NCBI RefSeq assembly: GCF_000368825.1
Contig: NZ_KB849717.1
Coordinates: forward strand, 62,001-126,000
Length of the DNA: 64,000 bases
Source of the DNA: Acinetobacter ursingii DSM 16037 = CIP 107286
GTDB taxonomy: Bacteria > Pseudomonadota > Gammaproteobacteria > Pseudomonadales > Moraxellaceae
Direction of reading: 5' to 3'
The translations under genes were made by a program, and so were the position numbers. Positions within the stretch are counted from its first letter, which is position 1. Every line of letters starts with the position of its first letter. Below the pieces are notes generated by a model. It was not told the origin of the DNA and ran no database searches. It saw only the letters and a list, made by a program, of their open reading frames with translations. Of this stretch, positions 1-64,000 are shown piece by piece.

Positions 1-1797
1 ATCCAGTTCAAAAGCAAACCCCGGTTTAGATTGACGACGCGCCTGTATATGTAATAATTCCGCAGCTACATCGTGAATTTGCTCTAAAGCTTTACGTTTT
101 GCTTTGCTCCATGTATCTGTTCCCAGTTTATGTAATGGCGCAAGATCAGGATCACCACCACTGTAGCGACTAATCAAATGCAAATTGGTGACGGGAACAT
201 AAACTTTAGCTCCCTCAGCATAATCAAGCTGCAAAAACTCATGATCCTGTCCATCGATTGCCAGTGTGATCAGTCCTGCATATCGTCCGACTCCATGATC
301 GATATGCACCACAGGCGCGCCAATGCTGAGTTCGGTGAGGCTACGGATCAGAAATTCTTCTGAAACTTCTTGTTGACGTTTACGACGGCGTTGTACAACA
401 CGATGCTCATAAAGCTGGTTTTCTGAAATCACTGAAAGCTGATCTCGAATCACCAAGCCTCGATCTAAGGGCGCGTTGGTAATCGCAATCACATATTGCT
501 GTTTAAGAAAATCGCTAAACCCCTCGACATTTGGAATTTCACCCAGACTCGATCGCAATGAATCTTTTAAACTTTCACGACGACCTGCACTTTCAGCGAC
601 CAAAAGCACGGGATGATTTGACTCATCAATATACTGTTTGACACTTTCAAAAGGATGCTCTTTTTTGGCGTCGACAGGTAGTTTCGGTGGAGCTAAGGTA
701 TCAAGATTGATTGCGCCTGCACGTAGTTCTGTTGCTTCTGCACTGGCTAAAATTCGGGGGAATTGATTAAGACGTTCAAGCACCAGATTTGGCATGAGAA
801 ATAATTCTTCTGGAGCTAAAAGTGGCTGATCAATATTATGTCTACGACTTTCATAACGCTGTAGAACATCTTTCCAAAATTGAGATAAACATTCATCCAG
901 ATCCGTATTTGTAATGACAACGCAATTCTTTGGTAAGTAAGATGTAAATGCACTTTGCGTTTGCATTATTTCCTTTTCAAAAAATAAGGGGAAATAAAAC
1001 TCAACACCCGGTGATGAAATTCCATCTAATACATCTTGATAGATCGGATTTTTCTTAGGATTTGCCGTTGGAAAACTTTCAGCGTAACGGTCACGAAAGA
1101 CTGAACGTCCTTCTTTTAATGGAAATTCTTTTGCGGGTAATACTGTAAATTGATCCAGACTCTCAGTCGTTCGTTGGGTTTCTGGATCAAAAAATTTGAG
1201 TGTATCAATTTCATCATCGAATAAGTCAACACGAATCGGTTGTTCTTGTCCAGAAGCGAAAATATCCATGATGCTGCCACGAACGGCAAACTCACCATGA
1301 TCATAAACCGTATCGACCAGATGGTAACCCGCCTGAATCAGTCTTAATTTTTCTTTTTCCAGATCAAACTTTTGTCCCCCACGAATATCAAAATGTTCTC
1401 CCAATATCCATGAAACAGGCGCAACTCGTTGAGCCAGTGTCGCAGCAGAGATCAGCAAGACCCCTTTTTGCGGCATATTGGATAGAATCGCAAGGCGTTC
1501 TGAAACAATGTCCTGATGAGGCGAAAGACGATCATAAGGCAAAATTTCCCAGTCAGGAAAAATTGTGGGTTTAACCCCATAAAATTCAAGCTCACTTTCA
1601 AGTTGAGCCAAGTGCTGATTATTTCTTGCTACAATGACCAATAGAGATGCACATTGATCGGCCATTTCTTTAAATAGTAATGCGCCAGATGAACCTAATA
1701 TTGATCCGATCCAGCGTTTTTCGCCTGCTTTTAATTGCTGTAATTTGAGCTGAGAGATTTCTTGTTGGAACATTGAATGTGTTTGGATAAAAGACAT
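1..1797 (-). CDS. mfd: Transcription-repair coupling factor Mfd (partial, N-terminal 599 codons)
   Basis: Mfd removes RNA polymerase stalled at lesions in the transcribed strand and recruits UvrA for excision repair. The frame stays open from an ATG at 1797 to the left edge, giving 599 of the roughly 1150 residues usual for the family. The N-terminal UvrB-like module contains ILPYDRLSPHQD near residue 85, and the RNA-polymerase-interaction domain contains HIDHGVGRYAGL near residue 495, both typical of Mfd. The SF2 translocase domains lie beyond the window. It is the last gene of a minus-strand run that starts at the phosphatase at 5993. Identification is confident; only the C-terminal half is unseen. 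Confidence 0.95.
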   Translation of the reverse strand, partial: MSFIQTHSMFQQEISQLKLQQLKAGEKRWIGSILGSSGALLFKEMADQCASLLVIVARNNQHLAQLESELEFYGVKPTIFPDWEILPYDRLSPHQDIVSERLAILSNMPQKGVLLISAATLAQRVAPVSWILGEHFDIRGGQKFDLEKEKLRLIQAGYHLVDTVYDHGEFAVRGSIMDIFASGQEQPIRVDLFDDEIDTLKFFDPETQRTTESLDQFTVLPAKEFPLKEGRSVFRDRYAESFPTANPKKNPIYQDVLDGISSPGVEFYFPLFFEKEIMQTQSAFTSYLPKNCVVITNTDLDECLSQFWKDVLQRYESRRHNIDQPLLAPEELFLMPNLVLERLNQFPRILASAEATELRAGAINLDTLAPPKLPVDAKKEHPFESVKQYIDESNHPVLLVAESAGRRESLKDSLRSSLGEIPNVEGFSDFLKQQYVIAITNAPLDRGLVIRDQLSVISENQLYEHRVVQRRRKRQQEVSEEFLIRSLTELSIGAPVVHIDHGVGRYAGLITLAIDGQDHEFLQLDYAEGAKVYVPVTNLHLISRYSGGDPDLAPLHKLGTDTWSKAKRKALEQIHDVAAELLHIQARRQSKPGFAFELD

Positions 1798-1869
1798 AGC
1801 ATCTATATTAACATGATGAGCCAAGACCAAACTTGATTTATGTTGTTGTTTGCGCAAGCTTTGAAGGAA

Positions 1870-2223
1870 TTATTTGTCTCGTTTAAACTCACGGTAATAT
1901 TGATTGAGCTTTTCGATCAGGCTTTTGAATTGTTGTAAATTCTCGTGATTATTTCCCAAACGCTGGACATAACGTCCTGTTGCCATTTCCAGATCAATTT
2001 TTTCATTAATCAGCATCGATCTTAAATAAAGCTGTTCCAAATCATTAAAACTGGATAATTTTCGATTTGAAAAATATTCCAGTCGTTCCGATAAATCATT
2101 TATGACAATTCCATCCACTATATAACCTTGCTGTGAATCGAACTGAATTTGATGCTGTTGCATATATTGCTGTTCAGCCGATGGCTTGCCAGATTTAAAT
2201 AGATTTGAGAGCTTGTTTAACAT
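1870..2223 (-). CDS. Hypothetical protein, 117 aa
   Basis: A small, polar, glutamine- and leucine-rich protein with no signal peptide or membrane segment. The second half (about residues 45-115) reads as amphipathic helices and could form a coiled coil. I do not recognise a family. It sits 25 bp after the upstream hydrolase and 72 bp before mfd on the same strand, so it is probably co-transcribed with them. Codon use resembles its neighbours, which supports a real gene. Function is unknown. Confidence 0.65.
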   Translation of the reverse strand: MLNKLSNLFKSGKPSAEQQYMQQHQIQFDSQQGYIVDGIVINDLSERLEYFSNRKLSSFNDLEQLYLRSMLINEKIDLEMATGRYVQRLGNNHENLQQFKSLIEKLNQYYREFKRDK

Positions 2224-2248
2224 TGCTAGTCATCACGAATACAGTTCA

Positions 2249-3274
2249 TCAATAGTAATAATGCTTGGGTCGTGCATGTAAAAATGCAGGAATCAGCCCC
2301 GTTAAAGCAGCACGAATATCAGCGCGTTCATTAATCAACTGATGCGAACCTTCTTCAAGCATTAGCAAGGTTTGTAAGCGAAATTTACGTCGAATAAACT
2401 CGATGTTATATCGCCAGTCCACCGTTTGATCCAATGCGCCTTGCGCCAACCAGACAGGAATACGACATGGCGGACGTTGCTCCATTTCCAGCATCCATTT
2501 GGACATAGCTAAAATCCAATCCATACCCATCATACGCGGTTGAAGTGGATCTTTAAGCCGAATAAAACGCAGGAATTCTGGATTATGATTATTACGTCTG
2601 AAATGACGCGGAACTTGACGTTTAATCCGTTTAATAATGCCCAAACCCACTGAATTGTGCCACCACGCGGTTTTTGCAGGTCGAATCAATGGTGATAATA
2701 ATAATACTCGATCGACAATCGGATCTTGACGTTTTTCTGCATATTCAAGTAAATGATGCATCCAGATCGCGCCACCCGTACTCTGCCCAATACCCAACCA
2801 CGGTTTTGGAAGTTGATTGGCATGTTTAACGTATTGGTGAACTGCTTTTAAGACTTGTTGATAATGATCAAAATTTTGAATATTGGCAGGTGAACCATCG
2901 CTTAGACCGTGACCCGGCAGATCATAAGTCAATACACTAAAGCCCTGTTCCAGAATTTCTCGGATAATCGGTTGATAGATCCCGCTATGTTCCAGATAAC
3001 CATGCAATAAACATACTGTACCTAATGGTTTACGATGTGGCTTAAATACCTGTACATGCAGTTTGAACAATGGCATTTGGATATAGCCTTGCCATTGTTC
3101 ACAATCAAGCGAATCAAGACCATAGAGTTTACGATAAGCTAAAAGATCTTTTGATGGCTCAAAGGCATGATTTAGATTTAAAGGTTCAAGTACATGCGGA
3201 GTTAAATCACGACTCGGAACAGGCAAATCCAGTTGCTGAAGCACAGTTGGATTTAAAAAAGGAATTTCTGGCAT
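2249..3274 (-). CDS. Alpha/beta hydrolase, monoacylglycerol lipase / lysophospholipase type
   Basis: Predicted cytoplasmic serine hydrolase of the serine aminopeptidase S33 (Hydrolase_4) group, which includes monoacylglycerol lipases and PldB-like lysophospholipases. The 341-residue protein has the oxyanion-hole segment LLHGYLEHSG, the nucleophile elbow GQSTG near residue 170, an aspartate in AQGALDQT and a C-terminal histidine in EEGSHQLINE, completing a Ser-Asp-His triad. Its ATG directly follows the TAA of the YdcF-like gene (TAAATG), with a GGAGGT ribosome site inside the upstream gene, so the two are translationally coupled. The true substrate cannot be told from sequence. Confidence 0.85.
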   Translation of the reverse strand: MPEIPFLNPTVLQQLDLPVPSRDLTPHVLEPLNLNHAFEPSKDLLAYRKLYGLDSLDCEQWQGYIQMPLFKLHVQVFKPHRKPLGTVCLLHGYLEHSGIYQPIIREILEQGFSVLTYDLPGHGLSDGSPANIQNFDHYQQVLKAVHQYVKHANQLPKPWLGIGQSTGGAIWMHHLLEYAEKRQDPIVDRVLLLSPLIRPAKTAWWHNSVGLGIIKRIKRQVPRHFRRNNHNPEFLRFIRLKDPLQPRMMGMDWILAMSKWMLEMEQRPPCRIPVWLAQGALDQTVDWRYNIEFIRRKFRLQTLLMLEEGSHQLINERADIRAALTGLIPAFLHARPKHYYY

Positions 3275-4417
3275 TTAAGGTACCTCCCGACATCCGCTAG
3301 AGCCAAAAAGTACATCACGTATAGTCGCCAATAGCTCATAATTGGCTCGACGACTATGATCATAATTTTGTTGATTTGGTTGCCATTTTGTCAATTGTGT
3401 CGGCATAGGTGCTTCAACAGGAATAGTTTCAATTCCATTTAAAGCAAATAAACGTCTTGTTCTTGGCATATGATAAATATCTGTGACCAACATGACTGTT
3501 GGCGCGCCCCCTTTTTTTTGTAGTAATAAAGAACTAAAGCGTGTGTTTTCACAGGTATTCATACTTCTATTTTCAAGGAGTTTTGCATCCACACCCCGTT
3601 GTTTCAGCCATTTTTGCATATAGGGTGCTTCTACACCGCTCAGTACAATAGGTAAATGATTTTGTTGGTGTAATTCCAGCGTTTTTTCCAGTCGTAACCG
3701 TGTATAAGGATTAACAACGATATCTTTTTTGTTTTCATCCAGCGTCAAACCACCGCCTAAAACCACAATGGCATAAGGCTTATTATGATTTGCGGGCTTT
3801 TCATCATTCTGGTTTTGCTGAACGTAAGCAACATCCTGTGAAGTTTGTTGATCAATCGTTTTTTCATGCTCAACTGAAACAGGATGTTTTTTAAGAAATT
3901 CAACATACTGCTGCATTAATGCTTTATTTTCAGAACTATTGAGTTCAATCAATGGATTTGCAGGCTCATCGACGTGTACCTCACTTGTAGCAGCTTCTGG
4001 TTCTGAAACAGAAGCTTTAAGCAATGGCACGGCTGGCTTTTCCTGATCTTCATCTTCCGTTTCTTCTTGTTTTTGCTGTTCTAATATACGGTCTTGTAAA
4101 AGTTTATATCGAGTTTGTAGCAAGCCTAAAGACTCTGGATCTTTTGAGTTTAGCGCTTCTTCAATCAGGCTTAAATAAGCCTGACGTGCAATCCATAGGT
4201 TTGATCCTGGTTCGAGATTATCATGTTCACTTAATGCAGCCTGTTGCTGACTCTTTGCAGCGACTTGATTGACTTCGACAGGCACAAAATAATTTAAAGC
4301 TTTTACAATCAATTTTGAGTAAAAAGGCGTATAAATAAAAACCATTAGACAAGCAAAGAGTACGAATAGTATGGCAACTAAACGTACTAATCGAATCGCC
4401 CAATGCGTTTTAACCAT
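3275..4417 (-). CDS. YdcF/SanA-like (DUF218) membrane-anchored protein
   Basis: Members of the DUF218 family (YdcF, SanA, ElyC) are associated with envelope integrity and murein precursor metabolism. There is one N-terminal membrane helix (about residues 10-32). The DUF218 domain, from about residue 210 on, shows AIVVLGGGLTLDEN, the SGVEAPYM strand, ENRSMNTCENT and VTDIYHMPRTRRLF. Between anchor and domain lies a charged, low-complexity insert (about residues 95-205, rich in E, Q, K), making the protein 380 aa instead of the usual 200-260. It lies 2 bp after murB, so a role in cell-wall synthesis is a reasonable inference. Confidence 0.8.
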   Translation of the reverse strand: MVKTHWAIRLVRLVAILFVLFACLMVFIYTPFYSKLIVKALNYFVPVEVNQVAAKSQQQAALSEHDNLEPGSNLWIARQAYLSLIEEALNSKDPESLGLLQTRYKLLQDRILEQQKQEETEDEDQEKPAVPLLKASVSEPEAATSEVHVDEPANPLIELNSSENKALMQQYVEFLKKHPVSVEHEKTIDQQTSQDVAYVQQNQNDEKPANHNKPYAIVVLGGGLTLDENKKDIVVNPYTRLRLEKTLELHQQNHLPIVLSGVEAPYMQKWLKQRGVDAKLLENRSMNTCENTRFSSLLLQKKGGAPTVMLVTDIYHMPRTRRLFALNGIETIPVEAPMPTQLTKWQPNQQNYDHSRRANYELLATIRDVLFGSSGCREVP

Positions 4418-4419
4418 AA

Positions 4420-5472
4420 CTACACTTCCGAATGGGATCGAATTAATCCATTTGAATCAAATAACACTGGTTCTGGTTCAAGCTGGATATTAAAACGCTG
4501 TTTTACATCATATTGAACGGACTGATAAGTGTGCCTAACATCACTTAAAGATGCATTGGCATAATTCACTAAAACCAATGCCTGCTTTTCAAACATCCCA
4601 ACAGAACCCAATTTTTTACCTTTCCAGCCTGCTTGATCAATCAGCCAGCCTGCCGCAATTTTAACGCAGCCTTGGGCTTGAGGATAATGTGGAATTTGCG
4701 GAAATTTTGTAAGTAACTGGTCAAAATCTGCTTGATCAATCACAGGATTTTTAAAGAAACTGCCGACATTCGGATATTGCTTTGGATTGGGCAATTTACT
4801 CTGACGAATCTGAATTACCTGTTTCTGTAAATTTTCAGGGCTGACATCACTTCCCACTGCGGCTTTTAAATCACCATAATTCAATTTAAGTTGAGGTTGT
4901 TTCAATAAACGAAAAGTGACATGAGTGATAATGTAACGGTTTGGGTCACGTTTAAAAATACTATCCCGATAAGCAAATTGGCAATCTTCAGCGAAAATAT
5001 CTTGTGTCGTTTTCTCAAATCGGTCATAGACTTGTACAGACTCGATAAACTCACCGACCTCGACCCCATAAGCACCAATATTTTGTACAGGTGAAGCCCC
5101 AACCAGACCTGGAATGAGTGCCAGATTTTGTAGTCCATACCAGCCGTTCTCTGTGGTCATCAAGACAAAATCGTGCCAAATCTGCCCTCCACCAACTTTC
5201 ACTTTTACATGGTCAGGATGATCTTCAATCAGCTCGATACCCTGAATATTGATATGCAATACCAATGCATGAATATGCTCTGGCAATAACAAATTGCTCC
5301 CACCAGACAGAATGAGAACATTCAACTGCTGCTGTTCGGCATAGTTTAACGCCGAGATTAAGCTTTGAATTGAATCAATCTTTACATAATGTGAAGCGAT
5401 TGAGTGCAAATTTAAAGTATTAAAAGGTTGAAGCTGTACATCGTGTTGAATTTGGATCACAGGTAAACTCAT
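4420..5472 (-). CDS. murB: UDP-N-acetylenolpyruvoylglucosamine reductase MurB
   Basis: MurB reduces UDP-GlcNAc-enolpyruvate to UDP-MurNAc with NADPH and FAD, the second committed step of peptidoglycan precursor synthesis in the cytoplasm. At 350 aa it is the E. coli-like type I form. The FAD-binding segment [10 protein letters not shown] is at residues 56-65, the proton-donor serine is in NVGSFFKNP (S238), and the C-terminal glutamate is in EPEPVLFD (about E334). The gene follows the tyrosine phosphatase by 2 bp and precedes the ydcF-like gene by 2 bp, so all are probably one transcript. Essential in most bacteria. Confidence 0.96.
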
Positions 5473-5474
5473 TT

Positions 5475-5993
5475 TTATTGATTGCTAGTCATGATTTGCT
5501 GTTTAAAGATTTGCACCCAAGCTTGTGCACTAGATTCACATTGATCGAGCACTCGCTCAAAACCATCAGCTCCACCATAATAAGGATCAGGCAATGCCTG
5601 ACCTAAGTAAACTGGATCATGTTCACTCATTAAAGCAACTGTTGCCAGCAATTGATGTGGCTTATATTGTTTTAATGCTTTTTGTTTAAACAGTTGAATA
5701 TCATCGAAGTTCTCATGATCCATTGCTAGAATAAGATCAAATTCGAAAAAATCTTGAACCCTGAGCTGACGAGCACGTAAAGAAGACAAATCATAACCCC
5801 GTTTTAATGCGTGTTGCTGACTTCGGGAATCAGGTGCTTTGTTGGGATGATAATTGCTCGTACCTGCCGAATCCACCACGACATTCAGTTGATATGTATC
5901 ACAAAAGTGTCTTAAAACAATCTCTGCCGTGGGAGAACGACAAATATTTCCCAAACAGACACAAAGCACCTTAAAAGGTGGGTGTGATGACAT
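5475..5993 (-). CDS. Low-molecular-weight protein-tyrosine phosphatase
   Basis: Cytoplasmic phosphotyrosine phosphatase of the arsenate-reductase-like LMW-PTP family. Such enzymes often act on BY-kinases that control capsule or exopolysaccharide export. The P-loop CLGNICR is at residues 13-19 followed by SPTAE, and the general acid is D136 in LPDPYYGG. At 172 aa it is slightly longer than the usual 145-160. No wzc-type kinase is adjacent; instead it starts the run leading to murB and mfd, a housekeeping context rather than a capsule locus. The exact substrate is unknown. Confidence 0.9.
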
Positions 5994-6111
5994 ATAAACC
6001 TCGAAAGTGCTTTATTTTCAGGTGTCTTATGTTAATTTATTTAAAAGCAGAATCCTATAGAAGAAATGAACAGAAATGTTCGATTTATGATGAAAAATAA
6101 GGAAATACCTC

Positions 6112-7272
6112 ATGAGCCAATTTCAATTTCAGACAGCAGCTCGCATTATTTCAGGTCTTGGCTCAATACAGGAACTTAAACAGATTATTCTCGAGAATCA
6201 CTATCGAAAACTTCTTATCATTACCGATGCAGGAATGGTACAACACCAGCTGCATTTGCCTATTATCGAGATTTTAGAACGCCTAAATATTACTTATTCA
6301 ATTTATTCAAATATTCAGGCTGACCCGCCCGAACATATCGTGCTCGATGCCGCTGAGTTTGCAAAAAAAGAAAAAGTCGATGCGATCTTGGGTTTTGGTG
6401 GTGGTAGTTCGATGGATGTTGCTAAAATCATTACCCTATTGGCACACCCTGAACAAAAACAGACTATCGCGGAGATGTATGGCGTGAATAACGCCAAAGG
6501 CCCCAAACTGCCCTTAATTCTAGTGCCTACCACTGCTGGAACTGGCTCCGAAGTTACCCCAATTTCTATCGTCACTACAGGTGAAACCACTAAAACAGGT
6601 ATTGTCTCCCCTCATTTATATGCTGATATTGCCATATTGGATGCAAATTTCACTCAAGGCTTACCTGCACATATTACTGCTGCGACAGGCATAGATGCGA
6701 TGGTGCATGCCATAGAAGCCTATACCTCCAAAATCAAGAAAAATTTCTACGCGGATATGTTGGCAAAAAATGCATTACGCTTACTCAATGATAATCTGCC
6801 TAAAGTCTTCAAAGATGGTACAGATCTTGAGGCACGACAAAATATGTTATTGGGATCAATGCTCGCGGGACAAGCTTTTGCCAATGCACCAGTGGGTGCA
6901 GTTCATGCCTTAGCCTATCCATTAGGTGGGCATTTTCATCTTTCACACGGGCATACCAATGCATTGGTTCTAGTCGAAGTTCTCAAATTCAATGCACCAT
7001 ATGCCAAGCATCTCTATGCAGAACTGATGCAATGGCTGGATCCACGTAGTAATGGAAGCTCCGATGGTTTATGTGATCTTTTTATTGATCATATGCAAAA
7101 TCACTTAGATCAAAGTGGACTGGTTTTAAAGCTACAAGATTTGAATCTACCGCAACAAAGTCTTGAGACGCTTGCCAAAGATGCGATGCTACAAACTCGC
7201 CTTTTACAAAATAATCCACGCGAAATGACTGAGCAGGCTGCGCTTGAAATCTATGAGGCGATTTACGCATGA
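6112..7272 (+). CDS. Iron-containing alcohol dehydrogenase
   Basis: NAD(P)-dependent group III alcohol dehydrogenase. The N-terminal Rossmann-like domain has the GGGSSMDVAK dinucleotide motif near residue 97. The C-terminal metal domain has an aspartate and histidine in TGIDAMVHAIEAYTS and further histidines in HALAYPLGGHFHLSHGH. At 386 aa it has family length. Start is the ATG at 6112 after a GGAAATACC stretch. Its last codons overlap the following thioesterase by 4 bp, indicating a two-gene operon. The substrate (short-chain alcohol, diol or similar) cannot be assigned. Divergent from the phosphatase-murB run. Confidence 0.88.
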   Translation: MSQFQFQTAARIISGLGSIQELKQIILENHYRKLLIITDAGMVQHQLHLPIIEILERLNITYSIYSNIQADPPEHIVLDAAEFAKKEKVDAILGFGGGSSMDVAKIITLLAHPEQKQTIAEMYGVNNAKGPKLPLILVPTTAGTGSEVTPISIVTTGETTKTGIVSPHLYADIAILDANFTQGLPAHITAATGIDAMVHAIEAYTSKIKKNFYADMLAKNALRLLNDNLPKVFKDGTDLEARQNMLLGSMLAGQAFANAPVGAVHALAYPLGGHFHLSHGHTNALVLVEVLKFNAPYAKHLYAELMQWLDPRSNGSSDGLCDLFIDHMQNHLDQSGLVLKLQDLNLPQQSLETLAKDAMLQTRLLQNNPREMTEQAALEIYEAIYA

Positions 7273-7730
7273 ACAAAGAATCGATAAAACCTGTAATAAA
7301 AACACGGGATCAATTTCATTTCTTTTTAAATATCCAGACACGCTGGGCAGATAATGATATTTATGGTCATGTCAACAATGTCACTTATTATAGTTACTTT
7401 GACACTGCTGCGAACTCATTACTGATTCAACACGCGGGTTTTGATATCCGACAATCTCCCATCATTGGTCTCGTGGTTGATTCTGCATGCAGTTTTTTTC
7501 AGGAACTGTCTTTTCCAGATATGATTGAAGTTGGCGTAGCCATTGCGAAAATTGGAAACTCATCTTTAAGATATGAATTAGCCATTTTTAAACAACATCA
7601 TATTGAACCGTCTGCTCAAGGTCATTTTGTCCATGTTTTTGTGGATCGTGAAAAGCGTAAAAGTACAGCGATTCCGGACACAATCAGAATGGCACTTAAA
7701 CCTTATGTATTAAACACCGAATCAGATTAA
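7269..7730 (+). CDS. Acyl-CoA thioesterase, hot-dog fold (YbgC/FadM-like)
   Basis: A 153-residue single hot-dog-domain protein of the 4-hydroxybenzoyl-CoA thioesterase type. The signature region TRWADNDIYGHVNNVTYYSY near residue 20 carries the catalytic aspartate and the HVNN segment typical of FadM/YbgC relatives. It probably hydrolyses acyl-CoA thioesters in the cytoplasm. The ATG overlaps the end of the alcohol dehydrogenase gene (ATGA type), so the pair is translationally coupled and may act on the same carbon compound. It converges on dnaX. Confidence 0.85.
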   Translation: MNKESIKPVIKTRDQFHFFLNIQTRWADNDIYGHVNNVTYYSYFDTAANSLLIQHAGFDIRQSPIIGLVVDSACSFFQELSFPDMIEVGVAIAKIGNSSLRYELAIFKQHHIEPSAQGHFVHVFVDREKRKSTAIPDTIRMALKPYVLNTESD

Positions 7731-7754
7731 ATACGTTTTAAAAAACTAGCTTTA

Positions 7755-10010
7755 TCATGGTTTTAACTGGATATTTTGTAACTCACCTTGAAATGTTTCC
7801 AATAAACTTTTGACCACAGGATCTTTTTTCAACAAATGTTCGGCTCGTTGAAAGGCTTTTTGTTTACGTTCCGCTTGTTTTACAAATGGCGTGATACCTG
7901 AAACTTCAGCATATTGCACTGAAAACTGGGTATTTGGCCACAAGGTTTTAATTTCAGTTTCCAGTGCATGCTGTAATTGCGAAAGCATACCTTCGTATTG
8001 CTGCGGAATGGTAAATGTACATAGTCCGTCTATTTGACCTGACATCAGACCATGCTGTGCCAACTCCTGAACAGCAGGTGAAAGCTGGCTGTTTCTAAAC
8101 CAATATTCCCACTTTTCCAGCGTCCATTCACCATCAAGAACCTCCACAGAAAGTTTAAGAATTTCTTGTGGCATTAAATCTTCATGACGCGACGCAACAG
8201 GTTGATGTTCTTCAAACTGTATAGTTTGGGCAGTGGATTCAAAATTCATTGCGGCGTCAGTAGCTGAAATGCTCGGATTTTGGGCACTTTCATATAGATT
8301 TTCTAGAGGTTTACTGGAGTCTTCAATATTTTCTGAGAGTGAAGATACCAGTCGATCTGATGAAACATTCTCTAATGAAACAATACCATCTTGAGCCAAA
8401 AGCATATCTTGCTTTGCCTCGCCCAGAGGTTCGATAGATTCAACTAAAAAACAATCCTGCGATGGATCAACTATATCTGATTTAGTTAAGAGTTCTTCTA
8501 CAGGAAAAACCTGCATCTCATCGACCGACATCGCTGGTACAGGTTTTTCTGTATCGAATCCAATCAACTCATCTGAATTTGCATCAAAGACCACCACGCT
8601 TTCTTGTGTGTCAGTTGCAGGTGCAGGAGAAGACGCCAACGCTTCATGATCCATGGCAATCAATTGCTCTGGTTCTTCAAAGGCTTGAGATTCTTCCTCA
8701 AAATTTTCAGTATTGATTAGGATTGAACTGGCTGCGGCTTGATCAGGTTTAGAAGATATTTGCTGAATATGCGAAACAGCCGTCAAATCATCTTTGGGCA
8801 AATCATGTGCGGGTAAGTTATCTGCGGAAAAATCATGTGCGAATGTTGATGTGTTTGCTTCAAAGCTAGGCTGTACAATTTCAGATGACATTTCTGAAGG
8901 TTGTTCAAGCACAACTTCATCGATTACTAAAGGACGAAATGCCAACAAACGTAGCACACACATCTCGAAACCTTGTTCTTGAGTCACGGCGAGTTGTAAT
9001 TCTGCTCGACCTTTACAGGCAATCTGATAGTAAAGCTGTAAATCCTGAGCCGACACCATTTTTGACAATGCTAAAATCTTTTGATTGATTTCCTCACTGT
9101 ATTTGAGGCTTAACTCAGGTAAATATTGCAACAAGGCCAGCTCATGTAAGGTGGAGATCAACTGATCTAACACCAAAGAAACATCAAGCGCTTGTTGGCG
9201 GAATTGTAATAATAATTGGCTGACACGCGCCTGTTGATTTTGATGAATCGCAATGATCAGATCATAGATAATGGTACGATCAATCAGCCCCAACATTTCC
9301 TTAACATCTTGATGATGGACTTCACCTTGCCCGTAGGCTATGGCCTGATCAGTTAAAGACAAAGCATCACGCAAAGACCCTTGCGCCGATTCAGCAATTT
9401 GCCAAATCGCATCTTTGTCTGCACTGATCTGTTCTTTGTCTAAAATAGTCGTCAGATGTTCAGTAATTTCATCTACAGCTAAAGGACGCAAGGTGAATTG
9501 TAGGCATCGAGAAATCACCGTAATCGGTAGCTTTTGCGGATCTGTGGTTGCAAATAAAAACTTCACATGTTCAGGCGGCTCTTCCAGAGTTTTGAGCAAG
9601 GCATTAAATGAATGTGTAGACAGCATATGCACTTCATCAATCAAATAAACCTTAAAACGCCCCTGAGTTGGTGCATAAGGCACATTGTCCAAAAGCTCAC
9701 GTGTATCTTCTACTTTGGTCCGGGATGCCGCATCAATCTCGATCAGGTCAATAAAACGACCTTCATTGACAGCGCGACAAGTTGCACAAACTTCACAAGG
9801 TGTAGAAGTAACGCCTGTTTCACAATTTAGACATTTCGCCAAAATACGCGCTATGGTCGTTTTACCCACGCCGCGCGTACCTGTAAACAAGTAGGCATGA
9901 TGCAAACGTCCACGCTCAAGCGCACTGGTGAGTGCGCGCGACACATGGTTTTGCCCGACCAATTCAATAAAATTACGAGGACGGTATTTTCTAGCCAGTA
10001 CTTGATACAT
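7755..10010 (-). CDS. dnaX: DNA polymerase III subunit gamma/tau DnaX
   Basis: Clamp-loader ATPase and organiser of the replicative holoenzyme. The AAA+ domain has Walker A GTRGVGKT (residues 44-51), a zinc module with cysteines near 63, 72, 75 and 78, Walker B DEVHML and the SRC sensor stretch (TVISRCLQF). Residues about 375-630 form a long acidic, low-complexity linker, followed by a C-terminal tau domain from about 630 (WTLEKWEYWFRNSQLSP) that would contact the polymerase alpha subunit. Length 751 aa is within range for tau. I saw no in-frame A AAA AAG slippery site near codon 430, so production of a short gamma form by the E. coli mechanism is not evident. Confidence 0.95.
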   Translation of the reverse strand: MYQVLARKYRPRNFIELVGQNHVSRALTSALERGRLHHAYLFTGTRGVGKTTIARILAKCLNCETGVTSTPCEVCATCRAVNEGRFIDLIEIDAASRTKVEDTRELLDNVPYAPTQGRFKVYLIDEVHMLSTHSFNALLKTLEEPPEHVKFLFATTDPQKLPITVISRCLQFTLRPLAVDEITEHLTTILDKEQISADKDAIWQIAESAQGSLRDALSLTDQAIAYGQGEVHHQDVKEMLGLIDRTIIYDLIIAIHQNQQARVSQLLLQFRQQALDVSLVLDQLISTLHELALLQYLPELSLKYSEEINQKILALSKMVSAQDLQLYYQIACKGRAELQLAVTQEQGFEMCVLRLLAFRPLVIDEVVLEQPSEMSSEIVQPSFEANTSTFAHDFSADNLPAHDLPKDDLTAVSHIQQISSKPDQAAASSILINTENFEEESQAFEEPEQLIAMDHEALASSPAPATDTQESVVVFDANSDELIGFDTEKPVPAMSVDEMQVFPVEELLTKSDIVDPSQDCFLVESIEPLGEAKQDMLLAQDGIVSLENVSSDRLVSSLSENIEDSSKPLENLYESAQNPSISATDAAMNFESTAQTIQFEEHQPVASRHEDLMPQEILKLSVEVLDGEWTLEKWEYWFRNSQLSPAVQELAQHGLMSGQIDGLCTFTIPQQYEGMLSQLQHALETEIKTLWPNTQFSVQYAEVSGITPFVKQAERKQKAFQRAEHLLKKDPVVKSLLETFQGELQNIQLKP

Positions 10011-10113
10011 GAATGCTCCTTAATGTATTTATAAGGATACTGTTTTTTTGCCCGATAGTGAATGAATTCAGCAACAATACATCAACAAGCAAATATTAAA
10101 TAAACAAATTGTT

Positions 10114-11616
10114 TTAATAGCTATTCTCTTCATCACTTACTTGCTTAGAAGGCAATGCCCACCACACAAAACCAGATAAAATTAAAAATAGGCTTCCTGC
10201 AATCGCAAGTACTTTCGCATGTGAATGACTAAAGGCATCTGATGCTGCCTGAGTCAATGCGAGCACTAAGCTTTTATCATCGAGTTGTTGTGCAATTTGC
10301 ATCGCTTCAGCAATTGAATGACTTGCTGTTTGAGCTAACTCAGATGGTAAACCATGTGGAATCAATAAAGATTGCGTATAGAAAAAAGAAAGTAAAAGAC
10401 CAAATATTGTAATCCCTAAACCCGCACCGAGTTCGTATGCCATGCCCTCTATTGCTCCAGCTGCGGTTGCTTTGTGTGGAGGCACAGCAGTCATAATCGC
10501 AGCAGTTGATGAAAGCAATGCAATTTCAACGCTGATGCCCATAACAATCATGAGACTCCAAGTTTGCAAATGTTGTGTATCAAAATTAGTAAGCGCAAAA
10601 CCCCATAGACTAAAGGCACACATCATCATCCCTAAAGTGGCGACTGGGCGAAGTCCATAACGATTCATTAAAAAACTGGTAAATGGCCCACCCAAGCTAA
10701 TCGCAATCATAAAAGGTAAAATAAATAAGCCTGCCTGCAACGGCGTATAACCATAAACAAACTGTAGTTCTTGCGACAACAAAAGCTCGAATCCGACGAG
10801 CGCGATCATCGCCACAATCGCCATCACCATGCTGGTAGAAATCACAGGATGCTTAAACAAACTAAAATCAATCATTGGACTTGCTGATTTTAACTGCTGT
10901 TTAACAAAGAGGATCAAAGCACCGAGTCCAATCACAAACAATAAAATAATGAAATAATTCAATTCATGCATCGCTGTTTTAGCGGCATAAATGATCATTA
11001 AAATTGCACTGACTAAAATAAGCGCCTGTAACAGGTTTAAAGGCTGCTTAGATTCAACTTTTTGTTTTGGTACGATCCAAACCGTTAAAATGAGTACGAG
11101 GATAATGATGGGCACATTTATTAAAAACACAGCGCCCCAATCAAAATGCTCTAAAATAAAACCACCGAGTAGCGGACCAAAAGCTGCTCCACCGCCACCA
11201 ACTGTTCCCCAAATCCCTAGCGCATAATTACGTTGTCTTTCATCTAGAAAACTGTTGCGAACACCTGATAATGTGGCAGGAAGAATCATGGCAGCGCCTA
11301 ACCCAAGTAAAGCGCGAGCCAAGATTAGCATATCAGCCGATTGAGCCAATGCCGCCATTAAAGATGCCAGACCAAAGATTGTCGCCCCAATGATCATTAA
11401 GCGCTTAAAACCAATACGATCCCCCAACGCCCCCATGGGCAGAATAAAACCTGCCATAATCAAGGAATAAATATCCATGACCCAGAGCATTTGGTTATTA
11501 CTGAGTGCCAAAGTTGCGCTTAAGGTCGGAATTGCGACATGCAAAATAGTGGCATCAATCGAGACTGGCAAATAAATCAAAACGATGATTGCAAGAATTA
11601 TCCACTTGCGGTACAT
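10114..11616 (-). CDS. amvA: MFS multidrug exporter, DHA2 family, SmvA/AmvA type
   Basis: Fourteen-helix proton-driven exporter of the inner membrane. N-terminal residues IDATILHVAIPTLS and DIYSLIMAGFILPMGALGD closely resemble SmvA of enterics and AmvA of Acinetobacter baumannii, which export cationic biocides, dyes, methyl viologen and polyamines. At 500 aa it matches family length. The divergent TetR-type gene starting near 11738 and the paired inverted repeats between them (11631-11692) suggest SmvR/AmvR-like repression. Family assignment is firm; the symbol rests on remembered similarity. Confidence 0.8.
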   Translation of the reverse strand: MYRKWIILAIIVLIYLPVSIDATILHVAIPTLSATLALSNNQMLWVMDIYSLIMAGFILPMGALGDRIGFKRLMIIGATIFGLASLMAALAQSADMLILARALLGLGAAMILPATLSGVRNSFLDERQRNYALGIWGTVGGGGAAFGPLLGGFILEHFDWGAVFLINVPIIILVLILTVWIVPKQKVESKQPLNLLQALILVSAILMIIYAAKTAMHELNYFIILLFVIGLGALILFVKQQLKSASPMIDFSLFKHPVISTSMVMAIVAMIALVGFELLLSQELQFVYGYTPLQAGLFILPFMIAISLGGPFTSFLMNRYGLRPVATLGMMMCAFSLWGFALTNFDTQHLQTWSLMIVMGISVEIALLSSTAAIMTAVPPHKATAAGAIEGMAYELGAGLGITIFGLLLSFFYTQSLLIPHGLPSELAQTASHSIAEAMQIAQQLDDKSLVLALTQAASDAFSHSHAKVLAIAGSLFLILSGFVWWALPSKQVSDEENSY

Positions 11617-11630
11617 AAAACACCCAATTT

Positions 11631-11692
11631 AAAGTTGGACACTTGTTCAAATTAAAATCATTATACTCAAACTTGAACAAACGTCCAACTTT
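11631..11692. promoter_or_regulatory. Paired operator sites between the exporter and TetR genes
   Basis: Two 20-bp sites, 11631-11650 (AAAGTTGGACACTTGTTCAA) and 11673-11692 (TTGAACAAACGTCCAACTTT), are inverted copies of each other with 18 of 20 matches. Each also contains an imperfect dyad (TTGRACA.. / ..TGTYCAA). One lies 15 bp upstream of the exporter ATG, the other about 45 bp upstream of the regulator ATG. This is the pattern expected when a TetR dimer represses both divergent promoters. Binding is inferred. Confidence 0.75.
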
Positions 11693-11737
11693 TATTAAAC
11701 TTGAATTCGATGATGATAAATATTGAAAGCCAAGCGA

Positions 11738-12331
11738 ATGAACTATTTAAATCGTGAACAACGTCGTAACATGATTTTAGCTGCTGCTAAAACTTTGGCA
11801 TTAAAAGAAGGTTTAAATGCATTGACCGTTCGGGCGATCGCAACGCAAGCACAGGTTTCTACTGGTCAAGTTCAACATCATTTTGAGTCTGCCTCACACT
11901 TAAAAGCGCAAGTTTTTATTGAATTGATGGATCAATTGAATGAACTTGAAGCTCAGGTACTTACAGATTCATGGCTTCAACGTATTTCTTTACTATTGGG
12001 TTGCGAAAATATCGAGCAAACTCAGCCTTATTTACGACTTTGGAATGAAGCTGAAATTTTGATAGAACAAGATATCGAAATAAAAAAAGCCTATAACCTC
12101 ACCATGCAACGATGGCACAATGTATTGGTGCAGTTGATTCAAGATGGGATACAACAAAAGCAGTTTAAAATGCTTGAAACGACAACCGCTCAAGATGTGG
12201 CATGGCGACTCATTGCTTTTGTGTGTGGTTTAGAAGGAATTTATCAACTTGGTCTACAAGGCTTAGATGAGCCATCGTTTCAACGTCATGTGGAAATCAT
12301 GATTAAAATGGAATTAATGAATTCAATCTAA
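11738..12331 (+). CDS. TetR-family transcriptional regulator
   Basis: Probable repressor of the divergent SmvA/AmvA-like exporter. The N-terminal helix-turn-helix (about residues 5-50) reads REQRRNMILAAAKTLALKEG followed by LTVRAIATQAQVSTGQVQHHF, the standard TetR pattern. The remaining about 145 residues would form the ligand-binding and dimer domain. The ATG at 11738 is preferred because it fits TetR N-termini; an in-frame TTG at 11723 would add five residues and neither has a strong ribosome site. Ligands are likely cationic, as for SmvR/AmvR, but this is inference. Confidence 0.85.
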   Translation: MNYLNREQRRNMILAAAKTLALKEGLNALTVRAIATQAQVSTGQVQHHFESASHLKAQVFIELMDQLNELEAQVLTDSWLQRISLLLGCENIEQTQPYLRLWNEAEILIEQDIEIKKAYNLTMQRWHNVLVQLIQDGIQQKQFKMLETTTAQDVAWRLIAFVCGLEGIYQLGLQGLDEPSFQRHVEIMIKMELMNSI

Positions 12332-12400
12332 CTTTATATTTGCAAATGATTATTATTTATATATGATAATTAAGTTCTTTAAACATATATAAATTTTACT

Positions 12401-12916
12401 ATGTTTGCTACTCCAAGTCTTAGTTCTCCTAGACTCAATATAGAAACTTTTAAGTTACAGGATTGTCCTGATATTTATCCATGCATTACGTCAAGTTTGA
12501 CTCAATTTATGTCTTGGGAGCCAGCAAAATCTTTTGCGGAATTTGAGTCGATTGGTAAAAGCTGGATACATGCTCAAACTCAAGGCACAGATCAACATTT
12601 TGTGCTAAGAGATAAAAGCTCTCAAAAGTTTATTGGCTTAATTGGCATTCACCGTATCCATACTCAAACGCCTGAATTTGGTTTATGGATACGTGAAGAT
12701 GAACACGCCAAAGGCTATGCCAAAGAAGCATTGAAGTCGATTTATGATTGGGCGGTTTTAAACCTTGGAAGTGATTATTTTGTTTATCCCGTCGCAGAAC
12801 AAAACTATGCTAGCCGAAAACTTGCAGAGGGTTTGGGGGGAAGCATCAACCGTGTCAAACAACAACCCAAATATATTCAGATCACTTATCACATTCCTGC
12901 AAAGCTGAAAATTTAA
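12401..12916 (+). CDS. GNAT-family N-acetyltransferase (RimJ/RimL type)
   Basis: A 171-residue acetyl-CoA-dependent acetyltransferase. The N-terminus (SSPRLNIETFKLQDCPDIYP) is the usual RimJ/RimL opening, and the acetyl-CoA loop region EDEHAKGYAKEALKSIYDWA near residue 105 follows the GNAT V/I-x-x-x-x-R/Q-x-x-G-x-A pattern, though with K in place of R. NYASRKLAEGLGG near residue 133 is the conserved motif B. Substrate unknown. It converges with the serine hydrolase gene one base after its stop. Confidence 0.85.
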   Translation: MFATPSLSSPRLNIETFKLQDCPDIYPCITSSLTQFMSWEPAKSFAEFESIGKSWIHAQTQGTDQHFVLRDKSSQKFIGLIGIHRIHTQTPEFGLWIREDEHAKGYAKEALKSIYDWAVLNLGSDYFVYPVAEQNYASRKLAEGLGGSINRVKQQPKYIQITYHIPAKLKI

Positions 12917-12917
12917 A

Positions 12918-14180
12918 TTAAAACCAGCCCTTACGCCCTGTTAATATCAGGTCTCCACAACGCAAGGTTTCTTGAGTCAATCCCCATAAACGATAATCCC
13001 CCGTGATCGAACCAATTTTAAAATTATGAGTATAAGCAAAGCTTAAGTTTCGATCTGGATCGCACCATGCTCCCGAACCATTATAACCGATGTGTCCAAA
13101 GCCATTTTTTGTACGTTTGCCCATCGTTAAAACGCGATGATAACCCAGTCGCCAGTTCATCGGAATCGGCATGACTCTATCTCTTGCATAACTTTGAATC
13201 GTACTCAGTTGCTGAAAAACCTCTGGCTGAATGAAGGTCTGACCTTCCCATCGACCACCATTGGCAAGCATTGCGTAGATCTTACTTAGGCTATTCGCTG
13301 TAAAAGTACCATTGGCAGCAGGAATAATCGCTTGCAGTCCCTCATCACTAAAGAAACTAAAATTTTTCATTCCTTTTGGGATCATCGCATCCTGAAAGTC
13401 TTGTGGATTTTGTCCAGTCCATGTGACTAATTTATCGGCAAGAGAAGGTTTATGTGCTTTTGCTTTTTTTGTTTGAGCGTCTTGAGGTTTTTGTTCAGTT
13501 GATCTTTTTTGTGGAATTAATCTAGCAACACGATTCAACTCTGAACTCGGCACACCAAAAAATGCACCGTCTAATTGTAAAGGTTTAACCAAATAAGTTT
13601 GCATTAAATCGGATAAACCGCGTCCAGTCGCTTTTTCAAGCGCGCCCCCTACTAACCAGCCAAATGTTAATGCTTGATAAGCATTGCTTTGATTAACAGC
13701 AAAACGTGGCGTCGCTTGTTCAAACACCTGTAACATATGTGACCAATTCAGCATTTCACGTGCATCCTCAATCAAATTGCGAATGTCGTACAAACCGCTT
13801 TGATGACTCAATATATGTCTGAGTGTGATCTGCTCTTTATTGTTCTGCCCAAACGCTGGCCAATAATGTGCAATTGGAATGTCATATTCTATCAAGCCCT
13901 CACTGACTAAAATATGTGCCAAAGTTGCTAATACACCTTTTCCAGTTGAGTAACAAACAGAAAGCGTCTCATCATTCCATTGTTCAGTCTGAGATTTTTT
14001 CCCTGTATAAATATCAACCACTTTTTGCCCGCGAAAATAAACGGTTAAAGCTGCTCCGCCTTGTTCAGTCCGCGCATCCTGCAAACGGCTAAATTGCTCT
14101 GCCAAATCGTGAAAACGCTGATCAATCAAACCATGATAATTCTGTTTATCTGCAAATAAAATTTCTGTTAAAGCGCTCAT
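12918..14180 (-). CDS. Serine hydrolase, class C beta-lactamase-related (EstB-like)
   Basis: Penicillin-binding-protein-like fold used by esterases, transesterases and D-aminopeptidases. The catalytic S-x-x-K motif is in CYSTGKGVLATL near residue 80, a tyrosine motif lies in HILSHQSGLYDI, and the third motif is in GHIGYNGSGAW near residue 365. There is no signal peptide, so it is cytoplasmic and unlikely to be a true beta-lactamase. A lysine-rich insert is seen near residues 230-250 (RSTEQKPQDAQTKKAKAHK). It lies 62 bp downstream of the previous terminator and next to a fatty-acid gene pair; the link is not established. Confidence 0.82.
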   Translation of the reverse strand: MSALTEILFADKQNYHGLIDQRFHDLAEQFSRLQDARTEQGGAALTVYFRGQKVVDIYTGKKSQTEQWNDETLSVCYSTGKGVLATLAHILVSEGLIEYDIPIAHYWPAFGQNNKEQITLRHILSHQSGLYDIRNLIEDAREMLNWSHMLQVFEQATPRFAVNQSNAYQALTFGWLVGGALEKATGRGLSDLMQTYLVKPLQLDGAFFGVPSSELNRVARLIPQKRSTEQKPQDAQTKKAKAHKPSLADKLVTWTGQNPQDFQDAMIPKGMKNFSFFSDEGLQAIIPAANGTFTANSLSKIYAMLANGGRWEGQTFIQPEVFQQLSTIQSYARDRVMPIPMNWRLGYHRVLTMGKRTKNGFGHIGYNGSGAWCDPDRNLSFAYTHNFKIGSITGDYRLWGLTQETLRCGDLILTGRKGWF

Positions 14181-14211
14181 TCTTGTTCCCTCATTTTTTC
14201 TAGTTTTATAT

Positions 14212-14237
14212 AAAAAGCCCGAATTGATCGGGCTTTT
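14212..14237 (-). terminator. Rho-independent terminator of the MaoC gene
   Basis: Perfect 10-bp stem AAAAGCCCGA / TCGGGCTTTT with a 5-nt loop, lying 6 bp after the MaoC stop. On the minus strand the stem ends in a run of T. It separates the MaoC-FabG operon from the serine hydrolase gene. Confidence 0.85.
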
Positions 14238-14242
14238 GAAAT

Positions 14243-15097
14243 TTACAAAGCGCTGACCGTCCCTGAAACATGCGGTTTTTTAGACTTTTCATTGCGAATT
14301 AAAAAATCAGTTTCCTTTGGCTGCTCTGCTGTCAAAAACTCAACTTTTGATGGCAAATACATTGGAAGTTTAAACCATACATCTGCTTCATAAGCGTCTG
14401 GTAAGTTGATATTGGCCAAAGCCTTAGCTTTACTCCACATTCCATGCGCAATCGCCTGTTTAAAACCAAAGGCTTTTGCCGTCACCGCATGAATATGGAT
14501 GAGGTTAAAGTCGCCTGAAACTTTGGCATAACGACGACCTGTATTTTCTGCAATATCCCAGACTTGTTGAAGTTGATACTCTGGTGTTCTGCTTTCTTTT
14601 GCTTTTTCAGTAGTCTTTTTTTCTGTCTTTTGACGAGACAAGTAAGTGGTTAAACCTTGCATCACCACTTCATTGCCCACCTTTGCAGTAGTAATGAAAT
14701 CAAATTGAACGCCTTTATCATGCGGCTTTAACTCGCCAAATTTACAAGATAATGTTAAACGTTCATCTACTCCAATTTTACGTGTTTGTTTGACTTGATT
14801 ACGAATATGAACCAAACCTAACACTGCAAATGGAAAAGCTTCTGTGGTCATCATATGCATCTGTAGACTCTGCGAAAGCACCGCTAAATAAATCGCAGGA
14901 ATAAAACCATCATTTTTAAAGCCACAAACTTCATTATAAGCTTGCAAATGTTTCTGATCGACTTGAAATGAATCCACCACATATTCAACCTGTGGCAAAA
15001 CTTTTGGACCCGTTGGCTTTTTAAATACCAGACCTTGAATGACTTTTGGATAAGCCAGATACGGTTTAGGAAGTTGGCTAAAATGGCGTGTATTCAT
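14243..15097 (-). CDS. MaoC-like (R)-specific acyl dehydratase/hydratase
   Basis: Hot-dog-fold protein of 284 aa with an N-terminal degenerate half and a C-terminal MaoC domain. The hydratase signature SGDFNLIHIHAVTAKAFGF (about residues 187-205) has the catalytic Asp and His, followed by QAIAHGMWSKA. It probably hydrates trans-2-enoyl-CoA or dehydrates 3-hydroxyacyl thioesters. It lies downstream of a two-domain FabG and divergent from a thiolase, the order seen for mycobacterial htdX, fabG4 and fadA2, suggesting a complete reduction/hydration/thiolysis module. The exact substrate is unknown. Confidence 0.85.
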   Translation of the reverse strand: MNTRHFSQLPKPYLAYPKVIQGLVFKKPTGPKVLPQVEYVVDSFQVDQKHLQAYNEVCGFKNDGFIPAIYLAVLSQSLQMHMMTTEAFPFAVLGLVHIRNQVKQTRKIGVDERLTLSCKFGELKPHDKGVQFDFITTAKVGNEVVMQGLTTYLSRQKTEKKTTEKAKESRTPEYQLQQVWDIAENTGRRYAKVSGDFNLIHIHAVTAKAFGFKQAIAHGMWSKAKALANINLPDAYEADVWFKLPMYLPSKVEFLTAEQPKETDFLIRNEKSKKPHVSGTVSAL

Positions 15098-15134
15098 GGT
15101 TGACCTTATTCAATTTTTATAGATTTACAATGAG

Positions 15135-15161
15135 GATACCCTCTCCTTAATGATAAAGAGA
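15135..15161. repeat. Intergenic hairpin between MaoC and fabG genes
   Basis: CCCTCTC and GAGAGGG form a perfect 7-bp stem with a 13-nt loop. No T-tract follows on the minus strand, so it is not a clear terminator; it could stabilise or process the fabG-maoC transcript. Weak evidence. Confidence 0.4.
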
Positions 15162-15209
15162 GGGCGAATATTATTCTATTTTCAAAGCGACCACATAAAA
15201 ACTAGCAAA

Positions 15210-16601
15210 TTATGCGCCGAGTAAGCTTTGCCCACAAACACGCACAACATTACCGTTTAGACCAGTTGATGCAGTTGATGCGTACCATGCGATTGTTTCC
15301 GCAACATCAACAGGTAAACCACCCTGATTCATCGAGTTCATACGACGACCAGCTTCACGAATCGCAAATGGAATCGCAGCGGTCATCTGAGTTTCAATAA
15401 AGCCTGGCGCAACAGCATTGATAGTAATACCATTTTTCAACGTTGGCGCAGTAAATTTCACCAGACCAATTACGCCTGCTTTAGATGCAGCATAGTTGGT
15501 TTGTCCCAAGTTCCCTGCAATACCACTGATTGAAGAAACGCAAACAATTCGACCATTTTCATTCAAGCCATCATTAGCCAGTAGATAGTCATTGATACGT
15601 TCAGCCGCTGACAAGTTAATGTTAATTACCAGATCCCAAAGCTCAGGCTTCATATTGGCCAAAGTTTTGTCACGTGTAATACCAGCGTTATGTACAATAA
15701 TATCCAAACCGCCCTGCTTTGCAGCAGCCGCTTTAATTTTCTCACCTGCATCAGCCGCAGTAATATCCAGACCTAAAGCCGAGCCACCAATTTCCGCTGC
15801 AACGCGATCAAGATCTGCTTGCTGCTGTGGTACATCCAGACAAATAACGTGTGCGCCATCGCGTGCCAATACATGTGCAATTGCTTCACCAATACCACGA
15901 CTCGCACCAGTGACCAATGCAGTTTTACCTGCCAATGGCTGATTCCAGTCTACTTTTACCACATCTGCTTTAGATACACGGATCACTTGACCAGAAACAT
16001 ACGCTGAACGTGGAGAAAGCAAGAAACGTAAAGTTGATTCGATATTATCCGCCGCGCCTTCATCCACATAAACGACTTGTGCAGTAATACCTTTTTTGAA
16101 TTCTTTACCAACAGATTTTACAAAACCTTCAAGCGCACGTTGAGCAATTGCTTGTTTTACAGTTTTTGCTGATTCTGGTGTGGTGCCAATCACAATCACG
16201 CGACCAGAGCTTTGAAGCTGACGTGCCACTGGATTAAAGAATTTATACAGTTCATTCAACTGTTCAGAGTTTTGAATACCAGACGCATCAAAAACCACTG
16301 CTTTAAATTTAGACTCTTTGTCACCTGAGTTAAAAGCACGTAAATTTAAACCAACTTTTGCGGCAGTTTGTTGTAACTCTGCATTATTGCCTGCATAGCT
16401 GTCCGCATGGATATTACTCAAAACCTGCGCAATTGCGCCAGATAAAGAACTTGAAGGCGCAGCACCAAGCAATACAGCACCATTAATCACAGGTTCTGCA
16501 CTTTCAAAACGATCTAGCACCACGGGTGATGGTAAACCTAAATTTTTTACGACAAATTTACCAAGTGGTGATTGGGTAAATGCCTGGTATTGATCAGTCA
16601 T
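15210..16601 (-). CDS. High-molecular-weight 3-oxoacyl-ACP/CoA reductase (FabG4 type)
   Basis: NAD(P)H-dependent short-chain dehydrogenase that reduces 3-oxoacyl thioesters. Unlike 245-aa FabG, this 463-aa protein has an extra N-terminal flavodoxin-like domain (about residues 1-215), as in mycobacterial FabG4. The SDR domain starts near residue 225 with TGASRGIGEAIA, has HNAGITRD (NAG motif), a catalytic serine in VSSISGIAG, Tyr and Lys in YAASK near residue 370, and APGFIETQMT. It precedes the MaoC gene on the same strand and is divergent from the thiolase; the three likely work on the same acyl chain. FabG4-type enzymes usually prefer CoA substrates. Confidence 0.9.
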   Translation of the reverse strand: MTDQYQAFTQSPLGKFVVKNLGLPSPVVLDRFESAEPVINGAVLLGAAPSSSLSGAIAQVLSNIHADSYAGNNAELQQTAAKVGLNLRAFNSGDKESKFKAVVFDASGIQNSEQLNELYKFFNPVARQLQSSGRVIVIGTTPESAKTVKQAIAQRALEGFVKSVGKEFKKGITAQVVYVDEGAADNIESTLRFLLSPRSAYVSGQVIRVSKADVVKVDWNQPLAGKTALVTGASRGIGEAIAHVLARDGAHVICLDVPQQQADLDRVAAEIGGSALGLDITAADAGEKIKAAAAKQGGLDIIVHNAGITRDKTLANMKPELWDLVININLSAAERINDYLLANDGLNENGRIVCVSSISGIAGNLGQTNYAASKAGVIGLVKFTAPTLKNGITINAVAPGFIETQMTAAIPFAIREAGRRMNSMNQGGLPVDVAETIAWYASTASTGLNGNVVRVCGQSLLGA

Positions 16602-16740
16602 GGTTATTATCTCTCATGCAAAAAATGTATGTATAAACTCAGCCAGATAATTGCTGTTTATATCCCTTGTTGGAAACTTGTGAACATATAGGTTCATGGA
16701 TTTGAATAAAATAATACTTGAGTTAATCTTGATATGTCTT

Positions 16741-16783
16741 GACCTGAATGCAGTCTAGAATGTCATTCTAGTCAATACAGGTC
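16741..16783. promoter_or_regulatory. Nested palindrome between fabG and thiolase genes
   Basis: A perfect inner palindrome CTAGAAT-gtc-ATTCTAG (16755-16771) sits inside outer arms GACCTG (16741-16746) and CAGGTC (16778-16783). It lies about 70 bp upstream of the thiolase ATG and 140 bp upstream of the fabG ATG. The symmetry suggests a dimeric repressor, perhaps of the TetR or FadR type, controlling both divergent promoters. No regulator gene is adjacent, and it does not match the PsrA or FadR consensus I know. Confidence 0.55.
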
Positions 16784-16842
16784 TATTTTAATTATGTTAA
16801 TGTACACCGCAAGAATATCATAAACATGCTTGGAAAAGCCTT

Positions 16843-18399
16843 ATGAGCAAAACAACTCAAGACAATCCACAAGAGCAAACAGCACCGACTAATACTGCTT
16901 CGGATACTGTGTCAAATACATCAAAGCGCACTCCACGCGCAACTAAAAGTACAGCTTCAGGTACAGCGAAAGCAACCTCTGCAACCGCAACCAAAACACC
17001 ACGTACACGTGCAAGCACTGCGCGTACAAAAACGACTGCTGCAACCAGTAAAACGCCAGCTAGTACAAAAGCATCAACTTCAACTAAAGCGCAACCTTCT
17101 GTTCAACAGGATCAAAACATGAGTCAAAACGCAATTCGCCGTGTCGCCATTATTGGTGGCAACCGTATTCCATTTGCCCGTTCTAATGGCGCGTATTTTA
17201 AAGCATCTAACATGGACATGCTGACTGCTGCATTAAATGGTCTGGTTGAACGTTACAACCTTCAAGGTCAACGCCTTGGTGAAGTCGTTGCGGGTGCGGT
17301 ACTGAAACATAGCCGTGATTTTAATATGACCCGTGAGTGCGTACTGAACACTGCCCTTGCTCCAGAAACACCTGCTTACGATATCCAGCAAGCTTGTGGT
17401 ACAGGTTTACAAGCTGCTTTTGCCGTTGCCAATAAAATTGCACTGGGTCAAATCGATGTCGCAATTGCTGGCGGTGTAGATACAACTTCGGATGCTCCTA
17501 TCGCATTTGGTGACGGGTTACGTAAAGCTTTGCTTGAATTGAACATCGCAAAAACAGGTAAAGATCGCTTAAAGGCTTTAACTAAAATTAATTTGAAAGA
17601 ATTGATGGATGCGCCAAAAAATGGTGAACCACGTACAGGTCTTTCAATGGGCGATCATGCTGCAATTACCGCCCTTGAATGGAATATTGGTCGTGAAGAA
17701 CAGGATGAACTTGCTGCATCTTCTCATCACAAAATGGCAAAAGCCTATGAAGAAGGTTTCTTCGACGACTTAATTACCCCGTTTATGGGTCTTGAGCGCG
17801 ACAATAACTTACGTCCAGACTCATCAGTCGAGAAACTTGCCAAACTTAAGCCTGTTTTTGGTAAAGGTGAAAATGCGACCATGACAGCGGGTAACTCTAC
17901 TCCACTGACTGATGGTGCATCTGTTGTTCTTTTAGCTTCTGAAGAATGGGCGAAAGCAAACGGACATGAAGTATTAGCATACTTAAGCTTCTCTGAAACA
18001 GCAGCGGTTGACTTCGTAAATAAAAAAGAAGGCTTATTAATGGCACCTGCTTATGCAGTTCCGCGTATGCTTGAACGTGCTGGTTTAAAACTACAAGATT
18101 TCGATTATTACGAAATTCATGAAGCATTTGCATCACAAGTGCTTTCTACACTTAAAGCGTGGGAAGATCCTAAATTCTGTAAAGAGCGTTTAGGCTTAGA
18201 TGCTCCTTTAGGTGCGATTGACCGTTCGAAATTGAACATTCACGGCTCTTCTTTAGCTGCGGGTCATCCATTTGCTGCCACAGGTGGTCGTATCCTTGCG
18301 ACTGCGGCTAAAATTCTCAACCAAAAAGGTTCAGGTCGTATTTTAGTCTCGATCTGTGCCGCTGGTGGTCAAGGTGTTGTCGCCATTGTAGAAAAATAA
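16843..18399 (+). CDS. Acetyl-CoA C-acyltransferase (FadA2/FadI-like) with basic N-terminal extension
   Basis: Thiolase that cleaves or forms 3-ketoacyl-CoA. The catalytic domain begins near residue 93 (MSQNAIRRVAIIGGNRIPFA); the acyl-accepting cysteine is C185 in QQACGTGLQ, the histidine is in HGSSLAAGHPFAATGGR and the second cysteine is in SICAAGGQG. Residues 1-92 are an unusual Ala/Thr/Lys/Ser/Arg-rich, disordered tail (TPRTRASTARTKTTAATSK and similar). An internal ATG at 17119 would give a conventional thiolase with the cysteine at position 93, but it has no good ribosome site, while the frame and codon use are kept throughout the tail. Divergent from fabG-maoC. Confidence 0.88.
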   Translation: MSKTTQDNPQEQTAPTNTASDTVSNTSKRTPRATKSTASGTAKATSATATKTPRTRASTARTKTTAATSKTPASTKASTSTKAQPSVQQDQNMSQNAIRRVAIIGGNRIPFARSNGAYFKASNMDMLTAALNGLVERYNLQGQRLGEVVAGAVLKHSRDFNMTRECVLNTALAPETPAYDIQQACGTGLQAAFAVANKIALGQIDVAIAGGVDTTSDAPIAFGDGLRKALLELNIAKTGKDRLKALTKINLKELMDAPKNGEPRTGLSMGDHAAITALEWNIGREEQDELAASSHHKMAKAYEEGFFDDLITPFMGLERDNNLRPDSSVEKLAKLKPVFGKGENATMTAGNSTPLTDGASVVLLASEEWAKANGHEVLAYLSFSETAAVDFVNKKEGLLMAPAYAVPRMLERAGLKLQDFDYYEIHEAFASQVLSTLKAWEDPKFCKERLGLDAPLGAIDRSKLNIHGSSLAAGHPFAATGGRILATAAKILNQKGSGRILVSICAAGGQGVVAIVEK

Positions 18400-18427
18400 G
18401 TTTTATTTATTTTCTACCAATGCTTTG

Positions 18428-18465
18428 AAAAAAATCAGCATCTTATTTGGATGCTGATTTTTTTT
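18428..18465 (+). terminator. Rho-independent terminator of the thiolase gene
   Basis: Stem AAAATCAGCATC / GATGCTGATTTT, 12 bp perfect, 7-nt loop, then a further T-run. A-run on the other side makes it usable in both directions for the convergent esterase gene. Confidence 0.9.
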
Positions 18466-18491
18466 ATAATTACTTAAAATTCTAATCAAGT

Positions 18492-19496
18492 TCAAGAATG
18501 ACGTTTGAGGAACTGGATCGACTGATCAAAAACCTCATGACTGGCTTTAAACCGCAAATTAAAGTTAAAATCATGATTAATATTTTCGGCATAATCTTTG
18601 GCGTATATTTTCGAACTCACATCAACACCTAAATTTTTAAGCTTTTTAACCAATGGTTTAGTCTGAGTTTGAGTCAAAATATCCTGATCTGTTGCACTAA
18701 AATACACGGGTGGAAATTGCGCTGTGACCCATGGATAAGCGGACATCAAGTCTAATTGTTGATCCGTAGGATGAGGATAGCCACTGTATTGGGCAATGAC
18801 GCTTTGTGCGCCCCAAGAAACGATTTTTCCAGCTTTTGCACTTGCGTGGTATAACGTTTTTAAATCATAAACACCACTATGTAAAACGAGTCCCTTCACA
18901 CTTTGAGCAGAAATAGACGCTTTCAAATTCAGCTGCTCTGCCATTTTAGGCGCATTTAATGCGGCAACATAACTACTCGTAATATTTGCACCTGCGGAAT
19001 CACCACTAAAAAATACACGAGATAAGTCGATTGGTAATTGATTTTGGTGTTGAACAACATACTCAACTGCCTGATTTAACTCTAATACCTGTTGAGGATA
19101 AGCGGCTTGTGGAACTAAAGTATATTCAACATTGACTACCAAAAAACCTTGATCCGCAATCATTTTCGCATAGGGCAACATACTCTCTTTATTACCAGCA
19201 ACCCAACCACCACCATGAACCAGAAAGACCACAGGAATCTTCTGATCGACCAGCACTTCAGGATAAATAATATCCAATCTTTGACTCGACTGATCGCCAT
19301 AATTTAGATCAGTTTTAACAATGAGCTGTTGATTAATATTTTCTTTGGCGTATTGTTCAAGATATTGAACATTCTCTCGAGTTTGCTGATTATCCATTAA
19401 TTTCGCGACCAGCGTGGTGGGTAAATTTTGGCAACCTGATGAGAAGATCAATAAACCGAAAGCAAAGCAAATCTTCATTTTTTTCAATTGTAACAT
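18492..19496 (-). CDS. Alpha/beta hydrolase esterase, putative lipoprotein
   Basis: Secreted esterase/lipase of the hormone-sensitive-lipase-like (BD-FAE) group. The N-terminus has a basic start, a hydrophobic core and a lipobox-like IFSSGC at residues 17-22, so it may be lipid-anchored, though the -3 serine is not the best residue. The oxyanion motif HGGGW is near residue 94, the nucleophile elbow GDSAG near residue 166, the acid in SATDQDILT and the histidine in NINHDFNFN. Length 334 aa is usual. It stands alone between two terminators. Substrate unknown. Confidence 0.82.
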   Translation of the reverse strand: MLQLKKMKICFAFGLLIFSSGCQNLPTTLVAKLMDNQQTRENVQYLEQYAKENINQQLIVKTDLNYGDQSSQRLDIIYPEVLVDQKIPVVFLVHGGGWVAGNKESMLPYAKMIADQGFLVVNVEYTLVPQAAYPQQVLELNQAVEYVVQHQNQLPIDLSRVFFSGDSAGANITSSYVAALNAPKMAEQLNLKASISAQSVKGLVLHSGVYDLKTLYHASAKAGKIVSWGAQSVIAQYSGYPHPTDQQLDLMSAYPWVTAQFPPVYFSATDQDILTQTQTKPLVKKLKNLGVDVSSKIYAKDYAENINHDFNFNLRFKASHEVFDQSIQFLKRHS

Positions 19497-19639
19497 CTAA
19501 ACATAATCCATAATTTGATAATGTGCATTTTAGCCTTTTAAATATGCGAGCTATGCATACCAGAAAGTAAGTTGAGCTGTGAAATTTTATGCGCGATTAA
19601 TCATTCAAATGTAAAAAAGCTTTGTTATTTTGCTAAACT

Positions 19640-19675
19640 AAAAAAGCATGCCCATCATTGTATTGATCAGCATGC
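19640..19675 (-). terminator. Terminator of the OmpW-like gene
   Basis: GCATGCCCATCA and TGATCAGCATGC can pair with two central mismatches; on the minus strand the stem ends in TTTTTT. It lies 35 bp after the OmpW-like stop. Confidence 0.75.
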
Positions 19676-19710
19676 CAGTATCAATAAAGTTTTAAACCTC
19701 GACACTAAAA

Positions 19711-20838
19711 TTAAAAACGATAACCTACCCCCAAATAAGTAATGATAGGGTCGATATCCATTTTGGTCGTGGCATGAATTAGTTGTTTGTTTGTATTGCT
19801 ATCAAACACATTAATCGTGGCCTTATTATTGAGTTTTGCATAAGACACTGAAGCCACTGTATACCAATTTGGCGTGATATCATAAGTAAATCCAGCAGTT
19901 ACAATCGGTGCAATCGCATCATCTGCGTCAACATCCACCACTGGATTTGCACTGGATTTTTTACCGTCTAATGCAGCACCTGCCTGTCCATCATGAATAT
20001 TTTGAATCATGTGACCTGCGGCTTCCAAGTCAGAGCGTATACCAGAGTTTAGTTTAATATCACTAAAATGAGCATACATTACCCCCGCGCCGACATAGGG
20101 TCTAAACTTATTTATGCCCGCTCTACCCCACTGATATTGGGCTTCCAGTGCAGGTGTCCAAGCACGTACCGTTGCGGCTTTGCCGTAAGCATCTAAATTG
20201 GTAATAGGAATGTCTTTTTTTAGTCCAAGATTATCCCCAATAACACTGCCAGCCAAACCACCTGGCGCAGCAGAACCTGTCAATGGTGCTTTAATAAACC
20301 CTTTACCGTTAATATCAACTTTAGGAGGAATACCTCCAATAAATTGCAATGAAACATTTTCATTTAAATAATAGTTAAAAGTTAGACCAAGAGTATCTAC
20401 GTCATTCGCTTCTAATCCGCTTCCTTCATTTTGCCAATGATCAATGCCATTAATTGTAGCTACTCCAGACGTAACTGGGGTGACATTACCTTCAGAATCA
20501 ACAAATCCCAGTAGCTCCCCAACACTTTGCCCACCGCCTTCAGGTTTTTTAAAGACTAAATCCAAAATATCTTTAGCGTTTTCACCTGTAGATGGAAGAG
20601 TAGCGTCTGGATCAACAGCACTCATAAAAGCAGGGACTGAGATTTGACCAACATTGGCTTTAGTGCCGCTTGGAACAGAGGTCGAGATATCAAACGGATT
20701 TGCTTTTCCCTGTGGCATTACATGTAACCACCCTGCTGACACTGAGAACCTTTTAAAATCAGCTGCATGTACCGCAGAAATGCATGTTACACCAATCAAA
20801 CTGCAATACATTGTTTTGTAAAATATTTTACTTTTCAT
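19711..20838 (-). CDS. OmpW-family outer-membrane protein
   Basis: Predicted small beta-barrel of the outer membrane. A signal peptide (residues 1 to about 26, cleaved after SAVHA) precedes FKRFSVSAGWLHVMPQGKANP, the usual OmpW opening. Further OmpW features are LGLTFNYYLNENVSLQFIGG, FRPYVGAGVMYAHFSD, the strand-rich C-terminus and the final phenylalanine in YLGVGYRF. At 375 aa it is much longer than classical OmpW (about 210); the extra length lies mainly at residues 45-125 and 255-300, probably as surface loops. OmpW proteins pass hydrophobic or cationic molecules. Monocistronic, with GGGAA upstream of the ATG. Confidence 0.82.
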   Translation of the reverse strand: MKSKIFYKTMYCSLIGVTCISAVHAADFKRFSVSAGWLHVMPQGKANPFDISTSVPSGTKANVGQISVPAFMSAVDPDATLPSTGENAKDILDLVFKKPEGGGQSVGELLGFVDSEGNVTPVTSGVATINGIDHWQNEGSGLEANDVDTLGLTFNYYLNENVSLQFIGGIPPKVDINGKGFIKAPLTGSAAPGGLAGSVIGDNLGLKKDIPITNLDAYGKAATVRAWTPALEAQYQWGRAGINKFRPYVGAGVMYAHFSDIKLNSGIRSDLEAAGHMIQNIHDGQAGAALDGKKSSANPVVDVDADDAIAPIVTAGFTYDITPNWYTVASVSYAKLNNKATINVFDSNTNKQLIHATTKMDIDPIITYLGVGYRF

Positions 20839-21089
20839 ATTATATTCCCTTTATATTTAGCTCATCATCAATGACAAAACTCAATTTATCGTACAAAAAT
20901 ATTGAGTAAAAATAAGACAAAACCGATAAATGGCATTAAATTAAAAATCATATATTTCAATATGATAAAATTTAAATATTTATAAAAAACTAATAAATTC
21001 AATTAGTAGCGAAATGAAAAATTTAATTGTCAATTATGTTAATTTTCATAAAAAAAGTCACCAATTTTAAAAATCAGTGACTTTAACTA

Positions 21090-21512
21090 TTAGTTTTGAG
21101 GCGCATAACCCAGACGCATTTCTAAATGGTCATAACACCACTGGAATATAAAAGTATAAATCAAAATACACATGGTCAAGCCAAAGTCTAAAACAATCGC
21201 CTGCCAGATACTCATATTCATGGCGTAGGCCACCATTGGGATCGTTGCAAGCATCAAGCCGCCTTCAAAACCAATGGCATGAAGAATACGGACTTTAATG
21301 GTTCGTTTAAGTTGATGCTTATGTTCAAATTTTTCAAAAAAATGGTTAAAAATCATATTCCAAACTACAGAAGTCACCGCCATGGCAATACCTAGCGAAC
21401 CTGTGACTTCCATCGGAACATCGAAAATAAAACTCAATGCGATTGCTATGATGACCAATAGAATCACTTCATAGCTCAAGGCATGAATAATTCGTCTTTT
21501 GGAAATCAACAT
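21090..21512 (-). CDS. aceI: PACE-family efflux transporter AceI
   Basis: Four-helix inner-membrane exporter of chlorhexidine and short diamines such as putrescine and cadaverine. The 140-aa protein has two bacterial-transmembrane-pair repeats. The functionally essential glutamate is present as E15 in HALSYEVILL, and IRRILHAIGFEGGLM-like and TFIFQWCYDHLE stretches are typical of Acinetobacter AceI. The divergent LysR gene is the activator AceR in this genus. Upstream direct repeats (21556-21599) are candidate AceR sites. Confidence 0.92.
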   Translation of the reverse strand: MLISKRRIIHALSYEVILLVIIAIALSFIFDVPMEVTGSLGIAMAVTSVVWNMIFNHFFEKFEHKHQLKRTIKVRILHAIGFEGGLMLATIPMVAYAMNMSIWQAIVLDFGLTMCILIYTFIFQWCYDHLEMRLGYAPQN

Positions 21513-21555
21513 TTTAAAACACTCTTTTTGTTTACAGTATGCTTATTTTATTTTT

Positions 21556-21599
21556 ATAATTTTGATAAATCCAATCAGGTTCTTTCAATAATTTTGATA
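21556..21599. promoter_or_regulatory. Direct repeats in the aceI-aceR intergenic region
   Basis: ATAATTTTGATA occurs exactly at 21556-21567 and again at 21588-21599, 32 bp apart, about three helical turns. The second copy abuts the aceR ATG. Phased direct repeats in a LysR divergent promoter are candidates for binding of the regulator tetramer, though AT-rich composition makes chance more likely than for a mixed sequence. Confidence 0.5.
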
Positions 21600-21600
21600 G

Positions 21601-22482
21601 ATGAATATTAATCAAGAACAACTCACCATCTTTAAGACCGTGATGGAAACAGGTTCATTTTCTGCTGCCGCCAGAAAATTAAACAAAGTTCCATCTGCTG
21701 TCAGCATGTCTATTGCTAATTTGGAAATAGATCTTAATTTAAATTTGTTTGAACGACTTGGTCGTGAACCTGTTGCCACCTCAGAAGCGCATGTGCTTTA
21801 TGAAAAGACCAACCAGCTTTTGATTGAAATGAATCAATGGAAACAACAGGCATATGCACTCAGTACAGGACTTGAATCAGTCTTGAATATTGTGATTGCG
21901 TCTGAACTACTGGATACCAATTGGACAGACTATGTCAGCTTAATTTCCAAACAATTTCCAGACTTACAAATTAATATTACCTCGGCACCTCAAGAAGATG
22001 CTTTAGCCATGTTGCTCGATCAACGCGCACAACTGGCATGGATGTTTGAACGGGAGAATCTGGATTATCGTGAACAATTTGTTGAAATCAAAAAAGAATC
22101 ACTGATTCCTGTCGTCTCCAAAACACATCCTTTGGCGAACATGCAGCACATTCAATTTGAAGATCTGTTAAATCAGCGTCAAATCGTAGTGGCTAGTCGG
22201 GATAATACGATTAAACCTGAATTATTGTTCTCTAAAAATTATTGGCGTACAGATAATCACCATTCGGCTTATATGCTGATTGTCAGAAATTTAGGCTGGG
22301 GCGTTTTACCCTCAGAAATGTTTCAGGAAAACCCTAGATTAAAACAACAACTGAAAGTTTTAGATCTTCTGGATTTTACGCCCAAATTTGAATATTACAT
22401 CGATCTAGTCTGGAGTCGAGAAAGTAAGCTAGGATCTGCTGCGCGATATTTAATCGAGCATATTCGACGTGACAGAAAATAA
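21601..22482 (+). CDS. aceR: LysR-family regulator AceR
   Basis: LysR-type activator of 293 aa. The N-terminal winged helix (residues 1-60) reads LTIFKTVMETGSFSAAARKL then VPSAVSMSIANLEIDLNLNLF, and the C-terminal periplasmic-binding-like effector domain occupies residues 88-290. Its position divergent from aceI matches the Acinetobacter aceR-aceI pair, in which AceR binds chlorhexidine and activates aceI. The assignment relies on gene order and family. Confidence 0.85.
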   Translation: MNINQEQLTIFKTVMETGSFSAAARKLNKVPSAVSMSIANLEIDLNLNLFERLGREPVATSEAHVLYEKTNQLLIEMNQWKQQAYALSTGLESVLNIVIASELLDTNWTDYVSLISKQFPDLQINITSAPQEDALAMLLDQRAQLAWMFERENLDYREQFVEIKKESLIPVVSKTHPLANMQHIQFEDLLNQRQIVVASRDNTIKPELLFSKNYWRTDNHHSAYMLIVRNLGWGVLPSEMFQENPRLKQQLKVLDLLDFTPKFEYYIDLVWSRESKLGSAARYLIEHIRRDRK

Positions 22483-22568
22483 TCAATCGACAAGTTTTAA
22501 CGTGGATTTACAATAGAATATGCTATAACTAAAGAGATAAATATTTTAAACCAAGAATGTTGATTGCA

Positions 22569-23558
22569 ATGACACAAACAGCTTTAGACCAATTAAAACA
22601 GGTTACAACCGTTGTCGCCGATAGTAGTGACCTCGAAGCGATTCGCCAGTTTCGTCCTCTGGATGCCACAACCAATCCCTCATTAATCACTGCGGCAGCT
22701 AGCCAGCCTGAAAATCGTGAACTCATCGAAGCTGCTTACACGCAAGCACGTGAAGAAGGTTATCAGGCAGATCAATTGATTGAACGTACCATTGATATTT
22801 TGACTGTCAAATTTGGCGTAGAAATTTTAAAGTTGATTGAAGGTCGTGTTTCGACTGAAGTGGATGCATCGTTATCTTATGATACAGAGGCGACGCTGCA
22901 AAAAGCGCGTGAATTGTCCAAACTTTATCAAGATTATGGCATCGATGCATCTAGAGTGTTAATTAAAATTGCATCGACATGGGAAGGTATTCAAGCGGCC
23001 AAAGTACTTGAAGCTGAAGGCATTGCATGTAACTTAACCTTATTGTTTGGTTTGCATCAAGCTCAAGCCTGTGCAGATGCGCATATCACTCTCATTTCTC
23101 CATTTGTCGGGCGTATTCTGGATTGGTATAAAAAGGCTGAAAATATTGATCACTATCCGATCGAAAAAGATCCGGGCGTAATATCAGTCAAAAAAATCTA
23201 TCATTATTATAAGCAACACGATATCCAGACTCAGGTGATGGGTGCAAGTTTCCGTAGTGTCGATCAGGTTTTAGGTCTAGCGGGTTGTGACCTACTGACG
23301 ATTTCTCCAGCATTGTTGACTGAATTAAATCAAGATCATCGTCAGGTTGAAACTGTTTTAAGCTCAAAATCAGCATCGGATGCCGAGAAAATCAATCGCG
23401 ATACACAAACACGTGAAAGTTTCAAAATTGAACTTGAACATGATTTAATGGCTTTTCAGTTATTACAAAGTGGTATTGATGGCTTTATCAAAGCGCGTGA
23501 TCAGCTCAATACCTTACTACGTCAGTCATTTGGAATTGATGCCGAAATTCAACCCTAA
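22569..23558 (+). CDS. tal: Transaldolase
   Basis: Pentose-phosphate pathway enzyme that moves a dihydroxyacetone unit between sedoheptulose-7-phosphate and glyceraldehyde-3-phosphate through a Schiff base. Clear TalA/TalB landmarks: DATTNPSLI, EVDASLSYDTEATL, the catalytic lysine in VLIKIASTWEGI, NLTLLFGLHQAQ, ISPFVGRILDWYK and VMGASFRSV. The start at 22569 (MTQTALDQLK) gives 329 aa and fits the family; an ATG 12 bp earlier would add MLIA. The matching transketolase lies elsewhere in the window (49276-51264). Confidence 0.94.
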   Translation: MTQTALDQLKQVTTVVADSSDLEAIRQFRPLDATTNPSLITAAASQPENRELIEAAYTQAREEGYQADQLIERTIDILTVKFGVEILKLIEGRVSTEVDASLSYDTEATLQKARELSKLYQDYGIDASRVLIKIASTWEGIQAAKVLEAEGIACNLTLLFGLHQAQACADAHITLISPFVGRILDWYKKAENIDHYPIEKDPGVISVKKIYHYYKQHDIQTQVMGASFRSVDQVLGLAGCDLLTISPALLTELNQDHRQVETVLSSKSASDAEKINRDTQTRESFKIELEHDLMAFQLLQSGIDGFIKARDQLNTLLRQSFGIDAEIQP

Positions 23559-23578
23559 TATTTGATAATTCACATATT

Positions 23579-23616
23579 AAAACCGATTTTTGTTATAGTA
23601 CAAAAATCGGTTTTTT
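23579..23616 (+). terminator. Rho-independent terminator of tal
   Basis: AACCGATTTTTGT and ACAAAAATCGGTT form a perfect 13-bp stem with a 6-nt loop, followed by a T-run. The T-run ends 15 bp before the next gene. Confidence 0.9.
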
Positions 23617-23630
23617 ATGAGTAAATCTTC

Positions 23631-24281
23631 GTGTTCGGGATTATAGATCTAGCAACTTACATCGTTGGTACCTTGTTAATTGTATTTTTACCCGGACCAA
23701 ATTCTATTTACGTCATGTCGATTGCTTCGCGCTATGGTATTAAAACTGGTTATCGTGGTGCATTTGGTATTTTTACGGGCGATGCGATTTTAATTTTGTG
23801 TACGGTACTTGGCGCCGCGTCTCTTATGCACGCTTTTCCATGGATTTTTACCACGCTAAAAATTGTGGGTGCACTTTATCTGTCTTATCTAGGGTTTAAA
23901 CTACTGCAAGCAAGTTATCAACGCTGGAAAAATAAGTCTGTGGAAGAGATTCAAATGGCAGACTTACCGCAACTTGATCAAATTCATCCTTATCGCACTG
24001 CACTCGGCATTAGCTTACTTAACCCTAAAGCGATTTTATTTTTCTTGTCTTTTTTTGTGCAATTTGTCGATCCTACTTATCCTTATCCCGCGCTAAGTTT
24101 TCTGATTTTATCCATCATTTTACAATGCGTAAGCCTAAGTTATTTAACCATTTTGATTTTTTCCGGAGTGAAATTATCAGCTTTTTTTAAATCTCAAGAT
24201 AAAATCGCTGCGGTCAGTATTTTTATGGTCGGTATTTTATTCTTTGGCTTTGGTTTAAAACTTGCGACTTCAACTTTGTAA
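23631..24281 (+). CDS. LysE/RhtB-family amino-acid exporter, LeuE-like
   Basis: Inner-membrane exporter of 216 aa with six hydrophobic segments. The N-terminal motif FLPGPNSIYVMSIASRYG and GYRGAFGIFTGDAIL are characteristic of the family, and the sequence resembles LeuE (leucine exporter). NPKAILFFLSFFVQFVDP near residue 130 is the second conserved block. The start is GTG at 23631; an ATG at 23617 is in another frame. Spacing from the tal terminator is short, so the promoter must overlap that hairpin or the gene is expressed by read-through. Confidence 0.85.
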   Translation: MFGIIDLATYIVGTLLIVFLPGPNSIYVMSIASRYGIKTGYRGAFGIFTGDAILILCTVLGAASLMHAFPWIFTTLKIVGALYLSYLGFKLLQASYQRWKNKSVEEIQMADLPQLDQIHPYRTALGISLLNPKAILFFLSFFVQFVDPTYPYPALSFLILSIILQCVSLSYLTILIFSGVKLSAFFKSQDKIAAVSIFMVGILFFGFGLKLATSTL

Positions 24282-24326
24282 GATTTTACCTTTTGTTTAA
24301 ATCCCTACCTCTTTAGAATACAACCC

Positions 24327-24363
24327 ATGCTTTTCTTTCGCTGAATTTTGAAAAGCATTTTCT
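24327..24363 (+). terminator. Terminator of the LeuE-like gene
   Basis: ATGCTTTTC / GAAAAGCAT, a perfect 9-bp stem with 14-nt loop followed by TTTTC. Confidence 0.65.
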
Positions 24364-24391
24364 TAAACACCTTATGACCTAAAGCTGAATC

Positions 24392-25567
24392 ATGCAAAAA
24401 TTTATTCGTGATTTTTCACTTCCTGCCGCTTTTGCTGGATTTGTTACTTTTCTGATTGGGATCAGTGTATCTGCTGTGTTGGTTATTCAAGCCGCACAAA
24501 TACTGGGTGCAACGACCGAACAAATAACCTCATGGTTTTGGGCATTAGGGATTGGGATTGGTTTATCTGGTCTAATTTTGTCATGGAAATTTAAACATCC
24601 TGTAGCAACATCATGGTCGACAGCAGGTCTAGCCTTAATTATTGCAACAGGCAGTGGCTATAATTTACATGAAGCGATTGGGGCATTTTTGGTATGTGGC
24701 TTAATCACAGCACTGCTTGGTTTTTTTGGTGTTTTTGAAAAAGTCCTCGCTTATATTCCACAAAGTTTGACCAGTGCAATGCTGGCTGGCGTTTTACTTA
24801 AATTTGGAATTGCTATTTTTGCCAATATGCAGGATCACTGGCAGTTTATTCTAAGTTTACTTACCATCTATATCGTTTCTAAACGTGTTTGGCCACGCTA
24901 CTGTATCGTCATTACGGTCGTGATTGGCATTATCATCTGCCCATTTTTTATGGAGTTTCACCCTCCTGTTCTACATTGGACTTTGGCAAAACCGGTGTGG
25001 ATTACACCTGAATTTACGTGGTCTGCAATTTTAGGATTAGCACTGCCCCTTTTTGTCATCAATATGGCATCACAATATTTACCTGGTATTGCCATGATTA
25101 AAAGTTATGGTTATCGCCCTCATGTTAATCAACTGATTGGCTGGACGGGAGCAACGCAAACCATACTTGCCCCTTTTGGCTGTTATACCGTCAATATTGC
25201 CGCGATTAGTGCCGCTGTAAGTCTGGATGATCAAGTGCATCCTGACCCAACCAAACGTTATATTGCGGGGATCAGTTGTGGATTTTTCTACATTTTAATG
25301 GGTTTGTTTGCAGCGACACTTACCAGTTTGCTGATGTCATTTCCGTCATTATTCATTATGGCGCTGGCGGGTATTGCTCTATTTGGTACCATTAGCCACA
25401 ATATCGCCATTGCCTTTCATGAACCGAATGATCGCGAAGCAGCGCTACTGACTTTTTTATGTAGCGCTTCTGGGGTTCAGTTTTTTGGAATTGGCTCTGC
25501 TTTTTGGGGATTAATTGTCGGAATTGTTGTTTCGCTTATATTCAAAGTAAAATTTAAAAAGGTATAA
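24392..25567 (+). CDS. Benzoate/H+ symporter BenE family permease
   Basis: Inner-membrane permease with about 11-12 hydrophobic helices over 391 aa. The N-terminal FVTFLIGISVSAVLVIQAA, KHPVATSWSTAGLALI, PQSLTSAMLAGVLLKFG and FINMASQYLPG-like blocks are typical of BenE. Classical benE sits in a ben catabolic operon, but no ben genes are nearby, so the substrate may be another aromatic acid or xanthine-like compound. Stands alone between two terminators. Confidence 0.85.
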   Translation: MQKFIRDFSLPAAFAGFVTFLIGISVSAVLVIQAAQILGATTEQITSWFWALGIGIGLSGLILSWKFKHPVATSWSTAGLALIIATGSGYNLHEAIGAFLVCGLITALLGFFGVFEKVLAYIPQSLTSAMLAGVLLKFGIAIFANMQDHWQFILSLLTIYIVSKRVWPRYCIVITVVIGIIICPFFMEFHPPVLHWTLAKPVWITPEFTWSAILGLALPLFVINMASQYLPGIAMIKSYGYRPHVNQLIGWTGATQTILAPFGCYTVNIAAISAAVSLDDQVHPDPTKRYIAGISCGFFYILMGLFAATLTSLLMSFPSLFIMALAGIALFGTISHNIAIAFHEPNDREAALLTFLCSASGVQFFGIGSAFWGLIVGIVVSLIFKVKFKKV

Positions 25568-25601
25568 ACAACAAACTGCTTTTTAAAATTTCATTGAAAC
25601 T

Positions 25602-25632
25602 AAAAATACGATGTTTAAGCCATCGTATTTTT
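25602..25632. terminator. Bidirectional terminator between benE-like and mgtC-like genes
   Basis: AAAAATACGATG / CATCGTATTTTT, a perfect 12-bp stem with a 7-nt loop. The mgtC-like stop codon lies in the loop, so the hairpin uses the last codons of that gene. Confidence 0.85.
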
Positions 25633-26334
25633 ATCCCAATAGGCCTGTTGAACTTGTGGCATTTGATTAAGTTGCTTAATCATTTCATTCATTTCAACAG
25701 GGTCTATGGACGTTGCAATTAAGGTTGCCTCGATTTCCACATCTTCTTCACCAAAAGGTTCAACATCCAGATCCATCAAGGGATAATTCAAACTTTGCAA
25801 CATTTCGGTGAGTTTATACATCACCATTTTTCGATGATCCTTATGGGCGATCAGATAGATCACATGGGTCACTTCTGATTCAGCATCCAATGGTTGCCGA
25901 TCCATCATATTGACGAGAGGTCGTAATAAAGTATTCGCGGCGATAATAAATGCTGTCGCCAATATCGCCTCCATAATCAGATCTGAACCCGCTGCAGCCC
26001 CCACAGCAGCAGAACACCAAAGTGTCGCTGCTGTGTTTAAACCATGAATATTGCCTTCCTGACGCATAATCACACCTGCACCCAGAAAACCGATCCCAGA
26101 AACTACATACGCAATTACGCGTACTGCACCATCTGCCCCTGAAAGATTATTGGCGATATCAACAAAAATTGCAGCGCCTAAAGCGACCAGAACATTGGTT
26201 CTCAAACCCGCCGTTCTTTGTCGATACTGTCGTTCAAAACCAATCAATCCACCCAATAAAAAAGCAGTGGTCAGACTGATCAAAGTATTAGCCATATTAG
26301 ATAGACTGGTATTGTGTAAAAATTGCAAAACCAT
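25615..26334 (-). CDS. MgtC/SapB-family membrane protein
   Basis: Inner-membrane protein of the MgtC family, linked to growth at low Mg2+ and to control of ATP synthase and Mg2+ uptake. The N-terminal MgtC domain (to about residue 135) has four or five helices with AFLLGGLIGFERQYRQRTAG, LGFLGAGVIMRQ-like and GLNTAATLWCSAAVGAAAGS stretches; a C-terminal ACT-like domain follows (about 150-235). The ATG at 26334 is chosen since it has an AGGTG site 4 nt upstream; an earlier ATG at 26358 would overlap mgtA. It lies 10 bp after mgtA in the same operon. Confidence 0.88.
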   Translation of the reverse strand: MVLQFLHNTSLSNMANTLISLTTAFLLGGLIGFERQYRQRTAGLRTNVLVALGAAIFVDIANNLSGADGAVRVIAYVVSGIGFLGAGVIMRQEGNIHGLNTAATLWCSAAVGAAAGSDLIMEAILATAFIIAANTLLRPLVNMMDRQPLDAESEVTHVIYLIAHKDHRKMVMYKLTEMLQSLNYPLMDLDVEPFGEEDVEIEATLIATSIDPVEMNEMIKQLNQMPQVQQAYWDKNTMA

Positions 26335-26344
26335 ACTGCACCTG

Positions 26345-29107
26345 TTATTGCCAGCCATAACGACGAATATAAATACCTTTTATCCATTGAGTCACACACA
26401 TATAAGCCAATAAAATACAAGGTAAATATAGAAAATACGTCAATGGTAAAGCTTCTAGTTTAAAGTAATGTGCCAAAGGCCCCATTGGTAAAAATATTCC
26501 AATTGCACTAATGATCATCGTCATGACTACCAACGGTGTTGCAGCACAGCTTTGAATAAACGGAATTTTTTTGGTTCGAATCATATGAACGATTAAAGTT
26601 TGAGTCAGTAGCCCCACAACGAACCAGCCAGACTGAAACAAGCTTTGTTGGGCTGGTGTATTCGCATCAAATACGAACCACATCATGCCAAAAGTCAAAA
26701 TATCAAAAATAGAACTGATTGGCCCGAAAACCACCATAAAACGCCCAACTTCTGATGGCTGCCAGCGTTGAGGTTTTTCAAGCTGCTCTTCATCTACATG
26801 ATCAAACGGAATGGCAATTTGTGAGACATCATAAAGTAAGTTCTGTACAAGCAAATGAATTGGCAGCATAGGCAAAAATGGAATAAATGCACTAGCTACT
26901 AATACCGAAAAAACATTACCAAAATTTGAACTGGCCGTCATTTTGATATATTTGAGCATATTGGCAAAGGTTCGACGACCTTCAATGACACCATTTTCAA
27001 GTACCATCAGACTTTTTTCGAGAAGAATTAAATCTGCTGACTCTTTGGCAATATCAACAGCCGAATCTACAGAAATCCCAATATCCGCCGCACGAATCGC
27101 TGCCGCATCGTTAATCCCATCACCGAGAAAACCAACCACATGGCCATTTGCCTTAAGTTGCTCAACGATTCGTTCTTTATGAATTGGACTTAATTTGGCA
27201 AAGATAGTGTATTCTTCTACGACAAGTTTTAAATCTTCGTCAGATAATGTCTCAACCATTCCACCCAATAAAACCTTTTCATGAGGAATACCAATTTCTT
27301 GACATATTTTTTGGGTCACAAATTCATTATCCCCAGTCAGTACTTTTACACTAACACCATGCGCATGTAATTGTTGTATGGCAGGTCGAGCAGATTCTTT
27401 AGGTGGATCCAAGAAAGTGATATAACCAGCCAAAATTAGGTCGCTCTCGTCTTTGACTGAAAAGTTTTCGCAGATACCATCAAAGTCACGATAAGCTACA
27501 GCCACAACGCGTAGACCTTCACGATTATAATGTTGCGTAATTTCTTCAATCTCTTTACGAAGTTGGGCAGTTAACTCTTTGATCTCTCCTTTAATTTCAA
27601 TATGAGTACAGACCTTGATCATTTCCTCGACAGCACCTTTGGTCACCATACGAATCTGGGATTGAGGAGTACGTACGATTACTGACATACGGCGGCGTTC
27701 AAAATCAAATGGAACTTCATCAAGCTTTTTAAAACGTAGCTTTTCAAACTTCATATCTTGATCAACAGCTTCAAGTACAGCTACATCCAACAAGTTCTTG
27801 AGTCCCGTTTGATAATAGCTATTTAAAAAAGCCAGCATCAGCACTGTATGTGATTTTTTTCCTAATACGTCGACGTGATGTGATAGAAAAATTTTATCTT
27901 GTGTCAGCGTTCCTGTTTTATCGGTACATAGCACATCCATCGCACCAAAATTTTGAATGGCATCCAGACGTTTCACTATTACTTTTTTTCTGGATAAAAA
28001 TACCGCACCTTTCGCAAGTGTTGAGGTCACAATCATCGGGAGCATTTCTGGTGTTAAACCCACCGCAACGGACAGGGCAAATAATACTGCCTCACCCCAA
28101 TCTCCTTTGGTGAACCCATTAATGAATAAAACAATAGGTGCCATAATCAACATAAACCGAATCAGTAACCAACTGATTTTATTCACGCCTAGCTGAAATG
28201 AAGTCACGCTGCGATCGGTTGCAGTAACCCGGTGTGCCAATGCACCAAAATAAGTTTGAATACCTGTATTAAGCACGACAGCTTTTGCCGTACCTGAGAC
28301 CACATTGGTTCCCATAAAGACTAAATTATCAAGTTCTAATGGGCTATTTACATCCATACTATGTTGTAATGCATATTTTTCTACAGGCATAGATTCTCCA
28401 GTCATGGCTGCCTGTGAGACAAATAAATCTTTTGCCGAAAGAATTCGACAGTCAGCAGGAATCATATCTCCCGCAGAAAGCAAGATAATATCGCCTGGAA
28501 CCAGATATTGGATGGGTATTTCAAACTGAATCTCTTTAAGCTGTTTTACTTTCGCCCCATATCGCTGTTGCAGCAAACTCAAATCTGAATAATTAATCTT
28601 ACGACGCAACACCATGGCCGTATTCGTGACCATAGCTTTGAGCGACTCAGCGGCTTTGTTTGACTTAGACTCTTGCCAATATCGCAAAAATGTTGAAAGC
28701 AATACCATGATGCTAATAATGACTGACCCAGTTAGATCATCTGTGAGGAATGCGACAACAGCCAAAAGACTCAGTAATACATTAAAAGGATTACGATAGC
28801 AGTACCACAGATGTTGCCACCACGTTAACGGTTTTTCCTGTGCAACCTCATTAAGTCCAACTTTAAGCTGCTGCTCTTGTGCTTCAACTTCAGTTAAACC
28901 CTCTTCATGCGAAGATAAAGTATTTAAGAGTGCTTCACTTTCAAGTGTTGAATAATGTCTTAATTGCACTGCCAGAGTTTGCCCAATTTCTTTGGCATAA
29001 CTAGATTGATGCAATTCTTTAAAAGAACTATTTCGAATAAAGAAACGTTTTAAATGAAAAGTTTCCAGAAAACGTGTAAATAGACGTTGCCATAGATCAT
29101 ATTTCAT
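26345..29107 (-). CDS. mgtA: Magnesium-translocating P-type ATPase MgtA/MgtB
   Basis: P3B-type ATPase that imports Mg2+ across the inner membrane. The 920-aa protein has the phosphorylation motif DKTGTLTQD near residue 400, the TGES actuator motif (AAMTGESMPVEKY), the nucleotide-binding region, KVLTGDNEFVT, GDGINDAAAIRAADIGIS and three pairs of C-terminal helices. These are hallmarks of MgtA/MgtB. It is flanked by a secreted protein gene upstream and an mgtC-like gene 10 bp downstream, all behind the structured leader at 30014-30136. Low-Mg2+ induction is expected. Confidence 0.95.
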   Translation of the reverse strand: MKYDLWQRLFTRFLETFHLKRFFIRNSSFKELHQSSYAKEIGQTLAVQLRHYSTLESEALLNTLSSHEEGLTEVEAQEQQLKVGLNEVAQEKPLTWWQHLWYCYRNPFNVLLSLLAVVAFLTDDLTGSVIISIMVLLSTFLRYWQESKSNKAAESLKAMVTNTAMVLRRKINYSDLSLLQQRYGAKVKQLKEIQFEIPIQYLVPGDIILLSAGDMIPADCRILSAKDLFVSQAAMTGESMPVEKYALQHSMDVNSPLELDNLVFMGTNVVSGTAKAVVLNTGIQTYFGALAHRVTATDRSVTSFQLGVNKISWLLIRFMLIMAPIVLFINGFTKGDWGEAVLFALSVAVGLTPEMLPMIVTSTLAKGAVFLSRKKVIVKRLDAIQNFGAMDVLCTDKTGTLTQDKIFLSHHVDVLGKKSHTVLMLAFLNSYYQTGLKNLLDVAVLEAVDQDMKFEKLRFKKLDEVPFDFERRRMSVIVRTPQSQIRMVTKGAVEEMIKVCTHIEIKGEIKELTAQLRKEIEEITQHYNREGLRVVAVAYRDFDGICENFSVKDESDLILAGYITFLDPPKESARPAIQQLHAHGVSVKVLTGDNEFVTQKICQEIGIPHEKVLLGGMVETLSDEDLKLVVEEYTIFAKLSPIHKERIVEQLKANGHVVGFLGDGINDAAAIRAADIGISVDSAVDIAKESADLILLEKSLMVLENGVIEGRRTFANMLKYIKMTASSNFGNVFSVLVASAFIPFLPMLPIHLLVQNLLYDVSQIAIPFDHVDEEQLEKPQRWQPSEVGRFMVVFGPISSIFDILTFGMMWFVFDANTPAQQSLFQSGWFVVGLLTQTLIVHMIRTKKIPFIQSCAATPLVVMTMIISAIGIFLPMGPLAHYFKLEALPLTYFLYLPCILLAYMCVTQWIKGIYIRRYGWQ

Positions 29108-29218
29108 GTAGAGATCTCCTTTTTTTCAGGCATACGAAGCTGCACTCTATTTAGATGAATAAAGTGGATTTGCAATAAATGATTTAGAAAATAAGTGCTT
29201 TGGTTCTAAATAATCAGA

Positions 29219-29911
29219 TTAGGGCGTAAAGCTTAAGCCAAAGCCAAACCATCGCTCTCGAAAAGTATTTAAGCGCTGTCCAATGGACGCTTCAAAAGTC
29301 AAAATATTAGGAAGGATAGAATAATGAATAGCACCTTGTAACAAAGGCGCATGTTGATCTTGGTTATAAGTTTCAACACTAACACTTGTTTTTGGAGTTA
29401 AAGCAAGGTTAGATGCCAAACTCCAGCGCAGTAAATTCAAGTTTCGTGGTGAATATTGATAACCAATATTACTATCTATATGCAGAGAATTATTAAGATA
29501 AACTAAAGAAAAAGGAATGTTAAGAAACCACTGAATGGACTCTTTATCTTTTTCATTCTGCTGGGAAACTTGAAGGCTGGCAGCCATTCCCCATTGACTC
29601 ATCGGTTGGATCACACCTTTAACTTGAGCGAACCATTGCCCTTTTCCCGCATCAACAAATTGGTCAGTATAAGAAATCGAACTTTCAACCCCCTCAATGA
29701 ACTGGCAAGCCGTATTTAATTGATAGCTTGCCTGTGAAACTGACGGGCGAGTTACAGCGGATTCCAACTGGCAATGTTTTGCAGACACAATGTCTGCATC
29801 GTCTGTATTCAACAATGGATCTGCTTTGGCATATTGTGACAGCAACATACAAATCCAGATGCAAAAGCATTGAATACTATAGAGTTTTAAAATTGAAGCA
29901 TGTAACCACAT
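29219..29911 (-). CDS. Hypothetical secreted, beta-strand-rich envelope protein
   Basis: A 230-aa protein with an N-terminal hydrophobic signal (about residues 1-30, cleavage likely after QYAKA). The mature part has repeated alternating polar/hydrophobic strands (WFAQVKGVIQPMSQWGMAAS, FEASIGQRLNTFRERWFGFG) and ends in SFTP, resembling an outer-membrane beta-barrel. I do not recognise a named family. The ATG at 29911 is preferred because GGGAG lies 6 nt upstream; an ATG at 29926 would put that site inside the gene. First gene after the structured leader and 111 bp before mgtA, so a part in divalent-cation uptake is plausible. Confidence 0.7.
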   Translation of the reverse strand: MWLHASILKLYSIQCFCIWICMLLSQYAKADPLLNTDDADIVSAKHCQLESAVTRPSVSQASYQLNTACQFIEGVESSISYTDQFVDAGKGQWFAQVKGVIQPMSQWGMAASLQVSQQNEKDKESIQWFLNIPFSLVYLNNSLHIDSNIGYQYSPRNLNLLRWSLASNLALTPKTSVSVETYNQDQHAPLLQGAIHYSILPNILTFEASIGQRLNTFRERWFGFGLSFTP

Positions 29912-30013
29912 TAGCTTCTCCCACATTTTAGAAGGAGTCTAAGCAGGCAGTATTACGCCCGAATGAAAATTCAGCGTGATTCAATATAGATATGGATATA
30001 AATGTAATGACAA

Positions 30014-30136
30014 ACTATCTCATTGCAAGATAGTCGCCCTAAGTAGTGACTTTTCTTGCTCAGATGACAGTATGCATAACCAATTTACAGCATAACCTCG
30101 AACAACTTCCCACTTAGGGTCTCCTCATATTAAATT
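30014..30136 (-). promoter_or_regulatory. Structured 5' leader RNA of the Mg2+ transport operon (candidate riboswitch)
   Basis: Starting about 10 nt after the predicted transcription start, minus-strand RNA would form a long-range stem CCCTAAGT/ACTTAGGG (30112-30119 with 30037-30044, 8 bp perfect) enclosing about 67 nt. Inside are two GTTATGC copies (complements of 30074-30080 and 30090-30096) and a GCATAC that could pair with either. A second hairpin (30014-30034, 7-bp perfect stem, 7-nt loop) follows. Roughly 100 nt later the first gene's GGGAG site could pair with CTCC upstream. It does not match the M-box, yybP-ykoY or Cobalamin consensus as I know them. Its function as an ion sensor is inferred from position. 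Confidence 0.55.
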
Positions 30137-30143
30137 TGGCTGT

Positions 30144-30171
30144 ATTATATTTAGATTTTCTTAATTTACAA
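30144..30171 (-). promoter_or_regulatory. Sigma-70 promoter of the Mg2+ transport operon
   Basis: On the minus strand, -35 TTGTAA (30171-30166) and a perfect -10 TATAAT (30149-30144) are 16 bp apart. Initiation is expected near 30136, leaving an unusually long untranslated leader of about 225 nt before the ATG at 29911. Confidence 0.75.
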
Positions 30172-30234
30172 GTCCTTTTAGTGCAACTTTTTACAGATAA
30201 AATACAATTACTGTAAAAACATCATCTGCATCGA

Positions 30235-30678
30235 TTAAAGTTCTTTGACCACGACTGTTTTCGCCATTTTATCGTGCCAACCCTGTTTTTTTGAATCAAA
30301 TGCAATCCAGATGAATCCGAGCATAAAAACCAAAGTAGATGGTATATATCCGATATAACGAATAATCGACTGACCTAAAGTCAGTTTATCACCCGTTTTT
30401 TCATCTAGCACCTTTAAACGCATCAAACGCTTGCCAGGTGTTCCACCTAAATATAACCAAAAGAGAATCGTGTATAAAAATGGGAAAATATAATTGACTA
30501 GAATATCAAACCATAGCGAAGCTTTTTGATCAGCCAAACCTGTAGAAAAAACCAGATCATAATTCCCTTGATAAAAAATCCATGCTGAAGGTATGATAGC
30601 TAACATCATAATCAGTGTATCAATAATCGAAGCGCCACAACGTATCCAAAAGCCTGCGTATTCATATTTATAAGACAT
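30235..30678 (-). CDS. RDD-family membrane protein
   Basis: A 147-aa inner-membrane protein with three hydrophobic segments. The RDD signature is in YAGFWIRCGASIIDTLIMML (Arg and Asp residues in helix 1) and LYLGGTPGKRLMRLKVLD in the middle, which is the GxxPGK block typical of the family. Some RDD proteins are Na+/H+ antiporters or protein-quality factors, but the role here is unknown. It stands alone, read toward the Mg2+ operon leader. Confidence 0.88.
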   Translation of the reverse strand: MSYKYEYAGFWIRCGASIIDTLIMMLAIIPSAWIFYQGNYDLVFSTGLADQKASLWFDILVNYIFPFLYTILFWLYLGGTPGKRLMRLKVLDEKTGDKLTLGQSIIRYIGYIPSTLVFMLGFIWIAFDSKKQGWHDKMAKTVVVKEL

Positions 30679-30958
30679 GTTTTCCTCTCATTGTTGTTAT
30701 CAAGGCAGTATTTTTAATTAAACACTATCATTGATTTTATCCTAATCTAAAAAAGTGAAAGGCGAAATATGCAACGTCATCATCGTGCATACTATTTATT
30801 CAAACAGAAGAAACCATTTAAAATTTTTAAAATGTGATAAGTTTTATCCTATGCAGCCTATACAAATAATAATAATTTTTAGAAACACAATCTTCTGATA
30901 CTGTGTTAGCCTAAAAGCATAAAAGATTTTTAGAAACAATAAATTAAGAGGAAATATT
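30679..30958. other. AT-rich divergent promoter region of RDD and universal stress genes
   Basis: No gene seen. ATTTTTAGAAACA occurs exactly at 30875-30887 and at 30926-30938 (51 bp apart, same strand), upstream of the universal stress gene. The later copy is 22 bp before its ATG, so it could be a protein site at the promoter or in the leader. Confidence 0.45.
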
Positions 30959-31402
30959 ATGTCTTATCATCGTATCTTGGTTCCAGTCGATGACTCACCT
31001 CTTTCAGATGCAGCAGTGAAACATGCTGTAGATGTTGCGAAAGCATTTAATAGTAGTGTAACGGTAATGAGTGTGGTTGCCGTTGATCCTTTTGTCGGCG
31101 TCGATTTTTATAAGGTTGCACCTGCGGTTACTGAACATTTGTTTGAAGCTGAAACAAATGCAGAAGCACATTTACAAAAAATAAGTAATATTTTCAGCTC
31201 CAATGGAATTGAAACAAATACCAAAATTATTAGAGAAGAACCTACAGCGATAGGAATCTTGAATATTGCAGATGAAGTGAATGCGGATTTAATTATTATG
31301 GGTTCTCATGGCCGTTCAGGTTTAAAAAAATTAGTGCTGGGTAGTGTTGCACAGAAAGTGCTTGCTGAAAGTCCTGTACCTGTTTTGATTGTCAAAGCTT
31401 AA
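30959..31402 (+). CDS. Universal stress protein (UspA family)
   Basis: Cytoplasmic single-domain Usp of 147 aa. The opening HRILVPVDDSPLSDAAVKHA and the ATP-binding signature MGSHGRSGLKKLVLGSVA (G-2x-G-9x-G-S) near residue 120 indicate an ATP-binding type. Ribosome site AAGAGGA is 6 nt before the ATG. Usp proteins assist survival under stress; the exact role is unknown. Own promoter region upstream, strong terminator downstream. Confidence 0.93.
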   Translation: MSYHRILVPVDDSPLSDAAVKHAVDVAKAFNSSVTVMSVVAVDPFVGVDFYKVAPAVTEHLFEAETNAEAHLQKISNIFSSNGIETNTKIIREEPTAIGILNIADEVNADLIIMGSHGRSGLKKLVLGSVAQKVLAESPVPVLIVKA

Positions 31403-31415
31403 CAAGCAAAAACCT

Positions 31416-31441
31416 AAAAAAACCGCTTAAGCGGTTTTTTT
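31416..31441. terminator. Bidirectional terminator after the universal stress gene
   Basis: AAAAAACCGC-TTAA-GCGGTTTTTT, perfect stem with 4-nt loop and T-run. It also serves the convergent 119-aa gene, whose stop is 2 bp away. Confidence 0.88.
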
Positions 31442-31443
31442 GT

Positions 31444-31803
31444 TTAAACGTTTTCGTCTTGGAAATATTTAAGCCAGAATGCTTCTCGACATGTCGAATT
31501 AAACTGAATGCGCTTAGGGGTGATATGCTCTAATCGATGTTGATGATCGACGACTTCATAGCTAATCCAATGCTCACGACAAGCTTCGATCTCGATGGCT
31601 GTTGCATCATGCTCTTCAATCTTGCGAATGGTAATGCCATTTTCAAACTGAAAAAGCGACATTTTTCCAATAACTTGAATATCACCATCAAACCATTGTT
31701 TTATTTTTTCCTCTTTATCCACTACCTGATGTTCCGAAGGTTGCTCTGGATATAGAATACTTTGAACATATTTTGAGAGATGAGACATCACACACGCAGT
31801 CAT
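31444..31803 (-). CDS. Hypothetical protein, 119 aa
   Basis: Soluble, acidic protein without signal peptide or membrane helix. Content is polar with several Glu/Lys/His (about residues 25-100). I do not recognise a domain. The start at 31803 is uncertain, since an in-frame ATG at 31788 (MSHLSKYV) is equally plausible. Stands alone between the stress gene terminator and the pepN 3' region. Codon use resembles neighbours. Confidence 0.6.
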   Translation of the reverse strand: MTACVMSHLSKYVQSILYPEQPSEHQVVDKEEKIKQWFDGDIQVIGKMSLFQFENGITIRKIEEHDATAIEIEACREHWISYEVVDHQHRLEHITPKRIQFNSTCREAFWLKYFQDENV

Positions 31804-31940
31804 GCATAAGGTGGCAACATGATACCACCAAAGTATAAAATAATGTGCTTATAAATTTACTTGCGTAGCAAAACAATCAAACGTCGTTAGAAATCTTCTT
31901 TATGACTAAACATTTTCTCACTTTTCAGGGAAAGCAGTAG

Positions 31941-31991
31941 TCTGCTGCATAACATTACTGCATAACCCAACTCAGTGAATTATGCAGCAGA
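31941..31991. repeat. Perfect 12-bp inverted repeat downstream of pepN
   Basis: TCTGCTGCATAA (31941-31952) and TTATGCAGCAGA (31980-31991) are perfect inverted copies 27 nt apart, with a third related CTGCATAAC in the loop. It begins 10 bp after the pepN stop. No T-run follows, so it is not a standard terminator, but could end or protect the pepN message. Confidence 0.55.
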
Positions 31992-32000
31992 TCATTTCAA

Positions 32001-34607
32001 TTAAACACTTAAAATACTATTTAAGGTTTCAGTCACATTTTTCGACTTCACACGAGACTGTAAAGCTTTTAAAGCACCTTGTACATGACTACGCTGAGGT
32101 TCAGCCAACGTGTACCAACGTGACAATACCTGTAGTAAACGTGAACCTAAAATCGGATTTTTTTCATCGAAGTATTCTGCTAAACCAATATAGTGTTCAA
32201 CACCAAAGCTCCATGCATTGACAGGATTATTACTTAATCCACCGCTGACCGCTCGTACACGGTTAGGTGTACCTAAATCGTAATCTGGATGTTTGGTCAA
32301 AGCAGCAATACTTTCAGATGTTGCACTTGGATTGGCTGCCTGTACCATAAACCATTGATCAAGCGATAAAGCTTCATCCTTATAACGATTATAAAAATCG
32401 TCTAAAGCTTGCTGTGCTTGTGGCGCATCATTCCAGACCAATACGCGTAATGCGCCCATACGTTCTGACATGTTATGGGTCTGTTGATACTGGTTGTAAG
32501 CCAACTCAAATGCCCCGACATCACCCTGACGCACCATCATACTCAGCATGATATTTTTTAAAGCACGCTCGCCCATCGCCTGAGAGAAATCATTTTGCAA
32601 AGATGGATCAAGGGATAGATAAGTTTCTTTCCAGAAAGTAGCTAATTCACGTGCCAATGTTTCCAGAACCGAGTTACGTTTTTCCTGCACTACTTGTGGT
32701 TCATAATCACGATCAATACGACTACCCAAATACCCTTCAGTTGGCACATCAAATAAACGCGAGGCGAGTAGCGGATCTTTACGCACTAAATCAGGCAGCG
32801 TATTTTTAATGGCTTGAATATAAGGTTGAACATCATGATCTTTAAGCAAAATCCGCTCAAGCAAAGTTTGACTGGCTTGCCATTGATTAAAACCACTGGT
32901 TTCATGCTGAATCAGAAATGCCAATTCATCATCGCTATAGTCAAATTCCAAGTTCACGGGTGCAGAAAAATTGCGCAACAAGGATACAACTGGTTGCTCG
33001 GCGACCTGTGTGAATTCAATAGTGGCCGTATCTTGATCAAATAGATAAACCCCATCCTGAACAGCATCAACAAATAAATCTGGAGAATGAAGCGTATATT
33101 GTTCACCTGTTTTGGCATTAAATAATGCAAGCGCGACAGGAATTGGGACTGCTTTTAGATTTGGATATTTCGGATGCGCTTTTAAACTTTGTTTAAAGTT
33201 TAATCGATAAGTTTGTTTTTGAGCATCGTACTCGGCATTGACTTGGAGTTTAGGCGTACCTGGCTGGTTATACCATGTCAGAAAATTTGATAAATCTATA
33301 CCTGAACCTGATGATAACGCATCCACCCAGTCTTCGACTGTCACGGCTTGACCATCATAACGGCGGAAATATTCATCTGTCCCTTTACGGAATTTTTCTT
33401 TTCCAAGTAAAGTCGACATCATACGGTTAATTTCCGCACCCTTTTCATAGACGGTAGCGGTATAGAAATTATTAATTTCAACAAAATGATCTGGTCTTGG
33501 TGGATGTGATAATGGACCTGCATCTTCAGGAAATTGATGTGCTTTCAACACTGCAACATCATCAATGCGTTGTACCGCCGCCGATTGTAAATCTTCTGAA
33601 AAAGACTGATCACGAAATACAGTTAAGCCTTCTTTTAAACAGAGTTGGAACCAATCACGACAAGTAATACGGTTTCCTGTCCAGTTATGAAAATACTCAT
33701 GAGCAATCACCGATTGCACGCGCATAATCGCGGCATCAGTGGTGTATTCTTCATCTGCCAATACACATGAGGTATTAAAGATGTTTAATCCTTTATTTTC
33801 CATCGCGCCCATGTTGAACTGACTCACCGCAACGATCATGTAATTATCCAGATCGTAAGCGCGGCCATAGTGTTCTTCATCCCAACGCATCGAATGTTTT
33901 AGGGCTTCCATGGCAATATGACATTTTGGAATATCTTTTTCGATCGCATAAATTTCAAGTGCAACATCACGACCTTCAGAAGTCGTGTAACGGTCTTTCA
34001 ATACCGCCAAATCACCAATCACACAGGCAAATAAATAGCTAGGTTTCTTGGTTGGATCTTGCCAAATTGCAAAATGACGATTCTCACCCACTTCACCAGT
34101 TTCAAGTAAATTACCATTGGCGAGCAATACAGGATATTTTTTATCGGCTTCAACACGAGTGATAAATTCAGCCAAAACATCTGGACGGTCTGGATAAAAG
34201 GTAATTTTACGAAACCCTTCTGGTTCATTTTGGGTGACAAACAAATCACCCGCTTTATATAAACCTTCGAGTTGCGTGTTGCTTTCAGGATGAATCATCA
34301 CTTGAGTATTTAAAATAACATCATCAGGTACGTTGGCAATGACCAACTGCTCAGAATCAAGTTGATACTGATCGGCTTGTAAACTTTGCCCATTCAATAT
34401 AATCGATTTCAACTCTAAATCACGGCCTAATAACACCAAATCCCCAGCAGTTTGACGTTTCATGACCAAGGTTGCGTCGACAATAGTGCGATCATCATAG
34501 ACCTGAATATCAAGGTTAATCGACTGCACTAAAAATGAAGGTTTTTGATAGTCTTTAAGATATACCGTTTGATCCGCCTGAACGTGTGGATTTGCCGCAA
34601 TATTCAT
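32001..34607 (-). CDS. pepN: Aminopeptidase N
   Basis: Cytoplasmic M1 zinc metallopeptidase that removes N-terminal residues, broad in specificity. At 868 aa it is close to E. coli PepN (870). The substrate-recognition motif GAMEN is near residue 267 (FNMGAMENKGLN), zinc ligands lie in HEYFHNWTGNR followed by LKEGLTVFRD (HExxH-18-E) near residue 304, and the C-terminal all-helical domain runs from about 550. Monocistronic; the 3' end is marked by the inverted repeat at 31941-31991. Confidence 0.96.
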   Translation of the reverse strand: MNIAANPHVQADQTVYLKDYQKPSFLVQSINLDIQVYDDRTIVDATLVMKRQTAGDLVLLGRDLELKSIILNGQSLQADQYQLDSEQLVIANVPDDVILNTQVMIHPESNTQLEGLYKAGDLFVTQNEPEGFRKITFYPDRPDVLAEFITRVEADKKYPVLLANGNLLETGEVGENRHFAIWQDPTKKPSYLFACVIGDLAVLKDRYTTSEGRDVALEIYAIEKDIPKCHIAMEALKHSMRWDEEHYGRAYDLDNYMIVAVSQFNMGAMENKGLNIFNTSCVLADEEYTTDAAIMRVQSVIAHEYFHNWTGNRITCRDWFQLCLKEGLTVFRDQSFSEDLQSAAVQRIDDVAVLKAHQFPEDAGPLSHPPRPDHFVEINNFYTATVYEKGAEINRMMSTLLGKEKFRKGTDEYFRRYDGQAVTVEDWVDALSSGSGIDLSNFLTWYNQPGTPKLQVNAEYDAQKQTYRLNFKQSLKAHPKYPNLKAVPIPVALALFNAKTGEQYTLHSPDLFVDAVQDGVYLFDQDTATIEFTQVAEQPVVSLLRNFSAPVNLEFDYSDDELAFLIQHETSGFNQWQASQTLLERILLKDHDVQPYIQAIKNTLPDLVRKDPLLASRLFDVPTEGYLGSRIDRDYEPQVVQEKRNSVLETLARELATFWKETYLSLDPSLQNDFSQAMGERALKNIMLSMMVRQGDVGAFELAYNQYQQTHNMSERMGALRVLVWNDAPQAQQALDDFYNRYKDEALSLDQWFMVQAANPSATSESIAALTKHPDYDLGTPNRVRAVSGGLSNNPVNAWSFGVEHYIGLAEYFDEKNPILGSRLLQVLSRWYTLAEPQRSHVQGALKALQSRVKSKNVTETLNSILSV

Positions 34608-34999
34608 ATATTTTCCTATGTCGCCACTTGTATCGTGGTATCAGTATTTATTGTGTATGAATCTGATCATACGCCAACTTAACTGAAGTGTCTGTGTTGT
34701 TTCACGTTAAAATTTACATGGGTGTAAGGCTTTGATTTTTCAATTCCCCACGAGTTAAAATTATTGATATTGCTTCATATCTTATGTAAGAACATCTGTT
34801 CAGCATTACCATAGCTATCTCACTGGTTACAGATTGACCAACAAATCTACACATGTGCTTGCATGGATTACGTCGAATTACTTTTTTTCTAAACTGCTTA
34901 CAGTTTGTGCACGTTTTTTGCTTTGTCTTAAATGACGTCATTAGTCAAAATAAAAACTCAATCTATGCTATACACAAAATAGCCGAGAGGTGACATAAG
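34608..34999. other. Intergenic region upstream of pepN and the 85-aa gene
   Basis: About 390 bp between divergent genes. A perfect TGACGTCA palindrome lies at 34933-34940. No RNA gene, repeat or strong promoter was recognised. A 75-codon frame on the minus strand (34714-34941) was considered and rejected as a gene. Confidence 0.5.
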
Positions 35000-35257
35000 A
35001 TGGAATTAACTCAACACTTGTACCGCGCTGAAAATATCAAAGCTATTCATGATTTACATGATGCAGGCGTCGCTCATAACGTGATTGCCGTATTTATGAC
35101 TGCCGAGGGTATAGACATTCAGCCACAGGATGTGACCAGTATCGTCAATACTTATGATGCGCTGGGTAAAGAAAAACTACCAAGCAAGAAAGTGAAAGCA
35201 CTTATTGCTGCCAAAAAATTAGGACAGCATGACGAGTCCTTGCCTTGCCCTGTTTAA
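35000..35257 (+). CDS. Hypothetical protein, 85 aa
   Basis: Small helical soluble protein with a strong ribosome site (AGAGGTGA, 7 nt before ATG). Sequence such as IKAIHDLHDAGVAHNVIAVF and DVTSIVNTYDALGK suggests a compact helical bundle, perhaps of helix-turn-helix size, but no family is recognised. Good codon use, own terminator downstream (35280-35312), so a real, probably conserved gene of unknown function. Confidence 0.7.
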   Translation: MELTQHLYRAENIKAIHDLHDAGVAHNVIAVFMTAEGIDIQPQDVTSIVNTYDALGKEKLPSKKVKALIAAKKLGQHDESLPCPV

Positions 35258-35279
35258 ATAAAGCAATTTTTTAGATCAA

Positions 35280-35312
35280 GAAAGCCTGAACTTTACGGAG
35301 TTTCGGCTTTTT
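35280..35312 (+). terminator. Terminator of the 85-aa gene
   Basis: AAAGCCTGAACT / AGTTTCGGCTTT stem with one mismatch and 6-nt loop, followed by TTT. Confidence 0.75.
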
Positions 35313-35403
35313 CATTTGATGGAGTTTCAATTATTCCAGTTTCCCCTGACCATTCGGCTCAGAGCAAGCTATAATCTTCTTTTTACTCACGTATAATTTT
35401 CGC

Positions 35404-36561
35404 ATGATTTTGAATATTCTGAAAAAACAGCTTGATGAAAGTACACTTTGCCCTTTATGTCAGGCAGCAATGTACTTTGTGGAAGCTGATCAATTTGATC
35501 AGGAGGTTCTATTTCATGAATGCAGCCATTGTCAGCACCAAGTCTTTGCTGATGCAAAAATGGTCTGTCATTGTGCAACTTGCACCAAACAACGCAAAAA
35601 AATGATGCAAGACACTCTGCAACAAGAACAGCGCAAAAATAAAATTAAAGATGACATCATCTATAATCTGGAAGACTTAAGTTTATTACATAAGCTTTAT
35701 CTTTTAGCCCTACTCGATGATCGAATTCAGGACAATCTGCCACATGATGAATATATTTACTGGGATCGAGTCAAATATGAATACATTAGCCCCAATTATT
35801 TATTTCAATATGGCTTGCTCAAAGAGTTGATTAAATTGGGTATTTTGGCTCCCAAAAACCTTCAGGATGATCAGCACATCTATTATTTAAGAGTCCGTTT
35901 GGATGGCTACAACGAACCCAGTTTATTTAGTATCGCCCAACAATTACGTTATTGGTTTTACGAAAACTTAAGCCTAGGCATTCCCTACAAAACTTCAGAT
36001 GAAGTGAAAGATGTTTTATTTTTAGTGCTTTATCAGGAAATTATTCAATTTATGCAAATGTACTGCCGTACATGGGGCATACAAATTGCAGGTAATCGGA
36101 GCTTTCAGCAATTTTGTTATCGTTTGCTCGATAGCTTGGCTGTAGGTCAAGTTTATTATCTTATTCAAACTGCTTTGGATTATTTATATAATAAAAAAGC
36201 CTTACAGCCACGTAATGAAAACTTTATTAATACTAATATTTTAAAAAAGACCTTGGAGCAATATCGTGAGCGTTCACTCAATGAAAAATGGGAAACATCT
36301 ACGCTACCACGCCCAATGAATTTACCTCTAAGTAAAATGAGTCAAATTTTTTTGTTCCATTTTCTATCTTATGATGAGCGTATTCTCATTCAACCGATCT
36401 GGCGCGCATGGCGAAAGATTGAACCTCGACTTAATTTTTATTCGATCAAACGTTGTATGTATTGTGGTTCTCATGATTTAGAAGTGGATTATGATGCTGC
36501 CGATTATGTGTCTTTGATTTGTCGACATTGCAAACATCAGGATCATTATTTTACGCAATAA
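35404..36561 (+). CDS. Hypothetical protein with N- and C-terminal zinc-ribbon-like cysteine motifs
   Basis: A 385-aa protein with three CxxC pairs at the N-terminus (CPLC at 16-19, CSHC at 40-43, CHCATC near 55) and CMYC and CRHC pairs at the C-terminus (about residues 350 and 375). This looks like two zinc ribbons around a helical middle of about 270 residues rich in Tyr, Leu and Phe. No catalytic motif is visible and I do not recognise the family. It ends 26 bp before thiM on the same strand, but likely has another function. Such ribbons often bind nucleic acid or stabilise folds. Confidence 0.7.
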   Translation: MILNILKKQLDESTLCPLCQAAMYFVEADQFDQEVLFHECSHCQHQVFADAKMVCHCATCTKQRKKMMQDTLQQEQRKNKIKDDIIYNLEDLSLLHKLYLLALLDDRIQDNLPHDEYIYWDRVKYEYISPNYLFQYGLLKELIKLGILAPKNLQDDQHIYYLRVRLDGYNEPSLFSIAQQLRYWFYENLSLGIPYKTSDEVKDVLFLVLYQEIIQFMQMYCRTWGIQIAGNRSFQQFCYRLLDSLAVGQVYYLIQTALDYLYNKKALQPRNENFINTNILKKTLEQYRERSLNEKWETSTLPRPMNLPLSKMSQIFLFHFLSYDERILIQPIWRAWRKIEPRLNFYSIKRCMYCGSHDLEVDYDAADYVSLICRHCKHQDHYFTQ

Positions 36562-36587
36562 TTTTTATAAGTTTTAAGGGGGAAAAT

Positions 36588-37412
36588 ATGTATAACTCAT
36601 CCAATATTATCGACTATGTCATTGAAGCGTGGGAAAAATTACAACAGCAAACACCACTAGTTCAATGTATCACCAACAGTGTTGCAGCAAATTATGCAGC
36701 CAACGTTCTGCTCGCCGCAGGTGCATCTCCTGCCATGATTGATAACCCATTTGAAGCGGAAGCATTTACCAAAATCAGTGGTGCACTCAGCATTAACTTA
36801 GGTACGCCAACCACTGAACAGATGCAAGCCATCAGGATTTCAGCAAAAACTGCCCATGAAAATCAAATTCCGTGGGTATTAGATCCAGTTGGTTATGGCG
36901 CTGTTTTGAAATGGCGAAGTGATACGGTCGATGAATTACTGCAATATCATCCCTCTCTAATTCGTGGCAATGCATCAGAGATCAGCGCACTTGCAGGAAG
37001 TTTATCTCAAAGCAAAGGCGTAGACAGCACCTTAAAAAGTGATGATATGTTCCAACTTGCACAAGGCTTGCTGAGTAAAGCCAGTTGTATTGCCATATCT
37101 GGGGAAACCGATTACATCTTGTCGACTGCCATGACCTGTATTGTCAAAATTCGTGGCGGTAGTCATCTACAGCCCAAAATTACCGCGACAGGCTGTGCTT
37201 TAGGTGCATTGATTGCAGCATATTCTGCGGTTGCACCCATTCATTTAGCCACCATTGCGGCCCATGTTCATTTCGCGATTGCAGGTAAGCTTGCTTATGA
37301 TCAGGCTCAAACGGTGGGCAGTTTTAATACCATGTTTATGGATTATATTCATATGATGGATGCCAATTTAATTGAGCAATATGCCTGTATCGAACTGATT
37401 TCGGATGATTAA
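36588..37412 (+). CDS. thiM: Hydroxyethylthiazole kinase ThiM
   Basis: Phosphorylates 4-methyl-5-(2-hydroxyethyl)thiazole, a thiamine salvage step. The start at 36588 follows an AAGGGGG ribosome site (36576-36582) and gives 274 aa, the family length; an in-frame extension into the upstream gene is not needed. Family motifs: PLVQCITNSVAANYAANVLL, VLDPVGYGA, IRGNASEISALAG and the anion-hole stretch TATGCALGALIAA near residue 205. No TPP riboswitch was seen upstream. thiD and thiE are not in the window. Confidence 0.94.
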   Translation: MYNSSNIIDYVIEAWEKLQQQTPLVQCITNSVAANYAANVLLAAGASPAMIDNPFEAEAFTKISGALSINLGTPTTEQMQAIRISAKTAHENQIPWVLDPVGYGAVLKWRSDTVDELLQYHPSLIRGNASEISALAGSLSQSKGVDSTLKSDDMFQLAQGLLSKASCIAISGETDYILSTAMTCIVKIRGGSHLQPKITATGCALGALIAAYSAVAPIHLATIAAHVHFAIAGKLAYDQAQTVGSFNTMFMDYIHMMDANLIEQYACIELISDD

Positions 37413-37427
37413 TCAGCACTTATTCTA

Positions 37428-37455
37428 AAAAAGAGACGAAAATCATCGTCTCTTT
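37428..37455. terminator. Bidirectional terminator between thiM and the AraC gene
   Basis: AAAGAGACGA / TCGTCTCTTT, perfect 10-bp stem, 6-nt loop, with flanking A- and T-runs. Confidence 0.85.
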
Positions 37456-37462
37456 CCATGAT

Positions 37463-38314
37463 TTATTTTAACAGCAGATAAATATCTGTGACTAAATCTG
37501 CTTCATTCACTTCATGTACAAAATTGTGATAATGAAAAAAAACTGGATAATCGCCAGCTTGTTCCTGTTGTTCAGGTAACCAGTTTCTAAATAGAAAATA
37601 CACGCTTTCGCGAATCTGATCGTGACTACCTAAATGCCGAATCATGGCATAACGCCCTGCTGGAATTTCACCTATTTTGATTCCATCGTCTTTTTGAGCA
37701 AAAGGTTTATCGATTGAACCCGCAATATCAAAGCGAAATTCCTGTTCTGGCGTCTGTTCTGGATCAGAAAAAGGTATGCCATAGGTTGCAGATTTTCTGA
37801 CTGGAGATAGTCCTGTTCTTTTACGCCATTCAATAAACTTGGCCGCAGTTTCAAATACTTTTTCAGGCGAACCAAGATGCGAAATATAAGCTATTTTCTC
37901 TAGCGGTCGCTCAATGATATTTACGTTCATGTCTAACTCACTTTTAGGGGTGAAATACACAAACTTCGTATGCCAGTTTTGCCAGTTAGGCTCAGTTCTA
38001 AAAGCACTCGGAGTCTGGTCAAATGAACGTTTAAACGCTCTCGTAAATGCTTCAGGACTGTCAAATCCTGAATTGAAAGCAATATCAATAATTTTGAGTT
38101 CGTGATTAAATACCAGTTGAAATGATGCGCGTTTTAAGCGCAACATCTGCGTATATTTCATCACATTGATACCTAAATGTGCGTAAAAAATACGATGAAA
38201 ATGAAAGCGTGATAATCCTGCAATTTCGCTTAATCGCTGTAGATTTAGTGGTTCATCCAAATGTTGTTGAATATAATCACAGACACGTTTTAGTTTCAGA
38301 TCATACGCCATCAT
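37463..38314 (-). CDS. AraC-family regulator with C-terminal GyrI-like domain
   Basis: A 283-aa transcription factor. Two helix-turn-helix units occupy residues 8-105 (LQRLSEIAGLSRFHFHRIF and KIIDIAFNSGFDSPEAFTRA), and the C-terminal 155 residues form a GyrI-like effector domain (SOUL/Rob type), as in Rob and SbmC-like regulators that bind small hydrophobic molecules. N-terminal placement of the DNA-binding part is typical of this subfamily. No obvious partner gene is adjacent. Targets unknown. Confidence 0.87.
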   Translation of the reverse strand: MMAYDLKLKRVCDYIQQHLDEPLNLQRLSEIAGLSRFHFHRIFYAHLGINVMKYTQMLRLKRASFQLVFNHELKIIDIAFNSGFDSPEAFTRAFKRSFDQTPSAFRTEPNWQNWHTKFVYFTPKSELDMNVNIIERPLEKIAYISHLGSPEKVFETAAKFIEWRKRTGLSPVRKSATYGIPFSDPEQTPEQEFRFDIAGSIDKPFAQKDDGIKIGEIPAGRYAMIRHLGSHDQIRESVYFLFRNWLPEQQEQAGDYPVFFHYHNFVHEVNEADLVTDIYLLLK

Positions 38315-38375
38315 AGCTTCAATACTTGTTCATTTGACAGAAGCATTATGAAAGGATTAAACGCGCCGATCCTGA

Positions 38376-38747
38376 TCAAAATTGCGATTTAATCACGTGT
38401 TTAAAATAATCCTGTTTCGGCATTTCAATTAATTCTACACAGCTTTGCACAGGAAAATCTTGCTGCTGTAAGGCAGAATAAGAAAGTAATACTTTCAGAA
38501 CGTTCTTCCCAATTCCCTGCTTTTGCTGTTGATCACGTCCAGACAAAAGATAAACTTTAACATGCACATAAGCTTGCTGTTCAGCCCCAAGCCCAATTAC
38601 AAAAACATCATCCATGTGCGCTCTGGATTTAATATCAAGTGCTTCGCAATAACCTGTTTCCACCAGTGCAGTGTTGATTTGCAATAATAATGGTCTAGGT
38701 TCAAAATCTTTCAGATTTGCAGAATAATCAACAATCACGTGGGGCAT
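38376..38747 (-). CDS. CHMI/tautomerase-family protein (5-carboxymethyl-2-hydroxymuconate isomerase type)
   Basis: A 123-aa tautomerase. The ATG at 38747 is chosen because it puts proline directly after Met (MPHVIVDYSANL), and the N-terminal proline is the catalytic base in this superfamily; a TTG two codons earlier would block it. The CHMI fold is supported by length, ALDIKSRAHM, and VHVKVYLLSGRD. The classical enzyme acts in homoprotocatechuate degradation, but no such genes are near. It starts 12 bp after the PIF1-like helicase stop, sharing its operon. Confidence 0.78.
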   Translation of the reverse strand: MPHVIVDYSANLKDFEPRPLLLQINTALVETGYCEALDIKSRAHMDDVFVIGLGAEQQAYVHVKVYLLSGRDQQQKQGIGKNVLKVLLSYSALQQQDFPVQSCVELIEMPKQDYFKHVIKSQF

Positions 38748-38759
38748 AATCAAATCGTC

Positions 38760-40472
38760 CTATTCAATAAATAAGAGTGCTAACCGTACCTGATCATAGC
38801 CCATACGTGGACTGGTTAATTCCACAATCGGTCTAAGTTTGATAGAACCGTCATCATTAAAATTTTCTGGGCGTTTGCTTTTTTGCACACGTTTATAGAG
38901 TTTTCTGATTTGTTCAACCACTTCATCTCCCGGATGTGCAACAGAAATATCGAGTCCTTGTTCTTTTTGTAGACGTGCCAGATGGTTAATAATGGTCGCA
39001 GGTGTTAAACCACGTTCCGTTGCAATATCCTGAATATCATAGCCTTCTTCAAATAAAGCACGGGTTTCATCCAGTGTCGCTGAACCATAGTTTTGCTTTT
39101 CACCTTTGGCCAGTTTTTTCTCATTTCTTTGAATCTCAGTTTCATTGAGCGTACCACCGCAGTGACGAATAAATGCTTTATGTTGATCACTTAAATCGGC
39201 ATCAAGAAAATGCTCTTCTGCATCCTGAGATAATTCCTGAAAACGTTTATCAGCTTTTAGAGCCAATGTATCCAGTTCCAATGCCTGATCATTAAAACCT
39301 AATAAACGCAAACCTGTTAAGGATTTAAGTCGCGACAAAGCCACATAGCCCTGTCCTTTTTCAAAGGTATGCGACAGATTAATTTCTGCGGCTTCAAGGG
39401 TCATGCCCTGACTTTTATGAATAGTAATCGCCCATGCCAAACGCAGTGGAATCTGCTGAAAACTGGCAATACTTTTTCCGGCTTCATTTTCAATTGACCA
39501 TGTTTCAGGTTCAACAAGCAAAGTCGTGCCATCGGTTAATTTTACTTTGGGCAAAATGCCGTGTTCATCATCTTCTTCAAAACCAATAACTTCGCCCAAG
39601 CTGCCATTGATATAGCCCATATCAAAGTTATTTTTTACAAACATGACCTTGGCATGTTTTTTCAACATTAATTCTTCAGGTGCGCGTACAGAAGACTTTA
39701 AGGTTTCCAACATTTTCTCGTTGCCATCTAGCACAGCATTGAACTGATGTTCTTCATTTTCAATTTCATTAAGATGTTGAAAATTAATATTATCGACATC
39801 CATATTATGCGTATAAAGACGGGTAAATGTATCACCGATATCTTGCTGACGTGATTGTAGTAAAGCCTGCGTATGTTGTTGCTGAATATCCTGTGCACGT
39901 ATGGCATTTAAAATTTGATTCAAAATTTCATCATCCTGGCGATGCTGTTCGGTCAAATAGCAGACCCGAAATTTAGCCTCAACCCATGCATCCGACATAA
40001 AACAGAACTTGTCACGATTACGTTCGTCGTTTTTTCCTACAGGCGGTAACTGGAAAAAATCACCCGCTACAATGACTTGGATCCCACCGAAAGCCTCATC
40101 ACTTTCTTTAAAATATTTCAGGACTTGATTGACCAGATTAAGCTGTTTGGCATGCAGCATTGAAATTTCATCAATAATTAAAACTTGTGCATTTTCAAGA
40201 TGTTCTTTTAAATATTTGCGCTCTTTCATGCGTTTGAGATCATCATCAGATAAATAATCTTTAATGCCAATCCCGGCCCAAGTATGAATGGTCATCCCAT
40301 TCATATGCGTTGCTGCAATTCCAGTAGATGCAGTCACTGCAACAGGCACTTTACGTGCTTTTAAGTAATTAATGTATTGATTCAGGGTATATGTTTTTCC
40401 TGCACCAGCCGAACCTGTTAAAAACACATTTTCACCCGCTTTTAATAACTTCAGTGCAGTTTCTTGCTTCAT
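38760..40472 (-). CDS. PIF1-like SF1 DNA helicase with C-terminal helix-turn-helix
   Basis: A 570-aa ATP-dependent helicase of the PIF1/RecD group. Walker A GSAGAGKT lies at residues 20-27, Walker B in VLIIDEISML near 97, QLPPVGK near 140 and the C-terminal motif VI in AITIHKSQGMTLEAAEI and GYVALSRLKSL near 345. A helix-turn-helix (YDIQDIATERGLTPATIINHL, about residues 470-490) lies in the last third, like the domain fused to RecQ-type helicases. Bacterial PIF1s unwind 5'-3' and handle G-quadruplexes. It forms a two-gene operon with the tautomerase. Confidence 0.88.
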   Translation of the reverse strand: MKQETALKLLKAGENVFLTGSAGAGKTYTLNQYINYLKARKVPVAVTASTGIAATHMNGMTIHTWAGIGIKDYLSDDDLKRMKERKYLKEHLENAQVLIIDEISMLHAKQLNLVNQVLKYFKESDEAFGGIQVIVAGDFFQLPPVGKNDERNRDKFCFMSDAWVEAKFRVCYLTEQHRQDDEILNQILNAIRAQDIQQQHTQALLQSRQQDIGDTFTRLYTHNMDVDNINFQHLNEIENEEHQFNAVLDGNEKMLETLKSSVRAPEELMLKKHAKVMFVKNNFDMGYINGSLGEVIGFEEDDEHGILPKVKLTDGTTLLVEPETWSIENEAGKSIASFQQIPLRLAWAITIHKSQGMTLEAAEINLSHTFEKGQGYVALSRLKSLTGLRLLGFNDQALELDTLALKADKRFQELSQDAEEHFLDADLSDQHKAFIRHCGGTLNETEIQRNEKKLAKGEKQNYGSATLDETRALFEEGYDIQDIATERGLTPATIINHLARLQKEQGLDISVAHPGDEVVEQIRKLYKRVQKSKRPENFNDDGSIKLRPIVELTSPRMGYDQVRLALLFIE

Positions 40473-40641
40473 AACCTGATCATTTCCATAAAACAGCCCA
40501 TAGCTTAACGACTTTCATGCAAAAGTGAAATCCGAAAGCGACTCAAAATATTAAACTAAATAAATATCAAATAGATACAACAATATTTTTATTGGTAGGT
40601 TTTTGGTAGGTAGGAAAAAAATAGTCAAATCAGAATACTAG

Positions 40642-40654
40642 CTTCACGGTGAAG
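40642..40654. promoter_or_regulatory. Short palindrome upstream of the alcohol dehydrogenase
   Basis: CTTCACGGTGAAG (6-1-6 dyad) lies about 45 bp before the ATG at 40700. It may be an operator, but its shortness makes chance possible. Confidence 0.3.
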
Positions 40655-40699
40655 ATCACCTGTAAAAACAAATGGACTAATGGAAGAAGGAATCGCTCC

Positions 40700-41872
40700 A
40701 TGGCTTTAAAAAATATTGCTGACCAAACAAATGGTTTTTATATCCCATGTGTTTCCCTTTTTGGCCCAGGTTGTGCCAAAGAAATTGGAACCAAAGCACA
40801 AAATTTAGGTGCAAAAAAAGCGCTGATTGTCACTGATGCAGGTCTGTTCAAGTTTGGGGTAGCAGACACGATTGCTACATACTTAAAAGATGCAGGGGTA
40901 GATAGTCATATTTTCCCAGGTGCAGAACCTAACCCAACCGACAAAAACGTACATCATGGTGTTGATGCCTATAACGACAATCAATGTGATTTTATTGTCT
41001 CGCTTGGTGGTGGTTCATCACACGATTGCGCTAAAGGAATTGGGCTCGTAACCGCAGATGGCGGACACATTCGTGACTATGAAGGCATCGATAAAAGTAA
41101 AGTGCCAATGACTCCATTGATTGCGGTGAATACCACAGCGGGTACTGCCTCGGAAATGACACGTTTTTGTATCATTACCAATACCGATACCCATGTCAAA
41201 ATGGCCATTGTTGACTGGCGCTGCACACCTCTTATTGCGATTGATGATCCCAAACTGATGGTCGCCAAGCCAGCCAGTTTAACTGCCGCAACAGGTATGG
41301 ATGCGTTAACCCATGCCGTTGAAGCGTATGTCTCAATCGCAGCCAATCCCCTTACTGATGCCTGCGCAGAAAAAGCGATTTCCATGATCAGTGAATGGCT
41401 CAGCCCTGCGGTTGCCAATGGTGAAAATCTGGAAGCACGTGATGCCATGAGTTACGCGCAATATCTGGCTGGCATGGCATTTAACAATGCTTCACTCGGC
41501 TATGTACATGCGATGGCACATCAATTAGGCGGTTTCTATAACTTACCGCACGGGGTTTGTAATGCGGTGCTATTGCCACATGTCTGTGAGTTTAACCTAA
41601 TCGCTTGTCCAGACCGATATGCACGCATTGCGGAACTGATGGGCGTCCAAACACAAGGCTTAACTCAAAATCAAGCCGCACGCGCAGCGATCAATGCGAT
41701 TCGAGAGTTGTCCCAATCGATCGGAATTCCATCTGGACTGACCGAATTAGGTGTGAAAACCGAAGATTTGGCGGTTATGGCTGAAAATGCACAAAAGGAT
41801 GCCTGTATGCTGACCAACCCACGCAAGGCAACTCATGCACAGGTGGTAGAGATTTTTAAAGCAGCACTTTAA
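40700..41872 (+). CDS. Iron-containing alcohol dehydrogenase (AdhB/YiaY-like)
   Basis: NAD-dependent group III alcohol dehydrogenase of 390 aa. The ATG at 40700 has a GAAGGA site upstream; a GTG at 40649 would add 17 unusual residues. Domain landmarks: SLGGGSSHDCAKGIG near residue 97, TTAGTASEMTRFCII, metal ligands in TGMDALTHAVEAYVS and HAMAHQLGGFYNLPHG. It resembles ethanol dehydrogenases from Zymomonas (AdhB) and enteric YiaY. An aldehyde dehydrogenase lies 2.5 kb downstream, so the two may degrade alcohols together. Confidence 0.9.
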   Translation: MALKNIADQTNGFYIPCVSLFGPGCAKEIGTKAQNLGAKKALIVTDAGLFKFGVADTIATYLKDAGVDSHIFPGAEPNPTDKNVHHGVDAYNDNQCDFIVSLGGGSSHDCAKGIGLVTADGGHIRDYEGIDKSKVPMTPLIAVNTTAGTASEMTRFCIITNTDTHVKMAIVDWRCTPLIAIDDPKLMVAKPASLTAATGMDALTHAVEAYVSIAANPLTDACAEKAISMISEWLSPAVANGENLEARDAMSYAQYLAGMAFNNASLGYVHAMAHQLGGFYNLPHGVCNAVLLPHVCEFNLIACPDRYARIAELMGVQTQGLTQNQAARAAINAIRELSQSIGIPSGLTELGVKTEDLAVMAENAQKDACMLTNPRKATHAQVVEIFKAAL

Positions 41873-41956
41873 TGACTTGAATTATTCAAGATCATTTCAC
41901 AGTCTCCAACTTTTGTCCTTAGAGCAAGCTTCTCTCTCCAACCAGCTTGCTCAATT

Positions 41957-41992
41957 GAGGGAGTATTTCTCCAAGATATTCCCTCTTTTTTT
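41957..41992 (+). terminator. Terminator of the alcohol dehydrogenase gene
   Basis: GAGGGAGTAT / ATATTCCCTC, 10-bp stem with one G-T pair, followed by seven T. A second hairpin (GAGCAAGCT / AGCTTGCTC, 41922-41952) lies directly upstream. Confidence 0.85.
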
Positions 41993-42054
41993 CTTTACTT
42001 CAATTGACAAAACCAACATTTCATACAAGGATGAAAACATGATTTAAAACACAA

Positions 42055-43017
42055 ATGAATAAAAATATGAATCAATACACTCCAGATATTCTAGGTGAAG
42101 GCTACCAACAACTGACTTTAAACTTTCCTGATGATTACGAAGGTAAAGTCATTGCGACATTAGTCAGAAAAAAAGCAGCAATACCCACTTCCAAAGCCGT
42201 TTTATACATTCATGGCTTCATCGATTATTTTTTTCAGACCGAAATGGCTGAACAATTTAATCAACATGGTTATGATTTTTATGCGCTGGATTTGAGAAAA
42301 TATGGTCGCTCTCATCTTCCTCACCAGATTTTATATAACGTACTCGATCTGAATGAATACAATGCCGAGATTACTGAAGCCCTTAATATTATTGGCGAGG
42401 AAAATCATCGCCAGATATTATTAGCAGGACATTCTACGGGTGGACTCACTGCGACACTATATGCTGCACATCATCCTGATCATCCTCTGATCAAGGCACT
42501 CTGGGCCAATAGCCCATTTTATGACTTTAATATGAATTCGCTAAAAAAAGCGCTAGGCGTACCTTTATTAAGTCAAATTGGTCGTTACCTACCTCAAGCA
42601 AAATTTCCGAGCGGTTTAAATAAATGGTATGTGCCTAGTTTGCATCGAGATTACTACGGTGAATGGTCATTTGATTTAAACTGGAAACTGCCTAATATGA
42701 AGAAAGTCCAGTTAAGTTTTATTCGTGCTATTCATGTTGCACAAAAAGAAATTCACCATGGCGTTAAACTTACAATTCCTGCACTGGTCATGCATTCGAA
42801 TCAAACCAAAAATCCAAGAAGATGGAGTAAAAAAGCGACACAAAGCGATGTAATTTTGGGCGTAAAAGATATCGAAAAGTATGCTAGAAAAATTAAGGGT
42901 GACGTAACCACCCAAACCATTCATCATGGTCTGCATGATTTAGTACTATCTGCTGAGCCAGTTCGCAGTCAGGTTTATCAGCAATTATTTGATTGGTTAG
43001 AAATCAAAATGCCTTAA
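42055..43017 (+). CDS. Alpha/beta hydrolase (S33/lysophospholipase-like)
   Basis: Cytoplasmic serine hydrolase of 320 aa. The oxyanion-hole segment LYIHGFIDYFFQ is near residue 55, the nucleophile elbow AGHSTGG near residue 127, and a C-terminal histidine lies in TIHHGLHDLVLSAE. The start is either 42055 or an ATG at 42067. It lies between the alcohol dehydrogenase terminator and the convergent GAF regulator (3 bp between stops), so its role in alcohol/aldehyde use is uncertain. Substrate unknown. Confidence 0.82.
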   Translation: MNKNMNQYTPDILGEGYQQLTLNFPDDYEGKVIATLVRKKAAIPTSKAVLYIHGFIDYFFQTEMAEQFNQHGYDFYALDLRKYGRSHLPHQILYNVLDLNEYNAEITEALNIIGEENHRQILLAGHSTGGLTATLYAAHHPDHPLIKALWANSPFYDFNMNSLKKALGVPLLSQIGRYLPQAKFPSGLNKWYVPSLHRDYYGEWSFDLNWKLPNMKKVQLSFIRAIHVAQKEIHHGVKLTIPALVMHSNQTKNPRRWSKKATQSDVILGVKDIEKYARKIKGDVTTQTIHHGLHDLVLSAEPVRSQVYQQLFDWLEIKMP

Positions 43018-43020
43018 AAT

Positions 43021-44205
43021 CTATTGTTCTGCCTGCTGATATTTAATTAATGATTGGTGGGCAGGATGATCAGTCGGCAATAGTTCGATTAATCGCTCGA
43101 CCGCATCAATCGCTTCAGGGAAACGCGCCACGTGTTTCAGTAACATATCAGTTTCTTTGGCTTTGAAAATCGCATCACTTAAACGTGATTCCAGACAATC
43201 TCGCCACGCGCATAGGAATGGACTCTCGGTTTTTGCCAGAAAAACCCCCGTATACAACTGTAATGCCGACGATACATAACCTGAATCCAATGCATTTTCA
43301 GCCTGTAAAAAATCAGCTTCAACATGTGCCAATAAGCGATAAGGACGTGAACCAAGCATTCCCCCAAGCACATCGCGTAACTGCGACATTTCAGCTTTTA
43401 GCGTTCCCATACTGACTTTACGTTCACCATATAGCGCCTGATGTAGCGTTTCCAGATTTAGACCTTGCGGACATAGCGCCAAAATACTCAAAATCTCAAT
43501 CTGGCGTGGTGTTAGTACCAGATTTTTTCCATTAAATAGCACTTGTGGAATAGAAAATGCCCGTATATACAATTGTTGGCGCTGTTGTTCCTGTAAAGCT
43601 GTTTGAATGATTGAGGCACAACGTTCAGCAGCTAAAATGCCTAAAGAATTATGATTCGTCCATGTGGTGGATAAGTCGATCACTCCCAGTAATTGCCTCG
43701 AATGTGGATCAATAATCGGGGCAGCATAACAGACCCAATCTTGTACCGACTGCATATAATGTTCATTGGAAAATACACAACTAGATTGACGAGTTTTGAT
43801 GGATAAGGCTAATGCATTGGTTCCCACCATTTCCTCGCCCCATTGGCCACCTTCTACAAAATGCACTCGTTCAGCCGCGCTACGCATCTGTTGACTCGCA
43901 GCTGTCCAGATAATGGTACTACCGACATCCCCTACTGCAATCACCATGGATGATTGTTCAGCCACATGTTTCAGATCATTGCCACAATATTGCAAGGCAA
44001 TATCCAGTGCAGACGGCTGTTTTTGGGCTAAGGACAATAACGGCGCAGCAGATCGCTCTTTAGGAATTGCAGCAGATACCGAGCGTTGCCAAGAGCTGGC
44101 AATACTTTCATTGACTTGACTTGTTTGTCCTGTCTTGAGAATGCTTTGTTGACGAAGTGTCTCAACCGTGTGGCGCTGTTCCCTGAGCTTTTGTTTTGTA
44201 ACCAT
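43021..44205 (-). CDS. GAF-domain transcriptional regulator (AcoR-like sensor, no AAA+ domain)
   Basis: A 394-aa regulator whose N-terminal half resembles AcoR-type activators: ESIASSWQRSV-like start, then a GAF sensor domain (about residues 60-200, with GQWGEEMVGTNALALSIK and VCYAAPIIDPHSRQLLGVID). AcoR proteins continue with a sigma-54 AAA+ domain; here there is none. Instead a winged-helix (about 215-290, LTPRQIEILSILALCPQGLN) and a helical tail follow. It is divergent from an aldehyde dehydrogenase, which it probably controls as a sigma-70-type regulator. Confidence 0.8.
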   Translation of the reverse strand: MVTKQKLREQRHTVETLRQQSILKTGQTSQVNESIASSWQRSVSAAIPKERSAAPLLSLAQKQPSALDIALQYCGNDLKHVAEQSSMVIAVGDVGSTIIWTAASQQMRSAAERVHFVEGGQWGEEMVGTNALALSIKTRQSSCVFSNEHYMQSVQDWVCYAAPIIDPHSRQLLGVIDLSTTWTNHNSLGILAAERCASIIQTALQEQQRQQLYIRAFSIPQVLFNGKNLVLTPRQIEILSILALCPQGLNLETLHQALYGERKVSMGTLKAEMSQLRDVLGGMLGSRPYRLLAHVEADFLQAENALDSGYVSSALQLYTGVFLAKTESPFLCAWRDCLESRLSDAIFKAKETDMLLKHVARFPEAIDAVERLIELLPTDHPAHQSLIKYQQAEQ

Positions 44206-44358
44206 TTGTATATTCCCTGAAAATTGTCATGGTCTCCAACCTTTCTCCAACCTTCGTTTTTATATGCTAACTGCATAGTGTACAAAAGTACCTTATACCA
44301 AAGCTGTATAAGCTTCAAATTTGATATGTATATCAATGATAAGCAAAGGAATATTTAT

Positions 44359-45870
44359 ATGCGTTACATCGATCCTAATCAACCTGGTTCTAAGGTTCAA
44401 TTTAAATCTCAATATGAAAACTTTATTGGTGGGCAATGGGTTGCCCCTGTAAAAGGAGAATACTTTGAAAATATCTCTCCTGTCGATGGCAAAGTATTTA
44501 CAAAAATTCCGCGCTCAAGCGTGGAAGATATCGAGTTAGCATTGGATGCAGCCCACAAAGCTAAAGCACAATGGAACAAAGCTTCACCTACGACGCGTTC
44601 AAATTTATTGTTAAAAATTGCTGATCGTCTTGAAGCAAATCTAGAAATGTTAGCGGTTGCTGAAACATGGGACAACGGCAAGCCTGTACGTGAAACACTG
44701 GCAGCGGATATTCCATTGGCGATTGATCATTTCCGTTATTTTGCAGGCTGTATCCGCGCTCAGGAAGGCGGCATTTCAGAGATTGATGAAGATACCATCG
44801 CCTACCATTTTCATGAACCTTTAGGTGTCGTAGGTCAAATCATTCCGTGGAATTTCCCCATTTTAATGGCCGCGTGGAAAATTGCACCTGCTTTAGCTGC
44901 TGGCAACTGTATCGTACTAAAACCTGCTGAACAAACGCCTGTTAGTATTTTGGTACTGGTTGAACTGATTCAAGACCTTTTACCAGCGGGTGTACTCAAT
45001 ATTGTCAATGGTTATGGTGTAGAAGTTGGTCGTCCATTGGCGACCAATCCACGTATTGCAAAGATTGCCTTTACGGGTTCAACCAAAGTCGGGCAACAAA
45101 TTATGCAATATGCGACTGAGAATATCATTCCAGTCACACTTGAGCTTGGTGGCAAATCACCGAATATTTTCTTTGAAGATATTTTAGATAAAGATGATGA
45201 CTTCCTTGAAAAAACCCTAGAAGGTTTTGCCATGTTTGCTCTGAATCAGGGTGAGGTTTGTACTTGTCCTTCTCGTGCATTGGTTCAGGAAAGCATTGCA
45301 GATCGTTTCCTTGAAATGGCAGTTGAACGTGTTAAAAAAATCAAAACAGGTCATCCTTTAGATACAGATACTATGATTGGTGCGCAAGCATCCAAACAAC
45401 AGTTTGACAAAATTATTGGTTGTATCGATAGCGGTCGAAATGAAGGTGCGCAACTGCTTACAGGTGGTGATGCACGTCATGATGTGGATGGTGGTTTTTA
45501 TATTGAACCGACTATTTTCAAAGGCAATAATAGTATGAAAATTTTTCAGGAAGAAATTTTCGGACCTGTCTTGTCGGTCACGACATTTAAAGATTTTGAC
45601 GATGCGATGCGCATTGCCAATGATACGGTTTATGGTTTAGGTGCGGGCGTTTGGTCTCGTTCTGCGCATACCTCTTATCGTGCAGGTCGTGCAATTGAAG
45701 CGGGTCGCGTTTGGACCAACTGTTATCACATTTATCCTGCACATGCCGCATTTGGTGGCTATAAACAATCAGGTATTGGTCGTGAAAACCACAAAATGAT
45801 GCTGGATCATTATCAACAAACTAAAAACTTATTGGTCAGTTATTCAACCAAACCGATGGGCTTTTTCTAA
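44359..45870 (+). CDS. NAD-dependent aldehyde dehydrogenase (AcoD/ExaC type)
   Basis: Oxidises acetaldehyde and similar aldehydes to acids. The ATG at 44359 has an AAGGA ribosome site 8 nt upstream and gives 503 aa, the usual length; an upstream TTG/ATG extension of 45 codons is not needed. Catalytic motifs: [18 protein letters not shown] (Glu about 264) and [12 protein letters not shown] (Cys about 298). Its double cysteine stretch CTC is typical of AcoD/ExaC relatives. The divergent GAF regulator is its probable controller. Confidence 0.93.
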
Positions 45871-45887
45871 AACCAATTTTTAGACAT

Positions 45888-45969
45888 TAGACTTCTTTCA
45901 TTATTGTTTAATCCCTCTTTATTTTTCCCATAAGAAGGATAAATAAAAGGGACTTGTGAAAGAAGTCTA
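45888..45969. mobile_element. MITE-like hairpin element, copy 1
   Basis: 82 bp with perfect 12-bp terminal inverted repeats TAGACTTCTTTC / GAAAGAAGTCTA and an inner inverted pair (CCCTCTTTATTT / AAATAAAAGGGA), so it can fold end to end. Ends read TA-GACTTCTTTC...GAAAGAAGTC-TA, consistent with a TA target duplication. It has no coding capacity. A related copy lies at 51679-51759. It starts 17 bp after the aldehyde dehydrogenase stop and may serve as its terminator. Confidence 0.7.
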
Positions 45970-46148
45970 TTTAAGTATAAAGGTGATTGAGTCACCTCTT
46001 TATTTTCAAAAGAACTCGAATTGCCGTTTTATTCTTCATCGAACCTAAATCTAGCCGTATTTTCTTTTAAGCGCTGCTGATTGTACTGTTTTCTTTTTAC
46101 ATGATTTGGCTTAATGTAAAACAATACTCACACGCTGTTTAGATCCTT

Positions 46149-46865
46149 ATGACGCATCATACTTTTTCCAAAACGATTTACGCTATTCAGCACCTTGCTT
46201 TTGAAGACTTGGGTTCGCTGGAAGATATTTTTTATCAGTTAGGTTTTCGTATTCGCTATTTCGAGGCAGGTGTCGATGATTTAACTCCAGCGCTAAATTA
46301 TGAAGGTCTTACCGTGATTTTGGGCGGGCCAATTGGCGTTTATGAGGAAGAAGACTACCCTTTTTTAACGGATGAAATTCGCTTACTTCAACAACGACTT
46401 GCCAGTAAAAAACCAACTTTAGGGATTTGCCTGGGTGCACAGCTCATTGCAAGAGCCTTGGATGCCAAAGTATATGCAGGTCACCAAAAAGAAATTGGTT
46501 GGGGTGAACTTGAAATTAAACCGATTGAGCATAATATTTTAGAACCGCTTGAAGGTGTCTCAGTTTTACACTGGCATGGGGATACCTTTGATTTACCAGA
46601 ACATGCTACTCTTCTTGCTAGCTCTCCCCTTTATCCACATCAGGCATTTTCAATCGATCAGCATGTACTGGCTTTACAGTTTCATATCGAAGTGGCTGAA
46701 GATATGTTCGAACGTTGGCTGATTGGTCATACATGTGAATTGCGTCAGGGTAAGTTTTCAATTCCTCAGTTACGTGAGGAAAATTCACTGCATGCTCAAC
46801 ACCTTGAACATGCGGCATATCATGTGATTAAACAATTTTTAAAACAAAATCAACTATTAAGCTAA
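46149..46865 (+). CDS. Class I glutamine amidotransferase-like protein (GMP synthase type)
   Basis: A 238-aa single GATase domain. The nucleophile elbow LGICLGAQLIARAL has the cysteine near residue 96, and the His-Glu pair is in ALQFHIEV near residue 178. No synthetase domain is fused. Relatives include YfeJ-type GATase proteins and gamma-glutamyl hydrolases that act on small amines. No partner subunit is adjacent, so the role is unknown. A region of about 280 bp upstream contains the MITE-like element. Confidence 0.85.
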   Translation: MTHHTFSKTIYAIQHLAFEDLGSLEDIFYQLGFRIRYFEAGVDDLTPALNYEGLTVILGGPIGVYEEEDYPFLTDEIRLLQQRLASKKPTLGICLGAQLIARALDAKVYAGHQKEIGWGELEIKPIEHNILEPLEGVSVLHWHGDTFDLPEHATLLASSPLYPHQAFSIDQHVLALQFHIEVAEDMFERWLIGHTCELRQGKFSIPQLREENSLHAQHLEHAAYHVIKQFLKQNQLLS

Positions 46866-46890
46866 AAGAAGGTCTTTTTGGCCTCCTTTT
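46863..46890. terminator. Terminator between GATase and GFA genes
   Basis: AAAAGAAGG and CCTCCTTTT pair with one mismatch around a short loop; T-runs on both strands fit the convergent genes. Confidence 0.65.
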
Positions 46891-47297
46891 TAATTTTCCG
46901 AAGAAAATAACTCAATCACATCTTGTTCAGTCATCTGTTTGGCTGAAGATAAAAATGGATAATATGCAGGTTTATGATCTGCATAAATTTCCAGATGAAT
47001 TTTTGCCTGTTCAGGTAACTCAAACAATTGTGCATTTAAGCTGTAGTATTCCCGCTCATTGAGTTTGTAATATAAATTGGTGCCACATTCTTTACAGAAA
47101 TAACGCGCAGCCCATTCTGATGATGCATATTTTCCAATTAATTTTTCACCCGTCACTTTCAAATGATCTGTCACTTCCAGAGTCAAAGATGGCCCACCTC
47201 CCCATTTTCGACACATGGAACAATGACAAACCGTGATTTGCTCTGGATGAATATTTGTCTCAAATTGCACCGATCCACACAAACATTGACCGAACAT
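46890..47297 (-). CDS. GFA-family protein (glutathione-dependent formaldehyde-activating fold)
   Basis: A 135-aa zinc protein of the GFA/CENP-V fold. Cysteines in CLCGSVQFE (residues 5 and 7), CHCSMCRKWGGGPS (about 25-30) and FCKECGTNLYY (about 69-72) match the two zinc sites. Original members were linked to S-hydroxymethylglutathione formation, but most are of unknown function. Monocistronic, convergent with the GATase. Confidence 0.87.
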   Translation of the reverse strand: MFGQCLCGSVQFETNIHPEQITVCHCSMCRKWGGGPSLTLEVTDHLKVTGEKLIGKYASSEWAARYFCKECGTNLYYKLNEREYYSLNAQLFELPEQAKIHLEIYADHKPAYYPFLSSAKQMTEQDVIELFSSEN

Positions 47298-47364
47298 ATT
47301 GTTTCCTTTTATTGATGTTTAATTGGTTTTCATTTTTTTAGAATTGATTATTATGCTACACAAT

Positions 47365-47401
47365 AAAAAACCCATCATGTGTTTTTATTCATGATGGGTT
47401 T
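47365..47401 (-). terminator. Terminator of yceI-like gene
   Basis: AAACCCATCATG / CATGATGGGTTT, perfect 12-bp stem; on the minus strand followed by TTT-rich sequence. Confidence 0.85.
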
Positions 47402-47418
47402 GCTCAAACTGTAAACTT

Positions 47419-48000
47419 TTATTTCTTGGCAGCTTCTGCTTCAGTCGTAATGTTTACAGTAATTTTATCACCAACATTCGGCACATAGTTTCCGATACCA
47501 AATTCAGAACGATTAAATGAAGTGGTTGCATTGAAACCAATTGCAGGGACTTTTGCCATTGGATGTTCGCCTTGTTTATTTAACACAGCATCCAATACGA
47601 CAGGTTTAGTAATCCCTTTAACAGTTAAGTTACCTGTAATTTTGAAATGTTTTTTATCTTTGGTTTCAACTTTAGTACTTTTAAAAGTGATGTTTGGATA
47701 TTTAGCTGCATTAAACCAGCCTTCTTCTTGAAACTCTTTATCCAACGCAGTTACGTTTGTATTAACGCTACTGACGGGAATTGTCACTTCTACAGAAGAG
47801 TTTGCAGGTTTTGCATTGTCAACTTTAATCACACCTTGAATGTCGCTAAAGTTGGCACTTGGTGTAGAAAAACCAAAGTGGTTCCATGAAAATACAGTCG
47901 CAGTGTGAGTCGGATCAATTTTATAATCTACTGGCGCAGCTAAAGTTAATGTACTCGCAACTGCAACCGCCAAGCCAAGTGATAATGTTTTTAAACGCAT
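47419..48000 (-). CDS. YceI-family periplasmic lipocalin-like protein
   Basis: Secreted 193-aa protein of the polyisoprenoid-binding YceI family. The signal peptide ends after AAPV-preceding ATLTLA (about residue 22). The mature part begins VDYKIDPTHTATVFSWNHFG, typical of YceI, followed by FQEEGWFNAAKYPNITFKST and ITGNLTVKGITKPVVLD. YceI proteins bind isoprenoid quinones or similar lipids. A perfect palindrome lies 75 bp upstream and the divergent gene is an OsmC relative, suggesting co-regulated stress response. Confidence 0.92.
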   Translation of the reverse strand: MRLKTLSLGLAVAVASTLTLAAPVDYKIDPTHTATVFSWNHFGFSTPSANFSDIQGVIKVDNAKPANSSVEVTIPVSSVNTNVTALDKEFQEEGWFNAAKYPNITFKSTKVETKDKKHFKITGNLTVKGITKPVVLDAVLNKQGEHPMAKVPAIGFNATTSFNRSEFGIGNYVPNVGDKITVNITTEAEAAKK

Positions 48001-48302
48001 GATTATTTCCTACTGAGTGGATTGTTATTAGTTTATACATTGCTGATTTTAATACACTGTTATTTATAAGACGAATTGTTGCAAGCATGCAACAATCTTG
48101 ATTTAGTTAGTTTATCTTAACAAATCATCATATCAATCTGAAATAAAGCTTATATATTTAAATATTACTGAATTAAATACTATATTATTTAGATAAAATT
48201 AAACAAATGCTTTTAAGTCTGCTTGTCAACATACAAAATAACAACAAGCTCGATATGATTTATGCTAAAGATACTACTTTATTGATCAACTTAGGTTATT
48301 AC
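48001..48302. other. Divergent intergenic region of yceI-like and osmC-like genes
   Basis: AT-rich, about 300 bp, no gene. The only marked feature is the perfect 22-bp palindrome at 48075-48096. A possible 32-codon N-terminal extension of the OsmC gene lies in 48207-48302 and is judged untranslated. Confidence 0.6.
48075..48096. promoter_or_regulatory. Perfect 22-bp palindrome upstream of yceI-like gene
   Basis: ATTGTTGCA-agca-TGCAACAAT, two perfect 9-bp arms with a 4-nt spacer. It lies 75 bp before the yceI ATG and 207 bp before the osmC-like ATG, a fit for a dimeric repressor such as a TetR or MarR protein. It does not match a consensus I know. Confidence 0.6.
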
Positions 48303-48713
48303 ATGTCATACACTGCGCAAGCTCAAAGCACCAAAACACCTTATCGAGTAACGCTGACCGATCCCTCTGGACATGTCTGGTACGTCGATGAACCTGAAGA
48401 AAAAGGTGGACAAAATTCTGCACCTAATCCTATTTTGCTGCTTCTTTCTGCCTTAGGTGCATGCACGACCGTGACTTTGCAAATGTATGCAGACCATAAA
48501 CAAATACAACTTGAACATGTACAAGTCGATTTGATTTTAAATCCTCAAGGAGAAAGCGTTTCTTCTGACTCTAATCAAATTGAACGTAACATTAAACTGA
48601 CAGGAAACTTTACTGAAGATCAGCACAAACGTTTATTAAAAGTTGCTGAAAGTTGTCCTGTACATAAATTGTTGACTTCAAATATTTCAATTGAGACTGA
48701 AATGACTTTTTGA
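48303..48713 (+). CDS. OsmC-family peroxiredoxin-like protein
   Basis: OsmC/Ohr-fold thiol protein of 136 aa from the ATG at 48303 (MSYTAQAQSTKTP), preferred over a 32-residue upstream extension that reads as random AT-rich sequence. The two conserved cysteines are in ALGACTTVTLQMYA (near residue 61) and ESCPVHKLL (near 118), the peroxidatic pair of OsmC. NPILLLLSALGAC is the typical helix. It likely reduces organic hydroperoxides. Divergent from yceI-like gene. Confidence 0.85.
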   Translation: MSYTAQAQSTKTPYRVTLTDPSGHVWYVDEPEEKGGQNSAPNPILLLLSALGACTTVTLQMYADHKQIQLEHVQVDLILNPQGESVSSDSNQIERNIKLTGNFTEDQHKRLLKVAESCPVHKLLTSNISIETEMTF

Positions 48714-48867
48714 TTTTGCATTGATGCACTTATCTGAATAGACAAGTTTTATCGGTGCTCAGCAATACTGAGATCAAGCTCAACGGTTGCTGAGACAGCT
48801 CAGGTTAAAAGACAAAAAATTTCAATAATTCTCTTAACCTAGCTTTTCTTAATCATGCTTTTCTTGA

Positions 48868-49152
48868 TCACGAGTTATCACTTTTCCAATGACTTCCGAT
48901 TTGAACGAAATCAGGCAGTTTATCACTATGAAAGACATTATTTTCGTTATCAACAGCAAATCTGGATACTTCACTCTCATTTTTCGTATGACTTTTTTGA
49001 TAAAAACTAAATTCTCCTAACACGCCATCAAGTGCAGTCGAGTTTTTAATATCTGCGGCTAAGGCATGAGAGATAGACTGCGCAGGATGATCTATAAACT
49101 CGCAGTCACCTGTAACCGTGTGTCCATTTAAATCCACAAATGAAAATTTCAT
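48868..49152 (-). CDS. Hypothetical protein, 94 aa
   Basis: Small soluble protein beginning MKFSFVDLNGHTVTGDCEF, with a GGAG ribosome site 6 nt before the ATG at 49152 that decides the start over a TTG at 49164. Polar and acidic, with no domain recognised. It sits alone between the OsmC gene and the transketolase terminator. Codon use is reasonable. Function unknown. Confidence 0.6.
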   Translation of the reverse strand: MKFSFVDLNGHTVTGDCEFIDHPAQSISHALAADIKNSTALDGVLGEFSFYQKSHTKNESEVSRFAVDNENNVFHSDKLPDFVQIGSHWKSDNS

Positions 49153-49211
49153 GCCGATCTCCAATTAAAATCACACTATTCAAAAATATATCATAGAAAC
49201 ATTGAATCAAA

Positions 49212-49246
49212 AAAAATCCCAGCCAAGCTTTTGATTGACTGGGATT
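49212..49246 (-). terminator. Rho-independent terminator of tkt
   Basis: AATCCCAG / CTGGGATT 8-bp stem with a 16-nt loop that has inner pairing; on the minus strand followed by eight T. Confidence 0.85.
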
Positions 49247-49275
49247 ACAAACTTTAAGTTTCGCTAAAGTTTATT

Positions 49276-51264
49276 TTAGGCCGTTAAAGACTGCACAGCT
49301 TCGACTACAGTTTCGGTTGTAATACCAAAGAATTTAAATAGATCTTTAGCTGGCGCAGATTCACCATAAGTGGTCATGCCAATCACTTTGCCATCTAAAC
49401 CGACAAATTTCCACCAATAATCCACATGTGCTGCTTCTACAGCCACACGAGCACGGATGTTAGAAGGAAGTACAGCTTCACGGTAAGCCGCATCTTGCTT
49501 CATAAATTCTTCTGCACATGGCATTGAAACTACACGTACACCCTCAAGTTGAGCATAAGCATTCATTGCCAGTTCAACTTCTGAACCTGTTGCAATAATA
49601 ATCGCTTTAAGTTCACCTTTTTCCTGAGCCAATACATAGCCACCTTTTGCAGCATTTTGGATTTGCTCATCAGTACGGGTTTGGAATGCCAGATTTTGAC
49701 GGGACAAGATCAATGCAGATGGTCCATCTTTACGCTCTAAAGCAGATTTCCATGCAATTGCCGTTTCAACGGTATCCGCAGGACGCCATGTATTTAGATT
49801 TGGAGTAGAACGCAATGAAGCAATCTGTTCTACAGGTTGATGAGTTGGACCATCTTCACCCAAACCAATCGAGTCATGGGTATAGACATGGATCACACGT
49901 TGCTTCATCAGTGCAGACATACGCACTGCATTACGTGCATATTCCATAAACATCAAGAACGTTGCAACATAAGGGATGAATCCACCATGCAAGGCAACAC
50001 CATTAGCAATCGCAGTCATACCAAATTCACGTACACCATAATGTACATAGTTCCCTGCTGGATTGTCCTGAACACCCACACAACCTTTCCACAACGTCAG
50101 GTTTGAACCTGCAAGGTCAGCAGAACCGCCCAATAATTCAGGTAATAACGGCCCAAATGCCTGTAAAGTATTTTGGCTGGCTTTACGAGTTGCAATAGTT
50201 TCAGCTTTGGCATTGGTTTGTGCAATAAAGGCATCTGCTTGAGCCGCAAAATCAGCAGGTAAATCGCCAGAAATACGGCGCAAAAGTTCAGCTGCTTCAG
50301 TTGGATATTTTTCTTGATACGCTGCAAAAACTTTATCCCAAGCTGATTCAACTTGTTGACCTTTGGCTTTGGCATCCCAATGCTCATAAATGTCAGCTGG
50401 AATGACGAAAGCTTCATCTTCCCAACCTAACACTTCACGAGTAAGCTTGATTTCATCTGCACCGAGTGGCGCACCATGACTATCTTCTTTACCTTGTTTA
50501 TTTGGAGAACCTAAACCAATAATTGTTTTGCAGATAATAATGGTTGGTTTAGACGTTTCAGCTTGCGCTTCAATCGTTGCTTGGCGAATCGCATCTGCAT
50601 CATGACCATCAACACGTAACACTTGCCAGCCATAAGATTTGAAGCGTTGTTCTGTATCATCACTGAACCAGCCTTCTACTTCACCATCAATCGAAATACC
50701 GTTGTCATCATAGTAAGCAATCAACTTACCTAACCCCAAAGTTCCTGCCAGTGAACATGCTTCATGGGAAACACCTTCCATTAAGCAACCATCACCAAGG
50801 AAACAATAAGTAAAATGATCAACTACGGTTAAATCAGCTTTGTTAAATTGTGCAGCAAGCGTTTTTTCAGCTAAGGCAAAACCTACAGCATTGGCAATCC
50901 CCTGACCTAAAGGACCTGTTGTAGTTTCAATACCTGGTGCATAACCTAATTCTGGATGGCCTGGCGTTTTAGAATGTAATTGACGAAATTGCTTGATATC
51001 TTCAATTGAAACATCATAGCCCGTTAAATGTAGCAATGCATATTGCAACATTGAACCATGACCATTTGACAATACAAAACGGTCGCGGTTCGCCCATTGA
51101 GGATTGGCTGGATTATGGTTTAAAAACTCGCGCCAAACGACGTCTGCAATGTCTGCCATACCCATTGGCGCACCAGGATGGCCTGAGTTTGCCTGTTGTA
51201 CAGCATCCATAGCCAATACACGAATTGCGTTTGCAATACGACGTTCGTTTAAAGGGGTCGTCAT
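49276..51264 (-). CDS. tkt: Transketolase
   Basis: TPP-dependent enzyme moving two-carbon units in the pentose-phosphate pathway. The 662-aa protein has family length. Landmarks: [18 protein letters not shown] near residue 22, [18 protein letters not shown], the TPP/Mg motif [18 protein letters not shown] near 155 continuing to DDNGISIDG, and the pyrimidine domain with [15 protein letters not shown] and [12 protein letters not shown]. Monocistronic with its own terminator. Works with transaldolase (22569-23558) and supplies aromatic-acid precursors. Confidence 0.96.
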
Positions 51265-51678
51265 AGGTCAGCGTCCAAATAAATCGATAGAATATAAAAG
51301 ATGTGCATGAATCGAGATTCAAAAACAGGCTATATTGTCTTAAAAAAACAGGCACGGGTAAAGCCTATGTCGTGATTTTCCATACTTTTAAATGGTGGTT
51401 TTGATTGAATTGTGGTGAATCTTGTAGCGATACACAGGTTTTCATTTTTGTATTTTTTAAACGCATACGAAATAGATTATTTTTAAATCCACCAAATTCA
51501 AGTATAAATAAAATAAAATCAATTAGTTAAATTTATTTAAAACCCTATCAAGTTGATTAAAAATCGTTCATTTTCCGTATTAACTTTCAAGAAAATCATG
51601 CACCTTTAAAAAAAGAATTTTAATCAACTATTCAAAAAAAGAATGAATCACATTCAACTAAAAGCTTAGATGAGTAAT

Positions 51679-51759
51679 TAGACTTCTTTCATCATTGTAT
51701 AAGCCCTCTTTATTTTCCTCTCATAGCGAGAAATAAAAGAGACATACGAAAGAAGTCTA
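51679..51759. mobile_element. MITE-like hairpin element, copy 2
   Basis: 81 bp with the same 12-bp terminal inverted repeats TAGACTTCTTTC / GAAAGAAGTCTA as the copy at 45888-45969 and in the same orientation. The inner part differs (CCCTCTTTATTTTCCTCTC), but CCCTCTTTATTT and an AAATAAAAGAGA-like complement are kept. Ends are TA-bounded. Non-coding. Confidence 0.7.
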
Positions 51760-51835
51760 TTCGTTAAAAAATAGTAAACTCTTCGTCTTCGAAGCTAGAA
51801 ACAACGAGTAAATTGATAATTTTTTTGAATCAAAA

Positions 51836-51882
51836 CAGAAACTATCTTAAAAATCAGAAACTATCTTAAAAATCAGAAACTA
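51836..51882. repeat. 19-bp tandem repeat
   Basis: CAGAAACTATCTTAAAAAT occurs exactly twice in tandem (51836-51854, 51855-51873) and a third copy begins (CAGAAACTA) before diverging. It lies about 200 bp upstream of metK. Possible copy-number variation by slippage; function unknown. Confidence 0.75.
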
Positions 51883-52014
51883 AATTTTAAAGCACTGTCC
51901 AGAATCAATCGCAACTGATCATTTTATATAGCCTATATAAGTTTTACTCATACACATATCAGATAAAACAAGGCAAAAATGAAATTAATTCACGCAATTT
52001 AGTCAGGTTAAGCT

Positions 52015-52074
52015 AGTCCTAAAGGGCAAGTCGATGTAACATATTATGTCTTTAAAAATTACTGTGATAGGACT
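52015..52074 (+). promoter_or_regulatory. Possible ribosome-site sequestering pair in the metK leader
   Basis: AGTCCTA (52015-52021) is exactly complementary to TAGGACT (52068-52074), which contains the AGGA ribosome site of metK. The enclosed 46 nt form no obvious known riboswitch (not SAM-I, II or SAH by eye). If the pair forms, it would hide the metK start; regulation is inference. Confidence 0.35.
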
Positions 52075-52077
52075 TTC

Positions 52078-53244
52078 ATGCGCGAGTATGCTGTTTTTAC
52101 TTCGGAATCTGTAAGCGAAGGCCATCCAGATAAAATGGCTGACCAAATTAGTGATGCGATTCTGGATGCGATCTTAAGAGAAGACCCATACGCACGGGTT
52201 GCTTGTGAAACATTAGTAAAAACAGGCGCTGTGGTTCTTGCTGGTGAAATCACTACAACAGCCAATGTAGATTTCGAAGCCATTGTACGTCAAACCGTGA
52301 ATGGCATTGGCTACCATCATTCTGATCTTGGCTTTGACGGTTCAACCTGTGCTGTAATCAATATGATTGGTAAACAGTCTCCTGAAATTGCGCAAGGTGT
52401 AGATCGTCAAAAGCCTGAAGATCAGGGTGCTGGTGATCAAGGTTTAATGTTTGGCTATGCCAGCCGTGAAACTGATGTACTTATGCCAGCGCCTATTTCC
52501 TATGCGCATCGTTTAATGGAACGTCAGGCTGAATTACGTCGTTCAGGTGTGTTGCCATGGTTACGTCCAGATGCAAAAAGTCAGGTGACTTTTGCTTATG
52601 AAAATGGTCGACCTGTACGTCTGGATGCAGTGGTTCTTTCGACTCAACATGATCCTGAAATTTCTCAAACTCAGCTTAAAGAAGCTGTGATTGAAGAAAT
52701 TGTCAAACCTGTGATTCCAGCAGACATGTTCCATGCAGGTACCAAATTCCATATTAATCCTACAGGTATGTTTGTGATTGGCGGTCCAGTTGGGGATTGT
52801 GGACTTACAGGCCGTAAAATTATTGTGGATACTTACGGCGGTATGGCACGTCATGGTGGCGGTGCGTTCTCTGGTAAAGATCCATCAAAAGTTGACCGCT
52901 CTGCTGCTTATGCAGGTCGTTACGTGGCAAAGAATATCGTTGCAGCAGGCTTAGCAGATAAGTGTGAAATTCAGGTAAGTTATGCTATTGGTGTTGCGGA
53001 ACCTACTTCAATTTCAATCAATACCTTTAATACTGCAAAAGTCGATGATGAGCTGATTATTGCTTTAGTACGTGAACATTTTGATCTGCGTCCATTTGGT
53101 ATTACACGTATGTTGAATTTGTTACAACCGATGTATAAGCAAACTGCTGCTTATGGTCACTTTGGCCGTGAAGGCACGGATCATGCATTTACTTGGGAAA
53201 AGACAGATAAAGTTGACGTTCTTAAGGATGCTGCTGGTCTATAA
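52078..53244 (+). CDS. metK: S-adenosylmethionine synthetase
   Basis: Makes S-adenosylmethionine from ATP and methionine. The 388-aa protein shows [20 protein letters not shown] near residue 7, [13 protein letters not shown] near 120 (the adenosine-binding GAGDQG), and the P-loop-like [19 protein letters not shown] near 260. Length and motifs agree with the family. Ribosome site TAGGA is 7 nt before the ATG. Strong terminator follows at 53263. Essential. Confidence 0.97.
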
Positions 53245-53262
53245 AGCCACGCTCTATATTTT

Positions 53263-53292
53263 AAACAAGCCCGCATTTGCGGGCTTGTTTTT
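53263..53292 (+). terminator. Rho-independent terminator of metK
   Basis: AAACAAGCCCGCA / TGCGGGCTTGTTT stem, 13 bp with a 2-nt loop (opening to 4), then TTT. Confidence 0.93.
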
Positions 53293-53354
53293 ATGAGAAC
53301 CGATCGAAATAGTTAATCTAAAAAAATTAGTATAGCCCCCTAAATACTGGACTG

Positions 53355-53603
53355 TTAATTGGTTTTTTTATCATTAGAATTTAAAACATCCAGTATCGAC
53401 TTTTGTTCTGGCGTATCAGTTTCATGTGTCTGAATATAAAACTGCACTGATTTAAATACCATTACAACAGCGAAACACCCCATAATACAAAAAATCCACC
53501 ACCCGTATGGGCTGCGAATGTGTTGTGAACCACAATACGGACATTCTTTATCTGTCGATGCAACGACCTTGTTACAACATGCACAGTTATATTGGTATAG
53601 CAT
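53355..53603 (-). CDS. Small zinc-ribbon membrane protein, 82 aa
   Basis: A CxxC pair (CACC, residues 6-9) and CPYC (about 19-22) form a zinc-ribbon followed by GSQHIRSPYG and one membrane helix (WWIFCIMGCFAVVMVFKS, about residues 34-51), with a polar tail. Such proteins are found in Acinetobacter but I do not know a function. It stands alone between metK and an AT-rich region, with a GGAGG-like site (GGAGGG) upstream of the ATG. Confidence 0.65.
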   Translation of the reverse strand: MLYQYNCACCNKVVASTDKECPYCGSQHIRSPYGWWIFCIMGCFAVVMVFKSVQFYIQTHETDTPEQKSILDVLNSNDKKTN

Positions 53604-53840
53604 AATTAAACCCTCCCGAAGACCTCTAAACTTGTTTTTCTATTGACAGCTAAATCATTTTAGGCCTTATATTTTTATACTATGTGAAACAGAACAGGAT
53701 TTCAACGAAACTCAAAAATAATAAATTTATTAATTATCAACAATATACATAAAATACCACTTATAAGATTACATAAAAAATAGAATTATCCACAAAAAAA
53801 TTGTTAAAATTTATTAATAATCCCTCAGAAGTTGATCATT

Positions 53841-54035
53841 ATGACCCAATTGATTAATAAAGGTGGTTTTCGTGAACGGGCTAATCGTAGTCGGAAATAT
53901 AAAGAATCCGAAAACGAAAAAACCACTCTGGCTTCAAATAAATATCAGCCTAGTGTAAAAGCCGAGTCAAGCCATGTTGAATCCACAATTGACACGCCAT
54001 CTGAAACGCAGAAAAATCCAGACACAGATGAATAG
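53841..54035 (+). CDS. Small charged, probably disordered protein, 64 aa
   Basis: The ATG at 53841 is preferred over a TTG at 53832. Sequence is very polar (RANRSRKYKESENEKTT) and probably disordered, with no domain recognised. Codon use is acceptable but the weak ribosome site and short length make it only likely. It lies upstream of the flavin monooxygenase in an AT-rich region. Function unknown. Confidence 0.45.
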   Translation: MTQLINKGGFRERANRSRKYKESENEKTTLASNKYQPSVKAESSHVESTIDTPSETQKNPDTDE

Positions 54036-54165
54036 ATCTTTTATATCTTAATACATCATATTTTTTATTAAAAAAATAATCATAAAAGCTTTGAATGAAT
54101 CGATATAAAGCGTCTGCACATTTTGACTTAAGCTCATCATGAATCATGAAAAATAGAGTTAAGTC

Positions 54166-55557
54166 ATGTCAAAACAAATACGATTTAATGCTTTTGAAAT
54201 GAATTGTATCGCCTATCAATCACCCGGTTTATGGCGTCACCCACAAGATCGTTCTCGTGAATATAAAGATCTTGAATATTGGATAGATTTGGCAAAAATC
54301 CTAGAAAAAGGCATTTTTGATGGTGTCTTTCTGGCGGATGTACTCGGCATTTATGATGTTTATCAGCAAAGTGCAGAACATGCTTTGACAGGTGCGGTGC
54401 AAGTTCCTGTCAACGATCCCCTCCAAATCGTACCTGCGATGGCTGCTGTGACAAAACATTTGGGATTTGGCGTGACAACCTCTATTTCATTTGAACATCC
54501 CTATCCTTTTGCACGACGGATGAGTACGCTGGATCATTTAAGCAAAGGACGTGTCGGCTGGAATATCGTGACTTCATATCTGGCAAGTGGCTCTAAAAAT
54601 TTAGGTCTATCCAATCAAGTCAGTCATGATGAACGATATGATATTGCAGATGAATATCTGGAAGTCTTATACAAACTTTGGGAAGGCTCTTGGGAAAATG
54701 ATGCCGTTGTTGCAGATAAAAAATCGGGAGTCTTTGCAGATTTTAAAAAAGTGCATCCAATAAAGCATAAAGGCAAATATTTTGAGGTTCCTGGTATTCA
54801 TATATGTGAACCCTCGCCTCAACGTACACCCGTTTTATATCAAGCAGGAGCTTCAGGACGCGGACAGACATTTGCCAGTCAAAATGCAGAATGTATTTTC
54901 ATAGCTGCGCCATCCAAAGTAGCGACTAAAAGTATTGTTCAAAGTATTCGCCACAAATTGGTTGAAAATGGTCGTGATCCTTATTCAGCAAAAATTTATG
55001 CGCTACTTTCGATTGTCACCGATGAAACTGATGAGAAAGCTCAACACAAATTTAGAGAATATCAGTCCTATGCAAGCTACGATGGTGCTTTAACTTTGTT
55101 GTCTGGCTGGTCGGGTGTTGATTTTTCTCAGTATCAATCTAAAGATAAAGTTGAATATATCCAGACAGATGCAATTCAATCACTGCTTGATTCCTATGTC
55201 AATGCAGATCCAAACCGTATCTGGACCATAGAAGAAATTGCCAATTGGATTGGTGTTGGCGGGAATGGCCCTGTTTTAGTTGGTTCTGCTCAAACTGTAG
55301 CTGATGAATTACAGCAATGGGTTGAAGATACCGATGTTGATGGTTTTAATCTGGCCTATATTTTAGCGCATCAAAGTTTTCAGGACGTGGTTGATTTTAT
55401 CGTACCAGAATTGCAAAAACGCGGAGTTTATCCAATGCAGTACAGTGAAGGTACATTAAGAGAAAAGTTATTTCAAAATAATGCTCATTTACCAGACTGG
55501 CATCGTGGAGCAGCTTATCGCAAAACCACACTATCACTTTTCAGGGCAGCAGTTTAG
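54166..55557 (+). CDS. LLM-class flavin-dependent monooxygenase (NtaA/SnaA/DszA type)
   Basis: FMN-dependent monooxygenase of the bacterial luciferase-like fold, 463 aa. The family opening MNCIAYQSPGLWRHPQDRS, FLADVLGIYDVY near residue 50, SISFEHPYPFARRMSTLDHL and NIVTSYLASGSKNLGL are characteristic of NtaA, SnaA and DszA, which oxidise nitrilotriacetate, pristinamycin or dibenzothiophene derivatives. A separate FMN reductase is required, but none is adjacent. Substrate cannot be assigned, perhaps an organosulphur compound. Confidence 0.9.
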   Translation: MSKQIRFNAFEMNCIAYQSPGLWRHPQDRSREYKDLEYWIDLAKILEKGIFDGVFLADVLGIYDVYQQSAEHALTGAVQVPVNDPLQIVPAMAAVTKHLGFGVTTSISFEHPYPFARRMSTLDHLSKGRVGWNIVTSYLASGSKNLGLSNQVSHDERYDIADEYLEVLYKLWEGSWENDAVVADKKSGVFADFKKVHPIKHKGKYFEVPGIHICEPSPQRTPVLYQAGASGRGQTFASQNAECIFIAAPSKVATKSIVQSIRHKLVENGRDPYSAKIYALLSIVTDETDEKAQHKFREYQSYASYDGALTLLSGWSGVDFSQYQSKDKVEYIQTDAIQSLLDSYVNADPNRIWTIEEIANWIGVGGNGPVLVGSAQTVADELQQWVEDTDVDGFNLAYILAHQSFQDVVDFIVPELQKRGVYPMQYSEGTLREKLFQNNAHLPDWHRGAAYRKTTLSLFRAAV

Positions 55558-55575
55558 GATCAGTATTTAAGCCAC

Positions 55576-55605
55576 AAAAAAGCCGAATCACATGATTCGG
55601 CTTTT
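55576..55605. terminator. Bidirectional terminator between monooxygenase and fxsA-like genes
   Basis: AAGCCGAATCA / TGATTCGGCTT, perfect 11-bp arms with minimal loop, flanked by A- and T-runs. Confidence 0.85.
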
Positions 55606-55634
55606 GCATATAATCGTTTCACATCAAACTTATT

Positions 55635-56201
55635 TTAATCTTTGTCTTTGTGTTCGATTTTCTTCACTTCTGGTGTGACTTCACGCGCTTCCCCATCGAT
55701 TATGCTTGAATCACGATACTGACCGCCTGACTGCTGATTTTGCATATCCTGCATTTGACGCATCATATCAGCAAAAGGATTTTGTCCTGCTTGACCACCA
55801 GCACTTCCCATCATGCCGCCCATCATTTTATCCATCATGGCTTGTTGGCGTTTTGCCATAGTTTTCATTAAGGCATTTTGGAAAGCTTTTTGTACAGCAG
55901 GAATCAAAATCAAAACAGCTAAAATATCAGAGATAATCCCCGGTAACATCAGCAGAAAACCAGCCATTGCCATGGCAAGTTTTTTGCTCACTGCGGGATC
56001 TGTTCCAAGTTGTCCTGTCATTTGCATTTGCTGCAACTGTGGCATAATCCCAGACGTACTGGAACGCAACATGTTTAGCCCGATAAAGAACGCGATAATA
56101 AACCAGAAAAAAACATACCAACCGCTCACAAATTGGGCAATACCAATCCATACAGCAATTTCGAGAATCGCGCCAAAAACAACTATCAATAATAAATTCA
56201 T
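55635..56201 (-). CDS. fxsA: FxsA-family membrane protein
   Basis: Cytoplasmic-membrane protein of 188 aa. Helices at residues 5-20, 25-42 and 75-100 match FxsA, which when overproduced relieves phage T7 exclusion by F plasmid. FGAILEIAVWIGIAQFVSGW, MLPGIISDILAVLILIP and the Met-rich tail (MMDKMMGGMMGSAGG) fit FxsA relatives. The natural role is unknown. Divergent from ruvC with about 124 bp between. Confidence 0.82.
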   Translation of the reverse strand: MNLLLIVVFGAILEIAVWIGIAQFVSGWYVFFWFIIAFFIGLNMLRSSTSGIMPQLQQMQMTGQLGTDPAVSKKLAMAMAGFLLMLPGIISDILAVLILIPAVQKAFQNALMKTMAKRQQAMMDKMMGGMMGSAGGQAGQNPFADMMRQMQDMQNQQSGGQYRDSSIIDGEAREVTPEVKKIEHKDKD

Positions 56202-56325
56202 GTAAAACGTATCTATCTCAAAAATAAATGTTTGCAGCAGTATTAAACACTGATCTCAACTGAATCAAGATTTTTTAATGCTGTTATGTAACAATATGGG
56301 CAATCTTTTATTTTTAAAGTCTGTT

Positions 56326-56871
56326 ATGCCATTAATTATAGGAATTGATCCGGGTTCACGCCTTACAGGTTATGGCATCATTGAAAAAGATGGCGCTCAG
56401 TTACGTTTTATTGATGCTGGAACCATACGCACGGAAAGTCAGGACATACCTGAACGCTTAAAACGGATTTTTGCTGGTGTTGAAAGGATTGTAAAATTTC
56501 ATGGACCTACCGAAGCCGCAGTCGAGCAGGTGTTTATGGCACAAAATCCTGATTCTGCTCTTAAATTAGGTCAAGCCCGTGGTGCAGCCATTGCGGCTTT
56601 GGTGAATCTGGATTTACAAGTCGCTGAATATACCGCACGACAAATTAAACAATCTGTAGTCGGTTATGGTGCAGCAGATAAAGAGCAAGTCCAGATGATG
56701 GTCATGCGGATTTTAAGCTTAACGATCAAACCTCAAGCCGATGCTGCCGATGCGCTGGCCGCTGCCATTTGCCACGCCCATGTATCTGGAAGCATGAGCA
56801 AAATGGCAGTTTTAAATGCTCTGGGTGGCATGGCACGTGGACGTAGTCGGTATAACAGTAGAAGGCGCTAA
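56326..56871 (+). CDS. ruvC: Crossover junction endodeoxyribonuclease RuvC
   Basis: Resolves Holliday junctions together with RuvAB. The start at 56326 ([19 protein letters not shown]) gives 181 aa as in the family; upstream ATG at 56278 adds 16 residues not seen elsewhere. Catalytic acidic residues: Asp in GIDPGSR, Glu in AAVEQVF near 67, and two Asp in [12 protein letters not shown] near residue 140. No ruvAB is adjacent. The stop is 6 bp before the convergent nnr gene. Confidence 0.95.
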
Positions 56872-56877
56872 GTTCAA

Positions 56878-58365
56878 TTAAACATTCACAACCTGATAAA
56901 TTGCCTCTGACATGTGCTGTGCCTGAATTCCTCTTTGACCCTTTTCAGCCAACAAATCACCAGCCTTTCCATGTAATGTCACAATGTCTGAAAGTGCAAT
57001 ATCTGCATGGAACTGCGCTTTTAGACTTGCAATCATGCCTGCCAATACATCACCCATCCCGCCTGTCCCCATCCCTGCATTACCAGTGGAGCAGACAAAT
57101 AACGTATTATTTTCCAAAATCAAACTGCCTGAGCCTTTCAATACCCAATTGCCTTGATACTTTTCTTGCAGTTGATCAATTGCCGCCACTCGATCTTGTT
57201 CAACTTTTTGAACAGTCGTATTCAGTAATCGTGCTGCTTCAGCCGAATGTGGTGTTAAGTAGATATTTTCATGCAAATCAGTATTTCTTTCTTCTGCCAA
57301 AAACCAAAGCGCATCTGCATCCAATACAATTTCAAGCTGAGTTTGGCTTTTTAAGATTTCAAACCACCGCTTAAAAATCTGCGCTGACTTATCATCTCGC
57401 CCCAAGCCCATTCCAAAACTAACCGCATCAATCTGACGAAGTAATGCTTCAATTTTTTCCTGATCAAGTTGATCAATATCTTGCACCATAATATTTGGAG
57501 CACGTGACAATATGGCTGAATGATGGGATGCATCACAAATTACAGTGACTTTGCCGGCACCTGCATGAAAAGCCGCCTCTGCCGCCATGATCACAGCTCC
57601 GCCCATATTGGCATGGCCGCCCACCACTAACACATGTCCATAGCTTCCCTTATGACCAAAAGCCTGACGTTTGGGTAAATAAATATGTGAAGATGTAAGA
57701 TACGCGACTGGCTGTAGTTTCTCATCATTTGGAATCAGAGAAATGATGTCAAGTTGCCCGACATATTCTTTGGCTTGACCTGTCACCAGTCCTACTTTTA
57801 TTGCCAAAGCCGTAAAAGTAATATCGGCTTTGATTGCGACTGGTAAGGTCTGACCCGTATTAGCATGTAATCCACTCGGCACATCGATGGCAACTTTTAA
57901 ACCAGATAAGTGATTAAAATGTTGAAGAATATCTTGCCAGTTTTGATCTAGCTTACGATTTAAACCGATTCCAAATAACGCATCAATATGGCAGTCAAAT
58001 TGATCGGGAACTGCAAAATTTGGCTCAATCTGTATTTTATGAAGCTGCGCGTAAAGAATCGCTTGCTGTAAATCTGAAGAATCACCTGTTGGTGCTGCAA
58101 ATATTTGAACCTCATAGCCTTTTTGAGACAAATAAACAGCAGTATAGTAACCGTCCCCTGCATTGTTTCCAGAACCGCACCAGACTGCAATTTTTTTAAT
58201 ACTTGGGCTATTTTGTATAATATATAAATCCAATCGTTCAACAATCGTCCATGCCACTTGCTGCATGAGACCTAAAGAAGAATTGTGCTGTGCAAACCAA
58301 CGCTTTTCCCATGCTTGAATACTTTCACGATTATAAACAGGGCTATGGTAAACTGTGCTTCGCAT
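56878..58365 (-). CDS. nnr: Bifunctional NAD(P)H-hydrate epimerase / ADP-dependent dehydratase
   Basis: Repairs damaged NAD(P)HX. The N-terminal YjeF epimerase domain (about residues 1-215) has VWCGSGNNAGDGYY near 63 and DALFGIGLNR; the C-terminal dehydratase/kinase-like domain (about 220-495) has KGSYGHVLVVGGHANMGGA, VLDADALWFLAE, LTPHSAEAARLL and GTGGMGDVLAGMIA. Length 495 aa is normal. Convergent with ruvC; its ATG is only 28 bp from that of the divergent queG, so their promoters must overlap each other's coding region. Confidence 0.95.
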   Translation of the reverse strand: MRSTVYHSPVYNRESIQAWEKRWFAQHNSSLGLMQQVAWTIVERLDLYIIQNSPSIKKIAVWCGSGNNAGDGYYTAVYLSQKGYEVQIFAAPTGDSSDLQQAILYAQLHKIQIEPNFAVPDQFDCHIDALFGIGLNRKLDQNWQDILQHFNHLSGLKVAIDVPSGLHANTGQTLPVAIKADITFTALAIKVGLVTGQAKEYVGQLDIISLIPNDEKLQPVAYLTSSHIYLPKRQAFGHKGSYGHVLVVGGHANMGGAVIMAAEAAFHAGAGKVTVICDASHHSAILSRAPNIMVQDIDQLDQEKIEALLRQIDAVSFGMGLGRDDKSAQIFKRWFEILKSQTQLEIVLDADALWFLAEERNTDLHENIYLTPHSAEAARLLNTTVQKVEQDRVAAIDQLQEKYQGNWVLKGSGSLILENNTLFVCSTGNAGMGTGGMGDVLAGMIASLKAQFHADIALSDIVTLHGKAGDLLAEKGQRGIQAQHMSEAIYQVVNV

Positions 58366-58393
58366 TGTTCTTCTTCCTCATTATTCTTGGCAT

Positions 58394-59497
58394 ATGTCAT
58401 CTATTTCTTCAGCAGCTTCTATTCCTGTTCTTCAACATGATGCCATTGCGCTTAAACAATGGATCAAACAACAGGCTTTGGCACTGGGTTTTGCTGATTG
58501 TGTCATTGCCAAACCAGATGCTCAAGCACAAATGCCGCGTTTTGAGGAGTATTTAAAACGTGGCTACCATGCAGATATGCACTATTTAGAGGAAAATTTG
58601 GAAAAACGTGCAGATCCAAAATTGCTCGTTCCAGGAACAAAAAGCATCATTTGTGTGCGCATGAACTATCTGGTGGAAACACCAAAACCGCGCTATGTAC
58701 CAGATGAACCCAACTCAGCCATTATCGCGCGTTATGCACGAGGACGCGATTATCATAAAATCATGCGGGGACGTTTAAAAACTCTTGCCTCAAAAATTAA
58801 GGAAAAAGTTGGGGAATTTGAATCACGTCCTTTTGCAGACTCTGCACCGATCTTCGAAAAGTCACTGGCTGAAAGCGCAGGAATGGGTTGGACAGGTAAA
58901 CATACCCTGCTTATTCACAAGAAATCAGGTTCTTTTTTTGTGTTAGGTGAATTATTTACCTCACTCGATTTGCCTTTTGATGAACCTGCTACAGCACATT
59001 GTGGTTCTTGCAGTGCTTGTATTGATATCTGTCCGACTCAAGCGATTGTTGAACCTTATATGCTGGATGCACGTAAGTGTATCGCTTATCTAACCATTGA
59101 ATATAAAGGAATTATTCCTGAAGAATTGCGCAGTGGGATTGGCAATCGCATTTTTGGCTGTGATGATTGTCAGCTCATTTGTCCGTGGAACAGTTTTGCA
59201 AAAACAGCCTCCATTCCTGATTTTGATCCCCGACATGGACTGGACAATATTTCATTGATAGAAATCTGGAACTGGGATGAAGCTACATTTTTAAATAACA
59301 CCGAAGGCAGTCCGATTCGTCGCACAGGCTATCAATCTTTTAAACGTAATATTGCCATTGGATTGGGTAATGCACTCTATTCTGAGTTAATTGTTGAGCA
59401 ACTTATACAAGCCAAATCAAAGCATGATGACATCGTGAATGTGCATATTGACTGGGCAATTGAACAACAATTATTAAAGCAACGCGCAAGTCAGTAA
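58394..59497 (+). CDS. queG: Epoxyqueuosine reductase QueG
   Basis: Cobalamin and Fe-S enzyme that reduces epoxyqueuosine in tRNA to queuosine. The ATG at 58394 gives 367 aa; an upstream in-frame GTG at 58355 would overlap the nnr start. Two 4Fe-4S motifs are visible: CGSCSACIDICPTQAI near residue 213 and CDDCQLICPWN near 255. N-terminal GFADCVIAKPDAQ and YHADMHYLEE match the family. No strong ribosome site; nnr and queG are also adjacent in E. coli, where nnr (yjeF) lies next to queG (yjeS). Confidence 0.94.
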   Translation: MSSISSAASIPVLQHDAIALKQWIKQQALALGFADCVIAKPDAQAQMPRFEEYLKRGYHADMHYLEENLEKRADPKLLVPGTKSIICVRMNYLVETPKPRYVPDEPNSAIIARYARGRDYHKIMRGRLKTLASKIKEKVGEFESRPFADSAPIFEKSLAESAGMGWTGKHTLLIHKKSGSFFVLGELFTSLDLPFDEPATAHCGSCSACIDICPTQAIVEPYMLDARKCIAYLTIEYKGIIPEELRSGIGNRIFGCDDCQLICPWNSFAKTASIPDFDPRHGLDNISLIEIWNWDEATFLNNTEGSPIRRTGYQSFKRNIAIGLGNALYSELIVEQLIQAKSKHDDIVNVHIDWAIEQQLLKQRASQ

Positions 59498-59580
59498 AAA
59501 TGATGTTTTTTGCCCTATAGCTTTGGCATGAATTCTGTATGATAAGTTGCTAGTAAATGCAATCATCATGGATTATGACA

Positions 59581-60570
59581 ATGACCTTACGTAATGATTG
59601 GACTCGTAATGAAATCCAAGCACTTTATGATCAGCCATTTTTAGATCTGGTTTTTCAGGCGCAACAAGTGCACCGTCAATATTTTTCTGCCAATACGATT
59701 CAGGTCAGTACCCTATTATCCATCAAAACAGGCAAATGCCCCGAAGATTGCAAATATTGTTCGCAATCGGCACGCTACGATTCAAAATTAGAAGCAGAAA
59801 AAAGAATTGCCGTTGAAAAAGTTATTTCTGAAGCAAAAGCTGCCAAAGAATCAGGTTCGTCACGTTTTTGTATGGGTGCTGCTTGGCGCAATCCCCATGA
59901 ACGCGATATGCCTTATGTACTGGAAATGGTACGTGAAGTCAAAGCACTTGGCATGGAAACCTGCATGACGCTTGGAATGCTCAACCAATCACAAGCTGAA
60001 CGCCTATATGATGCAGGTCTAGATTACTATAATCACAATCTGGATACTTCACGCGAATATTATAGCAATATCATTAGCACCCGTACCTTTGATGACCGTT
60101 TAAATACTCTGGATCATGTGCGTAATGCGGGCATGAAAGTCTGTAGTGGCGGTATTGTTGGTTTAGGTGAGGATAAGCAAGATCGTATTGGATTATTGTA
60201 TGAGCTTGCAACTTTACCCATTCACCCTGAATCTGTGCCGATTAATATGTTAGTTCCGATTGAAGGAACACCACTGGCTGATGTTGAAAAGCTGGAAGTG
60301 ACTGAATGGATTCGTACGATTGCCGTTGCCCGTATTATCATGCCACAAAGTTATATTCGCCTTTCTGCGGGACGTGAGTCATTAAGCGATTCTGATCAGG
60401 CACTGGCATTTATGGCTGGCGCAAATTCTTTATTCTCTGGCGATAAATTACTCACCACCCCAAATGCGGGCGAAGGCAGAGATCAACAGCTTTTTGCAAA
60501 ATTAGGATTAGTTGCTGAAAAACCAAAAGTTTCCGTTCGAGAAATGGCTATCGATGCCATGAGTGCATAA
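59581..60570 (+). CDS. bioB: Biotin synthase
   Basis: Radical-SAM enzyme inserting sulphur into dethiobiotin. The radical cluster motif [10 protein letters not shown] (CxxxCxxC) lies near residue 47, followed by [27 protein letters not shown] and YYNHNLDTS. Start at 59581 ([10 protein letters not shown]) gives 329 aa, the Acinetobacter size; ATGs at 59557 and 59575 would add a few residues. The remaining bio genes are not in the window. Ends with a strong terminator. Confidence 0.96.
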
Positions 60571-60591
60571 CAACAAAGTCTCATATTATTT

Positions 60592-60618
60592 AAACCCTCT
60601 GAAGAAAGAGGGTTTTTT
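60592..60618 (+). terminator. Rho-independent terminator of bioB
   Basis: AAACCCTCT / AGAGGGTTT, perfect 9-bp stem, 6-nt loop, T-run. The T-run covers the stop codon of the convergent 69-aa gene. Confidence 0.9.
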
Positions 60619-60826
60619 ACGATGTCACTAAAATGCCATATTGAGCAGTGAGATACATACCTTCACGAATCAAATCTTCCCCTGCTGCATGTTTTACAGT
60701 GAGTTGCTGCGTAAGGACGTCGAAACTCAATGAATCAAAAATATCCTGATGTTGCATCAACCATATAATGGTTTGATCGAGTTGATTGGTAACGATGTGC
60801 TGATCACGATTTGAAGTATTCGACAT
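60617..60826 (-). CDS. Hypothetical protein, 69 aa
   Basis: Small soluble protein, MSNTSNRDQHIVTNQLDQ, with helical central part (QTIIWLMQHQDIFDSLSFD) and a strand-like end. No domain recognised. Convergent with bioB and lying just outside the tRNA junction, so part of the chromosome backbone. Real but of unknown function; codon use is reasonable. Confidence 0.6.
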   Translation of the reverse strand: MSNTSNRDQHIVTNQLDQTIIWLMQHQDIFDSLSFDVLTQQLTVKHAAGEDLIREGMYLTAQYGILVTS

Positions 60827-60897
60827 ATCTACGCTCAGTTTGCTTTTTTATAAAAATTAACGATTAAAATAATAATGTTACATGGATATTAGACATT

Positions 60898-60935
60898 AAA
60901 AAACCACTTAGGATTAGTACCCCTAAGTGGTTGTT
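60898..60935 (-). terminator. Rho-independent terminator downstream of the tRNA-Met 3' fragment
   Basis: AACCACTTAGG / CCTAAGTGGTT, perfect 11-bp stem with 9-nt loop; on the minus strand it ends in TTTTTT. It is the natural terminator of the tRNA gene into which the element integrated. Confidence 0.88.
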
Positions 60936-60940
60936 TTATA

Positions 60941-60986
60941 TGGTGGGCCCACCGTGACTCGAACACGGGACCAATGGATTATGAGT
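60941..60986 (-). other. 3' half of tRNA-Met(CAT): attachment-site fragment
   Basis: On the minus strand this reads from the anticodon loop (ACTCATAA, anticodon CAT) through a perfect T-arm (CCGTG-TTCGAGT-CACGG) and acceptor strand TGGGCCC-A-CCA. The 5' half is missing: sequence right of 60986 does not continue as a tRNA. This is the usual remnant where a tyrosine-recombinase element has integrated in the 3' part of a tRNA gene; the rebuilt complete gene should lie at the other end of the element, outside the window. Confidence 0.85.
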
Positions 60987-61360
60987 TTAGATAAATTTAT
61001 ATTTAATTGTATAAATATCAATAATTTAAATATACCAATAAATAAAAATTCATCAATATCAAGATACCGTAAGAATATTCTTTACAAAGCAAAGAAAAAT
61101 AACGAATTCTTTATATTTTGATAGAGTTTTGATCAAAAAACAGTAAATGTAAATATATGAGAAATAAAGCCTTATTATTTTACATCTACCGTAAAACCGA
61201 AGATTTACCGTAACCAGACCAGAAGACCGTAACTATAAACCGTAGATAACAATATGTTTTTTATAGACCGTAACTGACCATGACTCCTTTTTCTGACTCT
61301 TCGTGTATAGAACTGACCGTAGACTGATTTTTCATCACTTGACTACGGTCTAACTTATTT
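60987..61360. other. Non-coding region of the integrated element between att site and helicase
   Basis: About 375 bp, AT-rich, without a plausible gene (a 64-codon frame starting in the tRNA was rejected). Its right part holds the ACCGTA repeat cluster described separately. Confidence 0.6.
61066..61349 (+). repeat. ACCGTA repeat cluster in the integrated element
   Basis: ACCGTA occurs at 61066, 61188, 61207, 61226, 61239, 61267 and 61316, and inverted (TACGGT) at 61344. Three copies are spaced exactly 19 bp, and five carry a following A (ACCGTAA). By chance one copy per about 4 kb of each strand would be expected. Such clusters act as replication iterons or as arm-type integrase/excisionase sites. 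Confidence 0.75.
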
Positions 61361-63478
61361 TCATGCTGCCATAGTTTGCGTCAACTCCAATATGCCACCA
61401 AGTAACTGACCAGATCGAGCATCTATTCTGTCACCATTTAATTCAATACATTGTGGTTTGTTTGGATCAATATAGGAAAGACCGATATATTCATATCCCT
61501 GCCAACCTAACGCCACAAAAGTTACGACCTTTTTTTCATAAGCTTTTTTATCGTTTTTGATCGTAACATGGCAGTATTTATTAATAAAATTTACGGCTTG
61601 CTTAGACTTAAGAACGATCTTATTCGTCTGGTCTAACTCAAAATATTTAGTACTTTTGATTCCCAAAGCAAACTTGGTAGCCGCATCTTTATCAAGCTTT
61701 CTTAGTCCTAGATTAATCATCTTTTCCAAGGCTTTTACACCATATGACTTAGATGCTTGATCGTTTCTAAATATATGCTCAGCAATGTGATCCATAATTA
61801 CTTTAATGATGCGGTTATTTTGATACGCTTCACCCACCTTTTTCACTTGGCAATAGTGATCTAATCGTAATATTGCAAGAATATCATGCATATTAGTGAC
61901 ATAGCTTGAGATCTTAGCCATTTCATTATACAAAAAAGATTCGATGCTACACTCATCTTTCAAATAGGGATTGATTTGTGGTGTTTGTAATACTTGCCAA
62001 CCATGAAAAGTAACGCCATGTACTTGACTCGTATCCTTGAGAAATTGTTTAGCAACTCCTGAAACTTTATTTTCTTTCAGTTCTTGCAACTTTTGCTTAG
62101 CTTCAGCGTAAGCTGTCTCCAACTCACCATCAATGGGTGCGTTGCTCACTGTTTGAGAAATAAATGCATTGGGGTTAGCTTGAGCTAATCGATATTCAAA
62201 ATATCCAATATCAGAATATAGATTCTGAGTATCTATTGAGAATGCTTTAGCTGCGACAACCGCATGATTGATAATAATTTCATCATCAATGCTTCCAAGA
62301 CCTTCTATTTTTATCAAATCTTTGAGAGCCTTATTTATAGTCTCTACAACCTTATGCCCTTTGAGCGATTGTTTTTGCTTCATAAGCTGTGAAGCAGCTT
62401 GAAAATGCTCTAAAATTGCAATATTGGCTGTACATTCTAAATTAACCATATTTACACATTGCTGATGAAATGCCACTACATCACCAATTATAGAACTATC
62501 AATTTCTTGATCTAAATGAATGTAAATTGGTGGATTTGCATGACGTGTTCTGCCTATAAATTGAGTAATTTCATCTACATGTGTATTACCACCCAATATA
62601 TGAATACTATCAATCTCATCATCAGTATTCATGAAGTTTATGGCTTCATCCCAAACAGAAGTTGTCAAAATTACGCTATATTCCATTGACAACTTGCTTG
62701 AGTTAACCATATCAACAATAGCCTCATTACCTTGTCTTTCCCTGTTTACAACAAGTGTAGAAATACCCTGTTTATCCAAAAAGAAGCGATATTCTTCTGC
62801 TTTCCTTTTATCGTTAATTCGAACAAAGATGATCTTTTCAGAATCCGTAGACTTCATCAAGTTAACTCTGTTAATGATAAAGTTGAGGCAGTTAAGATCA
62901 TGTTGATGAGCATACTCTTGTAAAAAGATCTGACGTTGAACTGGTTTTACTTGTATAAACTGATAAATATGATCAAGTGAAAGTGGCAATTTATCCAAAA
63001 GTTCCATAGTAAGCGTTGCACTCACCAATAACACCTTGCTTACATGTTTCTTTCGTATAAATTCTAATATTTCATTCAATGCCTTGCCTCTATAGCCACC
63101 TGCACAATAAAGCTGATGCACTTCATCAACCACCAAAATAGTATCTGATTGGATATACGCTTTTATGTTAGCTAACTGATCATATGTAGCCACAATATTA
63201 TTTCTCGATAATTCCTCGTCAGACACTTTAAGCTTCCCATAACAAAAAACAGCCCCCTGATCTTTGTAATTCTGCTCAAGCTGTTGAACCTGAGACACTT
63301 TTGGACACAACATCACAACGCGCTGCTGTGGCATAAGAGTTTCCATTACAAATGTAGATTTTCCTGTACCTGTAGAAGCTTTAAGCAAAGTTGTGCCAAC
63401 TTCAATTGACGTCAAAAGATCAGCAATCATCTGGCCGTCATCTAGGTTAAATGTCATAGTATTTGCAAAATTTGGCAT
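61361..63478 (-). CDS. SF2 DEVH-box helicase of the integrated element, origin-binding-protein-like
   Basis: A 705-aa helicase. Motif I STGTGKST lies near residue 36, motif II DEVH (VVDEVHQLY) near 117, motif III SATLT near 153, motif V-like TSVWDEAINF near 273 and motif VI QFIGRTRHA near 308. Arrangement and length resemble the viral/phage replication-origin-binding helicases (Herpes_ori_bp type), an inference from memory. Residues from about 390 form a domain I do not recognise. Ribosome site AGGA is 6 nt before the ATG. It ends 12 bp before the inverted ACCGTA copy, hinting at origin recognition. Confidence 0.75.
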   Translation of the reverse strand: MPNFANTMTFNLDDGQMIADLLTSIEVGTTLLKASTGTGKSTFVMETLMPQQRVVMLCPKVSQVQQLEQNYKDQGAVFCYGKLKVSDEELSRNNIVATYDQLANIKAYIQSDTILVVDEVHQLYCAGGYRGKALNEILEFIRKKHVSKVLLVSATLTMELLDKLPLSLDHIYQFIQVKPVQRQIFLQEYAHQHDLNCLNFIINRVNLMKSTDSEKIIFVRINDKRKAEEYRFFLDKQGISTLVVNRERQGNEAIVDMVNSSKLSMEYSVILTTSVWDEAINFMNTDDEIDSIHILGGNTHVDEITQFIGRTRHANPPIYIHLDQEIDSSIIGDVVAFHQQCVNMVNLECTANIAILEHFQAASQLMKQKQSLKGHKVVETINKALKDLIKIEGLGSIDDEIIINHAVVAAKAFSIDTQNLYSDIGYFEYRLAQANPNAFISQTVSNAPIDGELETAYAEAKQKLQELKENKVSGVAKQFLKDTSQVHGVTFHGWQVLQTPQINPYLKDECSIESFLYNEMAKISSYVTNMHDILAILRLDHYCQVKKVGEAYQNNRIIKVIMDHIAEHIFRNDQASKSYGVKALEKMINLGLRKLDKDAATKFALGIKSTKYFELDQTNKIVLKSKQAVNFINKYCHVTIKNDKKAYEKKVVTFVALGWQGYEYIGLSYIDPNKPQCIELNGDRIDARSGQLLGGILELTQTMAA

Positions 63479-63490
63479 AAGAGTTCCTAA

Positions 63491-63510
63491 GGGTATGATT
63501 TTTCATACCC
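63491..63510. promoter_or_regulatory. Perfect hairpin/operator between integrase and helicase genes
   Basis: GGGTATGA-tttt-TCATACCC, two perfect 8-bp arms, 13 bp upstream of the helicase ATG (63478), 34 bp after the integrase stop. No T-run follows on the minus strand, so it is more likely an operator or a translational control hairpin than a terminator. Confidence 0.55.
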
Positions 63511-63543
63511 ACTAAAATTAAAGTTGGTAATTAGGTTTAGGTG

Positions 63544-64000
63544 TTAAGCTGAAACTGAAGCTTGATTTACAACTTCTGCAACTTGTTGGTAGGCATCCAA
63601 CATAACTTCACCATTCAAGTGAGCATAACGTTGGGTAGTTTGTGGGGAGGCATGACCTAGTAAATGCTGTACGACATAAAGACTTAGTCCCTTATTAACA
63701 GCCATACTTGCGAAGTTGTGTCTCAAATCATGGATACGCATATTTGTTATTCCTGCTGCTGTCATGATTTTGTCGTAACATTTACGAATATCATTAAATG
63801 GCAATCCTGTTTGCGGATTAGCAAAAATGTACTCACTTTGACGTGGTAACATTTTTCTTATCTCCGTCAAACTCTCACTTGCTAAACGTATCAAGCGAGG
63901 TTTGCCTGATTTGTTATTTTCAAGCTTCCAGTGACCAGATGACAAATCAACGTCGACCCACTTCATATCCATAACTTCCCGTTTACGCATACCTGTTAGT
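63544..64000 (-). CDS. Tyrosine recombinase/integrase (partial, C-terminal part)
   Basis: Site-specific recombinase catalytic domain; the frame continues through the right edge (codons for Leu, Thr, Gly precede the first Met), so the N-terminal part is outside. Catalytic residues: Arg in TGMRKREVMDMKW, His and Arg in HDLRHNFASMAV, His in HLLGHASPQTTQ and the tyrosine nucleophile in RYAHL. It probably integrates the element into tRNA-Met. The C-terminal end is 34 bp from the hairpin at 63491. Confidence 0.92.
   Translation of the reverse strand, partial: LTGMRKREVMDMKWVDVDLSSGHWKLENNKSGKPRLIRLASESLTEIRKMLPRQSEYIFANPQTGLPFNDIRKCYDKIMTAAGITNMRIHDLRHNFASMAVNKGLSLYVVQHLLGHASPQTTQRYAHLNGEVMLDAYQQVAEVVNQASVSA

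Follow-up and report, generated by a model that had tools for sequence, protein, structure and literature searches.

A short upstream reading frame in a conserved leader of Mg2+ uptake genes suggests translation-coupled attenuation in Acinetobacter and betaproteobacteria

The leader RNA in front of the mgtA operon of Acinetobacter ursingii DSM 16037 = CIP 107286 is probably a translation-coupled attenuator, in which translation of an upstream open reading frame (uORF) would flip the RNA between two shapes; we put the probability of this reading at about 0.68. The 17-codon uORF is the key part of the leader and was overlooked in the initial annotation of this DNA, which had described a structured leader with alternative folds. 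Sequence comparisons among relatives show a conserved uORF, mutually exclusive helices, covariation of helices P1 and P4 and, in betaproteobacteria, of a competing forward pairing (B:C), and a link to Mg2+ uptake genes. Strands are named such that A:B is P2, C:D is P4, and B:C is the competing pairing. The DNA analyzed, here called the window, is a stretch of 64,000 nt (GCF_000368825.1, contig NZ_KB849717.1, positions 62,001 to 126,000 of the forward strand) to which the following coordinates refer.

30144 to 30171, minus strand: sigma-70-like promoter TTGTAA-16-TATAAT; the -10 TATA is invariant in 11 aligned sequences, window included
30121 to 30125, minus strand: Shine-Dalgarno sequence (SD) of the uORF, AGGAG, 7 nt 5' of its start codon; spacing mostly retained in relatives
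30112 to 30119, minus strand: 5' strand of P1, CCCTAAGT, overlapping the uORF start codon
30060 to 30113, minus strand: uORF, GTG to TGA, 17 codons plus stop, peptide MGSCSRLCCKLVMHTVI; in 50 of 51 Acinetobacter places
30100 to 30105, minus strand: strand A, the 5' strand of P2, UUGUUC, at uORF codons 3 to 5; its pairing is not above permutation within either group
30048 to 30061, minus strand: strand B, GAGCAAGAAAAGUC, at and past the uORF stop; 30061-30056 is the partner of A, and 30059-30054 pairs with 30030-30025 of C
30037 to 30044, minus strand: 3' strand of P1, ACTTAGGG
30015 to 30033, minus strand: P4 hairpin, CUAUCUUGCAAUGAGAUAG; the 5' arm and loop are strand C, the 3' arm is strand D
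29938 to 30014, minus strand: stretch with more C than G from P4 to the anti-SD, a candidate Rho loading region
29918 to 29937, minus strand: possible weak hairpin of CTCC (29937-29934) with GGAG (29921-29918) over the SD of the first gene
29219 to 29911, minus strand: first gene, taken to start at ATG 29911 and encoding a signal peptide and a predicted outer-membrane beta-barrel of 12 strands
26345 to 29107, minus strand: mgtA, Mg2+-translocating P-type ATPase (TIGR01524, 1356 bits)
25615 to 26358, minus strand: mgtC-like gene (PF02308)

From promoter to first gene the leader measures about 225 nt. The promoter had already been placed at 30171-30144 in the initial annotation, and the invariance of its -10 TATA confirms it; a scan alone does not lift it above chance, the short region having 2 such sites where its shuffles average 1.4. 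The downstream genes, previously called a secreted protein, mgtA, and an mgtC-like gene, were likewise borne out by the signal peptide of the first product and by the family matches of the other two.

By DNA search, 11 of 58 genomes carry the leader, its own among them. Nine of those 11 sequences went into a covariance model (R1), which located the leader at 52 places in 49 of the 175 Acinetobacter genomes (E<=1); 51 of these places were examined (50 fetched loci plus the window), with one match (G120:C131, E 0.26) left out. Bearers include A. baylyi, A. nosocomialis, and A. seifertii. The gene mgtA lies downstream at 27 of the 51 places and mgtC without mgtA at another 22, so that 49 places have a Mg2+ gene; of the remaining two, L055 is cut by a contig end, and L061 (E 0.2) has neither uORF nor Mg2+ gene and was dropped as a chance match. 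The first gene varies, being a beta-barrel gene, mgtA itself about 355 nt on, or mgtC itself (L043 to L045), and what is constant across places is the leader together with mgtA or mgtC. Viewed from the transporter, mgtA scored above the family cut-off in 34 of the 175 genomes, 28 of which have an R1 match (in G114 on a contig other than that of mgtA). At 11 mgtA or mgtC loci without an adjoining R1 match (L260 to L270), a model of 29 sequences (R3, with L161 among them) found divergent leaders at three (genomes G067, G129, and G158; E<=0.0032), whose uORFs include MGISSSSCSEYLSEQMSAHGTS; since R3 adds these three, 31 of the 34 mgtA genomes have the leader. At the other eight loci, neither R1 nor R3 found one.

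Beyond the genus, a strict pattern run over 84,980 species genomes returned 33 stretches, 32 in Acinetobacter and one in a Sulfuricella metagenome-assembled genome (L112), a betaproteobacterium. Wide scans of the order and class, which used stricter filters that lose weak matches, gave only the leader's own genome with R1 among 293 genomes of the order, three of 369 genomes of the class with the strict pattern (its own and two with 2 mismatches), and five of 229 with R3 (its own and four weak matches). The two mismatched stretches (L125 and L127) sit inside longer unrelated frames with no adjoining Mg2+ gene and were taken as chance, as were the four weak R3 matches, which also adjoin no Mg2+ gene; within the R3 class sample of 229 genomes, no spread of the leader outside Acinetobacter and betaproteobacteria was seen.

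The Sulfuricella locus carries a like uORF, MDSCSSGGMRLRVAGFASAR, followed by an outer-membrane gene and mgtA. In the order to which it belongs, mgtA was present at E<=1e-200 in 84 of 250 sampled genomes, and upstream DNA was taken for 60 of these mgtA genes, mostly the best-scoring. A model of five betaproteobacterial leaders (R2; four of the five among the 60) found the leader at 13 of them (E<=8e-4) and R3 at six more (E<=0.0016), giving 19 of 60; no leader was found by R2 or R3 at the other 41. A motif scan of the same 60 regions gave six occurrences on the gene strand and three weak ones on the control strand. Applied to 29 of the 50 Acinetobacter loci, R2 matched 20 at E<=10; every match fell on the leader in the correct orientation, and the rest of the 230 kb of Acinetobacter loci gave none. 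The window leader was matched at E 0.005. Because R2 holds no Acinetobacter sequence, these matches are an independent test of homology. Judged by them, the leader is homologous between Acinetobacter and betaproteobacteria. It is limited neither to Acinetobacter nor to mgtA.

That breadth is apparent in whole genomes of the same betaproteobacterial order, where the 12 strongest R2 matches (E<=4.2e-6) all lie 5' of transport or outer-membrane channel genes, nine of them preceding mgtA operons. At L251, the leader precedes a porin gene, and only a trace of MgtA was matched; the porins of L251, L112, and L253 are 64 to 77% identical to that of L254, which belongs to the OprB family (PF04966, E 1.7e-31). 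At L249 and L250, it precedes genes for an ABC permease and an ATPase, for which the two loci share 67% and 60% identity, respectively (families BPD_transp_1 and ABC_tran/AAA_assoc_C at L249), and both genomes are absent from the 84 with mgtA. A 13th match (L231, E 3.7e-4) has no uORF of the leader kind and was taken as chance, and L178 was dropped because its motif is weak and it lacks a good SD; L194, L195, and L196 were retained among 23 betaproteobacterial sequences despite sub-threshold R2 matches (E 0.73 to 1.5). Window MgtA is 63 to 66% identical to MgtA of L252 to L254 over 921 residues and 44 to 48% identical to that of L167, L174, and L182 over 149 to 187 N-terminal residues; because the stretches compared differ, this is only a hint of operon transfer between lineages.

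The uORF of the window (GTG GGA AGT TGT TCG AGG TTA TGC TGT AAA TTG GTT ATG CAT ACT GTC ATC TGA) has a counterpart at every Acinetobacter place other than the weak match L061. The 50 Acinetobacter uORFs start with M-[GDAP]-[SN]-[CS] and are 16 to 19 codons long, and that of L091 has one extra in-frame TCG relative to the window. In all 70 unique family sequences (47 Acinetobacter, 23 betaproteobacterial), the first in-frame stop falls at codon 13 to 22, against only 8 and 1 of the 70 in the other two frames; this count is partly selected in betaproteobacteria, because the start codon there was picked by eye to fit the motif, and for L060 the regular expression was widened after viewing the sequence. 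Across the 28 gap-free Acinetobacter uORFs, substitutions at codon positions 1, 2, and 3 number 9, 18, and 23, and selection on the peptide past the first codons appears weak because 33 of the 47 codon changes alter the amino acid. The duplicated GTTATGC singled out in the initial annotation lies in this variable part and is not conserved. Conserved across the family are the uORF start, the frame and, in most members, the SD, and the uORF is presumably translated.

The structured leader is real, in that its core (about 30126-30010) is conserved across the 49 genomes and shows covariation. The core folds better than 200 of 200 shuffles (z -2.99) and the full leader nearly so (z -2.60; 1 of 200 shuffles equally good), the 3' half folding no better than chance (z -0.59). 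The perfect 8-bp stem that had been noted by eye, CCCTAAGT/ACTTAGGG, joins 30119-30112 to 30044-30037, encloses 67 nt, and covaries: for this helix, P1, the native value in 34 Acinetobacter sequences was -11.86 against -9.32 (sd 0.34) on permuting partners, with 0 of 5000 permutations as good. P4 (C:D) was equaled by 0 of 2000 permutations in Acinetobacter and again in betaproteobacteria. For B:C, the 23 betaproteobacterial sequences gave -16.65 natively against -12.83 (sd 0.64) when permuted (0 of 2000); within Acinetobacter B:C was slightly better than permuted (115 of 2000; 44 of 5000), a small effect because the letters there hardly vary. A:B was not above permutation within groups (267 of 2000 in betaproteobacteria; 1565 of 2000 and 2543 of 5000 in Acinetobacter) and exceeded it in the pooled set only (26 of 2000). 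Compensatory changes in relatives, the check proposed in the initial annotation, were thus found for P1 and P4 in Acinetobacter and for B:C and P4 in betaproteobacteria. Pairs were also counted directly. When 40 Acinetobacter sequences were aligned by fitting to R1, 20 of 34 pairs showed double-sided changes, and the covariation score was 0.218, compared with 0.133 for shuffles (0 of 500 as high) and <=0.077 when slid. An R2-fitted mixed alignment of 29 gave such changes at 9 of 18 pairs (0.191 vs 0.147); both alignments were fitted to the structure, and permutations and pair counts alike ignore shared ancestry. In the betaproteobacterial folds examined, the parts shared with the Acinetobacter leader are the uORF start, P2, and P4.

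Folding with ribosome-covered positions masked predicts that these helices respond to where the ribosome stands. In the window leader, an early ribosome gave B:C at 0.99 and P4 at 0.00, and a ribosome at the stop codon gave P4 at 0.98 and B:C at 0.00. Across the same 47 Acinetobacter and 23 betaproteobacterial sequences, the early ribosome as compared with the one at the stop raised B:C in 46 and 20 and lowered P4 in 46 and 19, respectively; that B:C vanishes at the stop is a trivial effect of the mask, which then covers B. With the early ribosome, B:C exceeded P4 in 42 of 47 Acinetobacter sequences and in only 10 of 23 from betaproteobacteria, P4 equaling or exceeding B:C in the other 5 and 13. 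Toggling of the helices by ribosome position is therefore, by computation only, clear in Acinetobacter and mixed in betaproteobacteria. In the free full-length window leader, B:C (0.94) rather than P4 is predicted, and in the minimum-energy fold 30126-30121 and 30117-30109, which hold the uORF SD and start, are joined to 29937-29932 and 29947-29939, anti-SD included; P4 as a simple default is disfavored because the free leader prefers B:C and this long-range pairing of SD with anti-SD.

The switch with alternative folds proposed in the initial annotation accordingly stands as far as mutually exclusive helices go, and a ligand-type switch of the RNA alone is not borne out as the main idea, although the RNA may conceivably bind Mg2+ directly. 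Attenuation mediated by the ribosome is likelier because the uORF start lies in P1, codons 3 to 5 lie in P2, and the stop lies in the competing strand. A ribosome would start at the SD and GTG or AUG of the uORF once these emerge. Having finished the uORF, it would occupy strand B at the stop codon and allow P4 to form, and after its departure A:B and P1 could close and shut off the uORF. Were it to stall or fall off in the first codons, A would be covered, P1 blocked, and B left free to pair with C, so that P4 would not form. If mgtL, corL, and mgtP are a guide, the completed state with P4 would be OFF, probably via Rho in the C-rich stretch after P4, and the unfinished state, expected at low Mg2+ if Mg2+ is indeed the signal, would be the one in which RNA polymerase reads into the channel, mgtA, and mgtC genes. 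In the enterobacterial systems, efficient uORF translation at high Mg2+ is reported to accompany the OFF state, in Salmonella with Rho (PMC11552253, PMC8092293, PMC3641672); the first of these papers reports Rho-dependent termination of mgtA in Salmonella and none detected in E. coli (PMC11552253). A putative Rho region is seen in most relatives: over the 80 nt that follow P4, C outnumbers G in 45 of 47 sequences from Acinetobacter (with the C/G ratio of the core alone as control), and it does so in 19 of 23 from betaproteobacteria over 150 nt beginning at a fixed distance of 65 nt beyond the stop codon. No convincing intrinsic terminator was found after P4; T runs after hairpins fall mostly at the first-gene start, and the sole terminator-like site in the leader is on the opposite strand.

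Foremost among the alternatives, and itself unlikely, is a Mg2+-binding riboswitch whose P1, P2, and P4 would fold at high Mg2+ without a ribosome, with the uORF as a by-product or as the output gene of the switch. The strongly conserved, covarying structure fits such a switch, as does the hiding of the uORF start codon by P1, and RNA folding alone is reported to be enough to modulate Rho termination at Salmonella mgtA (PMC11552253). Against this, the reading frame is retained despite apical variation in sequence and length, P1 was not evident in the betaproteobacterial folds examined, and no Rfam riboswitch matches the leader.

The composition of the uORF bears on what an attenuator might sense. 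Pro, Asp, and Glu are all absent from the window peptide, the family conserves no acidic residue, and position 2 is G, D, N, A, or P. The uORFs are rich in Ser (19% and 27%), with 8% Cys. AGG, which at 0.6 per 1000 is the least used of the 18 codons for Ser, Arg, Cys, and Gly tabulated for genes of the window, stands at codon 6 to 8 in 44 of 47 Acinetobacter uORFs. AGU makes up 52 of 103 Ser codons in betaproteobacterial uORFs, whereas in genes at seven of these loci it supplies 5% of the Ser codons. The rare codon AGG is thus a candidate sensor in Acinetobacter, its role as a codon being indistinguishable from a role in pairing because its letters lie in or beside strand A. An attenuator that responds to a signal other than Mg2+, be it charging of a rare tRNA (for Arg AGG in Acinetobacter and Ser AGU in betaproteobacteria), serine or cysteine supply, or antibiotic stalling, would account for the Ser/Cys-rich uORFs, the recurrent AGG, and the over-used AGU; we rate it a little below the riboswitch, as the genes downstream serve Mg2+ uptake and not amino acid metabolism or resistance, and the codon choice may itself reflect pairing because the same letters form strand A.

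Slightly less probable again is purely translational control, with the uORF and anti-SD setting access to the SD of the first gene and transcription unaffected. The CTCC/GGGAG pair that had been noted at the ribosome site exists and could act as anti-SD and SD, and the minimum-energy fold does bring the uORF SD and start to the anti-SD region; the pair, however, amounts to only 4 to 5 bp in a region that folds no better than chance (z -0.59). Moreover, the first genes are of different families at differing distances from the leader, and at five betaproteobacterial loci the uORF lies 296 to 1141 nt 5' of mgtA, with a gene between in one. A conserved promoter and RNA-stability element with the uORF as a decoy coding sequence would suit the joint conservation of promoter and leader, yet is very improbable, leaving the covarying alternative helices and the conserved frame unexplained.

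In the window, the product of the first gene is probably an outer-membrane channel, to judge from its predicted structure. AlphaFold models this 230-residue protein as a signal helix and 12 strands (pLDDT 83.8, pTM 0.71), and Foldseek ranks outer-membrane beta-barrels, CdiB, NanC, and KdgM among them, as its best matches, though the E-values are weak, none being below 6.7e-4. Searches of Pfam and NCBIfam gave no family for the window protein; 3 of 21 aligned first-gene proteins weakly match the LbtU siderophore porin family (E 0.0041 at best). Beta-barrel homologues are encoded between uORF and mgtA at two betaproteobacterial loci, L252 (27% identical, E 3e-23 in a single comparison) and L174 (28%). 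That the channel passes Mg2+ is a guess from context.

It is conceivable, at somewhat under even odds in our estimation, that these leaders form an undescribed class responding to Mg2+ starvation in Acinetobacter and betaproteobacteria, in which the sensor would be elongation along a rare-codon, Ser/Cys-rich peptide that has no proline and no conserved acidic residue. If so, the regulon would add the outer-membrane beta-barrel as a candidate for Mg2+ uptake, as well as the uncharacterized ABC transporter of the two genomes without an mgtA match. Acinetobacter, which to our knowledge lacks the PhoPQ system used by enterobacteria, would then have a dedicated Mg2+-linked RNA switch, and there would be another way of coupling Mg2+ uptake to translation of a tiny open reading frame. 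Because the peptide lacks the features supposed to make mgtL sensitive, the system could serve to test which nascent-chain feature or codon run senses Mg2+.

Among all 4227 Rfam families, none matched the window or 11 related loci at its gathering score, and at E<=10 the region 29700-30400 gave two unrelated chance matches only. Mg_sensor, the mgtL-type mgtA leader, and the riboswitches M-box (ykoK) and yybP-ykoY were rejected on this ground along with other known riboswitches; the covariance-model search thereby upholds the earlier impression of no resemblance to a known Mg2+ or Mn2+ riboswitch. A literature search, judged by titles and abstract openings, turned up no account of the leader, and among the matches listed for the uORF peptide strings were, by title, papers on cancer and immunology.

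The closest parallels are enterobacterial. Like the mgtL leader of mgtA (PMC11552253), the present leader has a short uORF, two exclusive folds, a stem sequestering the uORF SD, and mgtA downstream; unlike in mgtL, the window peptide has none of the Pro, Asp, or Glu codons that make mgtL Mg2+ sensitive, no Rfam model matches, the hosts are Acinetobacter and betaproteobacteria, and the first gene often encodes an outer-membrane channel. The mgtL rule does not carry over, because neither proline nor acidic residues occur in the window peptide and no such residue is conserved in the family. The corL leader of corA (PMC11552253) is similar in having its uORF inside stem A, an OFF state on efficient translation, and a pyrimidine-rich stretch beside stem B, and differs in the gene downstream and in that the present leader has no Rfam match. 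The tandem attenuators mgtM and mgtP of mgtCBR (PMC3641672) share uORF attenuation 5' of mgtC, whereas here a single uORF is seen that is not proline-rich, mgtP responding to proline limitation. In mgtQ, located in the gap between mgtC and mgtB (PMC8092293), stems 1:2, 2:3, and 3:4 and a ribosome that occupies region 1 recall the arrangement proposed here, but mgtQ acts on the mgtB ribosome binding site and needs Asp2 and Glu5, while our family has no conserved acidic residue. A uORF attenuator of Mg2+ genes is therefore of a known kind; the peptide and RNA of the present one are unrelated to those of mgtL, corL, and mgtP, and, judged by the Rfam and literature searches above, the leader family is a new form of that kind.

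When the full-length leader was folded to minimum energy, the Shine-Dalgarno (SD) and start region of the upstream open reading frame (uORF) paired with the stretch holding the anti-SD, so that the SD of the first gene would be freed. Judged by eye, GUG/GCUUAG in some species corresponds to AUG/GUUUAG in others. The features concerned, and those flanking them, are as follows.

30235-30678: RDD-family membrane protein gene, just upstream of the leader
30126-30109, minus strand: uORF SD and start region
29947-29932, minus strand: anti-SD stretch
29219-29911, minus strand: first gene of the operon
26345-29107, minus strand: mgtA

Variant leaders were also found. In a subgroup of three loci (L003, L006, and L008), a distinct element lies immediately 5' of the first gene; two of the three carry CCACUUAG or CACUUAG, which could pair with the 5' strand of the long-range stem P1, and two of the three carry the hairpin CCUCAGCGAUGAGG. 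One Acinetobacter genome (G104) has a second, divergent leader copy (MPNSSSRCCSLSIVILED; locus L060) ~290 nt upstream of another mgtC gene. An RDD-family gene is directly upstream of the leader at 34 of the 51 Acinetobacter places examined.

The first-gene product, for which Pfam and NCBIfam held no family, is predicted by modeling to be a 12-stranded outer-membrane beta-barrel, and homologues occupy the equivalent position in two betaproteobacterial mgtA operons (L252 and L174). In two other betaproteobacterial genomes, without an mgtA match at E<=1e-200, the leader uORF is followed by genes for a double-length ABC permease and for an ATPase that carries an AAA_assoc_C domain (L249:1549-4618 and L250), a candidate Mg2+ importer. 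The window MgtA was 63-66% identical to those of three leader-bearing betaproteobacteria (L252-L254), versus 44-48% to N-terminal parts of MgtA from three others, a hint that the operon may have been transferred between lineages.
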